A stretch of 64,000 nt of DNA from Lysobacteraceae bacterium NML91-0213 (GTDB lineage: Bacteria; Pseudomonadota; Gammaproteobacteria; Xanthomonadales; Xanthomonadaceae): the NCBI GenBank assembly GCA_002798175.1, contig NWQL01000001.1:94074-158073 (forward strand). The letters run 5' to 3'. The notes under the pieces are model-generated. The model did no database searches and was not told the origin of the DNA. It saw only the letters and a list, made by a program, of their open reading frames with translations. Shown piece after piece: positions 1-64,000 of this stretch (its first letter is position 1; every line of letters starts with the position of its first letter). The translations under genes were made by a program, and so were the position numbers.

Positions 1-64
1 GCACCAGCGCCGACTTCCGCCGGGCCGTCCAACGCTTGATCTCTTCTTCCATCACTTGGCTCAT
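1..64 (-). CDS. IS transposase OrfA, DUF1153/HTH type (5' part only)
   Basis: Only the first 21 codons are in the window; the gene continues past base 1. The peptide starts MSQVMEEEIKRWTARRKSAL. It resembles the N-terminus of the small DNA-binding OrfA (DUF1153-like helix-turn-helix) of IS3-family elements common in Xanthomonadaceae, whose typical start has a K/R-rich 'IKRWTARRKSALVLEI' pattern. An AGGAG-like GGAG lies about 9 bases before the ATG. A DUF1153 regulator that is not part of an IS cannot be excluded, but the abrupt glycosyltransferase truncation next to it favours the IS reading. Confidence 0.6.
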   Translation of the reverse strand, partial: MSQVMEEEIKRWTARRKSALV

Positions 65-112
65 CGTGCTCTCCGAGAAAAGGTAGCACCTGAGCAGGAA
101 ATCACTGGGTCA
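1..112 (-). mobile_element. Edge of an IS3-type insertion sequence
   Basis: The first bases hold the start of a transposase-type OrfA on the minus strand (start codon at 64) together with about 48 bases of leader ending near TGACCCAGTG (read on the minus strand from 112). From 113 onward the plus strand reads as the C-terminus of a glycosyltransferase, so the element boundary is placed at about 112. Only one end of the element lies in the window, so the family, the inverted repeats and the target duplication cannot be confirmed. Confidence 0.6.
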
Positions 113-335
113 TTACATGCCCGTCGTGGCGATGCCCGTTGGGGACCTGCCGGCGCTGTTGGCGCGCGGTGGGGGGTGGGTCGCGGAAGGAGTCGATGCA
201 GAGGAGTTCGTAGAGGCGATCCGTTCGAGTCTCTCCGCATATGGGGCCCTTGCGAATCCGGAGCTTGTCGATGATTTTCAGATTGCGTCCGTTGCCCGCG
301 GCTTCGCACAAGCGGTCCGGATGCTGGAGCCGTGA
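113..335 (+). pseudogene. C-terminal remnant of a group 1 (GT4-type) glycosyltransferase
   Basis: From 113 the plus strand encodes about 74 residues that fit the C-terminal GT-B nucleotide-sugar binding half of GT4 enzymes: 'PVVAMPVGDLPALL', then a GGGWV segment and a DAEEFVEAI helix. Reading further upstream in this frame meets a TAG at 84-86, within the presumed insertion sequence, so the rest of the enzyme is missing. Its TGA overlaps the GTG start of the next gene (GTGA), so the two were once co-translated. Such enzymes transfer sugars in capsule, LPS or exopolysaccharide assembly. The remnant should be inactive, because the acceptor-binding N-terminal half is absent. Confidence 0.65.
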
Positions 336-1183
336 TTGATCTTTCCGATGATCGCTGGAACTCGGCGCTGCAGGTCGGGTTTGGGGCAGATGTCGTGGCC
401 GTGCCGGGCTGTCGGCCTGATGCTGAAATTGCGCGGCTGGTGATCTTCAAACTCGGCCCGCTACGCGTCGGCTATGCGGATTTTGCTGCGGGTGTCGAGA
501 AGTTGGGCGAAGGCTATCAGCGAAGAATGTCAGCCGCCGCCTCGGAAAACGGGGTGGATGTGCTCCGTTACCAAGCGCCATTGCCGGCAGATGCGAGCCC
601 TCGACACGCCAGGTTTGAACTACTTACGACGGTCATTGATGACCTGCAGGGGTGGGATGAGCGGTCTTTCGAGAAACCACGACGAACCGCGAACCGACTC
701 GGGCGAACGGCGTTAGAGGTCAGGAGGGCAGAACCGCGCGATGTTTCAGTGATTCATCGCCTCTACACCGAGACGATAGCGCGCCAAGGAGGGCGGATGC
801 GGTATTCGCGCGAGTACTTCGAGATGATCGCTGGCCCTTCGGCATGGGTTGCCTGCTTAAAGGGAGATGTGATTGCGTTCGTCTCGTCGGGGCGGGCGGG
901 GAATCGCGGCCTCTATCTTCATGGTGGTCACGACGAGCGATTCAGAAGTCACTACCCATCCGATATCCTCTTCCTGGCAATGATCCGAGAGGCGAGGCAA
1001 GCAGGCTTGCGCAGCTTCGATTTCCTCGCGTCTCCGCGTGGACACACAAGTCTGCTCGGCTACAAACAGGCGTGGGGAGGGCGGCCGAGGCCTGTGTGCG
1101 TATCCGACCAGCCCCTCAGTTGGCTCGGGCACAGCTTCTCGCTCGGGTATGCCGTCATGGCTGCATGGACGCGTCGCCGCTAA
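332..1183 (+). CDS. FemAB/GNAT-like acyltransferase (CelD/BcsL type)
   Basis: A 283-residue protein with a GTG start inside the stop of the preceding glycosyltransferase remnant; GGAG lies about 6 bases upstream. The C-terminal half (about residues 130-260) has the acetyltransferase fold signature of FemAB/BioF2-like proteins: a 'RRAEPRDVSVIHRLYTE' helix, a YLHGGHDE strand-turn, 'DILFLAMIREARQAGLRSFD', and the closing 'SLLGYKQAWGG'. Members of this group acylate sugars or peptidoglycan/lipid-linked acceptors and often sit in surface polysaccharide clusters, which suits the glycosyltransferase upstream. The substrate is unknown. Its 3' end overlaps the convergent oxidoreductase by 29 bases. 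GC is clearly lower than in the housekeeping genes further right. Confidence 0.7.
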   Translation: MIDLSDDRWNSALQVGFGADVVAVPGCRPDAEIARLVIFKLGPLRVGYADFAAGVEKLGEGYQRRMSAAASENGVDVLRYQAPLPADASPRHARFELLTTVIDDLQGWDERSFEKPRRTANRLGRTALEVRRAEPRDVSVIHRLYTETIARQGGRMRYSREYFEMIAGPSAWVACLKGDVIAFVSSGRAGNRGLYLHGGHDERFRSHYPSDILFLAMIREARQAGLRSFDFLASPRGHTSLLGYKQAWGGRPRPVCVSDQPLSWLGHSFSLGYAVMAAWTRRR

Positions 1184-2228
1184 GCTGGATGAGGCGTCTT
1201 GCCAGCCGCTTCGCGTCGAGACGTATACCACGCAGATACCGGCTGCGGTGATCGTGAAGATTGTCGACGCCCAGAAGGAAAACGCCAGGCATTGAGGTTA
1301 CTTCGAAGCGATCTGTCTCGGGAGCGCCGCCCGCATCGAGATGCGGATCGAATCCGTCGAGTGCAAGACTCAGGGCGTATCCAGTGGCAAGGACGACCGC
1401 GGCAGCTTTCTTCGACGTGCCGTCAGCGAACTCGACTGTGCCGACGTGGATGCGACTGATTGGAGGTAGCAACGCAACTGTTCCCGCTTCTACCAGTTTC
1501 CGGTTCCTGCCGCCCTCCATGACGGGGTAAGAGTTGCGCCGGAGGCCGGGGTTCAAGGCAGCTTCAATCTCCTCCCAGACGTAGTACGCCATCTCACGTA
1601 GCCAGGCAAGGACGCCGTGGCGACGAAACTGGATGCTCGAGCGGATGCTCAACGCCGCCGGGATATTCCGGTCATTCAGCGCGAGGATGGTCTGACCCGC
1701 AGTGACTCTGCGGCCCACCACGATGACCGGCAGGTCACCCTTACGCAGGGATGCCAGGCTGTCATACGTTCTGATTTCCGCGGCGTGCATCACCACGAGA
1801 CTTCCGTCGCTTTCGAAGTCGGGACTAGGCCGGGATGGATTCGAAAAATAGCCAGTCGCCACGACAACCGCGCGGAAGGGGCCGTGCACCAGTCCGTTGG
1901 TGTAAAGCTCCCACTGGCCATCCGGAAGGCGATGCAAGCCAGTCACTTTCGTCCACTCGACGACCTTGCCCTTGAGGCGAGCCGCGGTGCGCTCGAGATG
2001 CCGCAGGTAGGTCTCGGACGGCACCTTGGATAACGGACTCTGGCGCAACAGGTCTCTCGCTGTGAGCACGTTGGTCCACCATGGGCTGAGTACCTTGAGG
2101 TCACGAGGAACGGACCGCCACGTCGAACCGACGCGGTCCTGCTCGAATATCGTGTAGGTCGTATTCTTGCGGTCCAAAGCCGTGCCTAGCGCGATTCCCG
2201 CGGGGCCTGCACCGATGATCGCGATCAC
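1155..2228 (-). CDS. FAD-dependent oxidoreductase, flavin monooxygenase-like
   Basis: A 357-residue protein beginning (GTG) with a Rossmann dinucleotide motif, IAIIGAGPAGIALG, for FAD. A second motif region (VIVVGRRVTAGQT, about residue 168) probably binds NADPH, and an ATG motif (AVVLATGY) lies near residue 300; this is the layout of FMO/thioredoxin-reductase-like monooxygenases. The second motif is degenerate (GRRVTAG rather than GxGxxG). The GTG start overlaps the TGA of the methyltransferase upstream, so this is the last gene of a minus-strand operon. It may hydroxylate or oxidise a small molecule or sugar-linked group made by the neighbouring aminotransferase and methyltransferase; the substrate is not predictable. 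A longer in-frame start would run into the methyltransferase and was rejected. Confidence 0.75.
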   Translation of the reverse strand: MIAIIGAGPAGIALGTALDRKNTTYTIFEQDRVGSTWRSVPRDLKVLSPWWTNVLTARDLLRQSPLSKVPSETYLRHLERTAARLKGKVVEWTKVTGLHRLPDGQWELYTNGLVHGPFRAVVVATGYFSNPSRPSPDFESDGSLVVMHAAEIRTYDSLASLRKGDLPVIVVGRRVTAGQTILALNDRNIPAALSIRSSIQFRRHGVLAWLREMAYYVWEEIEAALNPGLRRNSYPVMEGGRNRKLVEAGTVALLPPISRIHVGTVEFADGTSKKAAAVVLATGYALSLALDGFDPHLDAGGAPETDRFEVTSMPGVFLLGVDNLHDHRSRYLRGIRLDAKRLARRLIQLSGDASMQP

Positions 2229-2974
2229 GCGACGCCTTCGAACGCGACTTCTGCGTAATCGCCCGGAAGGATTCCAAAAATGCGTCCACTGGCGCGTTCG
2301 GCCGTGCGCAAGGACTGCCATGCGCTCCTCGGAATCAATCCTATCCTGATGAGGGATGTGGCGGGGAATCGGCCGCTCCTGATCGGCCGTGCCTTTAGCT
2401 CGCTGAAGCCAGCTGCGGCCATGAGCTCGGTCCACGCGCCGATCGTCCTATGAACCTTCATTCCATCCTCTACGATGTGCCTGCGCCGACGACACTGTTC
2501 GATAGCCACGATCCGTGCGCCAGGCTTGAGTGCGCTCCGAATTGCTTTCAGTAGCGCGAGTACCTTGTCATCGCTGACGACATAGCTGAGAACGACATAG
2601 ATGACTGCTGCATCAAACGCACCCTTGGCGACAGGGAGTATGTGCCCGTCCATGGCCGCGAACAGGCTACGCTCAGGATCGCATCGTTGGCGTGCATGCT
2701 TGAGAAGCGAAAGCGCGAGATCCACGCCGATCACCCGGTACCCGTGCTGTAAGAGTGCCAGCGTGGCACTGCCCGTTCCGCAGCCGAAATCCAGAATTAG
2801 GCCTGATTGGTCGACCTTCCCGGCGAGCGCGGATGTCAGCACCTCATCACGTATACCCGCGATGTACGCATTCTTGTCGCCCCGCGAGTCTCTCGGATCA
2901 ATGACCGAGGTCTCGGGTGCGAGGTCGGCGAGGCCGTTCCAATACACGCGCTGGCGATTCTTTTCAGCATCCAT
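2225..2974 (-). CDS. Class I SAM-dependent methyltransferase
   Basis: A 249-residue protein with a clear SAM-binding motif I, LILDFGCGTGSATLAL (about residues 60-75). An acidic end of strand beta2 (VIGVDLALSLL), motif II (GAFDAAVIYVVLSYV) and a post-motif 'ALKPGARIVAIEQ' segment follow, as in the Methyltransf_11/25 families. It overlaps the flippase-like gene upstream by 11 bases and the oxidoreductase downstream by 4, so all are probably co-translated. The acceptor is unknown; in this context a nucleotide sugar, lipid-linked sugar or pilin-linked glycan is plausible. Similarity to ubiquinone-type methyltransferases is only at the fold level. Confidence 0.75.
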   Translation of the reverse strand: MDAEKNRQRVYWNGLADLAPETSVIDPRDSRGDKNAYIAGIRDEVLTSALAGKVDQSGLILDFGCGTGSATLALLQHGYRVIGVDLALSLLKHARQRCDPERSLFAAMDGHILPVAKGAFDAAVIYVVLSYVVSDDKVLALLKAIRSALKPGARIVAIEQCRRRRHIVEDGMKVHRTIGAWTELMAAAGFSELKARPIRSGRFPATSLIRIGLIPRSAWQSLRTAERASGRIFGILPGDYAEVAFEGVA

Positions 2975-3917
2975 GTCGACGGACCTTGTTGAATACGGTC
3001 GCGAGGAGTGCCGCCACGATCTCGGCAGCGATCATGAGCAGGCGGAGCATCGTCGCAGAGACGATGAGGAGCGCGGGATGCGCGCCGGCGAGCGTGGACG
3101 CGCCGGAGACGAATATGGCCTCGCGCACGGCCAAGCCGGCCGGCACGACGAAGGCGGCCAGTGACAGGATGGATGCAGCGCTATACCAGGCCCCAAGCAG
3201 GATGGCCTGTGCTGCGGATAGGAGGCCGTCATGAAGCAACACGAAAGCAGGGAAATAGAACACCCACTCCGAAGCCAGCAACGCGGTCGACTTCCATCGG
3301 TCTGGCTTGCTAAGGGTCAGAAGTGCCGGGATCCCGAATCGTGGTGCCCTGCGAGCCAGCCACTTGATTGGTGCATCCCTGGTCTGGGGGTGGCGATGGA
3401 TCAGCTCGACCAGCGCCAAGCCGACGATGATCGTCACAAGGCTGGAGGGGCCGAGGTGTGAGATGCCGAGGATGCCTGCAAGTACCGATACTGCGAGCAG
3501 GTTGGTCAGCAGCATCTGCCACAGGTTAGCGACGACGACCGCTCCAGGGGCATGCGAGCCATCCACGCGTCGACTTTGATAGACGATGCCCCAGATCTTG
3601 CCCGGCAGATACCGGACGAGCTGGGCTTGGAGGTACGTCTCGGTGAGGTAGGCGAGCGACGAATCTGCACGCCCGAACTGCCTCAGCAGACGGGCGTGAT
3701 AAAGCGCCTTCAGCATGAACATTGGTATGAGGCACGCTGTCGCCGCGAGAACGAGGGCGAGATCGAACCTACGCGCTGACGCGGCGATCGCTGCGCCTTG
3801 GTCCTTCAGCATCCAAGTCAAGTAGGCGGTCGCTGTAACCATCAGCCCCCAGGACAACAGGCGTCTGGTCGCTGGCCCCACACCCGGCTTGCCGCGAGTA
3901 ATCGGTGCTCGATCCAT
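2964..3917 (-). CDS. Flippase-like multi-spanning membrane protein (LPG synthase TM/AglD family)
   Basis: A 317-residue integral membrane protein with about eight hydrophobic segments (for example near residues 22-40, 48-68, 120-145, 160-180 and 230-300). Features of the lysylphosphatidylglycerol synthase TM / UPF0104 (AglD-like) family are visible: an 'R-Y-L-P-G-K-I-W' motif after the second to third helix, a conserved Glu in a central helix, and 'VPAGLAVREAIFV' near the C-terminus. Family members have been proposed to act on polyprenyl-linked sugars or to flip lipids. The ATG chosen at 3917 shares one base with the aminotransferase stop (TGATG). It sits between an aminotransferase and a methyltransferase in one operon, which suggests handling of a lipid-linked product. 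Confidence 0.7.
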   Translation of the reverse strand: MDRAPITRGKPGVGPATRRLLSWGLMVTATAYLTWMLKDQGAAIAASARRFDLALVLAATACLIPMFMLKALYHARLLRQFGRADSSLAYLTETYLQAQLVRYLPGKIWGIVYQSRRVDGSHAPGAVVVANLWQMLLTNLLAVSVLAGILGISHLGPSSLVTIIVGLALVELIHRHPQTRDAPIKWLARRAPRFGIPALLTLSKPDRWKSTALLASEWVFYFPAFVLLHDGLLSAAQAILLGAWYSAASILSLAAFVVPAGLAVREAIFVSGASTLAGAHPALLIVSATMLRLLMIAAEIVAALLATVFNKVRRHGC

Positions 3918-5077
3918 CAGAGAGACGTAATCACCGAGCGGACCGCCTCGATCACCCTCTCCACGTCGTGCTCGGACAGTTTGGGTGAGATTGGCAAGCT
4001 GACGGTCTGGTGGCCGATACGTGCGGCGTGGGGCCAACGCTCGGGAGTCCACCCAAAGTGTTGCTGATACACCGGATGCTCCGGCAGGGACACGTAGTGC
4101 ACGCCAATGCCGACACCGCACGCGGTCATCGCGTCGAGGAAATCATCGCGAGTGATGCCGGCACGTTCCTCGTCAATCATTACCGTGTAGAGATGGTGGG
4201 CGTGTCGGGTGCCTTCCTCCGGAGGCGCAGGTAGGCCCAGCGGCAGGTCCGCGAAGGCTTCGTTATAGCGGCGCCAGATGACCTCACGCCGGGCCCAGCT
4301 CCGCTCGACGCGTGCGAGCTGGTGCAGGCCGATTGCGGCTTGAAGATCCATCATGTTGTATTTGAATCCGAACTCCACCACCTGATAGTGCCGGTAGCCG
4401 GAATCGCTGAAACGATGCCAGGCGTCCTTGCTCATGCCGTGGAGGGCAAGCACCTTGGCGCGGGAGATCAGCGCCTCGTCGCTTGCGATGATCATTCCGC
4501 CTTCGCCGGTCGCGACGTTCTTCGTGGAGTAGAAGCTGAAGCAGCCGATGTCGCCGAACGTACCGGCTTTGCGCCCCCTGTACTCGGTCTCGATGGCATG
4601 GGCGCAGTCCTCGATCACCATCAGGCCGTGGCGACCCGCGATCTGTATGATGCGGTCCATGTCACAGGGCCGACCTGCGAAATGGACGGGAAGGATCGCA
4701 CTGGTGCGCGGCGTGATCGCGGCCTCGATCGCAGCCGGGTCGATGCACTGGGTGACCGGATCCACGTCCGCGAGTACCGGGGTCAGGCCGGCATGGATGA
4801 TCGCGTTAGCCGTGGCGCAGAACGTCAGTGGCGTCGTAATGACCTCACTGCCGGGCTCGAGGTTGGCGGCCACCATGCCGACGTGCAGCGCAGCGGTGCA
4901 GGAGTTCAGCGCTGCCGCGTGCGTACTTGCCAGCCCCTTGTAGCGGGCGAAGTCGCTTTCGAACCGCGCCACGCGGGGGCCTGTGCCCAGCCAGCCCGAG
5001 CGCAGGCAGGCTTCGACTTCCTCGATTTCGGCGTCCTGGATCTGCGGTGCGCCGAAGGTGATGAAGTCGGTCGTCAT
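3917..5077 (-). CDS. DegT/DnrJ/EryC1/StrS-family PLP aminotransferase
   Basis: A 386-residue enzyme. The family hallmarks are in order: the substrate loop 'SGWLGTGP' near residue 28, 'NSCTAALH' near 58, 'VIEDCAHA' (about 154-161, PLP ring contact) and the Schiff-base lysine in 'FYSTKN' (about K186) followed by GEGGM. These enzymes aminate keto sugars of nucleotide sugars (for example dTDP- or UDP-4-keto hexoses) for LPS, O-antigen or glycoprotein glycans. The ATG overlaps the TGA of the upstream GT-C gene (ATGA). No sugar dehydratase or epimerase is present in the window, so its keto-sugar substrate must come from elsewhere. Confidence 0.88.
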   Translation of the reverse strand: MTTDFITFGAPQIQDAEIEEVEACLRSGWLGTGPRVARFESDFARYKGLASTHAAALNSCTAALHVGMVAANLEPGSEVITTPLTFCATANAIIHAGLTPVLADVDPVTQCIDPAAIEAAITPRTSAILPVHFAGRPCDMDRIIQIAGRHGLMVIEDCAHAIETEYRGRKAGTFGDIGCFSFYSTKNVATGEGGMIIASDEALISRAKVLALHGMSKDAWHRFSDSGYRHYQVVEFGFKYNMMDLQAAIGLHQLARVERSWARREVIWRRYNEAFADLPLGLPAPPEEGTRHAHHLYTVMIDEERAGITRDDFLDAMTACGVGIGVHYVSLPEHPVYQQHFGWTPERWPHAARIGHQTVSLPISPKLSEHDVERVIEAVRSVITSL

Positions 5078-7041
5078 GGGCTGGAGCGCTCTGTCTGCAG
5101 TGAGGAGGGTAGGGGTGGCGCTGCGCACGTCTCCAACCGGGCCCGGATAGCGGCGAGATCCCCAGTATAGGTACCGGCCCGGTTCGCTTCGCGAACCGCT
5201 TGTACCAGCGACTCCACCTCGGACCCTGCACCTGGCTTGCAGGCCAGGAAGCGGGCAAGGTTGGCCTTGAACTGCGGATCCGTCGGCGCGAGTGCGACGG
5301 CCTCGCGCATCATCGCGGTGCCCAGTTCGGGGTCCTGCAATACGGTGTAGGCGAAGGTCGCGTAGATCGAATGTAAGCGCGCGGAATCGGGATTGCGTCC
5401 GAGCGCGGCAATGAACGTCTCGAACAGCGCCTGCGCATCGAGCGGGCACTGTTCGAGCTGCCGGCAGTTGGCCAGCTGCCAGAGCGCGCCCTCGGACTCG
5501 GGCGTCATCATGTACTCGGTGTACTTGTTTTGCAGCCGCGGCCAGATGTCACCCGGGAGTGGCGTGCCGTCGCGAGCGTGCATGATGATGAGCGCCTGTT
5601 CCGGCAGCGGTGAACGTCCGCCCAGCCGGGCAGCATGCAGGAACTCCTGCCGGGCCAGGCTCCAGCTCGGCAGCTGCGTATCGCCGCGACTCTGTTCGAA
5701 CAGCAGGCGTCCCAGTGCGTAGGAGGCCCGCGCAGACTCGATGTTGCGGCTTGCAAGTGCGGTCGCTAGCCGCGTGGGCTCGGCCCAGGTCATCACCTGC
5801 AGCGTGGTCAGGGCGATCGTGGCCGCAATGACCACCGCCACCATGGTGATGCGGGCATCGAGATGCACATGGCGCAGGGCGCGCGCACTGCCGTCGGCGA
5901 GGGCTAGCAGCACTCCAAGCAACGCCAGGTAGTTGCGGTGTTCGAAGGCGATCTCCAGCGGCACGACATTGCTGGTGAGCAGATGCCCAACGAAGAACCA
6001 CGCGATTCCCAGCGCAGCCAGTGGGTAGCGCGTCCTGTAGCGCAGGGCAAAGGCGGCGAGGGCGGCAATCAGGGTCCACGCGCCCAGCGTCCAGGCCGGT
6101 GCCAGTAGCCCACGCGAGAGTGGGAAGTTGTCGTAATAGAACACCAGCCGGTCGGGAACCGGCAGCAGGATCTGGCTGAGGTAGTGCACCAGCACCGGGC
6201 CCTGGGTGAGTACCCGCTGCTGGAGATCGAACTCGCGGAAGTCGTAGCGTCCGGGCGCGGCGTAATGCGGCACCACCACGAACGCGAACACCAGGCAGGC
6301 TGCGATCGCAGCGCCCGCAAACACGGACTTGAGCCAGCGCGCGGCTTGCGTGGGTCCGGCAAACCGCAGCACGCAGACTTCGATGGCCGCGATGAAGGCA
6401 GGTGCAAGCGCCGCGGATTCCTTGAATCCCAGGCCGACGAGCGTGGCCAGGGCCGCGCCCGTGAACCACGTCCAGCTGCGCTGTCCGACGATCTGGCGCT
6501 GTCTGGCCTGCAGGTAAGCCACGCAGGCCAGCAGAATGCCGGTCGTCGCGCCGATTTCCATGCGCTGCACGATGTACAACACCGTGGACACCTGCAGCGG
6601 ATGCACTGCCCACAGCAGCGCGACCGTGGCAGCGAACAGGTCGCGGCCCGGGGCGCTGGCCGTCCGCTCGACGTCCACCGCGTGCAACAGCGCGCGGACC
6701 AGCACGAAGACCAGTACGGCATTGCCGGCATGCATCGCGATGTTGGTCAGCTTCAATGCACGTGCGTCGGGCCCCGCCCGCAGGTGGTCGAGCGCGAACG
6801 AAAGCAGCGCCAGCGGACGCCCGCCGAATCCGGAAAATCCATTACCCAGTGCTTCCTGCAGGCCGTCGAGTGTCAGCGCCGTCAGGCGCCAGTGCGGATC
6901 GCTGACGAGGTTGGGGTAATCGTCGAACAGGAAGCCGCCGCCCAGCCCGGGCATGAACACCGCGAACGACAGCAGGACCAACGCGGCAGCCGAGATCCAG
7001 GGAAGCGCGCGTTGAAAAGCAGATGCAGGCAAGTGGAACAC
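5074..7041 (-). CDS. GT-C type membrane glycosyltransferase with C-terminal TPR region
   Basis: About 655 residues with a GTG start 7 bases after the minor pilin stop. The N-terminal two thirds contain 10-12 hydrophobic helices. The first periplasmic loop carries 'FLFDDYPNL', the paired acidic residues expected of GT-C polyprenyl-phosphate-sugar transferases such as the TMTC/DUF1736 group. 'GRPLALLSFALDH' and an EHRNYLALLG loop follow. The C-terminal third is helical and TPR-like (for example 'YALGRLLFEQS', 'LGTAMMREAVALAPTDPQFKANLARF'). The position directly behind a pilin gene suggests it glycosylates pilin or another exported protein; this is inference. The start is uncertain because no strong ribosome site precedes the GTG. 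Confidence 0.7.
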   Translation of the reverse strand: MFHLPASAFQRALPWISAAALVLLSFAVFMPGLGGGFLFDDYPNLVSDPHWRLTALTLDGLQEALGNGFSGFGGRPLALLSFALDHLRAGPDARALKLTNIAMHAGNAVLVFVLVRALLHAVDVERTASAPGRDLFAATVALLWAVHPLQVSTVLYIVQRMEIGATTGILLACVAYLQARQRQIVGQRSWTWFTGAALATLVGLGFKESAALAPAFIAAIEVCVLRFAGPTQAARWLKSVFAGAAIAACLVFAFVVVPHYAAPGRYDFREFDLQQRVLTQGPVLVHYLSQILLPVPDRLVFYYDNFPLSRGLLAPAWTLGAWTLIAALAAFALRYRTRYPLAALGIAWFFVGHLLTSNVVPLEIAFEHRNYLALLGVLLALADGSARALRHVHLDARITMVAVVIAATIALTTLQVMTWAEPTRLATALASRNIESARASYALGRLLFEQSRGDTQLPSWSLARQEFLHAARLGGRSPLPEQALIIMHARDGTPLPGDIWPRLQNKYTEYMMTPESEGALWQLANCRQLEQCPLDAQALFETFIAALGRNPDSARLHSIYATFAYTVLQDPELGTAMMREAVALAPTDPQFKANLARFLACKPGAGSEVESLVQAVREANRAGTYTGDLAAIRARLETCAAPPLPSSLQTERSSP

Positions 7042-7048
7042 CAGCCGC

Positions 7049-7462
7049 TCAGCGGCACAGGGCGGGACGATACAGCGATGCCATCGTGCGTTCGCACGTC
7101 CAGTGCAGGCTGTTGTCCGAGATCTGCGGCACCAGCACCAGCGCGTGACCGCGGATGCGTGCGCTGGAAGCCGCGGTCGCATAGGCGATGGTGATGCGAC
7201 CGACGCTGCCGACCGAGGTTGCGGACACATAGCGTCCGCTGATTGATGCGGGCGAAGCCAATGGCAGGGCTGCGTGGCCCGTGGGCCAGCTGCCGTGGTC
7301 GGCATGGAATTCGGCCAATGCCGTTTTTACGCCTCCGGCCACCGCCAGCCCTTCCGCCACCTGGCTGCGCGCCACATACACCTGGTAGGCCGGCACGGCG
7401 ATCGCCGCAAGGCTGGCGATGACGATTAGCAGTTCGATCAGGGTAAATCCCCGTGGATGCAT
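7049..7462 (-). CDS. Type IV pilin, second (minor or variant) copy
   Basis: A 137-residue prepilin. It has a very short leader ending in Gly (MHPRG), then the mature start [20 protein letters not shown] with the conserved Glu5, the target of PilD peptidase and methylation. The rest follows the pilA upstream closely ([13 protein letters not shown]..., '[10 protein letters not shown]', C-terminal Cys pair with 'CERT' and 'ALCR' forming the D-loop), but the body is shorter and more diverged, consistent with duplication. The leader is followed by a membrane helix that is less classical than in PilA ([11 protein letters not shown] against [14 protein letters not shown]). An unusual run of seven G lies just before the ATG. 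It is the first gene of the tight minus-strand operon 7462-1155. Confidence 0.88.
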
Positions 7463-7475
7463 GTCGCCCCCCCGC
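7463..7475 (-). promoter_or_regulatory. Ribosome-binding region made of a seven-G homopolymer
   Basis: Immediately upstream of the minor pilin ATG the minus strand reads GTCGCGGGGGGGCGAC. The G run is the only Shine-Dalgarno-like element, and the flanks GTCGC/GCGAC can pair. Slippage in this run would change the spacing to the start codon. Confidence 0.4.
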
Positions 7476-7536
7476 GACAGGATGGCCGCTCGAGAGCGCG
7501 GCCGGACGCGGCATTGCCGCCCCGCAGAACGAATGA

Positions 7537-7555
7537 GGGCCGCACGCGGCGGCCC
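7537..7555 (-). terminator. Hairpin between pilA and the second pilin
   Basis: Arms GGGCCGC and GCGGCCC (7-bp stem, 5-base loop) lie just downstream of the pilA stop. On the minus strand they are followed by TCATTCGTTC, a poor T tract. It may be a partial terminator that lets some transcription into the pilin-modification operon. Confidence 0.4.
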
Positions 7556-7579
7556 CCATTCCCTGAACATCAGCGCTGA

Positions 7580-8011
7580 TTAGCGGCAGCTGCTCGGCAG
7601 GTACTTCGCTTCCATGCCGGCGCCAGCTGCACAGGCCCACTCGATGCTGCCGCCGCGATCGGTCGGGGACAGCGCGAGGCTGCCACCGCGAACCTTGGCG
7701 CTAGTAGCGGTCTTGGCGTAGGCAACAGTGATAACGCCGTTGGCGATGGTTGTCCCCGAAACATACTTGCCGGTGATAGAGCCGGCAGGAGAAACCCCTG
7801 CTGCCGCGTTGTTGGCAGGATATGCACCGTGGTTGGCGTAATACTCAGCAACCGCGGTCTTCGCCCCGGCGGACAGGCTCATACCTTCCGACACCTGCGA
7901 GCGGGCCACGTAGTCCTGGTAGGCCGGCAGCGCGATGGCGGCCAGGATGGCGATGATCGCGACGACGATCATCAGTTCGATCAGCGTGAAGCCCTTCTGC
8001 ATCTTCTTCAT
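7580..8011 (-). CDS. pilA: Type IV major pilin PilA
   Basis: A 143-residue prepilin with a short basic leader MKKMQKG cut before [20 protein letters not shown], containing the invariant Glu5 needed for PilD processing and assembly. A '[19 protein letters not shown]' helix follows, then a beta region and two C-terminal cysteines (WACAAG... and PSSCR) forming the disulfide-bounded D-region. This is the structural subunit of the pilus fibre in the inner membrane and extracellular filament. A sigma-54 promoter lies about 100 bases upstream, and the PilS/PilR genes lie 2.1 kb away. The assembly ATPase PilB, platform PilC and peptidase PilD, usually next to pilA in this family, are not in the window. 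Confidence 0.93.
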
Positions 8012-8108
8012 GGTGTATCCCCTAGGAGTGATTGAAGCCACGTGCCGGTGGTCGGCGGGTGCCGGGTCCGTTGGCAGCCGTGCGACACCGCACGTGCCCT
8101 TGAGTAAC

Positions 8109-8123
8109 GCATGTTGCGTGCCA
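8109..8123 (-). promoter_or_regulatory. Sigma-54 (-24/-12) promoter for pilA
   Basis: The minus strand reads TGGCACGCAACATGC, matching TGGCAC-N5-TTGC except for one base before the invariant GC; GG and GC have the correct spacing. The expected start is near 8098, giving an about 87-base leader before the pilA ATG at 8011. PilR, a sigma-54 activator, is encoded nearby. Confidence 0.75.
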
Positions 8124-8211
8124 ACGGGCCACTCCGTGGTCCGGGTCACGGAAGCGAAACCCAAAACTTGAAGCTGCAGCCGTTGTTAGCGTGCGAGAGT
8201 GACGCGCGCGG

Positions 8212-10068
8212 TCAGGTGCGGCATGAAATGTGACCTGATGCGTCACCACTGCTCTCGGGTATAGCAGCGAGGCGGGAGTCGGCCTCTCGGCGTTGCTCAT
8301 CGTTGACGGCCAAGGCTGCTGCGCATGCCCACAGCGCCCGTGCCTGCGAGAGGCGCGCCAGTGCTGCGGCGAGGTCGCCGGCGCGCAACCGGTAGTCGGC
8401 CTGCCGTGGTGCGAGCGCGACCGCGCGCAGTTCCGCCGCAAAGGCGTCCGCGGGCCGGCCCACGCCTTCCAGCGCGAGCCCCAGGTTGTGCCACGCCCCA
8501 TGCAGGTCCGGGCGCTCGGCCACAGTGCGCTCGAGTGAAGTGACCGCGTCCTGCCACCGTGCATCCCGGAGCGCCAGGTAACCCCGCAGTTCGTCCAGGC
8601 CCGGTGTCAGCGGCGCTGTCTGCTCCAGTTCTTCCAGCACCTGCATGGCGCGGGAGTCCTGTCCCGATTTCAGGTAACCCCAGGCCAAACGTTGGGCGTC
8701 GCTGGGAAAAGCAGGCAACAACAGTCGGGCCTGCGACACCGACCATAAAGCCAGCAATGCCGAAATCCCCATGGCTGCAGCCATCGCCCGCCATCGTCGT
8801 TGTTCGGACAGGCGCAGCAACGCATCCAGCCAGATGCCGGCGCCTAGTGCGAACGGGCCGATGACACTGAAGCGGAATCGGTCTTCGGCGAAGAACACCG
8901 CCAGCGTCAGTGCGCCCATCGCCAGCGGGGCCAACACGACCACGGCTCGGCGATCACGCCACAGCAGCAGCGCAATGCCCGGCAGCCCCAGTGCGAACAG
9001 CCAGCCGAAGGGTAACGGCAGGGCGGCAAGCAGGGGCGAGACGATCCGCTCGTCGACGTAATTGCGGGTGTTGGGAACTTCCGGATAGGCGCTGGCCTCG
9101 CGCAGCTTGCGAAGCGCGTTGCCGGCCGATTGCAGAGGGTGAGCCCGCAGATGGGCCAATGCCTCGGCCCGCCAGTAGGCGTCGACCGCCTGCGGCGAAA
9201 GGGCCCGGCCAAGCCGCCTTTCGGCCTCCCGGCGGTAGCCTTCCCAGATCTCGCCAGGAGCGGTGTAGCGACCCACGAAACCGGGAACGCTGGCGCGCGC
9301 CTCTGGATTGCCGGCGTTATAGATCTGGTGCAGCACGATGCCGCCGTTGTTGGGCATCGGCGACCACTTTTCGGAGATCGCGACGTTGCGGGCCACCAGC
9401 AGCAGGATCGGCAGCGCTGCGCCCAGGGCGACGCCACCGCACAGCCTGGCAAGCTCGGCCTCTCGTGCTCCATCGCGCCAGCGCAGCCAGCCCGCGCATC
9501 CCATGGCGAGCGGGATCATCAGCAGCAGGTTGGCCCGCAGGGCCACGCCCAGGCCGCAGAACATGCCCAGCAGGACAGCCGAGCGCAGTCGCGCGCGTGT
9601 CGAAACCTGCAGGACCCCGTACATCCACCAGATGACGAACGCCGCGACCCATGTCGCCTTGAGTAGGGCCATGCTGTAAGCGATCGCGGTGCCGGTCAGG
9701 CCGTAGACGAGCAATGCCAGAAGGCCCGCCCGCGGACGCCCGAACACGCATGCAATCCGGTATAGGCCGAAGGCCGACAGGCAGTCGACCGCAATCTGAA
9801 GCAGGTACAGCGGAAACGCCCCTGCGCCGAGTTTCAGGATTCCGCCGAGCAGATAGCCGTAGAGCGGGTCCATGAACGCGAATTCCTCGCGCAGGCCGCC
9901 GGTGCCGAACGCGACGTCCTGCGCGAAGCGCCAATAGAACTCCTCATCGGCGCCCATCTGCCAGGTCAGCGGGCCGGCCAGGGCGTAGCGCATGTGGATC
10001 AGACGTAGCACGAGCACGACGGCAAGTGCGGCGACGAGGCGTCGCCGCGTATGGAACTGTGCTTGCAT
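8212..10068 (-). CDS. GT39-like membrane glycosyltransferase with C-terminal TPRs
   Basis: A 618-residue protein starting at an ATG preceded by a strong GAGGGGAG ribosome site. The N-terminus has a membrane segment (LVAALAVVLVLRLI) and then a loop 'QMGADEEFYWRFAQDV' with an acidic motif as in dolichyl-/polyprenyl-phosphate-sugar GT-C enzymes (ArnT/PMT-like). About ten further helices reach residue 430. The tail (430-590) holds TPR-type helices, including 'HGAWHNLGLALEGVGRPADAFAAELRAV'. It lies between the pilR and pilA genes and faces the same way as the pilins. A pilin O-glycosylation role is plausible but unproven; the family is diverse. Confidence 0.7.
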   Translation of the reverse strand: MQAQFHTRRRLVAALAVVLVLRLIHMRYALAGPLTWQMGADEEFYWRFAQDVAFGTGGLREEFAFMDPLYGYLLGGILKLGAGAFPLYLLQIAVDCLSAFGLYRIACVFGRPRAGLLALLVYGLTGTAIAYSMALLKATWVAAFVIWWMYGVLQVSTRARLRSAVLLGMFCGLGVALRANLLLMIPLAMGCAGWLRWRDGAREAELARLCGGVALGAALPILLLVARNVAISEKWSPMPNNGGIVLHQIYNAGNPEARASVPGFVGRYTAPGEIWEGYRREAERRLGRALSPQAVDAYWRAEALAHLRAHPLQSAGNALRKLREASAYPEVPNTRNYVDERIVSPLLAALPLPFGWLFALGLPGIALLLWRDRRAVVVLAPLAMGALTLAVFFAEDRFRFSVIGPFALGAGIWLDALLRLSEQRRWRAMAAAMGISALLALWSVSQARLLLPAFPSDAQRLAWGYLKSGQDSRAMQVLEELEQTAPLTPGLDELRGYLALRDARWQDAVTSLERTVAERPDLHGAWHNLGLALEGVGRPADAFAAELRAVALAPRQADYRLRAGDLAAALARLSQARALWACAAALAVNDEQRREADSRLAAIPESSGDASGHISCRT

Positions 10069-10139
10069 CAGGGCTCCCCTCGCCAAATGGCGGACGCGAG
10101 GGTCGCGGCCGTGCTGCGCCTTGTCAAACGCGTGGGGAC

Positions 10140-11585
<1,446 letters not shown>

Positions 11586-11747
11586 CGGGGATCCTCGTTG
11601 GGTTGCCTGGCCGCGATCCATGCGGTTGGGGGAATGGGGATGGGCCGCGCCTGCAGGGGCTCACGCGCCGTGGCGGTGGCGATGTGAGGGCGTCCGCATC
11701 GGTGCGGCGGCGCCGGCTTTTGCCCGCGCAGGTCAATAGGTGACCAA

Positions 11748-13397
11748 TTATGCCGAAAGCAGCGGGTTGCGTCCCGACAACACCAGGCGGAAGCAGGCGC
11801 CGCCGCCCGGCACCGACACGTAGTCCAGGGTGGCGCCGTTGGCCTTGGCCAGTTCGCGGGCGATATAGAGCCCCAGGCCGGTGCCATATTCCGACGTGGT
11901 GAAGAACGGCCGGCCGATCTGCGATGCCACCGCTTCCGGGATGCCCGGGCCGCGGTCGGTGACTTCGATCGCCGGGCGGCCCTCGCGCACTTCCACCGCC
12001 ACCGTGACGCGGGCGATGTCGCCGGGCATGCGGCCGTGGTTGATCGCGTTCTGCACCAGTACGGTGAGGATCTGCTGCAGGTGGCGCGGGTCGAACACGG
12101 CGTCCAGCGGGCGATCGCGCCCGGCCTGCTGCAGGCTGCCGTTCTCCGGTGCCAGGGTGAGGTGGAAGTCGGCCACGAAGCGGCGCACCGCGGCCACCAG
12201 TTCCAGCTGCTCGGGCATCGCGCGTTCGCGCCGGGCCAGGCCGAGCACGCTCTCGACGATGCCGTTGGTGCGCTGGCACTGCTGGCTGATGATCTGCAGC
12301 AGGCGGCGGTCGGCATCGGCGAGCTCGGCTTCCTCCAGCAGCTGGGCGGCGTAGTTGATCGCCGCCAGCGGGTTGCGGATCTCGTGCGCCAGGCTGGCCG
12401 AGAAGCGGCCCATCGCCGACAGGGTCAGCGATTCGGCACGCCGGGAGACCAGCGAGGCATCGTCGAGGAACACCAGCACCGAGTCGCTGCCCGGCAGCAG
12501 GCGCATGAAGCGCGGCTGCACCTCGATGCGCTCCGGGCCGCAAAGGACCGGGGATTCGTCGTTGCGGTTGTCGTGCCGCCAGCTGACGAGGCGCGCGGCC
12601 AGTTCGGGCGCGGGCTCGGCCAGCGCGGTGCCATCGAGTGCGCCATCGTCCTCGCCACCGAGCACCAGCGTTGCCGCCTCGTTGGCGAGTTTGATGCGGT
12701 CGTGGCCGTCGATGATCAGCACGCCGGTGCGCATGCGCCGGATGATCAGCTCGTTGAGGCCGGCGAGGTTGGCGGCGTGCTCGCCATGGCGCTCGGCCAG
12801 CGCCTGGCTTTCGCGCATGCGCTCGCCCAGCAGGTTGCTCAGCACCGCGATGGCGATGAAGCTGATCGCGAACATCAGCGCTTCCGCCAGTGGCCGCACG
12901 GAACCGCCCTCGACCTGCGACCAGACGTATTCGCCGATTATCGCCGCGGCGGCAGCGAACGCCACCAGCAGCGCCACCCGCAGCTTGAGGAACAGCGCCG
13001 CGCCGCCGATGTTGGTCAGCAGCAGCAGGGCGACGCCCGGTCCGGCGGTGGGCAGGGCATGGGTGATCAGCAGGGCCAGGGTGATGTCCACCGCGACGCC
13101 GATCAGTGCCAGTTCGCCGAGATGCGCATCCGGCCTGCGGGTCCACAGCCACAGCGCGAACGCGGCGGGCAGGCCGGCCAGCGCCACGGTGATCGCCAGG
13201 TTGGCGTCGTGCGGTTCGGCGATCAGTGGGCCGATCGGGCTGAACACCAGCAGGCACAGCAGGCTCGCCTCGAGCAGGCGGTACAGCGCCAGCAATTGCA
13301 GCTCGCGTCGCAGGACGCGGTCGGTGTAGACGATGCTGGCGGGCAACTGGAACAGAAGCGCCTTCCTGGGCGGGATCGTCGCGAGTATAGAGGGCAC
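11748..13397 (-). CDS. pilS: Sensor histidine kinase PilS
   Basis: About 549 residues. The N-terminal part has six membrane helices (about 45-190, for example LLCLLVFSPIGPL and ALLLLTNIGGAALFL). A PAS-like linker (GVLIIDGHDRIKLANEAA) follows, then the HisKA H-box 'SLAHEIRNPLAAI', an N-box 'VLVQNAINHG', and ATP-lid motifs DRGPGIP and GTGLGLYIA. It phosphorylates PilR; in characterised systems PilS monitors pilin in the inner membrane. The start codon is uncertain: GTG at 13397 is chosen, and GTG at 13433 lies inside a REP-like repeat. A 162-base gap separates it from pilR and contains the inverted pair GGTCA/TGACC at 11731-11745. Confidence 0.9.
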   Translation of the reverse strand: MPSILATIPPRKALLFQLPASIVYTDRVLRRELQLLALYRLLEASLLCLLVFSPIGPLIAEPHDANLAITVALAGLPAAFALWLWTRRPDAHLGELALIGVAVDITLALLITHALPTAGPGVALLLLTNIGGAALFLKLRVALLVAFAAAAAIIGEYVWSQVEGGSVRPLAEALMFAISFIAIAVLSNLLGERMRESQALAERHGEHAANLAGLNELIIRRMRTGVLIIDGHDRIKLANEAATLVLGGEDDGALDGTALAEPAPELAARLVSWRHDNRNDESPVLCGPERIEVQPRFMRLLPGSDSVLVFLDDASLVSRRAESLTLSAMGRFSASLAHEIRNPLAAINYAAQLLEEAELADADRRLLQIISQQCQRTNGIVESVLGLARRERAMPEQLELVAAVRRFVADFHLTLAPENGSLQQAGRDRPLDAVFDPRHLQQILTVLVQNAINHGRMPGDIARVTVAVEVREGRPAIEVTDRGPGIPEAVASQIGRPFFTTSEYGTGLGLYIARELAKANGATLDYVSVPGGGACFRLVLSGRNPLLSA

Positions 13398-13431
13398 AAT
13401 CGCGGTGCCTGCAGCAAAGTCCCGACCCCTC

Positions 13432-13539
13432 ACCCGAAAGCGGGAGAGGGTGCCCCGGAGGGGCGGGTGAGGGCAGCTGCTGCCCGCGCCCTCATCCGGC
13501 GCTACGCGCCACCTTCTCCCGCGCGCGGGAGAAGGGTTG
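13432..13539. repeat. REP-like palindromic repeats upstream of sucC
   Basis: Two adjoining palindromic units, one with an imperfect CCCTCACCCG...CGGGTGAGGG pair and one with CTTCTCCCGC...GCGGGAGAAG, separated by CAGCTGCTG. The same unit recurs in opposite orientations at 14876, 16015, 16141, 16807 and 22608. The first unit touches the likely start region of pilS. Confidence 0.8.
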
Positions 13540-13695
13540 ATGCCGATCGATACGATTCACCGCGCCGATCGCGACCCTCACTTTTGCCCCGCAGCGCAGC
13601 ATCGGCGAGAATGGCGGTCTGTCCGCGCCCCTGTCGCCAGCCTTCCGGCCAGCGAATCCGTCGTGCGCGGTCCGTCACCCCACGCAGGATTCCAC

Positions 13696-14856
<1,161 letters not shown>

Positions 14857-14875
14857 GCCGTCACCGTTGTTTCCT

Positions 14876-14973
14876 CCCTTCTGCCGCACGCGGGAGAAGG
14901 TGCCCGAAGGGCGGACGAGGGCGCATCCAGACTGCAGCCCTCGCCCCCCAACCCTTCTCCTTCGCGGGAAGGG
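14876..14973. repeat. REP-like repeat inserted between sucC and sucD
   Basis: Contains CTTCTGCCGC/GCGGGAGAAG arms, then GGACGAGGGC, GCCCTCGCCC and a final CTTCTCCTTCGCGGGAAGGG. It fills most of the 135-base sucC-sucD spacer and could form a strong mRNA hairpin that tunes the ratio of the two subunits. Confidence 0.75.
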
Positions 14974-14991
14974 CTCCAACAGGAAGATTCC

Positions 14992-15864
14992 ATGTCCGTT
15001 TTGATCAATAAAGACACCAAGGTGATCGTGCAGGGCTTCACCGGCCAGCAGGGCACCTTCCACGCCACCCAGATGGTGGAATACGGCACCCAGGTCGTCG
15101 GTGGCGTCACGCCCGGCAAGGGCGGCACCACCCACATCGGCCTGCCGGTGTTCAACACCGTGCGCGAGGCCGTCGAGGCCACCGGCGCCAACGCCTCGGT
15201 GATCTACGTGCCGCCGCCGTTCGCCGCCGACGCGATCCTCGAAGCCGCGGCCGCCGGCATCAAGGTGATCGTGTGCATCACCGAGGGAATCCCGGTGCTG
15301 GACATGCTGCGCGTCGACAACGTGCTCAAGCAGCACGACGACGTGGTGCTGATCGGGCCGAACTGCCCCGGCGTGATCACCCCCGGCGAGTGCAAGATCG
15401 GCATCATGCCGGGCCATATCCACATGCCCGGCAAGATCGGCATCGTGTCGCGCTCGGGCACGCTGACCTATGAAGCGGTCAAGCAGACCACCGCGGCGGG
15501 CCTCGGCCAGTCGACGGTCATCGGCATTGGTGGCGACCCGATCAACGGCCTGAACTTCGTCGACTGCCTGAAGCTGTTCAACGAGGACCCGCAGACCGAA
15601 GGCATCATCATGGTCGGCGAGATCGGCGGCGACGCCGAGGAAGCCGGCGCCGAGTACATCAAGGCGCACGTCCGGAAGCCGGTCGTGGGCTTCATCGCCG
15701 GTGCCTCGGCCCCTCCGGGCAAGCGCATGGGCCACGCCGGCGCCATCGCGTCGGGCGGCTCGGGCACCGCGGAAGGCAAGTTCGCGGCGATGGAAGCCGC
15801 CGGCGTCAAGACCGTGCGTTCGCCGGGCGACCTCGGTGCGGCGATTGCCGAGCTGGTGAAGTAA
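14992..15864 (+). CDS. sucD: Succinyl-CoA synthetase alpha subunit
   Basis: A 290-residue protein, the expected size. It shows the CoA-binding Rossmann start '[11 protein letters not shown]', '[11 protein letters not shown]', '[12 protein letters not shown]', '[20 protein letters not shown]', and the phosphohistidine region ending '[17 protein letters not shown]' with the active-site His (about residue 247). It forms the catalytic dimer with SucC. AGGAAG precedes the ATG. A strong terminator follows at 15905. Confidence 0.97.
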
Positions 15865-15904
15865 GCCAGTCGTATCGTGCGGTGCCCTGACGGGCGCCGG
15901 ATCG

Positions 15905-15931
15905 AAAAGGCCGCCTCCGGGCGGCCTTTTT
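15905..15931 (+). terminator. Rho-independent terminator after sucD
   Basis: An 11-base arm AAAAGGCCGCC, a TCCG loop and GGCGGCCTTTTT: a GC-rich stem followed by five T, 40 bases after the sucD stop. It is the most canonical terminator in the window. Confidence 0.92.
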
Positions 15932-16014
15932 CGTATGGGCGGGCGCGGGTCGTCGCAGTCGCGCGTGGTGCGGCCCGTCTGCAGTGAGCGGGCAAAGGTG
16001 CGGGCGTTGCCGGC

Positions 16015-16268
16015 GCATCGAAGCAGCCCTCATCCGGCGCTTCGGGGCACCTTCTCCCGCAGGCGGGAGAAGGGTGGCAGCTGTCCGCTGCGCGGCGGTG
16101 GACCCCCGCTCCCATGCAGGGGTGAGGACATTTCCGGGGCGCGTCGAAGCAGCCCTCATCCGCCCCTTCGGGGCACCTTCTCCCGCAGGCGGGAGAAGGG
16201 TGGCAGCTGTCCGCTGCGCGACGATGGAACCCCTCTCCCGCGAGCGGGAGAGGGGCAGGGGTGAGGGG
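16015..16268. repeat. Tandem REP-like repeats (two about 98-base copies, 126-base period) plus a third palindrome
   Basis: Copies at 16015-16112 and 16141-16238 are almost identical: AAGCAGCCCTCATCCG, a GGGGCACCTTCTCCCGC palindrome with GCGGGAGAAGGG, and then GTGGCAGCTGTCCGCTGCGC. A further CTCTCCCGC/GCGGGAGAG palindrome with GGGGTGAGGGG follows at about 16230-16268. No coding signal is seen between 15932 and 16368. Confidence 0.88.
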
Positions 16269-16368
16269 AGGCTCCGCGCAAATCCCGACAGCGTTGCGCG
16301 AACAATTCCGATGGCGTCAATGGGGTGGGTATTGCACATTGCGCTGGTCGCCAGGATGGAGCGCAAGG

Positions 16369-16716
16369 ATGCGCCAGAACGCGAGATGCGGGTTCGCCCG
16401 CCAGTTGCGGCGTGAAATGACCGATGCCGAGCAGTTGCTCTGGTTCCACCTGCGCAATCGCGCGCTGGCCGGAATGAAGTTCCGGCGGCAATGTCCGGTG
16501 GGGCCGTTCGTTGCGGATTTTCTCTGTGCGGAAGCGGGCCTGATCGTTGAAGTCGATGGCTCCCAGCACGGCGCGGGAGTCGACGCCGCACGCACGCGCT
16601 TCCTGGCACGTCGTGGTTACCGGGTGCTGCGGTTCTGGAACCACGATGTGCTGGTGCGCACCACGCAGGTGCTGGAGGCGATCTGCGAAGCCCTGCCGCA
16701 CTCGGGACGAAATTGA
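16369..16716 (+). CDS. DUF559 family protein, PD-(D/E)XK/Vsr-like nuclease fold
   Basis: About 115 residues, the typical size for DUF559 domain proteins. Visible features: 'RQLRREMTDAEQLLWFHLRN', 'GMKFRRQCPVGPFVADF', 'GLIVEVDGSQH' and 'RGYRVLRFWNHDVL'. The D...EVD pair matches the acidic residues of a Vsr/PD-(D/E)XK-type nuclease site, although no activity is established for the family. The ATG at 16369 with GGAG upstream is chosen; a longer frame reaches into the repeats. The gene is flanked on both sides by REP-like repeats, and nothing else lies between sucD and nadE. Its cellular role is unknown. Confidence 0.75.
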   Translation: MRQNARCGFARQLRREMTDAEQLLWFHLRNRALAGMKFRRQCPVGPFVADFLCAEAGLIVEVDGSQHGAGVDAARTRFLARRGYRVLRFWNHDVLVRTTQVLEAICEALPHSGRN

Positions 16717-16806
16717 ACCGCAGCGCCGGGCGTCCGGGGAAAGTAGAAACGAGAGTAGCGTGGGATTCGGTTGACACTTCTTGGCGCCGAAGACAGCCAG
16801 AAAGCG

Positions 16807-16973
16807 GCCCTCATCCGCCCCTGCGGGGCACCTTCTCCCGCTTGCGGGAGAAGGGCGTGGGCCTGCAGTCATTCCGGAGCACCCCCTCTCCCCGTGCGGG
16901 AGAAAGGCGCGGCCTGGAGTCATTCATGGAACAACCCCTCTCCCGCATGCGGGAGAGGGGCAAGGTGAGGGGC
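16807..16973. repeat. REP-like repeat block downstream of the DUF559 gene
   Basis: Three palindromic units (about 16807-16855, 16876-16909 and 16930-16973) repeat the pattern GCCCTCATCCGC...CTTCTCCCGC/GCGGGAGAAG and CTCTCCCGC/GCGGGAGAGGGG. They share the unit with the block at 16015. The remainder of 16717-17019 shows no coding signal. Confidence 0.85.
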
Positions 16974-17019
16974 TGCGCGCGTTGCGGTCTGGAATAATGG
17001 CCCGTCCCCAGTTCCCGGT

Positions 17020-18663
17020 ATGCCCATGTCCACGACCCTCCGCATCGCGTTGGCGCAGTTCGATTTCCCGGTCGGCGCGGTGGAGCACAATGCCGACCGC
17101 ATCGTGCAGATGATCGGCGAGGCGCGCGACGAGTTCGGTGCCGACGTGGTGGTGTTTCCCGAGCTTGCGATCAGCGGCTATCCGCCGGAGGACCTGCTGA
17201 TGCGGCCGTCGTTCCTGGCCGCCTGCGAGCGTGCGCTGCAGCGCGTCGCCGCCGAGGCGCAGGGCATCGTGGCGGTGGTCGGCTGGCCGGAGTCCGCCGG
17301 CAGCGTGCTCTACAACTCGGCCAGCGTACTGCGCAACGGTCGCATCGAGCAGACCTACCGCAAGCGCGAGCTGCCCAACTACAACGTGTTCGACGAGCGC
17401 CGCTACTTCCATGTCGATCCGGATGGCGGTTCCTGCGTGTTCGAGGTCAAGGGCGTGCCGCTGGGCGTGCTGATCTGCGAGGACCTGTGGTTCGCCGAAC
17501 CGATGGTCGACACCGTGCGCGAGGGTGCCGAGCTGGTGCTGGTCGCCAATGCGTCGCCCTACGAGCGCGGCAAGCACGCCGAGCGCGACGGCATGCTGGC
17601 CGACCGCATCGCCGAGACCGGCGCGGCGATCGCCTACGTCAACGTCGTCGGCGGACAGGACGCACTGGTGTTCGACGGTGCCTCGCTGGTGGCCGATGGC
17701 GATGGCTCGATCCATCCGGCGGCGGTGGCGTTCGCCGACCAGTGGCTGGTGGTGGATTACGACGCCGCCACGCGCCGGTTCTCGCCGCTGGTGTGGGTGG
17801 ACGACGGCGACGAAAGCATGGATGCGCTGGCCTGGCGTGCGGTGACCCGCGGCATCCGCGACTACTTCGGCAAGAACGGTTTCGCGCACGCGTGGATCGG
17901 GCTGTCGGGCGGGCTGGATTCCTCGGTGGTGCTGGCGATGGCCGTCGATGCGCTGGGTGCCGACAACGTCACCGCGGTGCGGCTGCCGTCGCGCTACACC
18001 GCCGACCTCAGCAACGATCTTGCCGCCGAGCAGTGCCAGGCGCTGGGCGTGCGGATGATGAGCGTGCCGATCGAGGCACCGTTCGCGGCGTTCCTCGACA
18101 CCCTCGCGCCGACGTTCGAGGGGCGCGAGGCCGACGTCACCGAGGAGAACCTGCAGTCGCGCATCCGTGGCGCGATGCTGATGGCGCTGTCGAACAAGTT
18201 CGGCGGGCTGGTGCTCACCACCGGCAACAAGAGCGAGTACGCGGTCGGCTACGCGACCATCTACGGCGACATGGCCGGCGGCTACGCGCCGCTGAAGGAC
18301 CTCTACAAGACCGAGGTCTATGGTCTGGCGAAGTGGCGCAATACCGTGGGCGGTGCGCCGGCGATCCCGCGCGGGGTGATCAGCCGCCCGCCGTCGGCGG
18401 AGCTGCGGGCAGGCCAGACCGACCAGGATTCGCTGCCGCCCTACGACGTGCTCGACGCGATCCTGCTGCGCCACGTCGACTACGAGCAGTCGCGCGACGA
18501 GATCGTCGCCGCCGGCTTCGAGACCACGCTGGTCGACCGCGTGCTGCGGCTGGTGCGCACGAGCGAATGGAAGCGCCACCAGGCCGCGCCGGGGCCGAAG
18601 ATCTCGCGGCGTGCCTTCGGGCGCGAGCGCCGCTATCCGATCAGCAACGGCTACGGCGCCTGA
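17020..18663 (+). CDS. nadE: Glutamine-dependent NAD+ synthetase
   Basis: A 547-residue two-domain enzyme. The N-terminal carbon-nitrogen hydrolase (glutaminase) domain has a Glu in 'VVFPELAISGYPPEDLL' (about residue 49), a Lys in 'TYRKRELPNYNVFDE' (about 115) and the Cys nucleophile in 'GVLICEDLW' (about 152). The C-terminal synthetase domain has the PP-loop 'GLSGGLDSSVVLAMA' (about 290) and 'LVLTTGNKSEYAVGYATIYGDMAGGYAP' signals further on. It converts NaAD, ATP and glutamine to NAD+ in the cytosol. Start codons at 17020 and 17026 are both possible; neither has a clear ribosome site. Confidence 0.95.
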   Translation: MPMSTTLRIALAQFDFPVGAVEHNADRIVQMIGEARDEFGADVVVFPELAISGYPPEDLLMRPSFLAACERALQRVAAEAQGIVAVVGWPESAGSVLYNSASVLRNGRIEQTYRKRELPNYNVFDERRYFHVDPDGGSCVFEVKGVPLGVLICEDLWFAEPMVDTVREGAELVLVANASPYERGKHAERDGMLADRIAETGAAIAYVNVVGGQDALVFDGASLVADGDGSIHPAAVAFADQWLVVDYDAATRRFSPLVWVDDGDESMDALAWRAVTRGIRDYFGKNGFAHAWIGLSGGLDSSVVLAMAVDALGADNVTAVRLPSRYTADLSNDLAAEQCQALGVRMMSVPIEAPFAAFLDTLAPTFEGREADVTEENLQSRIRGAMLMALSNKFGGLVLTTGNKSEYAVGYATIYGDMAGGYAPLKDLYKTEVYGLAKWRNTVGGAPAIPRGVISRPPSAELRAGQTDQDSLPPYDVLDAILLRHVDYEQSRDEIVAAGFETTLVDRVLRLVRTSEWKRHQAAPGPKISRRAFGRERRYPISNGYGA

Positions 18664-18667
18664 GCGG

Positions 18668-19030
18668 TCAGCGGTAGCGCGTCCACAGCACGGTGGCCTC
18701 CGGGGTGCCGGTTGGCGGCGCCGTGCCGGGGCCGCCACACGCGCCTCCCATGCAGGGCAGTGCATCGGGATCGAAGGCGATGTCGCCGTTGGTCTGGTTG
18801 ATGGTGGTGCTGCCGCTGATCCGCGCCTGTCCGGTGGAGCCCGACTGCGCGGCGACGATGATGGAGCCGTCGATCCGCGTGCTGCCGCCGGTTGCGAGGT
18901 TGTCGCCGGCCACCACGTTGCCGGACGCGACCGTCGATGCGCCGAGGTCGATCAGGCCACCCACATACGAGCCATCGGCCCGGTAGCCCCCTGCGATGTA
19001 CGCGGCGTTGGCCAGCTGGCTTTCCAGCAT
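18668..19030 (-). CDS. Hypothetical, probably truncated protein with beta-solenoid-like repeats
   Basis: A 120-residue reading frame from the first ATG; the frame stays open upstream only to a TAG near 19120, so it looks like the C-terminal end of a longer protein. It is rich in Gly, Ser, Thr and short hydrophobic strands with a roughly 6-residue rhythm (GNVVAGDNLATGGSTRIDGS, then ARISGSTTINQTNGDI). This resembles polymer-forming/bactofilin-like or PilX C-terminal beta-solenoid segments, and ends with a Cys pair (PCMGGAC). It starts 117 bases from the divergent VKOR gene and ends 4 bases from the convergent nadE stop. No function can be assigned; it may be a decayed minor pilin or pilus-tip protein. 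Confidence 0.45.
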   Translation of the reverse strand: MLESQLANAAYIAGGYRADGSYVGGLIDLGASTVASGNVVAGDNLATGGSTRIDGSIIVAAQSGSTGQARISGSTTINQTNGDIAFDPDALPCMGGACGGPGTAPPTGTPEATVLWTRYR

Positions 19031-19147
19031 GCTGCGGTTGCCGGTGCCGTACAGGTTGGTGGGGGGCAGACCTGCGTGCGTACTGTCATCGGGCGCGGCC
19101 GGCTGGTGCGATGACTAGAATGCGGGTTGTTGCAAGGGGACGAGTCC

Positions 19148-20035
19148 ATGGCGAAGAAGAAGCGTCGGCCGGTGGCCAGCACCCAACCTGTCGGCAGTGC
19201 GCGCGTCGCAAAGCCGCGGTTGCGGCCGGATCCGGTGGCACTGGGGATTGCGGCCGCTGGCCTGCTGTTGACCGGCTACCTCACCGTGGTCGCCTGGCGG
19301 GGTGCGGCGCCCGCGCTATGCGCACAGGGCAGTGGGTGCGATGCGATCCAGTCGAGTGCGTGGTCGACCCTGCTGGGGCTGCCGCTGGCACTGTGGGGCT
19401 TCGGACTCTACGCGCTGGTGGCGCTGGCCGCGGCAACCGGGCGCTCGGCGCTCGCGCGCTGGCGCTGGCTGTCGCGGCTGTCGTTGCTGGGGCTTGCGAT
19501 CAGCGTGCTGCTCACCGTGGTGGGCTGGGTCGGGATCGGGGCCGGTTGCGCCTGGTGCCTGCTGTCGTTGCTGCTGTGGGCCGGACTGGTCGCGTGGGTG
19601 CACATGCATCGGCCCGCGGGTGCGCCCGGCCGCGCCGGGTGGACCAGCTGGTGGCTGGGCAATGGCCTGGCCGCCGTAGCGGCGATGGCACTGCTCGTGG
19701 TCAGTGGCACCGGCGTGCTCGATCGCCGCCCGGAAGACCCGCGCGTGGCTGGCCTGGTCGATCATCTGGACGCGATCGGCGCGACCTACTACGGCGCCTC
19801 GTGGTGCGCGAACTGCAGGAAGCAGACGCGCATGTTCGGGGCCTCGGCCAGCCGCCTGCCGTATGTCGAGTGCACGCCGGAAGGGCGCGGCGGGCCGGTC
19901 GCCGGCGCCTGCGTACGGGCGGGGGTCGGGGCCTACCCCACCTGGGTGATCCACGGGCTGCACCATCCCGGGCTGAAAACCCCGGAAGAACTGGCGCAGC
20001 TGTCCGGCTATGTGTGGCCGACGCGTCGCGAGTGA
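19148..20035 (+). CDS. Vitamin K epoxide reductase (VKOR)-thioredoxin fusion
   Basis: About 295 residues. The N-terminal VKOR domain has four membrane helices (about 33-160). The redox loop cysteines lie in 'CAQGSGCDAIQ' and the active-site pair in 'GAGCAWCLLS'. A fifth helix follows, then a thioredoxin-like domain (about 205-295) with the motif WCANC and a cis-Pro region 'GVGAYPTWVIHG'. Such fusions oxidise periplasmic thiols by passing electrons to quinone, a bacterial alternative to DsbB. The chosen ATG has AAGGGGA about 8 bases upstream; a longer frame has no such site. The lysine-rich N-terminus (MAKKKRRP) suggests a cytoplasmic tail. Confidence 0.88.
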   Translation: MAKKKRRPVASTQPVGSARVAKPRLRPDPVALGIAAAGLLLTGYLTVVAWRGAAPALCAQGSGCDAIQSSAWSTLLGLPLALWGFGLYALVALAAATGRSALARWRWLSRLSLLGLAISVLLTVVGWVGIGAGCAWCLLSLLLWAGLVAWVHMHRPAGAPGRAGWTSWWLGNGLAAVAAMALLVVSGTGVLDRRPEDPRVAGLVDHLDAIGATYYGASWCANCRKQTRMFGASASRLPYVECTPEGRGGPVAGACVRAGVGAYPTWVIHGLHHPGLKTPEELAQLSGYVWPTRRE

Positions 20036-20120
20036 TGCGCAGCCCCGTGCGGCCGTTCGCTGCACGGGCTGCGATGCGTCGATCGCATCACCGCCTACGC
20101 CAGGAAGGTCTGGCATCTGC

Positions 20121-20200
20121 GATCCCCGCGAAGGCGGGACCCATGGCCATCAATGCGCTGCAATCAGGTCAATCTATTCCCGCTTTCGCGGGAATGAGGG
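20121..20200. repeat. Second palindromic repeat family near bamD
   Basis: Two facing palindromes: GATCCCCGCGAAGGCGGGAC and ATTCCCGCTTTCGCGGGAAT. They differ in core from the CTTCTCCCGC family and lie in the 260-base gap between the VKOR gene and bamD, in which no coding signal is seen. Confidence 0.7.
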
Positions 20201-20241
20201 GCAGCCAGGCCAGACCCCCCTCGAGTGCATGCAGAAACGAA

Positions 20242-20265
20242 GAAGCCGGCCCTCGGGCCGGCTTC
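20242..20265 (-). terminator. Terminator downstream of bamD
   Basis: A perfect 11-bp stem, GAAGCCGGCCC/GGGCCGGCTTC with a 2-base centre. On the minus strand it is followed by TTCGTTTCT, 31 bases past the bamD stop. It probably terminates both strands weakly. Confidence 0.65.
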
Positions 20266-20296
20266 CTGCTGTCTGTCCGGTCGAGCCCGGATGGGC

Positions 20297-21151
20297 TCAG
20301 TCCTGCAGCGGTGAGCGCTCGCCGGCGAACGGGTTGAGCTTGCGGATCGCCCACGGGTAGTCCGGCCAGTTGCGACCCTGCAGCCAGGCGTGGTCGGGCT
20401 CGTTGAGTTCGAGCACGCGGCGGGCGTCGGCGGCCAGGGTTTCGTTGCCGAGCCGGGTGTAGGCTTCCGCCAGCACCGCGACGGCATCGTTCTGGTACTC
20501 GCTCTGCGGGTAGGTCTCCAGCGCGTAGGTCGCGCGGTTCACCGCCGCCACCCAGGCGCCGCGGCGCAGGTAGTACAGCGCGGTGTCCACCTCGTGGCGG
20601 GCGAACATGTTGCGCAGCGCCACCATGCGCTGGCGCGCATCCTCGGCATAGCGGCTGTTGGGGAAGCGCTCGGCGACGATGCCGAAGTCCGCGTACGCCT
20701 GGTTCGGCGTGGCGAGGTCGCGGCGGCTGGCGTCGAGGCTCCACACCCGCTGCAGGAACACGGTGTCGCGATTCGAGTTCACCAGCCCGCGCAGGTAATA
20801 CATGTAGGCGGTGTTGCGGTGGGTGGGATAGGTGCGCAGGAAACGGTCGATGCTGGAGATCGCCTCCTCGTTGTTGCCCATCTTGTACTGCGCGTAGGCG
20901 GTCTCGATCAGCGCCTGTTCGGTGAGAGGCCCGTACGGATACTGGGCCACCAGGCGGCGGAACGTGGTGGCTGCCGCGCTCCAGTTGCCGTAACGCATGG
21001 ACTGGTGGCCCTTGTCGTACAGCTCCTCGACCGGCACGCCTTCATTGACGTCCTCGCGGTCGCCACGCAGGCGCGAGCATCCGCTCGCCAGGAAGATGGC
21101 CAGCAGCGACAGGATCAGTGCGACACGGAAGACGGACGGGGTACGGGTCAT
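20297..21151 (-). CDS. bamD: Outer membrane assembly lipoprotein BamD
   Basis: A 284-residue lipoprotein. The signal peptide ends in the lipobox LASGC (lipidated Cys near residue 25). TPR helices follow (for example 'KGHQSMRYGNWSAAATTFRRLVAQYPYGPLTEQALIETAYAQYKMGNNEEAI', 'RFLRTYPTHRNTAYMYYLRGL') and the conserved 'FGIVAERFPNSRYAEDARQRM'. It is the essential helical subunit of the BAM complex that inserts beta-barrels such as the TonB-dependent receptors in this window. It is divergent from rluD across an 84-base spacer. Confidence 0.95.
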   Translation of the reverse strand: MTRTPSVFRVALILSLLAIFLASGCSRLRGDREDVNEGVPVEELYDKGHQSMRYGNWSAAATTFRRLVAQYPYGPLTEQALIETAYAQYKMGNNEEAISSIDRFLRTYPTHRNTAYMYYLRGLVNSNRDTVFLQRVWSLDASRRDLATPNQAYADFGIVAERFPNSRYAEDARQRMVALRNMFARHEVDTALYYLRRGAWVAAVNRATYALETYPQSEYQNDAVAVLAEAYTRLGNETLAADARRVLELNEPDHAWLQGRNWPDYPWAIRKLNPFAGERSPLQD

Positions 21152-21235
21152 GGGCTGCTGGGCGTTCAAAGCTCGAAGCGCCGATAATAGCAGTCCCGGC
21201 CGGATGCCCGTCCGGTCCCCCCTGAACCGGACCCG

Positions 21236-22249
21236 ATGATGACCGACCCCCACGCCAGCGACGCCGATCGCGCCGACGACGAGCTCGAACCGCGCACCGT
21301 GGTGGTGCCCCCGGCGCTCGCCGGGCGCCGCTTCGACCAGGTGCTTGCCGAGCTGCTGCCGGAATTCTCGCGTTCGCGGCTGAGCGAATGGATCAAGTCC
21401 GGCGATGCGCTGCTCGACGGCCGCCAGGTGCGCCCCCGCGATCCGGTCGCCGGCGGCGAGACGATCGTGCTCGACGTGGTGCTGGAGGACCAGACCCACG
21501 ACGAGCCCGAGGACATCGCGCTCGACGTGCTGTACGAGGACGACGACGTGCTGGTGATCGACAAGCCTGCCGGCATGGTGGTGCACCCCGGCGCGGGCAA
21601 CCGCACCGGCACCCTCGTCAATGGCCTGCTGTTCCGCGATCCGTCGCTGTCCACCCTGCCGCGCGCCGGCATCGTCCACCGCCTGGACAAGGACACCTCG
21701 GGCGTCATGGTGATCGCACGCACCGTGCAGGCGCATGCGGCGCTGGTCGAGCAGCTGTCGGCACGCGCGGTGCACCGCCAGTACCTGGCGATCGTGGTCG
21801 GTGCGCTGGTGAGCGGCGGGACCGCCGATGCGCCGATCGATCGCCATCCTCGCGACCGCCTGCGCATGGCGGTGCGCGAGTGCGGCCGCGAGGCGGTGAC
21901 CCACTACCGGCTGCGCGAACGCTTCCGCGCGCATACCGCGCTGGAATGCCGCCTGGAAACCGGGCGCACCCACCAGATCCGCGTGCACATGCAGCACCTG
22001 CGCAACCCGATCATCGGCGACCCGCTCTACGGCGGCGCGCTCAAGTTGCCGAAGGCGGCGACCCCCGAGCTCGCGGCCGCCCTGCGTGGCCTGCGGCGGC
22101 AGGCGTTGCATGCCGAAACCCTGGAGTTCGTGCATCCGCGCAGCGGCGAACCGGTACGGGCCACCGCGCCGGTTCCCGAGGACATGCGCACGCTGCTGCG
22201 GCTGCTGCGCGAGGACACCCGTGCCTTTGCCGATGACGGGCGGCGTTGA
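21236..22249 (+). CDS. rluD: 23S rRNA pseudouridine synthase RluD
   Basis: A 337-residue protein. The N-terminal S4 RNA-binding domain spans about 25-85 ([27 protein letters not shown]). The RluA-family catalytic domain has '[16 protein letters not shown]' with the catalytic Asp, then 'RQYLAIVVG' and '[26 protein letters not shown]'. It converts uridines in helix 69 of 23S rRNA (1911/1915/1917 in E. coli). A bamD-rluD-pgeF neighbourhood is conserved in gammaproteobacteria, which supports RluD over RluA or RluC. Confidence 0.93.
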
Positions 22250-22340
22250 CATGGCGGGTATGTCGCGGCCGCTGGGCGTATCGCTGACGGTACCGCTGGC
22301 GTGATGGACCGGGTGGATGCGCACGGGCGGAGCCGCTGAC

Positions 22341-23210
22341 GTGGGCACCCGTGCCCGGCCCTGGCTCGCAGCCGACTGGCCGGCGCCGCCTGGCGTGACC
22401 GCATTCACCACGCTGCGCCGCGGCGCCGGTATGTCGGCGCCGCCGTTCGACAGTTTCAACTTCGGCCTCAACAGCGGCGATGACGCGTCAGCCGTGCAGT
22501 CCAACCGCGGCTTGCTTGTCACGCGCGCAGGCCTGCCAGCGCCGCCATGCTGGCTGCGGCAGGTGCATGGCACGCGGGTGGTCCGGTTCGAGGAGGCCGC
22601 GGGGCAGCCTTCTTCCGTTGACGGGAGAAAAGCCTGCCCCCGTGACGCGTCTGCCCGGGGGCGGGAAGTGCCGGATGAGGCCGGCCGGCACGTCGACAGC
22701 GACAGCGACGGCGTCCCCGAGGCCGACGCTTCGGTCACGGCCAAGCCGGGCGTGGTGCTGGCGATCCTTACCGCCGACTGCCTGCCGGTGGTGTTCGCTG
22801 CAAAGGACGGGCACGAGGTTGGCGCCGCGCACGCCGGCTGGCGCGGGTTGGCCGGCGGCGTGCTGGAAGCAACCATCGCCGCGATGGCCACACCTGCCGC
22901 GCAGCTGCAGGCCTGGCTCGGGCCGGCGGCGGGACCGGAGGCCTACGAGGTCGGCGCGGAGGTGCGCGAGGCCTTTGTCGCCGACAGCGCACAGGCGGCG
23001 ACGGCGTTTGTCGCCACCCGGCTGGGGCACTGGAAGGTCGACCTGTACGCGCTGGCACGCCAGCGGTTGCTGGCCGCGGGGATTGCCGCGGCCCACATCC
23101 ACGGCGGTGGCCTGTGCACGATCAGCGATCCGGCGCGTTTCTATTCGCACCGGCGCGACCAGCGCACCGGGCGCATGGCCACGCTGGTGTGGATGGACCG
23201 CGGGCGGTAG
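22341..23210 (+). CDS. pgeF: PgeF/YfiH purine nucleoside phosphorylase-like (polyphenol oxidase family)
   Basis: About 289 residues. The family core is clear: 'LRQVHGTRVV', 'AILTADCLPVVF' (metal Cys), 'AAHAGWRGLAGGVL' (metal His), and 'GGLCTISDPARFYSHRRDQ'. The family removes misincorporated L-Ser residues from peptidoglycan precursors (E. coli PgeF) or acts as a purine nucleoside phosphorylase. About 30 extra residues (PSSVDGRKACPRDASARGRE...) between the 'VRFEEAA' strand and the 'ASVTAKPGV' strand are coded by a REP-like palindrome in frame. The GTG at 22341 is chosen because GGAG lies 8 bases upstream; ATG at 22317 is an alternative. Confidence 0.9.
   Translation: MGTRARPWLAADWPAPPGVTAFTTLRRGAGMSAPPFDSFNFGLNSGDDASAVQSNRGLLVTRAGLPAPPCWLRQVHGTRVVRFEEAAGQPSSVDGRKACPRDASARGREVPDEAGRHVDSDSDGVPEADASVTAKPGVVLAILTADCLPVVFAAKDGHEVGAAHAGWRGLAGGVLEATIAAMATPAAQLQAWLGPAAGPEAYEVGAEVREAFVADSAQAATAFVATRLGHWKVDLYALARQRLLAAGIAAAHIHGGGLCTISDPARFYSHRRDQRTGRMATLVWMDRGR
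22608..22680. repeat. REP-like repeat inside the pgeF coding sequence
   Basis: CCTTCTTCCGTTGACGGGAG followed by GCCTGCCCCCG/CGGGGGCGGGAAG and GTGCCGGATGAGG corresponds to the inverted form of the intergenic unit (arms CTTCTCCCGC/GCGGGAGAAG, then GTGCC...GGATGAGGG). It is degenerate but recognisable, and its length preserves the reading frame. Confidence 0.65.
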
Positions 23211-23309
23211 CGCCCGGCAACGTCGTCGCCCGCGTGCGCCGCGCTTCGGGCGCGCGTGTCGCGCGGCAACCCGCCACGACCACTCGACCCGGCCGCGGCG
23301 CTGCCGCGG

Positions 23310-24673
<1,364 letters not shown>

Positions 24674-24677
<4 letters not shown>

Positions 24678-26488
24678 GTCGCCTCTTCCCATGACCGCGA
24701 AAGCCGCATCGCCGCCATGATCAGGCCGACGTGCGAATACGTCTGCGGGAAGTTGCCCCACAGTTCGCCATCCTCGAGTGCGAGGTCCTCCGACAGCAGG
24801 CCCAGCGGATTGCGCCGCGCCAGGATGCGCTCGAACATCTCGCGTGCCTCGTCGGTGCGGCCGATCGCGGCCAGCGCATCGATGTACCAGAAGATGCAGA
24901 TGGTGAAACTGGTCTCGGGCGAGCCGAAGTCGTCGGGTGCGATGTAACGGAACACGCCGTCGCCGCGCCGGAGGTCGCGGCCGATCGCCTCGACGGTCGC
25001 GACGAAGCGCGGGTCGGTGGGTGCGATGAAGCCGACATCGGCCAGCAGCAGCAGCGACGCGTCCAGGTAATCGCTCTGGAACGAAGCGCTGAAGTGGCCG
25101 GCGTCCTCGCGCCACGCACGCTCGAGGATGCGTCCGTGCATGCCGTCGGCGCGTTCGCGCCAGTGCGTCGCGCGCGCGTCCAGGCCCAGGTGCGTGGCGA
25201 TCTTCGCCAGCCGGTCGCAGGCCGCCCAGCACATCACCGCGGTATAGGTATGCACTTCGGTGCGGCCGCGGAATTCCCACAGCCCGGCGTCGGGCACTTC
25301 GTAGAGCTCGAAGGCGTGGTCGCCAAGCGGTTCGAGGCGCTCGAAGTCGGCGACGCTGCCCGGGTCGGCCAGCCGGCGGTCGAAGAACAGCTGGGTGGAG
25401 GCCAGGACCACGCTGCCGTAGACATCGTGCTGGCGCTGCACCCAGGCCAGGTTCCCGCGTCGCACCGGGCCCATGCCGCGATACCCCTGCAGGGCCTCGA
25501 CCTCGTGCTCGTCGAGACGCGTGGCGAAGTCGATGCCGTACAGCGGCTGCAGGCCGTCGTCGGTCGTGGCCAGGTTGAAGATGTAGCGCAGGAATTCCTC
25601 CATGCTGCGCGTCGCGCCCAGGCGGTTGAGCGCGCGCACCACGAAGGCGGCGTCGCGCAGCCAGCAGTAGCGGTAATCCCAGTTGCGCGCGGAGCCTGCC
25701 GCCTCCGGAATCGACGTGGTCATCGCCGCGATGATCGCGCCGCTGTCCTCGTACTGGCACAGCTTCAGGGTGATCGCGCTGCGGATCACCGCGTCCTGCC
25801 ACTCCAGCGGGATCGACAGGTAGCGCACCCACTCGCGCCAGTAGCCGGTGGTGCGGTCGAGCGCCTCTTCCATGAAGCCGTGCAGAGGCCGGGTCAGGGT
25901 CTCGTCCACGCCCAGCAGCATGTGCACGCGATGCGCGAGCACGAACGGCGTGCCTTCGCGCACGAAACGCACCGGCACGTCGGTGGTCAGCCGCAGGGTG
26001 AAATCCGGCAGCAGGTAGCGGATATGGTTGCTGCCCCAGGTGGTGGCCGCGCGCTGTTCACCCCAATGGGTGAGCGGCCGCAGGCGCACGCGGATGCGCG
26101 GGCTGCCTGCCAGTGGGGTGATCCGCCGCATGATCGACACCGGGCGGTACAGCCGCCCGTGCTCGCGCCAGCGCGGTGCGAAGTCGACGATTTCCACCGC
26201 ACCGCCGTTGCGGTCGTACAGCAGCGTGCGCAGGATCGCGGTATTGGCGAGATAGGCCTGTTCGCTGCGTTCGAAATCCTCGAGCTCGATGGCGAAGTCG
26301 CCGCCCTCGTGCTCGCGCGGCGACAGCAGCGCGCAGAACGCCGGATCGCCATCGAAGGCGGGCAGGCAGCTCCAGACCACCCGTGCGCGCGAATCGAGCA
26401 GGGCGCCGAAACTGCCGTTGCCGATCACCCCGAGGTCGAGGGTCGCGGCCGTGTCGGGCGTCAGAGGTGCGGTGGACGGGGCGTTCAT
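24674..26488 (-). CDS. GH15-family glycoside hydrolase (glucoamylase/trehalase-like)
   Basis: A 604-residue protein with the two-domain layout of bacterial GH15 proteins. The N-terminal beta-sandwich (about 15-220) includes 'LGVIGNGSFGALLDSRARVVWSCLPAFDGDPAF'. The (alpha/alpha)6 barrel starts near 'DSGAIIAAMTTSIPEAAGSARNWDYRYCWLRDAAF', with further family motifs 'YGIDFATRLDEHEVEALQGYRGMGPVRRGN', 'LWEFRGRTEVHTYTAVMCWAA' (acid/base Glu region) and 'NFPQTYSHVGLIMAA'. It overlaps otsB and otsA by ATGA. The context suggests trehalose or glucan turnover in osmoprotection; whether it acts on trehalose or maltodextrin is not decided by sequence. Confidence 0.88.
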
Positions 26489-27234
26489 GCGGGAAGGGCA
26501 TCCTCCAGCCAGGCGTGCACGGCGGCGACGTCGGGCAATGTGTAGTGGGCGGCGCTGGGCTCGCGCGTGCCGACCAGCACGCTGAGGCCATGGCGCGCGT
26601 TGACGACGGCGAAGCCGTGCTCGTCGGTGAGGTCGTCGCCAACGAACACCGGCGTGCGCCCGCGGAAAGGCGGTTGCTCGAGCAGCGCGGCGATGGCATC
26701 GCCCTTGTCGGCTCCTGCGGGGCGCAGTTCGACCACGTGGTCGCCCGGTTGCAGGCGGTAGCCGGGCAGGCGCGGCAGCGCTGCGTCCGCAAAGGCACGC
26801 AGCTGCGGGCCGTGCTGGGGCGCCGCGCGCCAGTGCAGGCCAAGGGCCACGCCCTTGTCCTCGACGATGGTGCCGGGCAGGCGCGCGGACAGCGCTTCGG
26901 CCTCGGCGCGGATCCGGTGCAGGGCGTCGGGTGCGACCACCGGGGCCGACTGCCGGTCGCCGTTGCGACGTTCCAGCCCGTGCAGGCCGGCAGCAGGCAG
27001 TTGCAGCGGGGCGAACAGCCGGTCGAGCGTCGCCAGTGGGCGTCCACTGATCAACGCCACCGCACCACCCAGATGGCGATGCGCATGTTCCAGGCTGGCG
27101 CGCAGGGCAGGTTCGACGACCACCGCCGACGGTTCGGTGGCAAAGGAAAGCAGCGTGCCGTCCACGTCGAGGAACAGGGCCCAGGCCTTGTCGATCGACG
27201 GCGGCGGCGGTCGGGTGGGGGACTCGGCAGCCAT
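26485..27234 (-). CDS. otsB: Trehalose-6-phosphate phosphatase OtsB
   Basis: A 249-residue HAD-superfamily phosphatase with the nucleophile motif 'ALFLDVDGTLL' (Asp near residue 23). Further motifs are 'VALISGRPLATLDRLF' (II), 'GLHGLER' (family signature), 'ELRPAGADKGDAI' (III, Lys) and 'VFVGDDLTDEHGF' (IV). It dephosphorylates trehalose-6-phosphate to trehalose. It is the first gene of the operon, and its stop overlaps the start of the GH15 gene (ATGA). It is divergent from gloA. Confidence 0.95.
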   Translation of the reverse strand: MAAESPTRPPPPSIDKAWALFLDVDGTLLSFATEPSAVVVEPALRASLEHAHRHLGGAVALISGRPLATLDRLFAPLQLPAAGLHGLERRNGDRQSAPVVAPDALHRIRAEAEALSARLPGTIVEDKGVALGLHWRAAPQHGPQLRAFADAALPRLPGYRLQPGDHVVELRPAGADKGDAIAALLEQPPFRGRTPVFVGDDLTDEHGFAVVNARHGLSVLVGTREPSAAHYTLPDVAAVHAWLEDALPA

Positions 27235-27370
27235 CGCGGCATTCTGCCGGATGCGGTGTGAGGAGTGGTCTGCACGCCGTTGACGCAGGGGCGTGGCCTG
27301 CACGCCGTGGATGGCCCCGGTGCAGCGGCCATTGCCGATAATGACCGCGCCTTCCATGTCAGGAGTTCCC

Positions 27371-27907
27371 ATGACCACCACCACACAAGCCGCGCTGTCA
27401 CAGGTTCCGGGCGTTGCCGGCGAACGCGATGCCGCCACCCGGGGTTTCGTGTTCAACCACACGATGCTGCGCATCAAGGATCCACAGGCTTCGCTGGACT
27501 TCTACACCCGCGTGCTGGGCTTCACCCTCGTGCGCAAGCTCGACTTCGCCGAGGCGAAGTTCAGCCTGTACTTCCTGGTGCTGGCCGACGACGCCAGCGC
27601 GATCCCGGATGACGATGCGGCGCGCAAGCAATGGCTTGCAGAGCGGCCCGGCGTGCTCGAGCTCACCCACAACCACGGTACGGAAGCCGAGGACGGGGCG
27701 GTCTACCACGACGGCAACAGCGATCCACGCGGCTTCGGCCATATCTGCGTGAGCGTGCCCGACGTGGTCGCGGCCTGCGCGCGCTTCGAGGAACTCGGCG
27801 TGCCCTTCCAGAAGCGGCTCACCGACGGCCGCATGCGCGAGCTCGCCTTCATCCGCGATCCGGACGGCTACTGGGTGGAGATCATCCAGCCGACGCCGCT
27901 GGGGTGA
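27371..27907 (+). CDS. gloA: Lactoylglutathione lyase (glyoxalase I)
   Basis: A 178-residue VOC-fold protein of the longer eukaryotic/Xanthomonas GloA type. Features: 'NHTMLRIKDPQASLDFYTRVLGFTLVRKLDF', 'SLYFLVLAD', 'GVLELTHNHGTEAE', 'GFGHICVSVPDV' and 'IRDPDGYWVEIIQP'. Metal ligands are the His of HTM, the Glu in ELTHN, the His of GFGHI and the Glu of VEI. It isomerises the methylglyoxal-glutathione hemithioacetal. AGGAG lies 6 bases before the ATG at 27371; an earlier in-frame ATG at 27356 has no such site. Confidence 0.94.
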   Translation: MTTTTQAALSQVPGVAGERDAATRGFVFNHTMLRIKDPQASLDFYTRVLGFTLVRKLDFAEAKFSLYFLVLADDASAIPDDDAARKQWLAERPGVLELTHNHGTEAEDGAVYHDGNSDPRGFGHICVSVPDVVAACARFEELGVPFQKRLTDGRMRELAFIRDPDGYWVEIIQPTPLG

Positions 27908-28044
27908 TGCGGCGCGACTGATGGAGGGCGGATGGCCCCGCCAGGCCTCCATGGACGGATTCACGGCGTGTCCCGCCCTGCGACGCCACGCCGGCCCGGC
28001 CGCCGACTCCCGGGTGCATCCGCCTGGGCGTCCGTTTTCGCCTG

Positions 28045-28072
28045 CTTGAATCGACCCGGTCCGCCCGCATCT
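28045..28072 (+). promoter_or_regulatory. Heat-shock (sigma-32) type promoter of clpB
   Basis: CTTGAA at 28045-28050 and CCGCATCT at 28065-28072 with a 14-base spacer match the sigma-32 elements CTTGAA and CCCCATNT with two -10 mismatches. They lie about 50 bases before the clpB ATG. Confidence 0.65.
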
Positions 28073-28121
28073 GATCGGTATCGCCGGCCAGCCGCCGGCC
28101 ACGATTCCCGAGGACACGCCC

Positions 28122-30731
28122 ATGCGGATGGACAAGCTCACCTCGCGCTTCCAGCAGGCCATTGCCGACGCCCAGTCGCTGGCTGTCGGGCGCGACCACA
28201 ACCTCATCGAACCCGTGCACCTGCTGGTGGCGCTGATCGACCAGCAGGGGGGGGGCACGCGCCCGCTGCTGTCGCAGGCCGGGGTCAACGTGCCGTTGCT
28301 GCGCGAGCGGCTCGGCGAAGTGCTGGAGGGCCTGCCCAGGGTGTCCGGCCAGGCGGGGCAGGTCTCGGTCGGCAACGACCTGGCGCGACTGCTCAACCAC
28401 ACCGACAAGCTTGCCCAGCAGCGCGGCGATGCCTATATCGCCTCGGAACTGTTCCTGCTGGCGGCGATGGAAGACGGCGGCGACGCCGGGCGCGCGCTCA
28501 AGGCGGCCGGTGCCGACAGGGCCCGGCTGGAAGCCGCGATCGACGCCATGCGCGGCGGCGAGGCGGTGGCCGACGAGAATGCCGAGGACGCGCGACAGGC
28601 GTTGCAGAAGTACACCATCGACCTCACCGCGCGCGCCGAGTCCGGCAAGCTCGACCCCGTGATCGGCCGCGACGAGGAGATCCGCCGCACCATCCAGGTG
28701 CTGCAGCGCAGGACCAAGAACAACCCGGTGCTGATCGGCGAGCCCGGCGTGGGCAAGACCGCGATCGTCGAGGGCCTGGCCCAGCGCATCGTCAACAACG
28801 AGGTGCCCGAAGGTCTGCGCGGCAAGCGCGTGCTGTCGCTGGACATGGGCGCGCTGATCGCCGGCGCCAAGTTCCGCGGCGAGTTCGAGGAGCGTCTGAA
28901 GGCGGTGCTCAACGACCTGGCCAAGAACGAGGGCCAGATCATCCTCTTCATCGACGAGCTGCACACCATGGTCGGCGCCGGCAAGGCGGAAGGCGCGATG
29001 GATGCCGGCAACATGCTCAAGCCCGCGCTGGCGCGTGGCGAGCTTCACTGCATCGGCGCGACCACGCTCGACGAATACCGCAAGTACATCGAGAAGGACG
29101 CCGCGCTGGAGCGCCGTTTCCAGAAGGTGTTCGTGGGCGAACCCAGCGTGGAGGACACGATCGCGATCCTGCGCGGGCTGAAGGAAAAGTACGCCGTGCA
29201 CCACGGCGTGGAGATCACCGACCCGGCGATCGTCGCGGCGGCGACCCTGTCCAACCGCTATATCGCCGACCGCCAGCTGCCCGACAAGGCCATCGACCTG
29301 ATGGACGAGGCGGCCAGCCGCATCCGCATGGAGATCGACTCCAAGCCGGAGGAACTCGACCGCCGCGAACGCCGACTGATCCAGCTCAAGATCCAGCGCG
29401 AGGCGCTGAAGAAGGAGAAGGACGACGCCTCCAGGCAGCGCCTGGCCGATCTCGAGGCCGAGATCGCCAAGCTCGAGCGCGAGTACAACGACCTCGAGGA
29501 AGTGTGGAAGGCCGAGAAGGCCACCGTGCAGGGCGCGACGAAGATCAAGGAGCAGATCGAGGCCGCGCGGCTGGAACTCGAGGCCGCACAGCGCCGGCAG
29601 GACTTCGCGAAGATGAGCGAGATCCAGTACGGCCGCCTGCCCGAGCTGGAGAAGCAGCTCAAGGCCGCGCAGGAGGCCGAGACCACCGGCTTCACCCTGC
29701 TGCAGGACAAGGTCACCGCCGAGGAGATCGCCGAGGTGGTCGCGCGCTGGACCGGCATCCCGGTCAACCGGATGCTGGAAGGCGAGCGCGAGAAGCTTCT
29801 GAGGATGGAGGAGATGCTGCACGCACGCGTGGTCGGCCAGGACGAGGCGATCCGGGTGGTGTCGGATGCGGTCCGGCGTTCGCGCGCCGGGCTGTCGGAT
29901 CCCGACCGGCCTTCGGGCTCGTTCCTGTTCCTCGGCCCCACCGGTGTCGGCAAGACCGAACTGAGCAAGGCCCTGGCGGAGTTCCTGTTCGATTCGGCGG
30001 AGGCGATGGTGCGCATCGACATGAGCGAGTTCATGGAGAAGCACGCGGTGTCGCGGCTGGTCGGCGCACCGCCCGGTTATGTCGGCTACGAGGAGGGCGG
30101 GTATCTCACCGAAGCGGTGCGTCGTCGCCCGTACAGCGTGATCCTGCTCGACGAGGTCGAGAAGGCGCATCCGGACGTTTTCAACATCCTGCTGCAGGTG
30201 CTCGACGACGGCCGCCTGACCGATGGCCAGGGACGCACGGTCGACTTCCGCAACACGGTGATCATCATGACCTCCAACCTGGGGTCGCAGATGATCCAGG
30301 AGCTGGCCGGCGAGGGTGGTGCGGGTGGCGACGAGGGCCAGTCCGCGATCGCCTACACCCAGATGAAGGCGGCGGTGATGGGCGTGGTGCAGGCGCATTT
30401 CCGCCCGGAGTTCATCAACCGGCTCGACGACATCGTCGTGTTCCATCCGCTGCAGAAGGCGCAGATCCGCCAGATCGCGCGGATCCAGTTGCGCGGGCTG
30501 GAGCAGCGGCTGGCCGAGCGCGGCCTGAAGCTGGAGATCAGCGAGGCCGCCTTCGACCTGCTGGGCAATGTCGGCTTCGACCCGGTATACGGTGCCCGCC
30601 CGCTCAAGCGCGCGGTGCAACAGGCGCTCGAGAACCCGTTGGCGCAGAAGATCCTGGCCGGCGAATTCAGCGCCGGCGACACCATCAGGGTGGATGCCGA
30701 AGCGGGTGCGCTGGTGTTCGCGAAGGGCTGA
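28122..30731 (+). CDS. clpB: ATP-dependent chaperone ClpB (disaggregase)
   Basis: An 869-residue Hsp100. Order of parts: the N domain (about 1-145), then AAA-1 with '[18 protein letters not shown]' (Walker A) and '[15 protein letters not shown]' (Walker B). The M-domain coiled coil spans about 410-530 ([22 protein letters not shown]...). AAA-2 has '[19 protein letters not shown]' and '[20 protein letters not shown]', and '[11 protein letters not shown]' lies near the C-terminus. It unfolds aggregates together with DnaK. Nine consecutive G at 28247-28255 code for a Gly stretch in the N domain. GAGGA precedes the ATG; a sigma-32-like promoter lies upstream and a hairpin at 30739 follows. Confidence 0.97.
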
Positions 30732-30738
30732 CGTCGCA

Positions 30739-30764
30739 TGCATGCGGCCACTGCGCCGCATGCA
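30739..30764 (+). terminator. Hairpin after clpB
   Basis: A perfect 10-bp stem, TGCATGCGGC/GCCGCATGCA with a 6-base loop, begins 8 bases after the stop and is followed only by TTCAGC. It is probably a transcript 3' end or stabiliser. Confidence 0.5.
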
Positions 30765-30894
30765 TTCAGCCGTGTCATGGGGATGCGGGGCCGGCGTCTG
30801 CTGACGTGCACTTCATCGCCGCTCTGTTGCAGTGCCGGCGAACGGACGACACAGCGAACGGACGCGGGTCGCCCATTTTTCCGACGAGGTCCCC

Positions 30895-31797
30895 ATGCGC
30901 ATCCTGATCACCGGCGGCAGCGGCTTCCTCGGCCGCGCCCTCACGGCCGCGTTGCTGTCGGAAGGCACCGCGACCACGTGGCTGTCGCGCGACCCGCAGG
31001 CCATCGATGCGCCTTCCGGCGTCGACGTGCGCGGCTACGACAGCCTGCAGGCGGCCGACCATTTCGATGTGGTGGTGAACCTCGCCGGTGCCGGCATCGC
31101 CGACCGGCGCTGGAGCGATGCGCGCAAGCAGGAGCTGTTCGAGAGCCGTCTCGGCCCGACGCGCAGGGTGGTGGACTGGATGCGCCGTGCGCAGGTGCGG
31201 CCGCGGCTGCTGCTGAGCGGTTCCGCGGTGGGCTGGTACGGCCGCCAGCCCGCCACGCTGGAGCTGGCCGAGGACAGCGCACCGCAACGTGATTTCGTGC
31301 ATGCGCTGTGCGCGCAGTGGGAACGCGCCGCGCTGGAGGCGGTGGCGCTGGACGTGCCGGTGGTGCTGCTGCGCACCGGGGTGGTGCTCGATCCCGCCGG
31401 TGGCATGGTGCGCAGGCTGCTGCCGGTGTTCCGGCTCGGGGCCGGTGGCCGGCTGGGCGACGGCGAACAGGTGCTGAGCTGGATCTCGCGCGATGACTGG
31501 GTGCGCGCGGTGCTGCAGCTGCTCGACCACGACACCGGCCGGCCGGCGCTGGCGGGCCCGGTGAACCTGACCGCGCCGGTGCCGGTAAGCAATCGCGAGT
31601 TCACCCGCGTGCTTGCGCAGGCCGTACGCCGTCCGGCGTGGGCGGCGGTGCCGGCAAGGGTGTTGCGTCTGGCGCTCGGCGAGATGTCGATGCTGTTGCT
31701 GGAAGGCCAGCGGGTGCTGCCGCGGCGGCTCCTCGACAGCGGATTCCAGTTCAGCCATCCGCGTCTGGACACGGTGCTGCGGCCCGGCTTCGCCTGA
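30895..31797 (+). CDS. TIGR01777 family NAD(P)-binding epimerase-like protein (YfcH type)
   Basis: A 300-residue extended SDR. N-terminal 'RILITGGSGFLGRALTAALL' (GxxGxxG), 'DVVVNLAGAGIADRRWS', 'RPRLLLSGSAVGWYG' with Ser and Tyr, 'LLRTGVVLDPAGGMV' and 'LGDGEQVLSWISRDDWVRAVLQLL' are family signatures. The C-terminal half (GPVNLTAPVPVSNREFTRVLA, DUF1731-like) is also typical. The substrate is unknown in this family. The ATG at 30895 has GAGG 8 bases upstream. Confidence 0.88.
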   Translation: MRILITGGSGFLGRALTAALLSEGTATTWLSRDPQAIDAPSGVDVRGYDSLQAADHFDVVVNLAGAGIADRRWSDARKQELFESRLGPTRRVVDWMRRAQVRPRLLLSGSAVGWYGRQPATLELAEDSAPQRDFVHALCAQWERAALEAVALDVPVVLLRTGVVLDPAGGMVRRLLPVFRLGAGGRLGDGEQVLSWISRDDWVRAVLQLLDHDTGRPALAGPVNLTAPVPVSNREFTRVLAQAVRRPAWAAVPARVLRLALGEMSMLLLEGQRVLPRRLLDSGFQFSHPRLDTVLRPGFA

Positions 31798-31835
31798 GCA
31801 ATTGCCAGGCCACGGCAGACGCGGGCGCGCGCCTG

Positions 31836-33584
31836 TTACGCGGCCGATGCCGTGCCCGGGTCCGGCACCGGCCTGTCAGTTTCCGTCGGCGGCATTGGCG
31901 GGGTGAAGGGCTGGTCGCGCAGGGCGCGGAACGGCGGCGTCGCCATCACCATTTCCGACAGCGAATACGCCAGCTCGCGTTCGGCCAGCACTGCCGCGTC
32001 GGCGCCGCGTTCGAGCAGGTGGCGCACTTCGCCCTCGCTGTGTGCACGCGCCAGGATGCTCAGCGCGGGATTGGCCTGGCGCATCCGGGCGATGGTTTCC
32101 CCGGCTTCGAGCACATGCGGGATCGCGAAGATCGCCATCTTTGCCAGGTCCGGTCGCGCCTCGGCCAGCACGGCCTCGACGGCGACGTTGCCGCGCACGC
32201 CGGGGAAACCGGCATCGCGTGCCTGGTCGACCCGTTCGCCATCCGCCTCCACCACCACCAGCGGCACGCCGCGTTCGCGCAGCAGCCCGGCCAGGTGGCT
32301 GCCTACGCGCCCGAAGCCCACCAGGATGGCGTGATCGGCGATGGCCAGCGGCGGCGGCTGTTCCGGGCGTGGCGCCATGGCGGCGGCGCGTGCGTCCTCG
32401 CGCGCCTGCCAGCGGTCGAGCAGGGCGAACAGCAGCGGGTTGCACATGATCGACAGCAGCGCGCCGGCGAGGATCAGGTCCTGGCCCTGCGCGGGCAGCA
32501 CGCCCAGCGCCAGCCCCAGCCCGGCGAGGATGAACGAGAACTCGCCGATCTGCGCCAGGCTCGCCGAGATCGTGAGCGCGGTGGAACTGGGCTTGCCGAA
32601 GGCGCGCACGATGCCCCAGGCCGCCAGCGACTTGCCGACCACGATGATCAGCAGCGTGGCCAGCACTTCCAGTGGGTGCTCGACGACGATGCGCGGGTCG
32701 AACAGCATCCCCACCGACACGAAGAACAGCACCGCGAATGCGTCGCGCATCGGCAGCGAATCATTGGCGGCCTTGTGGCCGAACTCGCTTTCGTTGAGCA
32801 GCATGCCGGCGAAGAACGCGCCCAGTGCGAACGACACCCCGAAAAACTCCGAGGCACCGAACGCGACGCCCATCGCCACCGCCAGCACGCACAGCGTGAA
32901 CAGCTCGCGCGAACCGGTGCCGGCGACCCGGCCCAGCACCCAGGGCATCACCCTGCGCCCCACCAGCAGCATGACCGCCACGAAGGCACCGACCTTGCCG
33001 AAGGTCACCAGCAGGCTGAGCCACACCCCGCGGCCGCCGGTGCCGGTTACGGTGCCCTCCAGCGCCGCGGCCACCGGGGGCAGCAGCACCAGCGCCAGCA
33101 CCATCGCCAGGTCCTCGACGATCAGCCAGCCCACTGCGATGTGGCCGCGCGCGGTGTCGAGCAGGCGCCGTTCCTCCAGCGCCCGCAGCAGCACCACGGT
33201 GCTGGCCACCGACAGCGCCAGCCCGAACACCAGCCCGGCCGCATGCGACCAGCCCAGCACGCGCGCCAGCCCCCAGCCCATCGCAGTGGCCACGGCGATC
33301 TGCACCACCGCACCGGGCAGCGCGATGGCGCGCACCGACATCAGCTCGCGCAGCGAGAAATGCAGGCCGACGCCGAACATCAGCAGGATCACCCCCAGCT
33401 CGGCGACCTGCGGGGCGAGTTCCTGGTCGGCGACGAAGCCCGGCGTGAACGGCCCAGCGATGATGCCGGCCAGCAGGTAGCCCACGATCGGCGACATCCG
33501 CAACCGCTGTGCAGCCAGGCCCAGCACGAACGCCAGCACGAAGCCCACGCACAGGATCGAGATCAGCGAGATGTCGTGCGGCAT
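31836..33584 (-). CDS. CPA2-type cation:proton antiporter with TrkA-N domain (YbaL-like)
   Basis: A 582-residue membrane protein. The Na+/H+ exchanger domain (about 1-385) has 12-13 helices, with 'LGLAAQRLRMSPIVGYLLAGIIAGPF', 'QVAELGVILLMFGVGLHFS', 'GWLIVEDLAMVLALVLL' (Asp of the transport site) and 'SLAQIGEFSFILAGLG'. A RCK/TrkA-N domain (about 420-540) with 'HAILVGFGRVGSHLAGLL' binds NAD(H). It probably mediates K+/H+ or Na+/H+ exchange at the inner membrane with nucleotide control. The closest E. coli counterpart by layout is YbaL. Confidence 0.88.
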   Translation of the reverse strand: MPHDISLISILCVGFVLAFVLGLAAQRLRMSPIVGYLLAGIIAGPFTPGFVADQELAPQVAELGVILLMFGVGLHFSLRELMSVRAIALPGAVVQIAVATAMGWGLARVLGWSHAAGLVFGLALSVASTVVLLRALEERRLLDTARGHIAVGWLIVEDLAMVLALVLLPPVAAALEGTVTGTGGRGVWLSLLVTFGKVGAFVAVMLLVGRRVMPWVLGRVAGTGSRELFTLCVLAVAMGVAFGASEFFGVSFALGAFFAGMLLNESEFGHKAANDSLPMRDAFAVLFFVSVGMLFDPRIVVEHPLEVLATLLIIVVGKSLAAWGIVRAFGKPSSTALTISASLAQIGEFSFILAGLGLALGVLPAQGQDLILAGALLSIMCNPLLFALLDRWQAREDARAAAMAPRPEQPPPLAIADHAILVGFGRVGSHLAGLLRERGVPLVVVEADGERVDQARDAGFPGVRGNVAVEAVLAEARPDLAKMAIFAIPHVLEAGETIARMRQANPALSILARAHSEGEVRHLLERGADAAVLAERELAYSLSEMVMATPPFRALRDQPFTPPMPPTETDRPVPDPGTASAA

Positions 33585-33692
33585 GGTGGACGTCCCGGTC
33601 AGGCGTTCGCGGACGGGTCGGGCGCACCTCGCGGGCTTGCGCACGCGAGCGGATCATCTGCAGGCAGGGCGAGTCTGGCACAGCAGTCGCGA

Positions 33693-33712
33693 CACCCGGA
33701 GGACGCCGGGTG
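33693..33712 (-). terminator. Weak hairpin downstream of the TonB-dependent receptor
   Basis: CACCCGG/CCGGGTG with a 6-base loop, 23 bases past the receptor stop and without a clear T tract. It is the only structured element in the 150-base gap 33585-33734, where no gene is seen. Confidence 0.35.
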
Positions 33713-33734
33713 CCGCGGCGGATGTGGCGCCGGA

Positions 33735-36137
33735 CTACCAGCGGTAGCCGATGCGCCCGTACACATAGGCGCCGTTGAAGCCGAACGGGCTCTGCGACGG
33801 ATAGATCAGCTGGCCGGAGGTGGAGTTGGCCGCCAGAACCTCGTCGGGGTAGTCGTTGAGGATGTTGTCGCCGCCGACGGTGAACTCCCAGCCATCGACC
33901 CGGTACGAGGCGGCCAGGTCGAGCAGCCATTTCGCGCCGAAGGTCTGGTCCAGCGCCGGGTTGGCATTGTTGATGGTGAATTCGCCGTAGCGGGTTGCGG
34001 TCGCCGACAGGCTCAGGCCGCCCGTGGTCCAGACGCCGTTGAGCATGGCCTTGTCGCGCGGCGCGCCCACCTCGAACCGGCCGAGTTCCACCCGGCCGAA
34101 GCGCAGCGCGGTGGGGTCGATCGCTTCCAGCGCCGCCGGGTTGGGCGCGATCCGGTCGATCTCGGTCCTGTTGTAGTTGTAGCCGAGGGTCAGGTCGAGC
34201 GTGCTGGCGGCGAGCTCCCAGCCGTAGGTCCCGACCACGTCGATGCCGGTGGTGGTGGTGTCGAGCGCATTGGTGAAGTAGCGGCCGCCGGCGACATCCG
34301 GGAAGCCATTGGTGTTGAGCCAGTTGCGCACCGCGGTGCTGTTGAGGTTTTCCGACAGGGTGATGCGGTCCTCGAGCCTGATGCGGTAGGCATCGATGGT
34401 CACGTACAGGCGCTCGGCCGGGGTCAGCACCAGGCCCAGGCTGAGGTTGTCGGAGGTCTCGGCCTGCAGCGGTTCGGCACCCAGGGCGATGCCGGCGGGA
34501 TTGGTGACGCGGAAGGTGACCAGGTCGAACGGGACGCCGCCGATGAAGTTGGTGGAGGTGGTCTGGTAGTACTGCTGCGCCAGCGACGGTGCGTGGAAGC
34601 CGGTGGAGACGGTGCCGCGCAGCGCGACCGCATCGCTGAACGCATAGCGCGCGGTGAGCTTGCCGGTGGTGGTGTCGCCGAAGTCGCTGTAGGACTCGTG
34701 GCGGGCGGCGATGCCGGCGGAGAACCTGTCGGTGACGTCGCCCTCGAGCCCGGCGTAGAACGAATAGCTGTGGCGGTCGAAGCTGCCGCTGTCGGAGGCG
34801 CGGAAGCCCGGGAACACCTGCGCGCCGGAGGGCGCGGGTTGTCCATTCGGCAGCAGCACCCCGCCGTTGATGTAGGAGGCCGGCTCACCGGGGCCGATGG
34901 TGTATTCCTCGCCGCGCCATTCCGCGCCGTAGGACAGGGTGAGCGGGTAGGCCAGGCCCCAGTCGAGCGGGCGGTTGAAGTCGAGGTTGAGCACATGCTG
35001 GTCGAGCTCCAGCGCACCGGCATAGAAACGTGTCGGCGATGACGGCCCGAGGCTGCGGTTGAGCGTGTTGAGGATGTCGAACGCCAGCTCATTGCTGCCG
35101 TAGGTGTAGCTGAAGTCGATGCCGGTGCCGCCGGCGGTGCTGGTGCGCAGGCCGCTGGACACGCTGATGTCGGTGGAGGTGTTGAAGATCTGCGGCAGGA
35201 ACCCGTCGGGATAGATGGAGGGGATATTCCGGGTGTCGCCGGCGGGGCGGAAAAAGCCGTTGGAGAGGGTTTCGCGGCGGGTGTACAGGCCGTAGGAATA
35301 GACCTGCAGGTAGTCGGTGACGTCGACCTCGCCGTTGTAGAGCACCGAACCGTTGTCGACCTCCGGGTCGCCATAGCGTTGCACGACGTCGCCGGGGGCC
35401 GGGTTGGCCGGCGAGGCCGGGCCGGCGAACGGGCGCGCGCGATCGGTCTGCTCCTGGTAGCCGAACTGCGCGGCCAGATGCACCTTGCCGCGCTCGCCCA
35501 GCCGCAGGCCCACGTCGCCCAGCAGCTGCGCCTGCTGGCCATCGCCGGCGCTGTACTGGCCGCCGGTGAGGCTGACCGCGCCGCCTTCGCCGGAGCCCTT
35601 GAGCACGATGTTGATCACGCCGGCGATGGCATCCGAGCCGTACTGCGCCGAGGCACCGTCGCGCAGCACTTCGACCCGCTCGATCGCGGCGATCGGGATC
35701 GAGTTGAGGTCGACCGGCGACGAGCTGCGGCCCTGGCTGCCGTTGACGTTGACCAGGGCGCCGGGGTGGTAGCGCTTGCCGTTGACCAGCACCAGGGTGT
35801 GGTCGGGGGCGAGACCGCGCAGCTGCGCCGGGCGCATGGCGTCGGTGCCGTCGTTGATCGCCGCGCGCGGGAAGTTCAGCGACGGCACCGCGCGCGACAG
35901 CGCCGTGGCCAGTTCCACGGTGCCGGTGGAGGCCAGCGCCTCCGGGGTGATGATGTCGATCGGCGCGGTCGATTCGGCCACCGTGCGGTCGGTGACGCGG
36001 GTGCCGGTGACGATCAGGGTGTCGAGGGTGGCGGGGCGCTGGGTACTTGTCGCCTGTGCAGGCGTGGCCTGCTGGGCATGGGCGAGGGGACAGGCCAGCG
36101 CGAGCACGATGGCGGCGGCGATCGGACGTCGGGTCAT
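33735..36137 (-). CDS. TonB-dependent outer-membrane receptor
   Basis: An 800-residue protein. A signal peptide (about 1-21, ending AHAQ) is followed by a TonB-box-like 'LDTLIVTGTR'. The plug domain (about 45-170) has 'PAQLRGLAPDHTLVLVNGKR' and 'VEVLRDGASAQYGSDAIAGVINIVLK'. A 22-strand barrel fills the remainder and ends in 'GRIGYRW'. The plug and long loops resemble the Xanthomonadaceae receptors without assigned siderophore; no substrate can be named. GAGAGG precedes the ATG at 36137. It diverges from the ABC-F gene across 194 bases that hold its likely promoter; no Fur-box-like palindrome was recognised there. Confidence 0.92.
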   Translation of the reverse strand: MTRRPIAAAIVLALACPLAHAQQATPAQATSTQRPATLDTLIVTGTRVTDRTVAESTAPIDIITPEALASTGTVELATALSRAVPSLNFPRAAINDGTDAMRPAQLRGLAPDHTLVLVNGKRYHPGALVNVNGSQGRSSSPVDLNSIPIAAIERVEVLRDGASAQYGSDAIAGVINIVLKGSGEGGAVSLTGGQYSAGDGQQAQLLGDVGLRLGERGKVHLAAQFGYQEQTDRARPFAGPASPANPAPGDVVQRYGDPEVDNGSVLYNGEVDVTDYLQVYSYGLYTRRETLSNGFFRPAGDTRNIPSIYPDGFLPQIFNTSTDISVSSGLRTSTAGGTGIDFSYTYGSNELAFDILNTLNRSLGPSSPTRFYAGALELDQHVLNLDFNRPLDWGLAYPLTLSYGAEWRGEEYTIGPGEPASYINGGVLLPNGQPAPSGAQVFPGFRASDSGSFDRHSYSFYAGLEGDVTDRFSAGIAARHESYSDFGDTTTGKLTARYAFSDAVALRGTVSTGFHAPSLAQQYYQTTSTNFIGGVPFDLVTFRVTNPAGIALGAEPLQAETSDNLSLGLVLTPAERLYVTIDAYRIRLEDRITLSENLNSTAVRNWLNTNGFPDVAGGRYFTNALDTTTTGIDVVGTYGWELAASTLDLTLGYNYNRTEIDRIAPNPAALEAIDPTALRFGRVELGRFEVGAPRDKAMLNGVWTTGGLSLSATATRYGEFTINNANPALDQTFGAKWLLDLAASYRVDGWEFTVGGDNILNDYPDEVLAANSTSGQLIYPSQSPFGFNGAYVYGRIGYRW

Positions 36138-36331
36138 GCGGTTACCTCTCCGTGGTGGTGGATGACTGGATTTCGGGCCTCCATCGCCTGTAGCACCGTC
36201 TGTTGCAGTGCGCAAATGTTTCAGCGGAAACCGTGTCCGCCAGTTCGCCGGTCTGAATGTGGCCTGCGCCGCGGGCGGTCCTGCTGCGCCTTGGCAGCCG
36301 GCCGTTCGGGCGGCACCGGTAGAATGCGCGG

Positions 36332-38194
<1,863 letters not shown>

Positions 38195-38324
38195 ACGTGC
38201 GGGGTGGCAGGGCGGTTGTTGCCCGGCCTGGACGCGCTCGCGTATTCCCGGCAATCCGTTCGGGTGTCCTGGCTTGCAAGGGCGCGACTTGCAGGCTCGT
38301 CGCGGCCGCGGGTAGGGTGCGGGG

Positions 38325-39002
38325 ATGAACGCATTCAAACTCTCCGCTTCGATCGCCATCGCACTCGCACTTGCCGCGTGCTCCCCCTCCAGCGAAACCG
38401 CATCCACCGATGCGTCACCGGTGGCATCCACGTCCGACACCTCCGCCGCCGACGGCATCGACGTCGCCAGCGCGCCCGCCGACGAGTTCATGGCCGCCAT
38501 TGCCCATCACTGTGGGCAGGCGTTCGAAGGCCGCGTCGTCACCAACGAGCCGGCCTCCAATGAACCCGATGCCTTCGAGGGCCAGCGCCTGGTGATGCAC
38601 GTGCGTGGTTGCGACGACCCGACCCGCGAACTGAAGGTGCCGTTCCACGTCGGCGACGACCATTCCCGCACCTGGGTGCTGACCCGTATGGACACCGGCA
38701 TGCGCCTCAAGCACGACCACCGCCACGAGGATGGCAGCGAGGACGCGGTCACGATGTACGGCGGCGACACCGCCGACGCGGGCACCGCGCAGCGGCAGGA
38801 GTTCCCTGTCGATGCGGACTCCATCGCAACCTTCGAGCGCGAAGGCCTCAACGCCTCGGTGACCAATACCTGGGCGATGGAAATCGAGCCCGACGAGCGC
38901 TTCCTCTACGAACTGTCGCGTCCGGGCGGGCGCATGTTCCAGGTGGAGTTCGACCTCACCCGTCCGGTCGAACTGCCGCCGACGCCGTGGGGCCACGAGT
39001 GA
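38325..39002 (+). CDS. Hypothetical small lipoprotein
   Basis: A 225-residue protein whose signal peptide ends in a lipobox (LALAACS, lipidated Cys near residue 19), followed by a Ser/Thr-rich linker to about residue 45. The remaining globular domain is rich in Asp, Glu and His (for example 'MRLKHDHRHEDGSEDAVTMYGG') and contains a Cys pair (HCGQAF and RGCDDP). I do not recognise the family. It is likely a periplasmic or outer-membrane lipoprotein. It stands alone, with a convergent SIMPL gene downstream and a strong hairpin at 39056-39090 between them. Confidence 0.75.
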   Translation: MNAFKLSASIAIALALAACSPSSETASTDASPVASTSDTSAADGIDVASAPADEFMAAIAHHCGQAFEGRVVTNEPASNEPDAFEGQRLVMHVRGCDDPTRELKVPFHVGDDHSRTWVLTRMDTGMRLKHDHRHEDGSEDAVTMYGGDTADAGTAQRQEFPVDADSIATFEREGLNASVTNTWAMEIEPDERFLYELSRPGGRMFQVEFDLTRPVELPPTPWGHE

Positions 39003-39055
39003 CGCGTCGACCCGCACGGGTTTGCTGACCCGGGCACGAGTGCGTTGGAACGGCA

Positions 39056-39090
39056 TCACCCGGGTCGGGGTCTCCTCCCCGGCCCGGTGA
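39056..39090. terminator. Bidirectional hairpin between convergent genes
   Basis: A near-perfect inverted repeat, TCACCCGGGTCGGGG and CCCCGGCCCGGTGA with a 6-base TCTCCT loop and one bulge, lies between the lipoprotein and SIMPL stops. There is no strong T tract on either strand. Confidence 0.6.
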
Positions 39091-39127
39091 GCAGAACGAC
39101 CTGAGCTCGGGTGATCCGCGGCCGCAC

Positions 39128-39841
39128 TCAATCCTTCAGGAAGTACTCCACCGTCGACACCACCCGCACGGTCTTGACGTGCGGGCTGCCGCGGTCGCGG
39201 TCGCTGATCGAGATCACGCCCTGGTTGGCGCTGCGGATGCCGCCGATGCGCGCGCCGGAGTCGTTGGCGAACTGCTCGGCCGAGGCGCGCGCATTTGCCG
39301 TGGCCTCGGCGATCAGCTCCGGCTTGATGTCGTTCAAGCGGGTGAACTCGAACTGTGGCCCGCCGCCCTCGTCGGTGTTGAGCATCACCCCGCCGGCGAC
39401 CATCTGTCCGCTGCGGCGCAGTGCCTCCATCGCCTCGGCGACGCGTCCGGTGCGCAGGGTCACCGTGTTGGAGTAGCGGTAGCGCTCCGGCGGCCGGCTG
39501 TCGCCCCACGAATACGCCCAGCGGTCCTCGAGGCGCGGCGGCGATACCACCACCTCGTCGTCGGGAAAGCCGGCGCCGGCGAGGAAGGCGCGGATGGTCG
39601 CGGTGTTGGCATCGAGCTGCGCCTGCACCGCGGCGAGATTGTCGCCGCCCACGGTCTGCGACAACGGCCAGACCACCAGGTCCGCATCGACGGTACGCTC
39701 GGCCAGGCCCTTGACGGTCACGAAGCGGTCGCCGGTGCGCAGCCCGGTCATGCCCTTGGACGCGAACCAGCCCGCCCCGATGAGCCCCAAGGCCACCAGC
39801 AGGGCGGCGGCGACGGTGCGGAAGTTTGGTGGCTGGGCCAT
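39128..39841 (-). CDS. SIMPL domain-containing membrane-anchored protein
   Basis: A 237-residue protein with one N-terminal membrane segment or signal anchor (VAAALLVALGLIGAGWFA). A SIMPL/DUF541 domain follows: 'DRFVTVKGLAERTVDADLVVWPLS', 'NTATIRAFLAGAGFPDDEVVVSPPRLEDR', 'YSNTVTLRTGRVAEAMEALR' and the closing 'GSPHVKTVRVVSTVEYFLKD'. The family is periplasmic or surface-associated and its function is poorly defined (oxidative stress is one proposal for YggE). The ATG at 39841 is divergent from the FmdB gene. Confidence 0.88.
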   Translation of the reverse strand: MAQPPNFRTVAAALLVALGLIGAGWFASKGMTGLRTGDRFVTVKGLAERTVDADLVVWPLSQTVGGDNLAAVQAQLDANTATIRAFLAGAGFPDDEVVVSPPRLEDRWAYSWGDSRPPERYRYSNTVTLRTGRVAEAMEALRRSGQMVAGGVMLNTDEGGGPQFEFTRLNDIKPELIAEATANARASAEQFANDSGARIGGIRSANQGVISISDRDRGSPHVKTVRVVSTVEYFLKD

Positions 39842-39952
39842 GGGCGGTCTCGTGCTGGGGGTGTCCCAGCCTAGACCGCAGGCGTGCGACTTGAAAGCAC
39901 GTCCACCGCCCCCACAATGCCGGCTCCTTCGTTGTCGTTCAGCGATCACGCC

Positions 39953-40267
39953 ATGCCGATCTACGCTTTCCGCTGTGCCGACTGCGGCCATGCCTTCGAC
40001 CGCCTGCAGAAGCTCTCCGACCCCGATCCGACCGACTGCCCCGCCTGTGGTGCATCCGCCGTGGGCCGCCAGGTCACCGCGCCGTCGTTCCGGCTGGCCG
40101 GCGGCGGCTGGTACGAGACCGACTTCAAGAAGGACGGCGACAGGAAGCGCAACCTCGCCGACAGCGGGGGCGGCGAGGGCAAGTCCGAGGCGAAGCCCGA
40201 CGCGAAGCCGGCGGCGGAGGCGAAGCCTGCCGCCAAGGCCGACAGCGGCGCCGCCGCCACCACCTGA
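39953..40267 (+). CDS. FmdB-family zinc ribbon protein
   Basis: A 104-residue protein. The N-terminal zinc ribbon is formed by two CxxC pairs (FRCADCGH and CPACGAS), starting MPIYAF as usual for FmdB/CxxC_CxxC_SSSS regulators. The C-terminal 40 residues are low complexity and Lys/Ala/Pro-rich. The function is not established (it was first annotated as a regulatory protein near formamidase). It precedes aspS by 105 bases, a frequent arrangement in gammaproteobacteria. The ATG at 39953 is chosen over an upstream ATG at 39884 because family members start here. Confidence 0.82.
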
Positions 40268-40371
40268 TCCATCCGGGCACGTCGGGCCGGCCCGCATTTG
40301 CCGGCCCGCGGGCGCCCCCGCAAAATAGCCGGTTTCCCGGCGGCGCCGGGTCGAATCCCCCGGAGCCTTCC

Positions 40372-42132
40372 ATGCGTACCCATTTCTGCGGCCTGATCGA
40401 CGAGGCACTGATCGGCCAGACCGTGACCCTGTGCGGCTGGGCCGACGTCGCCCGCAACCTCGGCGGTGTCTGCTTCATCGACCTGCGCGACCACGAGGGC
40501 ATCGTGCAGATCGTCGCCGAGCCGGGCGATGCCGAAGGCAATGCCGGGGTGGTCGCGATCGCCGAGACCATCGGCTACGAGGACTGCCTGCGCATCACCG
40601 GCACCGTGCGCCGGCGCCACAATCCGAACGCGAAGATCGCCACCGGCCAGGTCGAAGTGGTGGCCACGGCGATCGAGGTGGTCAACAAGGCCGCGCCGTT
40701 GCCGTTCCACGCCCACGAGAACCCGGGCGAGGAAACCCGCCTGCGCTACCGCTACCTCGACCTGCGCCGCCCGGACATGCAGCGCATGCAGCGCACCCGC
40801 ATCCGCCTGGTGCAGGCACTGCGCCGCTGGCTCGACGCGCGCGGTTTCCAGGACATCGAAACCCCGATCCTCACCAAGGCCACGCCGGAAGGTGCGCGCG
40901 ACTTCGTGGTGCCGGCGCGCATGCACGCCGGCGAGTTCTACGCGCTGCCGCAGAGCCCGCAGCTGTTCAAGCAGATCCTGATGGTCGCCGGCTTCGACCG
41001 TTACTACCAGATCGCGCGCTGCTTCCGCGACGAGGCGCTGCGCGCCGACCGCCAGCTCGAGTTCACCCAGCTCGACATGGAGTTCGCCTGGGTGCGCGAG
41101 CCCGACGTGCAGGATGCGGTGGAGGGCATGATCCGCGCGGTGTTCAAGGAGGTCATCGACGTCGACCTCGCCGAGCCGTTCCCGCGCATGACCTGGGCCG
41201 AGGCGATGCGCCGCTACGGGTCGGACAAGCCGGACCTGCGCATCGACCTCGAGCTGGTCGACGTCGCCGACCTGGTGCGTGACAGCGGGTTCGCGGTGTT
41301 TGCCGGCCCCGCCGGTGATCCCGACGGCCGCGTCGCCGCGCTGCGCATCCCCGGCGGGGCGACGCTCAGCCGCAAGCAGATCGACGAGTACGCCGCGCAC
41401 GCGGCGAAGTTCGGCGCGAAGGGGCTGGCCTACGTCAGGATCGACGAGGCCGGCGCGATTTCCTCGCCGATCCAGAAGTTCTTCGGCGAGGACGCCTTTG
41501 CCGCACTGCTGCGGCACGTCGGCGCGGGCAACGGCGACATCGTGTTCTTCGGCGCCGGTGGCTACAACCGGGTGTCCGACTTCATGGGCGCGCTGCGGCT
41601 CAAGGCCGGCAGGGACTTCGGCCTGGTCGCCGAGGGCTGGAAGCCGCTGTGGGTCACCGACTTCCCGATGTTCGAATACGACGACGAGGCGCAGCGCTAC
41701 GTCGCCCTGCACCATCCGTTCACCGCGCCGGCGGTGGACGACATCGACGAGCTGCGTGCGAACGCGAAGACCGCGGTGTCGCGTGGCTACGACATGGTGC
41801 TCAACGGCAACGAGATCGGCGGTGGCTCGATCCGCATCCACCGCCCGGAGATGCAGAGCGCGGTGTTCGAGCTGCTGGGCATCGACGCCGAAGAAGCGCA
41901 GGCCAAGTTCGGCTTCCTGCTCGACGCGCTGAAGTACGGCGCGCCGCCGCATGGTGGCATCGCGTTCGGCATCGACCGCATCGCCGCGCTGATGGCCGGG
42001 ACCGAGTCGATCCGCGATGTCATCGCGTTCCCGAAGACCACCGGCGCGCAGTGCCTGATGACCGGCGCGCCGTCGCCGATCGCCGACGCGCAGCTGGCCG
42101 AGGTGCACGTGGCGGTGCGGCCGAAAGGCTGA
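40372..42132 (+). CDS. aspS: Aspartyl-tRNA synthetase
   Basis: A 586-residue class II synthetase. The N-terminal OB fold (about 15-105: '[31 protein letters not shown]') is followed by motif 1 ('[25 protein letters not shown]') and motif 2 ('[26 protein letters not shown]'). The bacterial insertion domain spans about 285-420, and motif 3 is '[16 protein letters not shown]'. It loads tRNA-Asp. GGAG lies about 10 bases before the ATG. Discriminating or non-discriminating activity cannot be decided by eye. Confidence 0.97.
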
Positions 42133-42141
42133 CGCCTGCCG

Positions 42142-42690
42142 GTGCCCGCCCCCGTGAGCCCGACACTGCGCCGCGCCACCGTCGATGACGCGCCGCGGCT
42201 GTCGGGGCTGGCGGCGCGCACGTTCACCGAAAGCTTCGGCCATCTGTATCCGCGCGAGGACCTCGAGGCGTTCCTCGGCGAAGCCTACGAGGTGGGGCGC
42301 CAGCGCACGATCCTGGCGCACCCGGACTATGCGGTCTGGCTGCTGGAGGCCGATGGCGAGGCGATCGGCCATGTCGCCGCCGGCCCCTGCGGCCTTCCGC
42401 ACCCGGAGGTCGTGCCCGGAGACGGCGAGATCAAGCGGCTCTACCTCGTGCGGGGCTCGCAGGGTGCGGGTCATGGCGCGCGGATGATGGAGGCGGCGAT
42501 GGCCTGGCTGCTGCGCGACGGGCCACGCACGCTGTGGGTCGGTGCCTGGTCGCAGAACCATGGCGCGCAGCGCTTCTACGCACGCTACGGCTTCGGGCGC
42601 GTCGGCGACTACGTCTTCCCGGTCGGGCGGGTGCGCGATCTCGAGTACATCCTGCGTCGCCCTGCCGATGCGGGCCGGCACCGTGGTTGA
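42142..42690 (+). CDS. GNAT family N-acetyltransferase
   Basis: A 182-residue protein with a GTG start 9 bases after aspS. It shows the GNAT fold: 'RRATVDDAPRLSGLAARTFTESFGHLYP', 'AEAIGHVAAGP'-like strands, 'EIKRLYLVRGSQGAGHGARMMEAAM' (acetyl-CoA pyrophosphate loop, Q/RxxGxG/A degenerate as GSQGAGHGA) and 'NHGAQRFYARYGFGRVGDYVFPVG'. The substrate is unknown. The downstream hydrolase overlaps its 3' end by 23 bases, which suggests translational coupling. Confidence 0.85.
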   Translation: MPAPVSPTLRRATVDDAPRLSGLAARTFTESFGHLYPREDLEAFLGEAYEVGRQRTILAHPDYAVWLLEADGEAIGHVAAGPCGLPHPEVVPGDGEIKRLYLVRGSQGAGHGARMMEAAMAWLLRDGPRTLWVGAWSQNHGAQRFYARYGFGRVGDYVFPVGRVRDLEYILRRPADAGRHRG

Positions 42691-43330
42691 GTCCGATGTG
42701 CGTCGGGTCATCGTGCTGCCGGGCCTGTGGATGCCGGCCGTCTCGATGGCCTGGTTCGCCGCCCGCCTGCGGGTGCTCGGTTTCGATGCGCGCACCCTCG
42801 GCTACCGCAGCATCGTCGACGGTGCGCGGTACGCGATCGAAGGGATCGAAGAGGCGTTGCGGGCGGGGCCGGCGCATCTCGTCGGCCACAGCCTGGGCGG
42901 GGTGATCGCGCTGGAGGCCGTGCACCGGCAGCCGGCGCTCCCGGTCGGGCGCGTGGTCTGTGTCGGCAGCCCGTTGTGCGGCAGTGCCGCCGCGCGCGTC
43001 CTGCGTGCGCGGCGGCTCACCGGTGCCTATCTGGGGCGGTCCGGGCCCTTGCTCGAGCGCGGTTGCGCGGAATGGCCCGACACCGTCGAAGTGGGGATGA
43101 TCGCCGGCACCCGTCCGCGCGGGCTCGGTGGGCTGGTGGCGCGCTTCGACGAGCCGCACGACGGCACGGTGGCGGTGCGCGAGACCCGGGCCCCGGGGCT
43201 GGCCGACCACCTGCTGCTGCCGGCCAGCCACACCGGGCTGATGTTCCGCGGGGACGCGGCGGCGCAGACCGCCCGCTTCCTGCGCACGGGCACGTTCGAC
43301 CACGCCGGGCCAGCGCCTGCCGCGGTGTAA
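42668..43330 (+). CDS. Alpha/beta hydrolase (esterase/lipase-like)
   Basis: About 220 residues. The strand-nucleophile elbow 'HLVGHSLGGVIAL' places the Ser near residue 76. A His near the C-terminus ('LLPASHTGLMFRG') and an Asp ('DEPHDGTVAV') complete the likely triad. 'VIVLPGLWMP' near the start is the oxyanion-hole strand. The group resembles small DUF/triacylglycerol-lipase-like hydrolases; the substrate is unknown. An alternative GTG at 42683 overlaps the GNAT stop directly. Confidence 0.78.
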   Translation: MRAGTVVESDVRRVIVLPGLWMPAVSMAWFAARLRVLGFDARTLGYRSIVDGARYAIEGIEEALRAGPAHLVGHSLGGVIALEAVHRQPALPVGRVVCVGSPLCGSAAARVLRARRLTGAYLGRSGPLLERGCAEWPDTVEVGMIAGTRPRGLGGLVARFDEPHDGTVAVRETRAPGLADHLLLPASHTGLMFRGDAAAQTARFLRTGTFDHAGPAPAAV

Positions 43331-43363
43331 AATCGGCGCTCGCTCAACACAACGGACATCCCG

Positions 43364-44095
43364 ATGGGTCGTGGACCTTCGATCGAGGCGCGCAAGAACG
43401 CCACCGACGCCAAGCGCGGCAAGATCTTCACCAAGATCATCCGCGAGATCGGCGTCGCCGCGCGCGCCGGGGGCGGTGACCCCGCCAACAACCCGCGCCT
43501 GCGTGCCGCGATCGACAAGGGCATGGCGCAGAACATGTCCAAGGACGTGGTCGAGCGCGCGATCAGGAAGGCCACCGGCGAGCTCGAAGGCGTCGAGTAC
43601 GAGGAAGTGCGCTACGAGGGCTATGCCCCCGGCGGCATCGCGGTGATCGTGGACTGCCTCACCGACAACCGCGTGCGCACCGTCGCCGACGTCCGCCACG
43701 CGTTCTCCAAGTGCGGCGGCAACATGGGCACCGAAGGTTCGGTCGCCTTCATGTTCCGGCGCCTGGGCGTGCTGAGCTTCGCCGCCGGCGCCGACGAGGA
43801 CCGGGTGACCGAAGCGGCGATCGAGGCCGGCGCCGACGACGTCGTGGTGTATCCGGAGGATGGCGCCATCGAGGTGATCACCTCGCCCGAGGGCTTCATC
43901 GGGGTGCGCGACGCGATGATCGCCGCCGGCGTGGCGCCGGCCCATGCCGAGCTCACCTTCCGCGCCGACACCGATGTCGCCGCCGATCCGGAGACCGCGC
44001 AGCAGGTGCGCAAGCTGCTGGACATGCTCGAAGACCTCGACGACGTGCAGGACGTGTATTCCAACGTCGACCAGGCGTCGCTGGATCCGGCGTGA
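43364..44095 (+). CDS. YebC/PmpR family transcriptional regulator
   Basis: A 243-residue protein of the TACO1/YebC type. It starts [20 protein letters not shown] and continues '[29 protein letters not shown]', '[16 protein letters not shown]', and '[48 protein letters not shown]'. The family binds DNA or aids translation of certain peptide stretches. Its place next to ruvC is conserved in proteobacteria. Confidence 0.93.
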
Positions 44096-44164
44096 TGCGC
44101 AGTGGTGGCGCCGCTGGCGTCCGCGGTGCCGTCGGCTCCGTGCAGCGTCGCCGGGCGGGCGCGG

Positions 44165-44704
44165 ATGGCTGACCCCGCCGCCGGCAGCACCCGGATCCTC
44201 GGCATCGACCCGGGCTCGCAGCGCACCGGCGTCGGCATCGTCGATGTCGCGCCCGACGGCCGCCTGCGGCATGTCCACCACGCGCCACTGCAGTTGCTGG
44301 GCGAGGGCGATTTCGCCGCGCGGCTGCGGCGGCTGCTGGACCAGCTCGGGACGGTGATCGATACCTGGCAGCCGCACGAGGTCGCGATCGAGCAGGTGTT
44401 CATGTCGCGCAATGCCGATTCCGCGCTGAAGCTGGGCCATGCCCGCGGCGCGGCGATCTGCGCGGTGGTGCTGCGCGACCTGCCGGTGCACGAATACGCC
44501 GCCACCGAGATCAAGCTGGCGGTGGTCGGCCGTGGCAAGGCGGAAAAGACCCAGGTCCAGCACATGGTGGGTATCCTGCTCAACCTGCAGGGCAAGCTGC
44601 AGGCCGACGCCGCCGATGCGCTGGCGGCCGCGATCACCCACGCCCATGTGCGCGCCAGCGCGGCGCGGCTGGGCGTCGGCACGCGCGCCGCCTGGAGCCG
44701 CTGA
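44165..44704 (+). CDS. ruvC: Holliday junction resolvase RuvC
   Basis: A 179-residue endonuclease. The acidic active site is visible in '[16 protein letters not shown]' (Asp), '[11 protein letters not shown]' (Glu) and '[14 protein letters not shown]' (two Asp). It cleaves four-way junctions together with RuvAB. The ATG at 44165 was chosen as the start of the conserved N-terminus ([13 protein letters not shown]); an upstream start at 44102 would add unrelated residues. Confidence 0.96.
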
Positions 44705-44742
44705 GCGGCCGCGTCCCCTACCTCGTCTCTCCGGGAGTCAGC

Positions 44743-45333
44743 ATGATCGGTCGCCTGAAAGGCATCCTCGCGCACAAGCAGCCGCCGTGGCTGGTCGTCG
44801 ACGTGCACGGCGTCGGCTACGAACTCGAGGCGCCGATGAGCACCTTCTACGACCTGCCCGAGGTAGGCCGCGAGGTGGTGCTGTTCACCCACTACGCGCA
44901 GAAGGAGGACAGCGTCTCGCTGTACGGCTTCCTCACCGAGCCCGAGCGCCGGCTGTTCCGCGACGTGCAGAAGGTCAGTGGCATCGGCGCCAAGATCGCG
45001 CTGGCGGTGCTGTCGGGTGCAAGCGCCGGCGAATTCGCCCGGCTGGTGCAGGCCGGCGACATCACCGCGCTGACCCGCATCCCCGGCATCGGCAAGAAGA
45101 CCGCCGAGCGCATGGTGGTCGAACTGCGCGATCGCGCGGCCGATCTGGCGGGTGCCGGCGGCGCGGTGCACGGCGCGCCGGTGGCCACCGATCCGCTGTC
45201 CGAGGCGACGGTCGCGCTGCAGCAGTTGGGCTACAAACCGGCCGAGGCGCAGAAGATGGCCAAGGCCGCCGCGCGTGATGGCGACACGCCCGAACTCATC
45301 ATCCGAAAAGCGCTACAGTCCGCGCTTCGCTGA
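44743..45333 (+). CDS. ruvA: Holliday junction DNA helicase subunit RuvA
   Basis: A 196-residue protein. The OB domain ([28 protein letters not shown]) is followed by two helix-hairpin-helix motifs ('[21 protein letters not shown]' and '[22 protein letters not shown]') and the C-terminal RuvB-contact domain ('[20 protein letters not shown]'). CGGGAG precedes the ATG by about 6 bases. RuvB lies 6.6 kb downstream, behind a group of potassium transport and signalling genes. Confidence 0.96.
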
Positions 45334-45366
45334 CCGCCCCCTACCTGTCGGCCGGGTTCCACCGTC

Positions 45367-47283
45367 ATGTCCCACAGCAGTTCACCCGTGAAGGGCGCGC
45401 GTCCGGTCGCGTCCAGCCACGGCCAGATCGGCCTCGCCGGGTTGATGGTCGGTGCGATCGGTGTCGTCTTCGGCGACATCGGCACCAGCCCGCTGTACAC
45501 GCTGCGCGAGGCGTTCTCGCCGCATTACGGTCTGGTGGCGGATCACGACACCGTGCTCGGCGTGCTGTCGATGATCTTCTGGTCGCTGATGCTGGTGGTG
45601 ACGGTCAAGTACGTGACCATCATCCTGCGCGCCGACAACGACGGCGAGGGCGGCATCATGGCGCTGATGGCGCTGGCCCAGCGCAGCCTCGGCAAGCGTG
45701 GGCGCTCGGCGTATCTGGTCGGCATCCTCGGTGTGTTCGGCGCGTCGCTGTTCTTCAGCGACGGGGTGATCACGCCGGCGATCTCGGTGCTGTCGGCCGT
45801 CGAAGGCCTCGAGGTGGTGTCGCCGGCCCTGCATCCGTGGATCATCCCGATCACCGTGCTGGTGCTCGGTGTGCTGTTCGCCACCCAGCGCTTCGGCACG
45901 GCGAAGGTCGGGCGCATCTTCGGCCCGATCACCGTGCTGTGGTTCCTGTCGCTCGCGGTGCTCGGCGTGGTCAACATCCTCCACGAGCCCGAGGTGCTGC
46001 ACGCGATCAACCCGTGGTGGGCGGCGCGGTTCTTCGTCGAGCACAGCTGGGGCGGCATCTTCATCCTCGGCGCCGTGGTGCTGGCGGTGACAGGCGGCGA
46101 GGCGATCTACACCGACATGGGCCACTTCGGCGCGAAGCCGATCCGCTATGCCTGGTATTTCTTCGTGCTGCCGTCGCTGATGCTCAACTATCTGGGGCAG
46201 GGCGCACTGGTGCTCGAGGATCCGGCGGCGATCCAGAACCCGTTCTACATCGGTGTGCCCGAATGGGGCCGCTGGCCGATGATCGTGCTGGCGACCGCGG
46301 CGACGGTGATCGCCTCGCAGGCCGTCATCACCGGCGGGTTTTCGGTGGCGCGGCAGGCGATGCAGCTGGGCTACATCCCGCGCATGCGCGTGCGCCACAC
46401 GTCCAGCGACACCATCGGCCAGATCTACATTCCCGCGATCAACTGGGCGATGGCGATCGTGGTCATCGCCCTGGTGCTGACGTTCCAGACCTCGTCGAAC
46501 CTGGCCGCCGCCTACGGCATCTCGGTGTCGATGACGATGCTGATCGACACCCTGCTGCTGGCCATCGTGGCCCGCGCGCTGTGGCCGCACTGGCGGCGCT
46601 GGGTGCTGCCGCTGTGCGGCGTGTTCCTGGTCATCGACATCGCGTTCGTGATCGCCAACGGCGCCAAGGTGCTGCAGGGCGCGTGGTTCCCGCTGGTGCT
46701 GGGCATCACCCTGTTCACGCTGCTGCGCACGTGGCGGCGCGGCCGCCAGCTGCTGCACGAGGAAGTGCAGCAGCACGGCATCCGCATCGAGAGCTTCATT
46801 CCCGGGCTGATGCTCGCGCCGCCGGTGCGCGTGCCGGGCACGGCGGTGTTCCTCACCAGCGATCTCGGCATCGTGCCGCATGCGCTGATGCACAACCTCA
46901 AGCACAACAAGGTGCTGCACGAGCGCAACGTGTTCCTCACCGTCGAGACGCTGACCGTGCCGTATGCGCACCGCCGGCTGAAGATCGAGCAGATCGGCGA
47001 CGGCTTCCACCGCATCGTGATCCGCTTCGGCTTCATGGAAACGCCCGACGTGCCACTGGCGCTGATGCAGTGCAGTGACGTCGCCGAAGACGTCTGCATC
47101 GACCCGATGGACACCACCTACTTCACCAGCCGCGAAACCGTCGTCGCCGCCGCCCGTCCCGGCATGGCGCTGTGGCGCGAGCGCCTGTTCGCGCTGCTGC
47201 ACCGCAATGCCGCGCCGGCCTCGGGGTTCTTCCGAATTCCCGGCAACCGCATCGTCGAGCTGGGCACGCACGTCGAGATCTGA
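45367..47283 (+). CDS. kup: KUP-family potassium uptake protein
   Basis: A 638-residue inner-membrane protein. The family start '[27 protein letters not shown]' is followed by '[17 protein letters not shown]', '[26 protein letters not shown]', '[20 protein letters not shown]' and a hydrophobic core of about 12 helices. The cytoplasmic C-terminal domain ('[15 protein letters not shown]', '[12 protein letters not shown]') is also present. It imports K+ with protons. It is convergent with ktrA, whose stop lies 12 bases away. Confidence 0.95.
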
Positions 47284-47294
47284 GCGGCGCGCGG

Positions 47295-47960
47295 CTATCC
47301 CAGCGCCGCGAACCGTTCCACCAGATTCGTCGCACCCGAGACGATCAGGATGTCGCCGGCCTCGACGATGGTGTCGGCACGCGCGTAGGTGAAGTCGGCG
47401 CGGCCGCGCTTGAGGCCGACGACGGTGATGCCGTAGCGCGTGCGCAGCGCCGATTCGCTGAGCGTCTTGCCGTGTGCCTCGCGCGGCGCGCGGGTCTTGA
47501 CGATGGCGAAGCCGTCGTCGAACTCGATGAAGTCGATCATTCGGCCGGTGACCAGGTGCGCGACCCGCTCGCCCATCGCCGCTTCGGGATACACCACGTG
47601 ATGCGCGCCGGTGCGTTCGAGAATGCGCCCGTGCTTGACGCTGGTCGCCTTGGCCCAGATGTCGGGCACGCCGATTTCCTCGAGCGCCAGCACGGTCAGC
47701 ACGCTGGCCTCGAGGTCGCTGCCGATGCCGACGACGGCACGCTGGAACTCCGCGACGCCGAGCGCGCGCAGGGCCTCGGTGCTGGTGCCGTCGGCCTGGG
47801 CGACGTGGGTGAAGGCGTCGGCGCAGCGCTGGATGGTGTCCGGATCTTCGTCGATGCCGAGCACGTCGTGGCCGAGACGGACCAGCGAGCCGGCGACGGC
47901 CATGCCGAAGCGGCCCAGGCCGAGCACGACGACGCTGTTGGCGGAAGGATGTCTAGCCAA
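47295..47960 (-). CDS. KtrA-type RCK potassium channel regulatory subunit
   Basis: A 221-residue cytoplasmic protein. The N-terminal RCK/TrkA-N domain has 'VVVLGLGRFGMAVAGSLVRLGHDVLGID' (GxGxxG and an acidic beta2 end for NAD/ATP) and 'AKATSVKHGRILERTGAHHVVYPE'. The TrkA-C domain (about 140-221) has 'AREAHGKTLSESALRTRYGITVVGL'. It overlaps the membrane subunit gene by 8 bases, giving a Ktr/Trk-like pair. A single RCK repeat favours KtrA over the duplicated TrkA. Confidence 0.9.
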   Translation of the reverse strand: MARHPSANSVVVLGLGRFGMAVAGSLVRLGHDVLGIDEDPDTIQRCADAFTHVAQADGTSTEALRALGVAEFQRAVVGIGSDLEASVLTVLALEEIGVPDIWAKATSVKHGRILERTGAHHVVYPEAAMGERVAHLVTGRMIDFIEFDDGFAIVKTRAPREAHGKTLSESALRTRYGITVVGLKRGRADFTYARADTIVEAGDILIVSGATNLVERFAALG

Positions 47961-49287
47961 CGATGGGGCGCTCCTCTGGATAACGGAAAGGTCTGGGGCG
48001 GGTATGCAGGGCCAGCGCGGTCGCCACCGTGATCGTACCCACGCGGCCGATGAACATCAGGGCGATCAGCACGGCTTGCGCCGGCTCGGACAGCGTGCCG
48101 GTGATGCCGGTGGACAGGCCGACGGTGGCGAAGGCCGAGATCGCCTCGAACATCACTACCTCCAGCGGCAGCGCGGTCAGCGCCATCAGCGCCAGGGTCG
48201 CGACGGCCAGCACGGTCACCGCCAGCAGCACGATGGTCAGCGCCTGACGCTGGGTCTCGTGGCTGATCCGGCGCTGGAACACCGTCGTGTCGCGATGGCC
48301 GCGGATCTCCGCCCAGACCACGAAGCCGAGCAGGAAGAACGTCGTCAGCTTGATGCCACCCGCGGTGCCCGCGCTGCCGCCGCCGATGAACATCAGCACG
48401 TAGTGCACGGCCAGCGTCTCGCTGCGCATGGCGCCGACATCGAGCGTGTTGAAGCCGGCCGTGCGTGCGGTCACCGAGTGGAACAGCATCGCCAGCGTTC
48501 GTCCGGCGCCGTCGAGCGGCCCGGCGGTGCCGGGGTTGCGCCATTCGAACAGCGCGATCATCAGCATGCCGCCGGCGATGAGCACCGCGGTGCCGAGCAG
48601 GGTGATGCGGGTGTGGATCGACCAGCGCGCCCACGCCAGCGGACGCTGACGCAGTTCGTACAGCACCGGGAATCCAAGGCCGCCGAGCACGATCGCGAGC
48701 ATGATCGGCCCGAGGATCCAGGGGTCGGCGACGAAGCCCATCAGGCTGTCGGAATAGGTGGAGAAGCCGGCGTTGTTGAACGCCGAGACCGAGTGGAAGA
48801 GCCCGTTCCACAGCGCCATGCCCACCGGCTCGCCGTAGCCGTGATGCAGGCGGAGCGCCAGCGCGCCTGCGGTCAGCACCTCGACGCAGACCGTGGTGAT
48901 CAGCACCAGCTTCAGCACGCCGGTCACATCGCCCAGCCCGAGGCTGTGGGTTTCGGCCTGGGCGATCAGCCGCGTGCGCAGGCCCAGGCGTCCGGCGACC
49001 ATCAGGCCGAGCAGGGTGGCGCCGGTCATGATGCCGAACCCGCCGACCTGGAACAGGCCCAAAATCACCCACTGGCCGAAGGTCGACCAGTACAGCGGCG
49101 TGTCCTCGACGATCAGCCCGGTCACGCAGACCGCCGATGTCGACGTGAACAAGGCCGTCATGAACGGCGCCGCGCCGTCGCCGGCGCGCGCCTCCGGCAG
49201 CATCAGCAGTGCTGTGCCGAGGCAGACCACGACGAGGAACGCCAGCGGGACGATGCGGGCGGGGTGCTGGATACCGGTGCGCGACAA
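47953..49287 (-). CDS. KtrB/TrkH-type potassium translocating subunit
   Basis: About 444 residues with four M1-P-M2 repeats. The selectivity loops show 'STSAVCVTGLIVEDT', 'SVSAFNNAGFSTY', 'SVTARTAGFNTLD' and 'SAFATVGLSTGIT', each with the conserved Gly. The start is a TTG at 49287 with AGGAG 7 bases upstream; a longer frame to 49464 has arginine-rich, unlikely residues. Together with the KtrA protein it forms a Na+/H+-coupled or gated K+ uptake channel. The length fits KtrB (about 440-450) rather than TrkH (about 480). Confidence 0.88.
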   Translation of the reverse strand: MSRTGIQHPARIVPLAFLVVVCLGTALLMLPEARAGDGAAPFMTALFTSTSAVCVTGLIVEDTPLYWSTFGQWVILGLFQVGGFGIMTGATLLGLMVAGRLGLRTRLIAQAETHSLGLGDVTGVLKLVLITTVCVEVLTAGALALRLHHGYGEPVGMALWNGLFHSVSAFNNAGFSTYSDSLMGFVADPWILGPIMLAIVLGGLGFPVLYELRQRPLAWARWSIHTRITLLGTAVLIAGGMLMIALFEWRNPGTAGPLDGAGRTLAMLFHSVTARTAGFNTLDVGAMRSETLAVHYVLMFIGGGSAGTAGGIKLTTFFLLGFVVWAEIRGHRDTTVFQRRISHETQRQALTIVLLAVTVLAVATLALMALTALPLEVVMFEAISAFATVGLSTGITGTLSEPAQAVLIALMFIGRVGTITVATALALHTRPRPFRYPEERPIVG

Positions 49288-49444
49288 CGCGCGGCTCCTG
49301 GGCGGGAAGCGCGGGATTCTCGCACGCGGCCGTGCCGCTGCACGTGCCCAAAGCGACCGTGCGCAGGCCGGTCGCGCCCGCTGGCGATTCAAGTCCCGGG
49401 CCACGCCGCCGCTAACTGGGTTCGATGTCTTCGAACAGCGCAGC

Positions 49445-50734
49445 ATGACCGTGCTCCAGCCCATCGTCGCCAGTTCACCCCTGCCGCAGCGCGTGCTGCT
49501 GCTGGAGAACTCGCGTGCCTACGTGCAGGCGGTGGCGGGGGCGATCGAGCAGCAGCTCGAGCTGCCGGTCATGGTGGCGTCGACGCTGGCCGAGGCCCGG
49601 GCCCTGCTCGACCAACACGACGACTGGTTCCTCGCGCTGACCGGCCTGGTGCTGGCCGACGGGCAGCGCGACACCGTGGTCGACTGTTTCCTCGAGCGCG
49701 GCCTGCCCACGGTCGTCGTGACCGGGGTCTACGACGAGGTGCTGCGCGACCGCATGCTGCGGCGACGGGTCATCGATTTCGTGCTCAAGAGCACGCCGGG
49801 CAGCCTCGACTACATCGTCTGGCTGGTGAAGCGGCTGGAGCGCAACCGGCGCATTTCCGCGCTGGTGGTCGACGATTCGGCCTCCGCCCGTCTGCACACG
49901 GCCGGCCTGCTGGAAACCTATGGATACCGCGTCGTGCAGGCCGCCGACGGTGCCGCCGCGCTGCACGCGCTGGAACGGGACCCGACGATCCGCCTGGCGA
50001 TGGTGGACCAGGAGATGCCGGGCATGCAGGGCGTCGAGCTGACCCGGCGGGTACGCGCGCTGCGTGCGCGCGACCGGGTCGCGGTGATCGGCGTCTCCGG
50101 CCGCGATGATGCCGATCTCGTCGCGCGCTTCCTCAAGAGCGGCGCCAACGATTTCCTGCGCAAGCCCTACTCGCGCGAGGAGTTCTTCTGCCGGGTGTCG
50201 CAGAACGTCGACCAGCTGGAACTGATCGGCAGCCTGCAGGATCTGGCCACGCGTGACTTCCTCACCGGGCTGCCCAACCGGCGCCACTTTCTGGAACAGG
50301 CCGAGCGCTTGGTGCCGCAGATGCAGGCGGCGAAGCGTCCGCTGGCGATGGCGATCCTGGACATCGACCACTTCAAGCGCATCAACGACAGCTGGGGGCA
50401 CGAGGCGGGCGATCACGCGCTGCGCGGAATCGCGGCTGCGCTCTCGGCCCACGCGCGGCCGCAGGACCACGTCGCGCGCTTCGGCGGCGAGGAATTCTGC
50501 CTGCTGGTGCCGGATCTCGACGGTGAAGCGCTGGGCGCGTATTTCGATGCCCTGCGGCAGCGGATCGAGGACCTCGACGTGCATACGCCGGGCGGCGTGC
50601 TGCGCATGACCGTCAGCATCGGCGTGCGCACGGCGGCGGGCACCGACGACCTGCATTGCCTGCTGGCCGAGGCCGACCGCCGGCTGTACCTCGCCAAGGC
50701 CGGCGGCCGCAACCGGGTGGTCGCCGCCGGCTGA
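49445..50734 (+). CDS. Diguanylate cyclase with two receiver domains (PleD-like)
   Basis: A 429-residue protein. The first receiver (about 15-125) lacks the phospho-acceptor Asp: the expected position reads 'ALTGLVLAD' with Thr near residue 66, and the acidic pair is reduced to LLLENS. The second receiver (about 140-255) is intact: VVDDSASAR, '[13 protein letters not shown]' and 'FLRKPYS'. The GGDEF domain (about 275-429) has '[13 protein letters not shown]', '[13 protein letters not shown]' and the active-site 'RFGGEEF', with an inhibitory RPQD I-site five residues before it. It should make c-di-GMP when the second receiver is phosphorylated. It is divergent from ktrB. Confidence 0.9.
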
Positions 50735-50861
50735 GCGGACGCGTCCGATGCGGTGCGCGCACCAGGCGGCGCGCCGGCGCATGAACCGCGGTCGGCGTCG
50801 CGCCCGGGCTGCACGGGCGGCGTGGCATGGGTTTCGCGCTGGCCGCCCCCATCTGACAGGC

Positions 50862-51863
<1,002 letters not shown>

Positions 51864-51880
51864 CGTCGGCGATGTGCAGG

Positions 51881-51896
51881 CGCGCCCTCGGGCGCG
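51881..51896 (+). terminator. Possible weak terminator after the LLM oxidoreductase gene
   Basis: A perfect 7-bp stem, CGCGCCC/GGGCGCG with a 2-base loop, lies 18 bases after the stop and is followed by ACCCCTTCC. A related CGCGCC pair occurs again at about 51922-51938. Confidence 0.35.
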
Positions 51897-51977
51897 ACCC
51901 CTTCCAGGACCCACGCATCGCGCCCGAAGGCGCGCCCAGAGGTCATCGTCGCCGCCGTGGCATGCGATCATGCGCGC

Positions 51978-53027
51978 ATGACCGAAGACCGCATCATCGC
52001 CGGTGACGCCACGCGCGAGGACGACGCCATCGAGGCGAGCATCCGGCCGCAGCGGCTGGACGAATACCTCGGCCAGCTGCCGGTCCGCGAGCAGATGTCG
52101 ATCTTCATCCAGGCCGCGAAGCAGCGGCGCGAGGCGCTCGACCACGTGCTGATCTTCGGGCCGCCGGGCCTCGGCAAGACCACGCTGAGTCACGTGATCG
52201 CCAACGAGCTCGGCGTCGCGCTGCGCGTGACCTCGGGGCCGGTGATCGAGAAGGCCGGCGACCTCGCCGCGCTGCTGACCAACCTGCAGCCGCACGACGT
52301 GCTGTTCATCGACGAGATCCACCGCCTGTCGCCGGTCGTGGAGGAAGTGCTGTATCCGGCGATGGAGGATTTCCAGCTCGACATCATGATCGGCGAGGGC
52401 CCCGCGGCGCGCTCGATCAAGCTCGACCTGCCACCGTTCACCCTGATCGGCGCCACCACCCGCGCCGGCCTGCTGACCGCGCCCCTGCGCGACCGCTTCG
52501 GCATCGTGCAGCGGCTGGAGTTCTACAGCGCCGAGGAGCTGACCCGCATCGTGCGGCGTTCGGCGACGATCCTCGGCATCGCCTGCGAAGGCGAGGGTGC
52601 CGCCGAGATCGCGCGCCGCGCACGTGGCACCCCGCGCATCGCCAACCGGCTGCTGCGGCGGGTGCGCGACTACGCCCAGGTGCGCGCCGACGGCCACATC
52701 CAGCGCGACGTCGCGCGTGCGGCGATGGACATGCTGAAGGTCGATCCGGAAGGTTTCGACGACCTCGACCGCCGGCTGCTGCGGCTGATCATCGAGAACT
52801 TCGACGGCGGCCCGGTGGGCGTGGAATCACTGGCTGCGGCGCTGTCGGAAGAGCGCGGCACGCTGGAGGACGTCATCGAGCCCTACCTGATCCAGCAGGG
52901 CTATCTGGTGCGTACCGCGCGCGGGCGCATGGCCAGCCAGAAGGCCTACAGGCACCTCGGGCTGCCGGTGCGCGCGCGCCCCGACCTGTTCGCCGACGTG
53001 CCGGCGGCCGACCCTTTCGAGCCGTGA
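51978..53027 (+). CDS. ruvB: Holliday junction DNA helicase subunit RuvB
   Basis: A 349-residue AAA+ motor. It starts [20 protein letters not shown] and continues '[11 protein letters not shown]', Walker A '[20 protein letters not shown]' (read [12 protein letters not shown]), '[25 protein letters not shown]' (Walker B), sensor '[20 protein letters not shown]', and the C-terminal winged helix '[27 protein letters not shown]'. It drives branch migration with RuvA. Confidence 0.97.
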
Positions 53028-53074
53028 CGCGGGCCTCCACGCCGCGTGCGGCGCAGCCACGGTAGTTTCAAGCA

Positions 53075-53491
53075 ATGTTCAGCCATCCCGTCCGCGTTTA
53101 CTGGGAAGATACCGACGCCGGTGGCGTGGTCTACCACGCGCAGTACGTCGCGTTCCTCGAACGCGCGCGCAGCGAATGGATGCGCGCGCTGGGGCACGGA
53201 CAGGACGTGCTGCGCACCCGGCACGACCTGGTGTTCGCGGTGCGGGCGATGCGGATCGATTTCCGCGCGCCGGCACGGCTGGACGATGCGCTGCAGGTGT
53301 CGGTGGCGTTGTCGGCATGCCGGCGCGCGAGCCTGGTCATCGCGCAGTCGATCCACCGCGGCGGCGAGCTGCTGCTCGATGCCGAGGTGCGGGTGGCGGC
53401 ACTGGACGCGGCGGGTTTCCGCCCGCGTGCCATCCCGCAGCCGCTGTACGCGGAGCTGAAAGCGCTGGAAGCGCAGCCGGACCAGGGATGA
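53075..53491 (+). CDS. ybgC: YbgC acyl-CoA thioesterase of the Tol-Pal cluster
   Basis: A 138-residue hotdog-fold protein with the 4HBT signature 'VRVYWEDTDAGGVVYHAQYVAFLERARSEWMRALG' (active-site Asp in DTD) and 'VRAMRIDFRAPARLDDALQVSVAL'. It hydrolyses short acyl-CoA thioesters. It precedes tolQ by 106 bases, its conserved place. Confidence 0.94.
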   Translation: MFSHPVRVYWEDTDAGGVVYHAQYVAFLERARSEWMRALGHGQDVLRTRHDLVFAVRAMRIDFRAPARLDDALQVSVALSACRRASLVIAQSIHRGGELLLDAEVRVAALDAAGFRPRAIPQPLYAELKALEAQPDQG

Positions 53492-53597
53492 CCGCCGGCG
53501 GGAAGTGAGCATGGTCCGGCCGTAGGACGCGGCACGGCCGAAAGACATGGATGCGCGGCGCCGCCGCGTGTCGGAGCGATCAAACCGGAGCGGATGC

Positions 53598-54386
53598 ATG
53601 ACCCCACTGACGATGTTGCTGCAGGCCACCCAGGTCGAGCCGCTGGCCGAGGACGCGGCCGCCACCGCCGAGGCATTGCCCGCGGGCGCCGATGCCGCCG
53701 CGGCCGCAGGCACGCTGCCCACCGACCTCGACGTCTGGAGCCTCATCCTCCATGCCTCGATTCCGGTGCAGCTGGTCATGCTGCTGCTGCTGTTCGCGTC
53801 GATCGCCTCGTGGGTGATCATCTTCCGCAAGAAGCGCCTGCTCGACCGTGCCACCAGGGAAGCCGACCGCTTCGAGGAGAAGTTCTGGTCCGGCGCCGAG
53901 CTCACCAAGCTGCATGCCGCCGCCACCGAGCGCAACCGCGAGATCGAAGGGCTCGAGGCGATCTTCGAATCCGGTTTCCGCGAGTACGCGCGGCCGCGCC
54001 GCAGCGTCGACAGCCGCTCCCGTCTCGAGGCCGCCCAGCGCGGCATGCGCGTGGCCGGCTCGCGCGAGATCGACGGGCTCGAGCAGAACCTCGAGTTCCT
54101 CGCCAACGTCGGCTCGATCGCGCCCTACGTCGGCCTGCTCGGTACCGTGTGGGGAATCATGATCTCGTTCCATGGCCTGGCCAACGTGCGCGAGGCCACC
54201 ATCGCCACCGTGGCGCCGGGTATCTCCGAGGCGTTGATCGCCACCGCGATGGGCCTGTTCGCCGCGATCCCGGCGGTGTGGGCCTACAACCGCTTCGCCA
54301 CCCGGGTCGAGCGCATCGCCAGCCGGTACGAGGCGTTCTCCGAAGAGTTCTCGTCGATCCTCGAGCGGCAGTCGAGCGAGGCATGA
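53598..54386 (+). CDS. tolQ: Tol-Pal system protein TolQ
   Basis: A 262-residue inner-membrane protein of the ExbB/MotA type with three membrane segments (about 55-75, 165-190, 205-230) and the family signature '[21 protein letters not shown]' and '[28 protein letters not shown]'. It is the stator of the PMF-driven TolQR motor. A long Ala-rich N-terminus ([21 protein letters not shown]) is slightly unusual. The ATG at 53598 follows GGAG-like GGAGCGG. Confidence 0.95.
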
Positions 54387-54454
54387 CCCCGCGCGCGCCG
54401 CAGCCACGTTGGCTGGCGGCGTGCTGATCCGACCCGATTGCGAGGACCATCCCC

Positions 54455-54888
<434 letters not shown>

Positions 54889-54889
<1 letters not shown>

Positions 54890-55878
54890 TGCGGCAGCAG
54901 CGCGCCGACACGGTCCAGGCGGTCGTCCTCGCACTGGGCCTGCATGTCCTGCTGGTCCTGCTGCTGGTGTTCGGCCTGGACTGGACGCAGCGCCGGGCCG
55001 AGCCCGCGTTCGGCTCGCCGGTGACCGCCGACATCATCGATCCCGACGCGCTCAGCGCGGCGCAGCGCCGTGCGCTGGCGGCCGAGCCCGAGCCGCTGCC
55101 GGACCCGCCGCCACCGCAGCCCGATGCCGAGCCGTTGCCCGATCCCGAGCCCGAACCGGTTGAGGAGGACGCCGCGCCGCCGCCGCAGCCGTTGCCGGCA
55201 CCGGTGCCCGAGGACGCCGAGGTCGCGCCGCAGCCGACCCCGCAGCAGCGCGTGCCCGATCCCGACACGGTGGACCAGGACGCAGCGCGCCGGGAATCCG
55301 AATCCGAACTGCGCGCCGAGCGCGAGCAGGAGGAGCGTCGCCGCCAGGAGCAGATCGACCTGACCGAGCGCAAGCGCCAGGAGGAGGCCGAGCAGCGCCG
55401 GCGCCTGGCCCAGCAGCAGAGGCAGGAGGAACTTCGCAAGCTGCAGGCCGAGCGCGAGCGCGTCCGTCGCGAAGCCGAGCAGGCCGAGCAGCGCCTCAAG
55501 CAGATCGCCGATGCGCGCGCGCGCCAGGCCGCCGAGCAGGCCGCGGCGTCGGCGCCCGCTGCAAGCCCGCCGCCCGGGCGTCCGGACGGCAGCAGTGACC
55601 TTGCCGCGAAGTACGCCGCCGCGCTGCAGGAGGCGATCGCTCGCCAGTGGACCCGGCCCGACAACGTCCCGCTGGGCCAGCGCTGCCGTATCTACATCAC
55701 CCAGCTGCCGGGCGGCGAGGTGATGAACGTGGAATTCGATGCTGGGTGCCCGTACGACGCGCTTGGCCGGCGATCGGTGGAAGCCGCGGTGCGCCGCGCC
55801 GCGCCGCTGCCGTATGCCGGGTTCGAGTCGGTGTTCAACCGCAGGCTCAACCTCAACTTCACCGCGCAGGACCGGTGA
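54889..55878 (+). CDS. tolA: Tol-Pal system protein TolA
   Basis: A 329-residue protein. The N-terminal membrane anchor (about 10-32: VVLALGLHVLLVLLLVFGL) leads to a Pro/Glu/Asp-rich segment (about 60-125) with a long charged coiled-coil (about 130-230, rich in Glu, Arg and Gln). The C-terminal globular domain III (about 245-329) follows: 'KYAAALQEAIARQWTRPDNV', 'CRIYITQLPGGEVMNVEF' and 'RSVEAAVRRAAPLPYAG'. It spans the periplasm and links TolQR to TolB and Pal. The coiled-coil replaces the Ala/Lys-rich helix of E. coli. Confidence 0.94.
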
Positions 55879-55979
55879 CCCGCGGCGTGTTCACCGGACG
55901 CTTCGGGTCGCGCGGCCAAGCTGTCGGGCGCTTCCGTGCACGCGGATGCGATGCCTTTCCTTCAAGACCAGGTGCCTAG

Positions 55980-57299
55980 ATGAAACCGATGACACGTTGC
56001 CTGCTGCTCCTGTTCGCATTGTTCCTGCCGTCGCTTGCCGCGGCCCAGCAGCAGGGGCTGGAAATCGACATCGTCGGCGGTCATGCGTCGGCGCTGCCGA
56101 TCGCGGTGGTGCCGATGCCCTACCAGGGCTCCGGCGCTGCGCCGGACACCGACATCGCCGCGGTGATCCGCGCCGATCTCGACCGCTCCGGCCAGTTCCG
56201 CACGCTGCCCGAGCGCGACATCGTCGAGCGCCCGACCCGCGGCGGCGAGGTGCAGTACCCGACGTGGCGCGCGCTGCGGCAGGACTTCCTGGTGGTCGGC
56301 CGCATCCTCGATGCCGGCGCCGGTGCCTACCGGGTCGAGTACGAGCTGTTCGACGTGGCCAAGCAGGAGCGCCTGGTCGGCATGGCGATGACCGCCCGTT
56401 CGGGCTCGATGCGCGACGTCGCCCACCAGATCGCCGATGCGGTCTACGAAAAGATCCTCGGCGTGCGCGGCGCGTTCTGGACCCGCATCGCGTATGTCAC
56501 CCAGACGGGGGTTGGCGAGAACGCGCGCTATGCGCTGATCGTTGCCGATTCCGATGGCCACAACCCGCAGACCGTGGTGCGCTCCAACGAGCCGCTGCTG
56601 TCGCCGTCGTGGAGCCCGGACGGCAGCAAGCTGGCCTACGTGAGCTTCGAGCGCCGCAACTCCTCGATCTACATCCAGGACATCAACACGGGTGCGCGCG
56701 AGCTGGTCTCGAGCTTCCGCGGCATCAATTCCGGACCGGCATTCTCGCCCGACGGGCGCCGCCTCGCCCTCACCCTGTCGCGCAGCGGCAACCCCGAGAT
56801 CTACGTGATGGACCTCGGTTCCAAGGCGCTGACCCAGCTCACCAACCACTTCGGCATCGACACCTCGCCGGCGTGGAGCCACGACGGCAGCAGCGTCTAC
56901 TTCACCTCCGACCGTGGTGGTCGCCCGCAGGTCTACCAGGTGCCGGCAGCCGGCGGCAGCGCCACGCGCGTGACCTTCCAGGGCAGCTACAACGCGGACC
57001 CCAGCGTGTCGTTCGACGGCCACAAGATCGCCGTGGCGCAGGGTTCAGGTAACGTGTACCGTATCGCCGTGCTGGACCGCAGCCTGGGGAGTCCTCGCTG
57101 GTCCACGCTGTCGCCGGGGTCGCTCGACGAATCGCCGAGTTTCGCCCCGAACGCCAGCATGGTCCTGTATGCGGCACGCGAGGGGCGGCGGGGAGTGCTG
57201 TACGCGGTGTCCTCCGACGGACGTGTCCGTCAGCGGCTGGTGCTGTCGGACGGTGACGTCCGCGAACCCGCCTGGGGACCTTACCGCGAACAGCGCTGA
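55980..57299 (+). CDS. tolB: Tol-Pal system protein TolB
   Basis: A 439-residue periplasmic protein. The signal peptide (about 1-23, LFLPSLAAAQ) is followed by the N-terminal alpha/beta domain (about 24-165: 'IAVVPMPYQGSG', 'DFLVVGRIL'). A six-bladed beta-propeller with 'SWSPDGSKLAYVSF', 'AFSPDGRRLALTLS' and 'AWSHDGSSVYFTSDRGG' repeats completes it. It binds Pal and TolA at the outer membrane. The ATG at 55980 is chosen; one at 55989 is also possible. Confidence 0.95.
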   Translation: MKPMTRCLLLLFALFLPSLAAAQQQGLEIDIVGGHASALPIAVVPMPYQGSGAAPDTDIAAVIRADLDRSGQFRTLPERDIVERPTRGGEVQYPTWRALRQDFLVVGRILDAGAGAYRVEYELFDVAKQERLVGMAMTARSGSMRDVAHQIADAVYEKILGVRGAFWTRIAYVTQTGVGENARYALIVADSDGHNPQTVVRSNEPLLSPSWSPDGSKLAYVSFERRNSSIYIQDINTGARELVSSFRGINSGPAFSPDGRRLALTLSRSGNPEIYVMDLGSKALTQLTNHFGIDTSPAWSHDGSSVYFTSDRGGRPQVYQVPAAGGSATRVTFQGSYNADPSVSFDGHKIAVAQGSGNVYRIAVLDRSLGSPRWSTLSPGSLDESPSFAPNASMVLYAAREGRRGVLYAVSSDGRVRQRLVLSDGDVREPAWGPYREQR

Positions 57300-57362
57300 C
57301 GCGGCCTGCACATACACTCAATCAATCTGAACCGCCTGAACCACCACCTAGGGAACGACGAG

Positions 57363-57875
57363 ATGAACATCACCACCCGAGTCCTGCTCGCCGCTGCATT
57401 GTGCGTTGCCGTTGTCGGCTGCTCCAAGCGCGTCAAGGAAGAGCCGCAGACCACCACCCCCGGCACCGGCACCGTGACCCAGCCGCAGCAGCCGACCAGC
57501 GGCGCCTACGGCCCGGAAGATCTGGATACCGATGCCTGCCTGCGCCAGCGCGTGGTCTACTTCGATTTCGACCAGGAATCCCTGCGTCCCGAGTTCCAGG
57601 CGGCCATGGCCTGCCATGCCAAGTACCTGCGTGACCGTCCGTCCGCCCGCATCACCTTGGAAGGCAATGCCGACGAGCGCGGCAGCCGTGAGTACAACCT
57701 CGGCCTGGGCGAGCGTCGCGGCAATGCCGTGTCGTCGGCCCTGCAGGCCCAGGGCGGCTCGGGCACCCAGCTGACCGTCGTGAGCTATGGCGAGGAGCGC
57801 CCGGTGTGCACCGAGACCAGCGAGGACTGCTGGGCCCGTAACCGTCGCGTCGAGATCGTCTACACCGCCCGTTGA
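57363..57875 (+). CDS. pal: Peptidoglycan-associated lipoprotein Pal
   Basis: A 170-residue lipoprotein with lipobox VVGCS (Cys near 20). A Thr/Pro/Gln linker leads to an OmpA-like domain (about 60-170) with 'VVYFDFDQESLRPEFQAAM', 'ITLEGNADERGSREYNLGLGERRGNAV' (diaminopimelate-binding Asp and Arg) and 'CWARNRRVEIVY'. It anchors the outer membrane to peptidoglycan. The four bases TTGA overlap a possible TTG start of cpoB. Confidence 0.96.
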   Translation: MNITTRVLLAAALCVAVVGCSKRVKEEPQTTTPGTGTVTQPQQPTSGAYGPEDLDTDACLRQRVVYFDFDQESLRPEFQAAMACHAKYLRDRPSARITLEGNADERGSREYNLGLGERRGNAVSSALQAQGGSGTQLTVVSYGEERPVCTETSEDCWARNRRVEIVYTAR

Positions 57876-57880
57876 TCGGC

Positions 57881-58687
57881 ATGCGTGGACTGATCCTCTC
57901 CACCCTGGTCGCGGCCGCCCTTGTGGCGGCCGCGCCCGCGTATGGCCAGCGCGCAAGCCTGGCTGACCGCGTGTCCCTGCTTGAACAGCAGGCCGCGGCC
58001 AACCAGGGCAACATGGACCTGCTCAACCAGCTCACGCAGCTGCGTGGCGAGGTGCAGGCCCTCAGGTCGCAACTCGAGGAACTGCAGCAGCAGAACGAGC
58101 AACTGAAGTCGACCTCGCGTGCGCAGTACCTTGATATCGACGGGCGGCTCAACCGCCTCGAGAGCGGGGCCGGTGGCGCCGGGGCGACCCTGCCCGATCC
58201 GCCGCAGGCATCCACCGACGCGCCCGCCGGCAATGCCGGCGGCGTGCTGCCGGCACCACCGCCGCGCAACGCCCCCGCGGCGCGCGCCGCGGCCCCGGCC
58301 GACGAGCGTGCGGCCTACGAAGGCGCGTTCGATGCACTGCGCAGCGGCCGCTACGCCGATGCAGCCAACCTGTTCCAGGATTTCCTCGGCCAGTACCCGG
58401 ACGGCGCCTATGCCGCCAACGCGCTGTACTGGCTCGGCGAGAGCTACTACGCCACCCAGAACTACGAACTGGCCCAGCAGCAGTTCCAGGCGCTGATCGG
58501 CCGTTTCCCGCAGAGCGACAAGGCGCCGGGTGCGCTGCTCAAGGTCGGGCTGTCGCAGTACGGCCTGCGGGACCTGGACGCCGCCGAGGCCACCCTGGCC
58601 GACGTCGGCAAGCGTTACCCCGGTACCGACGCGGCGCGTACCGCCGACGACCGCCTGCGCGCGATCCGCGTCAGCCGCCTGCGCTGA
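57881..58687 (+). CDS. cpoB: Cell division coordinator CpoB (YbgF)
   Basis: About 268 residues. The signal peptide (ending PAYGQ) is followed by an N-terminal coiled coil (about 25-80: 'LADRVSLLEQQAAANQGNMDLLNQL'). A Pro/Ala-rich linker (about 85-140) leads to three C-terminal TPRs (about 145-265: 'EGAFDALRSGRYADAANLFQDFLGQYPDGAYAANALYWLGESYYATQNYELAQQQFQALI'). It coordinates PBP1B and Tol during constriction. ATG at 57881 is chosen; a TTG at 57872 overlapping the pal stop is possible. Confidence 0.92.
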   Translation: MRGLILSTLVAAALVAAAPAYGQRASLADRVSLLEQQAAANQGNMDLLNQLTQLRGEVQALRSQLEELQQQNEQLKSTSRAQYLDIDGRLNRLESGAGGAGATLPDPPQASTDAPAGNAGGVLPAPPPRNAPAARAAAPADERAAYEGAFDALRSGRYADAANLFQDFLGQYPDGAYAANALYWLGESYYATQNYELAQQQFQALIGRFPQSDKAPGALLKVGLSQYGLRDLDAAEATLADVGKRYPGTDAARTADDRLRAIRVSRLR

Positions 58688-58737
58688 CGCGGCCGGGCTT
58701 CAGGCCCGCCGCTCGCCCGGCGGCTACAATGCCGCGC

Positions 58738-59415
58738 ATGATTCCCGCCGCTTCCGAAGCCGCCGCGCCGGTGGCCGACCGGCTGCGCATCACCGAGATC
58801 TTCCTGTCGTTGCAGGGCGAAGCCCGCGATGCCGGCTGGCCGACGGTGTTCGTGCGCCTGACCGGCTGCCCGCTGCGCTGCCAGTACTGCGACACCGCCT
58901 ACGCCTTCCACGGCGGCGAATGGCATGACGTCGATGCCATCCTCGCCGAGGTCGCCTCGCATGGCGTGCGCCATGTGTGCGTGACCGGCGGCGAGCCGCT
59001 GGCGCAGAAGCGCTGCATCGGCCTGCTGCGCCGGCTGTGCGATGCCGGCTATACCGTGTCGCTGGAAACCTCCGGCGCGCTGGACATCGGCGAGGTCGAT
59101 CCGCGGGTGTCGCGCGTGCTCGACATCAAGACGCCCGGCTCGGCCGAGGTGCACCGCAACCACTGGGCCAACATCGCGCTGCTGACGCCGCACGACCAGG
59201 TGAAGTTCGTGATCTGCTCGCGCACGGACTACGAGTGGGCGCGCGGCGTGGTCAACGGGCACGCGCTGGCCGCACGCTGCGAGGTGTGGTTCTCGCCCAG
59301 CAAGAGCGAGGTCGATCCGCGCGCGTTGGCCGACTGGATCGTCGCCGACCGCCTGCCGGTGCGCTTCCAGCTGCAACTGCACAAGCTGCTGTGGAACGAC
59401 GAGCCGGGGCGGTAG
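58738..59415 (+). CDS. queE: 7-carboxy-7-deazaguanine synthase QueE
   Basis: A 225-residue radical SAM enzyme with the shortened cluster motif C-x3-C-x2-C in '[20 protein letters not shown]'. '[22 protein letters not shown]' lies in the N-terminus and '[21 protein letters not shown]' binds SAM. It converts 6-carboxytetrahydropterin to 7-carboxy-7-deazaguanine for queuosine. It is followed by queC 11 bases later. Confidence 0.95.
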
Positions 59416-59426
59416 GGAGTCACGTC

Positions 59427-60086
59427 ATGAAGAAAGCCGTCGTCCTCGTTTCCGGTGGCATGGATTCCGCCGTCGTCCTCGCCATCGCCCGCGAGCGCGG
59501 GCATGCGGTGCACGCCCTGAGCGTTGCCTACGGCCAGCGGCACACCTCGGAACTGGAAGCGGCCGCGCGGATGGCCGCGGATGCAGTCGAGCACAAGGTG
59601 GTGGCCGTGGACCTGCGCAGCATCGGCGGCTCCGCGCTCACCGACGACATCGAGGTGCCGGCGGCCGGTGGCGACGGCATCCCGGTGACCTACGTGCCGG
59701 CGCGCAACACCATCATGCTGTCGATCGCGCTGGGCTGGGCCGAGGTGCTGGGTGCGTCGGATATCTACTGCGGGGTCAACGCGGTCGACTATTCGGGCTA
59801 TCCCGATTGCCGTCCGGAGTTCATCGAGGCGTTCGAGCGGTTGGCCAACCTGGCCACCCGGGCGGGCGTGGAAGGCGCCGGCATCCGCGTGCATGCGCCG
59901 CTGCTGCGGATGAGCAAGGCGCAGATCGCCGCCGAGGGACAGCGGCTGGGCGTGGACTTCGCCGCCACGGTGTCGTGCTATCGCGCCGATGCGCAGGGCC
60001 GTGCCTGTGGCGACTGCGATGCCTGCCGCCTGCGCGCCGAGGGCTTTGCCGGCGCCGGCATGGCCGACCCGACGCGCTACGCCTGA
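59427..60086 (+). CDS. queC: 7-cyano-7-deazaguanine synthase QueC
   Basis: A 219-residue enzyme with the PP-loop '[15 protein letters not shown]', '[16 protein letters not shown]', '[18 protein letters not shown]' and the zinc motif '[20 protein letters not shown]' (C...C-x2-C-x2-C pattern). It converts CDG to preQ0 with ATP and ammonia. GGGAG precedes the ATG by about 8 bases. A convergent terminator with nirK follows. Confidence 0.96.
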
Positions 60087-60088
60087 CC

Positions 60089-60127
60089 GGTAAAAGCCGA
60101 AGGCGCCCGCAGGCGCCCCGGTTTACC
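60089..60127. terminator. Bidirectional terminator between queC and nirK
   Basis: Outer arms GGTAAA/TTTACC and an inner GGCGCC/GGCGCC stem with a CGCA loop lie in the 53-base gap of the convergent pair. AAAA and TTT flanks supply short T tracts on the two strands. Confidence 0.6.
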
Positions 60128-60139
60128 GCAGTGCCGCCC

Positions 60140-61519
60140 TCAGTGGCCCGAAGCGTGGTCGATCGCTTCGCTGGTACTGAAGATGGTGGCATCCGCCTCG
60201 CCCTCGACGTGGAGGAAGCCGGCCAGGCCCTTCTCCGCGCGCGAGAGCGCGTGGTCGACCAGGATGTACTTGCCGGGGTAGTCGACCTTGAACTCCACCA
60301 CCGTCGCGCCACCCGGCGGCACCAGCGTGGTCTGCACGTCGGTCAGCGGCGGGCTGGTCAGCGATGCCTGGTCGAACACCCGGTCGAACACCTCGCCGAT
60401 CACGTGGAAGCTCGAGATCAGGTTGGGTCCGCCGACGCCGAAGTACATGCGCACGGTTTCACCGACGTTGGCTTCCATCCGGTAGGTCTTGGTCAACGCC
60501 TCCATCGAGCCGTTGAACATCAGGTGCTCGGGGTTCTCGTCGAGCAGCTTGTCGACCGAGAACTCCTGCAGCCCACGCGAGCCGTGTTTCTGCGCGGTGT
60601 AGAGCTCGCCCTGCATGATGTAGAACTCGCGGTCGACCGCGGGCAGGCCACCCTCCGGCTCCACCAGGATCATTCCGTACATCCCGTTGGAGATGTGGTG
60701 GGCGATCATCGGCGTGGCGCAGTGGTAGACGTAAAGGCCCGGGTTGAGTGCCTTGAAGGTGAAGCTCTTGGTCTGGCCGGGAGCGACCTGGGTCACCGCG
60801 GCACCGCCGCCGGGGCCGGTCACGGCGTGGAAGTCGACCGAGTGGATGTTGACGCTGTCGTCGGCGTTCTTGAGGTTGATGGTGACGGTATCGCCCGTGC
60901 GGATGCGCAGGAACGGGCCCGGCACGGTGTCGTTGAAGGTCCAGTAGCGATAGGTGCTGCCATCCGACAGCCGGCCCTCGACCTCGGTGGTCAGCAGGTC
61001 GTAGGTGATGTGCTGCGGCGCGCGATCGCCGACCGGCGTGTCGACCTCCATCGGGTTCTTGGCGATGTCGACCGCGGTGCTCACCACTTCCTCGACGTCG
61101 CCGACGATCAGCTTGCCGAACATGCCGGCAGCGCGGTGCCCGGGAATGGTGCAGACGTATTCGAAGGTGCCGGCCTTGGCGGCGCGGAACACGATGGTGG
61201 TCGACGAGCCCTGGCCGACGATCTGGTCGGACTGCACGCCGAAATCCGGCACCGCGATGTCGTGCATGGCACCGTCACCGTTGGTCACGGTGATCGCCAC
61301 CACGGCGCCTTCCGGCACCTTGAGTTCGGGGTTCACCACGTCCTTGATCGCGCCGGCATTGCCGACGAATACCAGCTGTCCGTTGGAGATCTCGGTGCGC
61401 ATGCTGAAGGTGATGTCCGCGACCGGAGTCACGTCCGCGGCAGCCTCGCGCGCCGCGATCGCCTGCGGCGTAAAGCCGGCGGCAGCCGCGAGGGCGAACA
61501 GCAGGATCAGGTCTTTCAT
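60140..61519 (-). CDS. nirK: Copper-containing nitrite reductase NirK with extra N-terminal cupredoxin domain
   Basis: A 459-residue periplasmic enzyme reducing nitrite to nitric oxide. The signal peptide spans about 1-22. An additional N-terminal cupredoxin domain (about 25-150) has a full type 1 copper set: H86, C123, H128 and M133 ('EYVCTIPGHRAAGM'). The two-domain NirK core follows. Type 1 copper: H226, C267, H275 and M280 ('YHCATPMIAHHISNGM'). Type 2 copper: H231, H266 and H372 ('ISSFHVIGEVFD'), with catalytic D229 in 'HSVDFHA'. The short Cys-His loop and 'TLVPPGGATVVEFKVDYPGKYILVDH' mark class II (AniA-like) enzymes. The N-terminal fusion recalls Hyphomicrobium-type NirK. It is divergent from a copper-receptor cluster. 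Confidence 0.93.
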   Translation of the reverse strand: MKDLILLFALAAAAGFTPQAIAAREAAADVTPVADITFSMRTEISNGQLVFVGNAGAIKDVVNPELKVPEGAVVAITVTNGDGAMHDIAVPDFGVQSDQIVGQGSSTTIVFRAAKAGTFEYVCTIPGHRAAGMFGKLIVGDVEEVVSTAVDIAKNPMEVDTPVGDRAPQHITYDLLTTEVEGRLSDGSTYRYWTFNDTVPGPFLRIRTGDTVTINLKNADDSVNIHSVDFHAVTGPGGGAAVTQVAPGQTKSFTFKALNPGLYVYHCATPMIAHHISNGMYGMILVEPEGGLPAVDREFYIMQGELYTAQKHGSRGLQEFSVDKLLDENPEHLMFNGSMEALTKTYRMEANVGETVRMYFGVGGPNLISSFHVIGEVFDRVFDQASLTSPPLTDVQTTLVPPGGATVVEFKVDYPGKYILVDHALSRAEKGLAGFLHVEGEADATIFSTSEAIDHASGH

Positions 61520-61587
61520 TTCGATGCTTCCTTCTTGGGGTTCGTGGTGGCTGGAATGCATCGTGGGGATCGCGCCCATTCACGACC

Positions 61588-61601
61588 ATGACCTGCGTCA
61601 A
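61588..61601. promoter_or_regulatory. FNR/DNR-like box 1 near nirK
   Basis: ATGAC-CTGC-GTCAA (TTGAC-GCAG-GTCAT on the other strand) keeps 7 of 10 TTGAT-N4-ATCAA positions. It lies about 70 bases before the nirK ATG, where a centre near -41 would be expected. Confidence 0.5.
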
Positions 61602-61636
61602 GTCGGACGCTGCACCGTACGCACCCGCATCCGCGC

Positions 61637-61650
61637 TTGACCCAGATCAG
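61637..61650. promoter_or_regulatory. FNR/DNR-like box 2 in the nirK-DUF2946 divergent region
   Basis: TTGAC-CCAG-ATCAG keeps 8 of 10 positions of the FNR consensus TTGAT-N4-ATCAA. It is 49 bases from box 1 and about 40 bases from the start of the plus-strand gene, so it could serve either promoter. Confidence 0.55.
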
Positions 61651-61688
61651 TGAATGGGGCGCGGACGCACGCGCAGACTCGCTCCACG

Positions 61689-62066
61689 ATGAGCCGTCGC
61701 CGCGTCCACCGCTTGATATGTCACCTTGCACTCGGCGTCGCGCTGTCGCTGGCGCTGTTGCCCGCGGCCGGTCGTATCGCCGGTGCGGGTGCAGCACATG
61801 CCGCGCACATGGCGGGCGTGGCGAACGGCGGGCAGGCGCACGCCGGCACCGACGATGGTGCCCTGCAGCCGTCGCTGCCTGTGGACACCACCAGCGCCGA
61901 TTGTGGCTATTGCCCGTTGCTCGCAAGCGCCGTGCCGGTGCCGTGCTGGGCGCTCGTGGCGGTGTCAGCGATGGCGCCGGACAAGCCGGGGCTGCGGCGT
62001 GCGGATGCACGGGATACCGGTCGGTATCCAACCGGGCTGGGATCACGCGGTCCGCCGCACGCCTGA
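61689..62066 (+). CDS. DUF2946 family protein
   Basis: A 125-residue protein. A signal or anchor segment (about 10-33: LICHLALGVALSLALLPAAG) is followed by His-rich residues (HAAHMAG) and the family motif 'DCGYCPLLASA'. DUF2946 members are small exported or membrane proteins often found beside copper TonB-dependent receptors; Cys and His residues suggest metal contact. The ATG at 61689 is chosen because upstream residues from 61650 lack signal features. The copper receptor gene begins 62 bases later, suggesting an operon. Confidence 0.72.
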   Translation: MSRRRVHRLICHLALGVALSLALLPAAGRIAGAGAAHAAHMAGVANGGQAHAGTDDGALQPSLPVDTTSADCGYCPLLASAVPVPCWALVAVSAMAPDKPGLRRADARDTGRYPTGLGSRGPPHA

Positions 62067-62128
62067 GCCCGACAGCTCATGCGTGCGCTGCGCAGTCCGT
62101 GCGTCCAACGAATGCCCCGGAGCACCCC

Positions 62129-64000
62129 ATGTCGACTTGCAGAAGTCCGGCGACGCCACAGGCTTGCCTGGCGGCCGCCATCCTCGCGGCCCTGTTCGCC
62201 CCCGCGGCGCTTGCCGCCGATGTCCACGCCCACGATCCGATGGTGCCGGTCGATCTCGATGCGGTGGTGGTCACCGCGATGATGCCGGTCTCGCCACTGA
62301 CCTTCGAAACCGATCCGCGCGTCCCGCGCCAGCCGGTGCCCGCCAGCGACGGTGCCGACTACCTCAAGACCATTCCCGGCTTCGCCGTGGTGCGCAACGG
62401 CGGCAGCAACGGTGATCCGGTGCTGCGCGGCATGTTCGGCTCGCGCCTCAACCTGCTCACCAACGATGGCGCGATGCCGGGCGCGTGCCCGTCGCGGATG
62501 GACAACGCCATGTCCTATGTCGCGCCCGAGACCTATGACGCGCTGGTGGTGACCAAGGGCCCCCAGACGGTGCTGTGGGGTCCGGGTGCGTCGGCCGGAA
62601 CGGTGCGCTTCGAGCGCGACCGCGAGTATTTCGCCGAACCTGCGTTCAAGTTCGCCGGCAGCGCGCTGGGCGGCAGCCGGGGCCGCAACGACCAGGTGGT
62701 CGATGCGACGTACGGCGCCCCCCTCGGCTATGCGCGCATCAGCGCCAACCGTTCCGAGTCCGGCGACTACGACGACGGCAACGGCGATCGCGTCGGTTCG
62801 GCCTGGAAGAAGTGGAACGCCGACCTTGCACTGGGCTGGACCCCCGACGCCGACACGCTGCTCGAGCTTGGCCTCGGCATCGGCGACGGCCAGGCGCGCT
62901 ACGCGACCCGCGGCATGGACGGCAGCCGGTTCGACCGCAGCAACACCAGCCTGCGCTTCGAAAAGTCGAATCTCCGGCTCGGCGCCCTGCAGGCATTCGA
63001 GGCCAGCCTGTTCCACAACGTGGCCGACCACGTGATGGACAACTACAGTCTGCGCGATCCGAACCCGACCGGTGCCATGCCGATGCCGATGGCCTCGAAC
63101 GTGGAACGCAGCACCACCGGCGGACGCGCCGCGGCCACCTGGCGTGGCGCGGCCTTCGAGCTGGTCACCGGCATCGACGTCCAGGACAGCCGCCACCGCC
63201 GCCGCAGCGCGATGGGGCGCGGCGCCTACCTGGCGGTGCCGTGGACGGTGGACGCGCGCTTCGACAATGTCGGCGCCTTCGCCGAGGGCACCTGGTTCCA
63301 GGGTGAGCGCAATCGCTGGATCGCCGGCGCGCGCGTGGATCGCGCGGGCGCCGAGGACGGTCGCGCCAGCATCGCCGGCGGCCACGGCGGCCATGCGTTG
63401 GCCAACCCCACCGCCGGCCAGTCGCGCGAGGAGACGCTCGACGCGGGCTTCGTCCGCTTCGAGCAGGACGTCGACAAGGCCCTGGGCTGGTACGCCGGCA
63501 TCGGCCACACCGAGCGCATGCCGGACTACTGGGAGCTGTTCTCGGCCAACGCGGGCCCCGCGGGCGCGGTCAACGCCTTCGCCGGACTGGCCACCGAGAA
63601 GACCACCCAGCTCGACGTCGGCCTGCAGTACCGCGGCACGCGCTTCGACGCCTGGATCTCGGCCTACGCCGGGCGCGTCGAGGACTTCATCCAGTTCCGC
63701 TACACCACCGCAATGATGGGCTCGCGCTCGGCCGTGTCGAACATCGACGCGCAGACCAGCGGCGCCGAACTGGGCGTCGAGTTCCGGCCCACCGACCGCT
63801 GGAAGCTGGCCGGCAGCCTCGCCTACGCGCGTGGCAAGGATCGCGACAGCGGACGCCCGCTGCCGCAGATGCCGCCGCTCGAGGGACGTTTCAGCGCTGA
63901 CTGGAACGGCGGCAACTGGTCGGCCGGTGTCCTGGTGCGCGTGGTCGACGGCCAGGACCGCGTGGCCAGGGGCTATGGCAACGTGGTCGGCCAGGACATC
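62129..64000 (+). CDS. TonB-dependent copper receptor (OprC/NosA type), 3' end outside the window
   Basis: At least 624 residues, running past the window end, so the terminal barrel strands are missing. A signal peptide (about 1-29, PAALAAD) is followed by 'DAVVVTAMMPVSPLTFETDPRVPRQPVPASDGADYLKTIPG'. The plug shows 'GSNGDPVLRGMFGSRLNLLTNDGAMPGACPSRMDNAMSYV' and 'DALVVTKGPQTVLWGPGASAGTVRF', signatures of the TIGR01778 copper receptor family. Met-rich and His-rich stretches (PMPMASN, HGGHALAN) lie in loops. GGAG precedes the ATG. The divergent nirK needs copper. Substrate assignment rests on family resemblance. Confidence 0.86.
   Translation, partial: MSTCRSPATPQACLAAAILAALFAPAALAADVHAHDPMVPVDLDAVVVTAMMPVSPLTFETDPRVPRQPVPASDGADYLKTIPGFAVVRNGGSNGDPVLRGMFGSRLNLLTNDGAMPGACPSRMDNAMSYVAPETYDALVVTKGPQTVLWGPGASAGTVRFERDREYFAEPAFKFAGSALGGSRGRNDQVVDATYGAPLGYARISANRSESGDYDDGNGDRVGSAWKKWNADLALGWTPDADTLLELGLGIGDGQARYATRGMDGSRFDRSNTSLRFEKSNLRLGALQAFEASLFHNVADHVMDNYSLRDPNPTGAMPMPMASNVERSTTGGRAAATWRGAAFELVTGIDVQDSRHRRRSAMGRGAYLAVPWTVDARFDNVGAFAEGTWFQGERNRWIAGARVDRAGAEDGRASIAGGHGGHALANPTAGQSREETLDAGFVRFEQDVDKALGWYAGIGHTERMPDYWELFSANAGPAGAVNAFAGLATEKTTQLDVGLQYRGTRFDAWISAYAGRVEDFIQFRYTTAMMGSRSAVSNIDAQTSGAELGVEFRPTDRWKLAGSLAYARGKDRDSGRPLPQMPPLEGRFSADWNGGNWSAGVLVRVVDGQDRVARGYGNVVGQDI

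Follow-up and report, generated by a model that had tools for sequence, protein, structure and literature searches.

A candidate pilin glycosylation cassette between pilR and pilB of Lysobacteraceae bacterium NML91-0213

Between pilR and pilB of Lysobacteraceae bacterium NML91-0213 lies a two-armed gene cluster which we take, with a probability of roughly 0.8, to be a pilin glycosylation cassette whose chemistry we infer. This reading is based on the gene content, the linkage to pilin genes and pilB, the predicted folds, the covariation of the tailoring proteins and the near-constant presence of a GT2 together with a GT-C glycosyltransferase. The stretch of 64,000 nucleotides analysed here is referred to as the window, and coordinates are given in it unless stated otherwise.

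An earlier note on this DNA had described six chained minus-strand genes at 1155–7462 with overlaps of 1–11 bases or a 7-base gap, and these coordinates and spacings were found as claimed. The arm starts with a type IV pilin gene (pilin2, PF00114, 7049–7462), whose product has an N-terminal helix that is 3 residues short. It is followed by the gene for GTC1, a GT-C membrane glycosyltransferase with a C-terminal TPR domain (5074–7041, start codon GTG at 7041), which is the predicted pilin glycosyltransferase, and by a DegT sugar aminotransferase gene (PF01041, E 3.5e-128, 3917–5077). Then come a flippase-like membrane protein (FLIP, 2964–3917), a class I SAM methyltransferase assigned by family match (MT, 2225–2974) and an FAD-dependent monooxygenase-like, Pyr_redox_3-type flavoprotein assigned by family match and motif alignment (FMO, 1155–2228, start codon GTG at 2228). 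From pilin2 to FMO the successive spacings are +7, −4, −1, −11 and −4 bases. Bacterial operons often contain such tight overlaps, which by themselves show little; what goes beyond chance is the conservation of the gene set in other genomes.

The bounds 1155–7462 proved too narrow, since half of the cluster falls outside them: a facing, convergent arm reaches pilB. It begins with a FemAB/GNAT-like acyltransferase gene (PF13480, plus strand, 332–1183, GC3 0.65), the 3′ end of which lies 29 bases inside the FMO gene. Going on towards pilB the order is GT4, a second methyltransferase (MT2) and a polyprenyl-phosphate-type GT2, mostly beyond the window. The boundary on the other side is pilR (minus strand, 10140–11621) with a host-like GC3 of 0.92. 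A second GT-C/TPR-type membrane protein (GTC2, minus strand, 8212–10086), with weak matches to PMT_2 and TPR_16, is encoded between pilR and a second pilin gene, pilin1; a relative of GTC2 with 65% identity adjoins a pilin in another genome (G020).

The six genes had been described as a pilin-headed operon. While pilin2 does lead the six, the head is probably pilin1, the probable major pilin (minus strand, 7580–8011), which precedes pilin2 at a distance of 117 bases. In the 220 bases preceding each pilin gene, pilin1 has a sigma-54-type site (TGGCACGCAACATGCG, minus strand, 8108–8123) with a score of 13, and the best score for pilin2 is 10 (single-base shuffles), so that transcription probably begins before pilin1. 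Across the whole 64-kb window the sigma-54 pattern was not enriched (31 found, 30.3 expected); only the position before the pilins is informative. No sigma-70-type promoter was found in 1000–10200, and terminator matches in this region were near background (6 versus 4.6). A hairpin with a 13-bp stem and no T tract starts 18 bases past the pilin1 stop codon (minus strand, 7531–7561; z −2.6 for a 76-base stretch); it was not among the matches of the terminator scan and could be an attenuator. In a set of 136 pilin copies, 131 were scorable for helix spacing (5 were dropped for lack of the proline, and a few genomes were counted twice under two locus identifiers), and pilin2 was the sole copy with its spacing. 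Relatives of pilin2 were not found in phage records, nor were relatives of FMO in viral contigs.

The linkage of these genes was examined in 398 genomes of the order. All six genomes with FMO carried it at most 8 kb from pilB. Among 11 public FMO loci, collected with peptide patterns and thus not exhaustively, eight contained pilin, GT-C, flippase, MT, FMO, FemAB-like protein, GT4, GT2 and pilB all together; four of the 11 records are shared with the order search, so the two counts overlap. One of the eight full loci belongs to the Cellvibrionales and has another gene arrangement. Pilin and GT-C were on the same strand in all eight complete loci. A Lysobacterales MAG (L100) had FMO beside pilB with part of the set only and no GT-C of the cassette type in the stretch, and a 7.8-kb contig (L101) encoded seven of the cassette enzymes and no pilin. 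In a Labilithrix MAG (L099) FMO occurred without a pilin, the GT2-type match was weak, and nothing else within 10 kb matched the cassette strongly. The pilin link would have been accidental had the enzymes always occurred away from pilins and with O-antigen sets; the eight loci with pilin and pilB are the opposite, and they favour the proposed pathway for a modified sugar loaded onto pilin.

The same type of GT2 was present in 208 of the 398 genomes. For its position relative to pilB we used 79 GT2 places from the matches listed for these 208 genomes, picked because most of them came with a listed pilB. Of the 76 usable ones, 74 had GT2 divergent from pilB at a distance of at most 5 kb. We then sampled 60 GT2 loci, consisting of the 40 consecutive best-scoring, previously unseen ones from the window's family and 20 hand-picked from other families. 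GT-C was found in 58 and a pilin in 53 of these, DegT orthologues in five, and GT4 orthologues in three, all within those five. In one locus (L046) GT-C stood between pilR and pilB with a GT2 of only 78 bits, compared to 223 bits in another (L047). We also looked at eight further FLIP-type loci, four of which had candidates that could fill the acylation slot: an ATP-grasp protein with an Asp/Glu racemase (L041), a LAL-type ATP-grasp protein with a decarboxylase-like enzyme (L084) and a hexapeptide transferase (L114 and L153). No acylation enzyme was seen in the other four (L147, L117, L160 and L037), although L147 has DegT.

Evolutionary distances of the cassette proteins were compared after removal of the PilB signal (8 loci). 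The covariation was 0.92 for FMO–MT, 0.86 for FLIP–FemAB, 0.82 for FMO–FemAB and 0.67 for FMO–FLIP. A PilR control was added because the raw correlation of PilR with FMO and MT (0.81) was as high as that of the flippase (0.80 and 0.75). With both PilB and PilR removed (7 loci) the values were 0.93, 0.84, 0.83 and 0.59, respectively; FLIP–FemAB and FMO–MT–FemAB hold, and FMO–FLIP (p 0.052) and MT–FLIP (p 0.068) are borderline. GT-C, DegT and GT2 did not covary with this group. In our reading FMO, MT, flippase and FemAB-like protein would form one tailoring module, with GT2 and GT-C as the usual frame.

The roles considered for DegT, GT-C and PF03706 proteins partly follow general knowledge of these families. 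Sequence searches identified neither the GT-C protein nor the flippase: when sequence profiles were compared to solved structures, the former matched only TPR, PPR and other helical proteins and the latter nothing credible, and the identity of both was resolved by predicted structures. The predicted GT-C structure matches OST, PMT and ArnT and thus has the GT-C membrane fold, and that of the flippase matches the MprF flippase domain, so both earlier assignments are backed by fold. The flippase of 317 aa consists of the membrane part only, without a fused aminoacyl-PG synthase domain as in MprF. For GT2, the profile matches ArnC (9hwj, E 1e-21), DPM1 (5mlz, E 2e-21) and sll0501 (5eke, E 1e-19) indicate a protein of the polyprenyl-phosphate sugar synthase type. 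The FemAB-like protein matched FemX (6snr, E 1e-6), 5vrv (E 0.004) and MprF (7f47, E 0.007), a weak tie to aminoacyl transferases.

The N terminus of FMO, IAIIGAGPAG, represents the FAD-binding GxGxxG motif, with G6, G8 and G11 invariant in all six aligned sequences. At the second nucleotide site NML91-0213 has GRRVTAGQ, and the six aligned relatives follow G[KR]R[VI][ST]AGQ. This stretch (GRRVTAGQ/GKRVSAGQ) aligns to GGGNSGAQ of the closest solved relatives 4usr, 4usq and 4c5o; R174, an Arg invariant in 6/6, takes the place of the second-motif Gly, and the NADPH dinucleotide motif is thus absent. Judged by this exchange, FMO possibly differs from an ordinary NADPH-dependent monooxygenase.

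From these assignments the following pathway can be proposed. GT2, divergent from pilB, would put a common sugar on polyprenyl phosphate. DegT would yield a 4-amino-4-deoxy sugar nucleotide, perhaps from an RmlB product available in the genome, and GT4 would attach the amino-sugar to the first, lipid-bound sugar. The FemAB-like protein could then acylate the amine, possibly with an amino acid, and MT and FMO could methylate and oxidise, respectively, either this group or the sugar itself. The finished lipid-linked glycan would be turned over by the flippase, which resembles the corresponding half of MprF in structure, and moved onto the co-encoded pilin by the TPR-bearing GT-C. A bolder version, which we regard as rather doubtful as a whole, is that flippase and FemAB-like protein are a split and re-purposed MprF, the amino-sugar being aminoacylated, methylated by MT, N-oxidised by FMO, flipped and shown on pilin, and that across the Lysobacterales the place next to pilB acts as a socket with GT2 and GT-C fixed and such tailoring modules exchanged, the pilus chemistry being varied as O-antigens are elsewhere, plausibly under pressure from pilus phages.

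In NML91-0213 itself GT4 is interrupted by an insertion sequence. Its C-terminal piece lies at 117–335 (plus strand) and its N-terminal piece is in frame G000:C1:93016-93975; tblastn alignments of intact relatives break in two at the insertion. The end piece of the insertion-sequence copy occupies 1–112 (minus strand; the bound 112 was set by eye), with a frame MSQVMEEEIKRW... starting at 64 and reading down. The remainder flanks a gap of 21 N immediately before the first base of the window, and the transposase-type tail beyond the gap recurs at 4 other places of the genome with 96–100% identity. Furthermore, MT2 is a remnant of about 320 bases compared to about 700 in relatives. Together with the short pilin2 helix this suggests that the NML91-0213 copy may be decaying. 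It is quite possible, although we lean against it, that the cassette in this strain was acquired as an island and is now decaying and not fully functional, so that only pilin1 and perhaps GT-C still matter. This would fit the low GC3 of the cassette (0.65–0.81) relative to a background of 0.88, a value raised by taking 29 genes filtered for strong coding bias, as well as the lack of any detected cassette gene in the pilR–pilB interval of the closest PilB relatives (G018 and G017). Yet the reading frames of DegT, GT-C, flippase, MT, FMO, FemAB-like protein and GT2 are all open, and two other loci (L092 and L098) are likewise without detected MT2 and have kept the rest. As the GT4 step looks broken here, Stenotrophomonas terrae or Lysobacter antibioticus would be the better place to look for the functional pathway.

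GT2 itself could alternatively load the DegT amino-sugar, in the order of the Arn pathway (L-Ara4N), with GT-C transferring a single decorated sugar and GT4 in a side role. The closest solved relatives are ArnB for DegT and ArnC, almost equalled by DPM1, for GT2, the fold matches of GT-C include ArnT, and with GT4 broken the remaining NML91-0213 genes could still make a single-sugar product. The scores are nevertheless far under the equivalog cut-offs, with 352.7 for DegT against ArnB (cut-off 631; DegT scores near ArnB and PseC and under both cut-offs) and 64.7 for GT2 against ArnC (cut-off 529). The whole Arn pathway was demoted to a rival. No ArnA-type gene was seen in the cluster, which has GT4 and tailoring genes in addition. 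The NML91-0213 genome gave only two formyltransferase-type matches, presumably Fmt and PurN; as the profile used (NF005414) represents the PRK06988 family and not ArnA itself, this check is indirect. Moreover, the GT2 subfamily occurs in 208/398 genomes and this DegT in only 5/60 sampled GT2 loci, which makes a common sugar the more likely substrate of GT2, and all three GT4 orthologues track DegT orthologues. We therefore consider the Arn-like order unlikely and retain the pathway in which GT4 adds the amino-sugar.

DegT, GT4, MT and GT-C enzymes also act in O-antigen and exopolysaccharide pathways, but that the cassette decorates LPS or exopolysaccharide and is merely parked at the pilus locus is very improbable given that GT-C begins 7 bases past pilin2, that in 8/11 FMO loci, one of them from another bacterial order, the set remains next to pilin and pilB, and that by eye, rather than by profile, neither a Wzy nor an initiating phosphoglycosyltransferase was noticed in the FMO-locus maps.

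Type IV pili serve in adhesion and twitching and as receptors of phages, and cassettes with exchanged parts at the same spot in relatives may be a means of varying the pilus surface. If the glycosylation reading is true, roughly half of the order would have a permanent, exchangeable site for the glycosylation of pilin; among the titles and abstract starts of the open-access literature matches listed, we found no description of a pilin glycosylation locus of this order. A flippase of MprF type would then act in a glycan pathway, together with an FMO whose cofactor site is altered.

A close parallel in layout is found in Pseudomonas aeruginosa, where TfpW is GT-C-like. According to the parts of the account considered here, the accessory glycosyltransferase genes tfpO and tfpW follow the pilin gene with a terminator hairpin in between, the pilin glycans are O-antigen units or D-arabinofuranose, and they evade pilus-specific phages (PMC11841053). 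The NML91-0213 cluster likewise has a GT-C gene directly after a pilin gene on the same strand, a likeness of layout, and its hairpin after pilin1 is a possible attenuator without a T tract; donor synthesis, tailoring, flippase and transfer are here encoded together. To our knowledge the viosamine island of Pseudomonas syringae works without a lipid carrier. It resembles the cassette in that a surface appendage receives a modified 4-amino sugar, built by an aminotransferase, an acetyltransferase and a methyltransferase, but the target is flagellin and the portion of the source consulted names no monooxygenase (PMC3927599). With MprF, the lysyl-phosphatidylglycerol synthase/flippase, the cassette shares the flippase-domain fold; here a glycan cluster encodes the two parts in separate, convergent genes, and the substrate is presumably a lipid-linked sugar. 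The three-component GtrA/GtrB/Gtr systems, such as the Citrobacter pentofuranose system, combine a polyprenyl-phosphate donor synthase, a MATE or SMR flippase and a GT-C with O-antigen as acceptor, and flipping in them is described as lacking direct proof (PMC11127046). The GT2-type donor synthase, flippase and GT-C are common to both, while the cassette has an MprF-fold flippase instead of MATE or SMR/GtrA and GT4, DegT, MT, FMO and FemAB-like protein in addition. If our reading is right, it could also serve to test which flippase acts in a three-component system.

The locus is most probably a cassette for pilin glycosylation that carries an uncommon tailoring module. The six minus-strand genes that the earlier note had described as a pilin-led operon, namely pilin2 (7049-7462), the GT-C gene GTC1 (5074-7041), DegT (3917-5077), the flippase-like FLIP (2964-3917), the methyltransferase MT (2225-2974) and the FAD monooxygenase-like FMO (1155-2228), were all recovered with the positions, spacings and strand claimed for them. 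They are part of a larger cluster. Outside the window, to its left, lie pilD, pilC and pilB; next after pilB come, on the plus strand, GT2, which homology assigns to the polyprenyl-phosphate type, what is left of a second methyltransferase gene (MT2) and GT4, and a FemAB/GNAT-like acyltransferase (FemAB) is encoded on the plus strand at 332-1183. To the right of the six genes pilin1, GTC2, pilR and pilS follow in that order. The cluster thus consists of two convergent arms between pilB and pilR, and the six genes are its minus-strand arm. GTC2 (8212-10086), a GT-C/TPR-type protein encoded between pilin1 and pilR, is possibly a second pilin glycosyltransferase; a relative with 65% identity adjoins a pilin in the genome G020, and a weaker one is present in the locus L145.

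The GT2 subfamily occurs in just over half of the order's genomes, 208 of 398 with the own genome counted. In 74 of the 76 genomes with both positions entered, GT2 is divergent from pilB and less than 5 kb apart, in 63 of these with a gap of 118-449 bases; in the two exceptions the genes are 25 kb apart or on different contigs. With score thresholds applied, the 60 sampled GT2 loci contained a GT-C relative in 58 cases and a pilin in 53, whereas FMO, FemAB and the cassette MT were detected in none. A DegT orthologue was present in five, a GT4 orthologue in three, each with that DegT, and a strong flippase relative in one. As a control served 15 stretches with pilB and pilR and without a GT2 of at least 400 bits; only one (L046) showed a GT-C of at least 200 bits, and another (L074) a match of 42 bits. 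L047, a stretch without pilB, contains a GT-C plus a 223-bit GT2. Several further GT-C stretches without a visible GT2 (e.g. L033, L035, L048), most of which stop short of pilB, were left unjudged. GT2 plus GT-C thus make up the usual frame, for which the six-gene arm supplies one rare filling. The closest GTC1 relative (75%) lies by a pilin in L033, a stretch of G020, where genes that by eye resemble GDP-sugar dehydratase and flippase genes take the place of the tailoring set; this looks like the same transferase with another sugar. In the loci L081, L093, L103, L105, L109, L112, L118, L120, L123, L138 and L141 the cassette is located between pilB and pilC, with pilC on its far side.

FMO relatives were found in 3 of 61 genomes (own plus 60 relatives, E <= 1e-10) and in 6 of the 398 genomes of the order (E <= 1e-30), the own genome counted in both; in all six FMO is less than 8 kb from pilB. 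The public genome collection yielded 11 FMO loci, four of which are the same records as order-search genomes, so that the two counts overlap: Lysobacter sp. Root690, L. antibioticus, Stenotrophomonas terrae, L. aestuarii, A. composti, Xanthomonadales KatS3mg125, an Arenimonas MAG, Pseudoteredinibacter isoporae (Cellvibrionales), a Labilithrix MAG (L099), a Lysobacterales MAG and HyVt-412. Eight of the 11 hold pilin, GT-C, flippase, MT, FMO, FemAB, GT4, GT2 and pilB together, which bears out the proposed link of the enzymes to pilin. DegT was detected in seven of these eight, the match in Root690 being limited to a 67-aa frame, and MT2 in six. The 7.8-kb HyVt-412 contig carries seven cassette enzymes and no pilin. 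In the Lysobacterales MAG, FMO and pilB are accompanied by a DegT of lower score; a GT-C of the cassette type was not found in its stretch. L099 has a 37% FMO relative and otherwise only a weak GT2-type match, with pilin and strong cassette matches absent within 10 kb of FMO. Because the genome G031 contains the cluster without FMO, FMO is an optional member. Of the modification pathway suggested in the earlier note, the pilin link carries high confidence, the chemistry low to moderate confidence.

Pairwise protein distances were compared across eight Lysobacterales loci with PilB distances removed, and across seven with PilB and PilR removed. Covariation in the first and second test, respectively, was 0.92 (p 0.0005) and 0.93 (p 0.002) for FMO-MT, 0.86 (p 0.0015) and 0.84 (p 0.0005) for FLIP-FemAB, 0.82 (p 0.003) and 0.83 (p 0.0085) for FMO-FemAB, 0.79 (p 0.0035) and 0.76 (p 0.014) for MT-FemAB, 0.67 (p 0.0095) and 0.59 (p 0.052) for FMO-FLIP, and 0.60 (p 0.015) and 0.52 (p 0.068) for MT-FLIP. 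Covariation thus survives the removal of both PilB and PilR for the pair FLIP-FemAB and for the trio of FMO, MT and FemAB; for FLIP with FMO or MT it is borderline. In the eight-locus test module proteins covaried with GT4 at 0.33 at most and with GT-C not at all. As FemAB lies on the opposite strand, the covariation is not mere co-transcription; recombination of the whole block would likewise yield it.

The FemAB profile matched FemX at E 1e-6 and GNATs at about 3e-4 to 1e-3; its match to the synthase region of MprF was weak. Among eight further loci with a flippase relative, four contain another enzyme that could fill the FemAB slot: an Asp/Glu racemase with a weak ATP-grasp (L041), a LAL-type ATP-grasp with a decarboxylase-like enzyme (L084) and a hexapeptide transferase (L114, L153). 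No slot-filling enzyme was seen in L147, L117, L160 and L037, of which only L147 has DegT. These alternatives weakly suggest that the amine which DegT would make becomes acylated. DegT itself scored 352.7 bits against ArnB (cut-off 631) and 344.3 against PseC (cut-off 423.5). RmlB was above cut-off in all six genomes asked, five with FMO and G031 without, so dTDP-4-keto-6-deoxyglucose is predicted to be available there; since 10 of 14 controls have RmlB above cut-off as well, its presence decides nothing about the sugar. The nearest solved relatives of FMO are the small bacterial flavin monooxygenases 4usr, 4usq, 4c5o and 4a9w (E 5e-27 to 2e-26). Its second dinucleotide motif reads GRRVTAGQ here and GKRVSAGQ in relatives, versus GGGNSGAQ, the Arg being invariant. 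Our guess is that FMO N-oxidises the amine or acyl group.

GC3 is 0.65-0.81 in the minus-strand genes and FemAB versus a mean of 0.88 (sd 0.06) in 29 genes elsewhere in the window, filtered for strong coding bias; pilB, pilC and pilD have 0.86-0.91. In the relatives nearest by PilB, G018 (95% identity) and G017 (96% across residues 149-572), no cassette genes were detected at the same site, where a pilin stands alone. The cassette is therefore either an island acquired in the own genome or was lost from these relatives. The own copy may be decaying: GT4 is split by an insertion sequence containing a 21-base N gap (window 1-112 and leftward), whose transposase-type tail recurs at four other places in the 3.24-Mb genome with 96-100% identity, and MT2 is a remnant. 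In pilin2 the proline of the N-terminal helix is at position 19, with a three-residue deletion, compared with position 22 in 130 of 131 scorable pilin copies; pilin2 may assemble abnormally. The pathway may be partly dead in this genome; complete cassettes exist in relatives.

Upstream of pilin1 a sigma-54-type site (8108-8123) scores 13, a value reached or exceeded in 54 of 85 pilin upstreams of sampled loci versus 0.6% of shuffles. The first pilins of the loci L091, L092 and L096 score 12 and pilin2 scores 10. A hairpin, a possible attenuator, is situated 3' of pilin1; attenuation of this kind has been described for pilin cassettes, X. campestris pv. vesicatoria being among the organisms named (PMC11841053).
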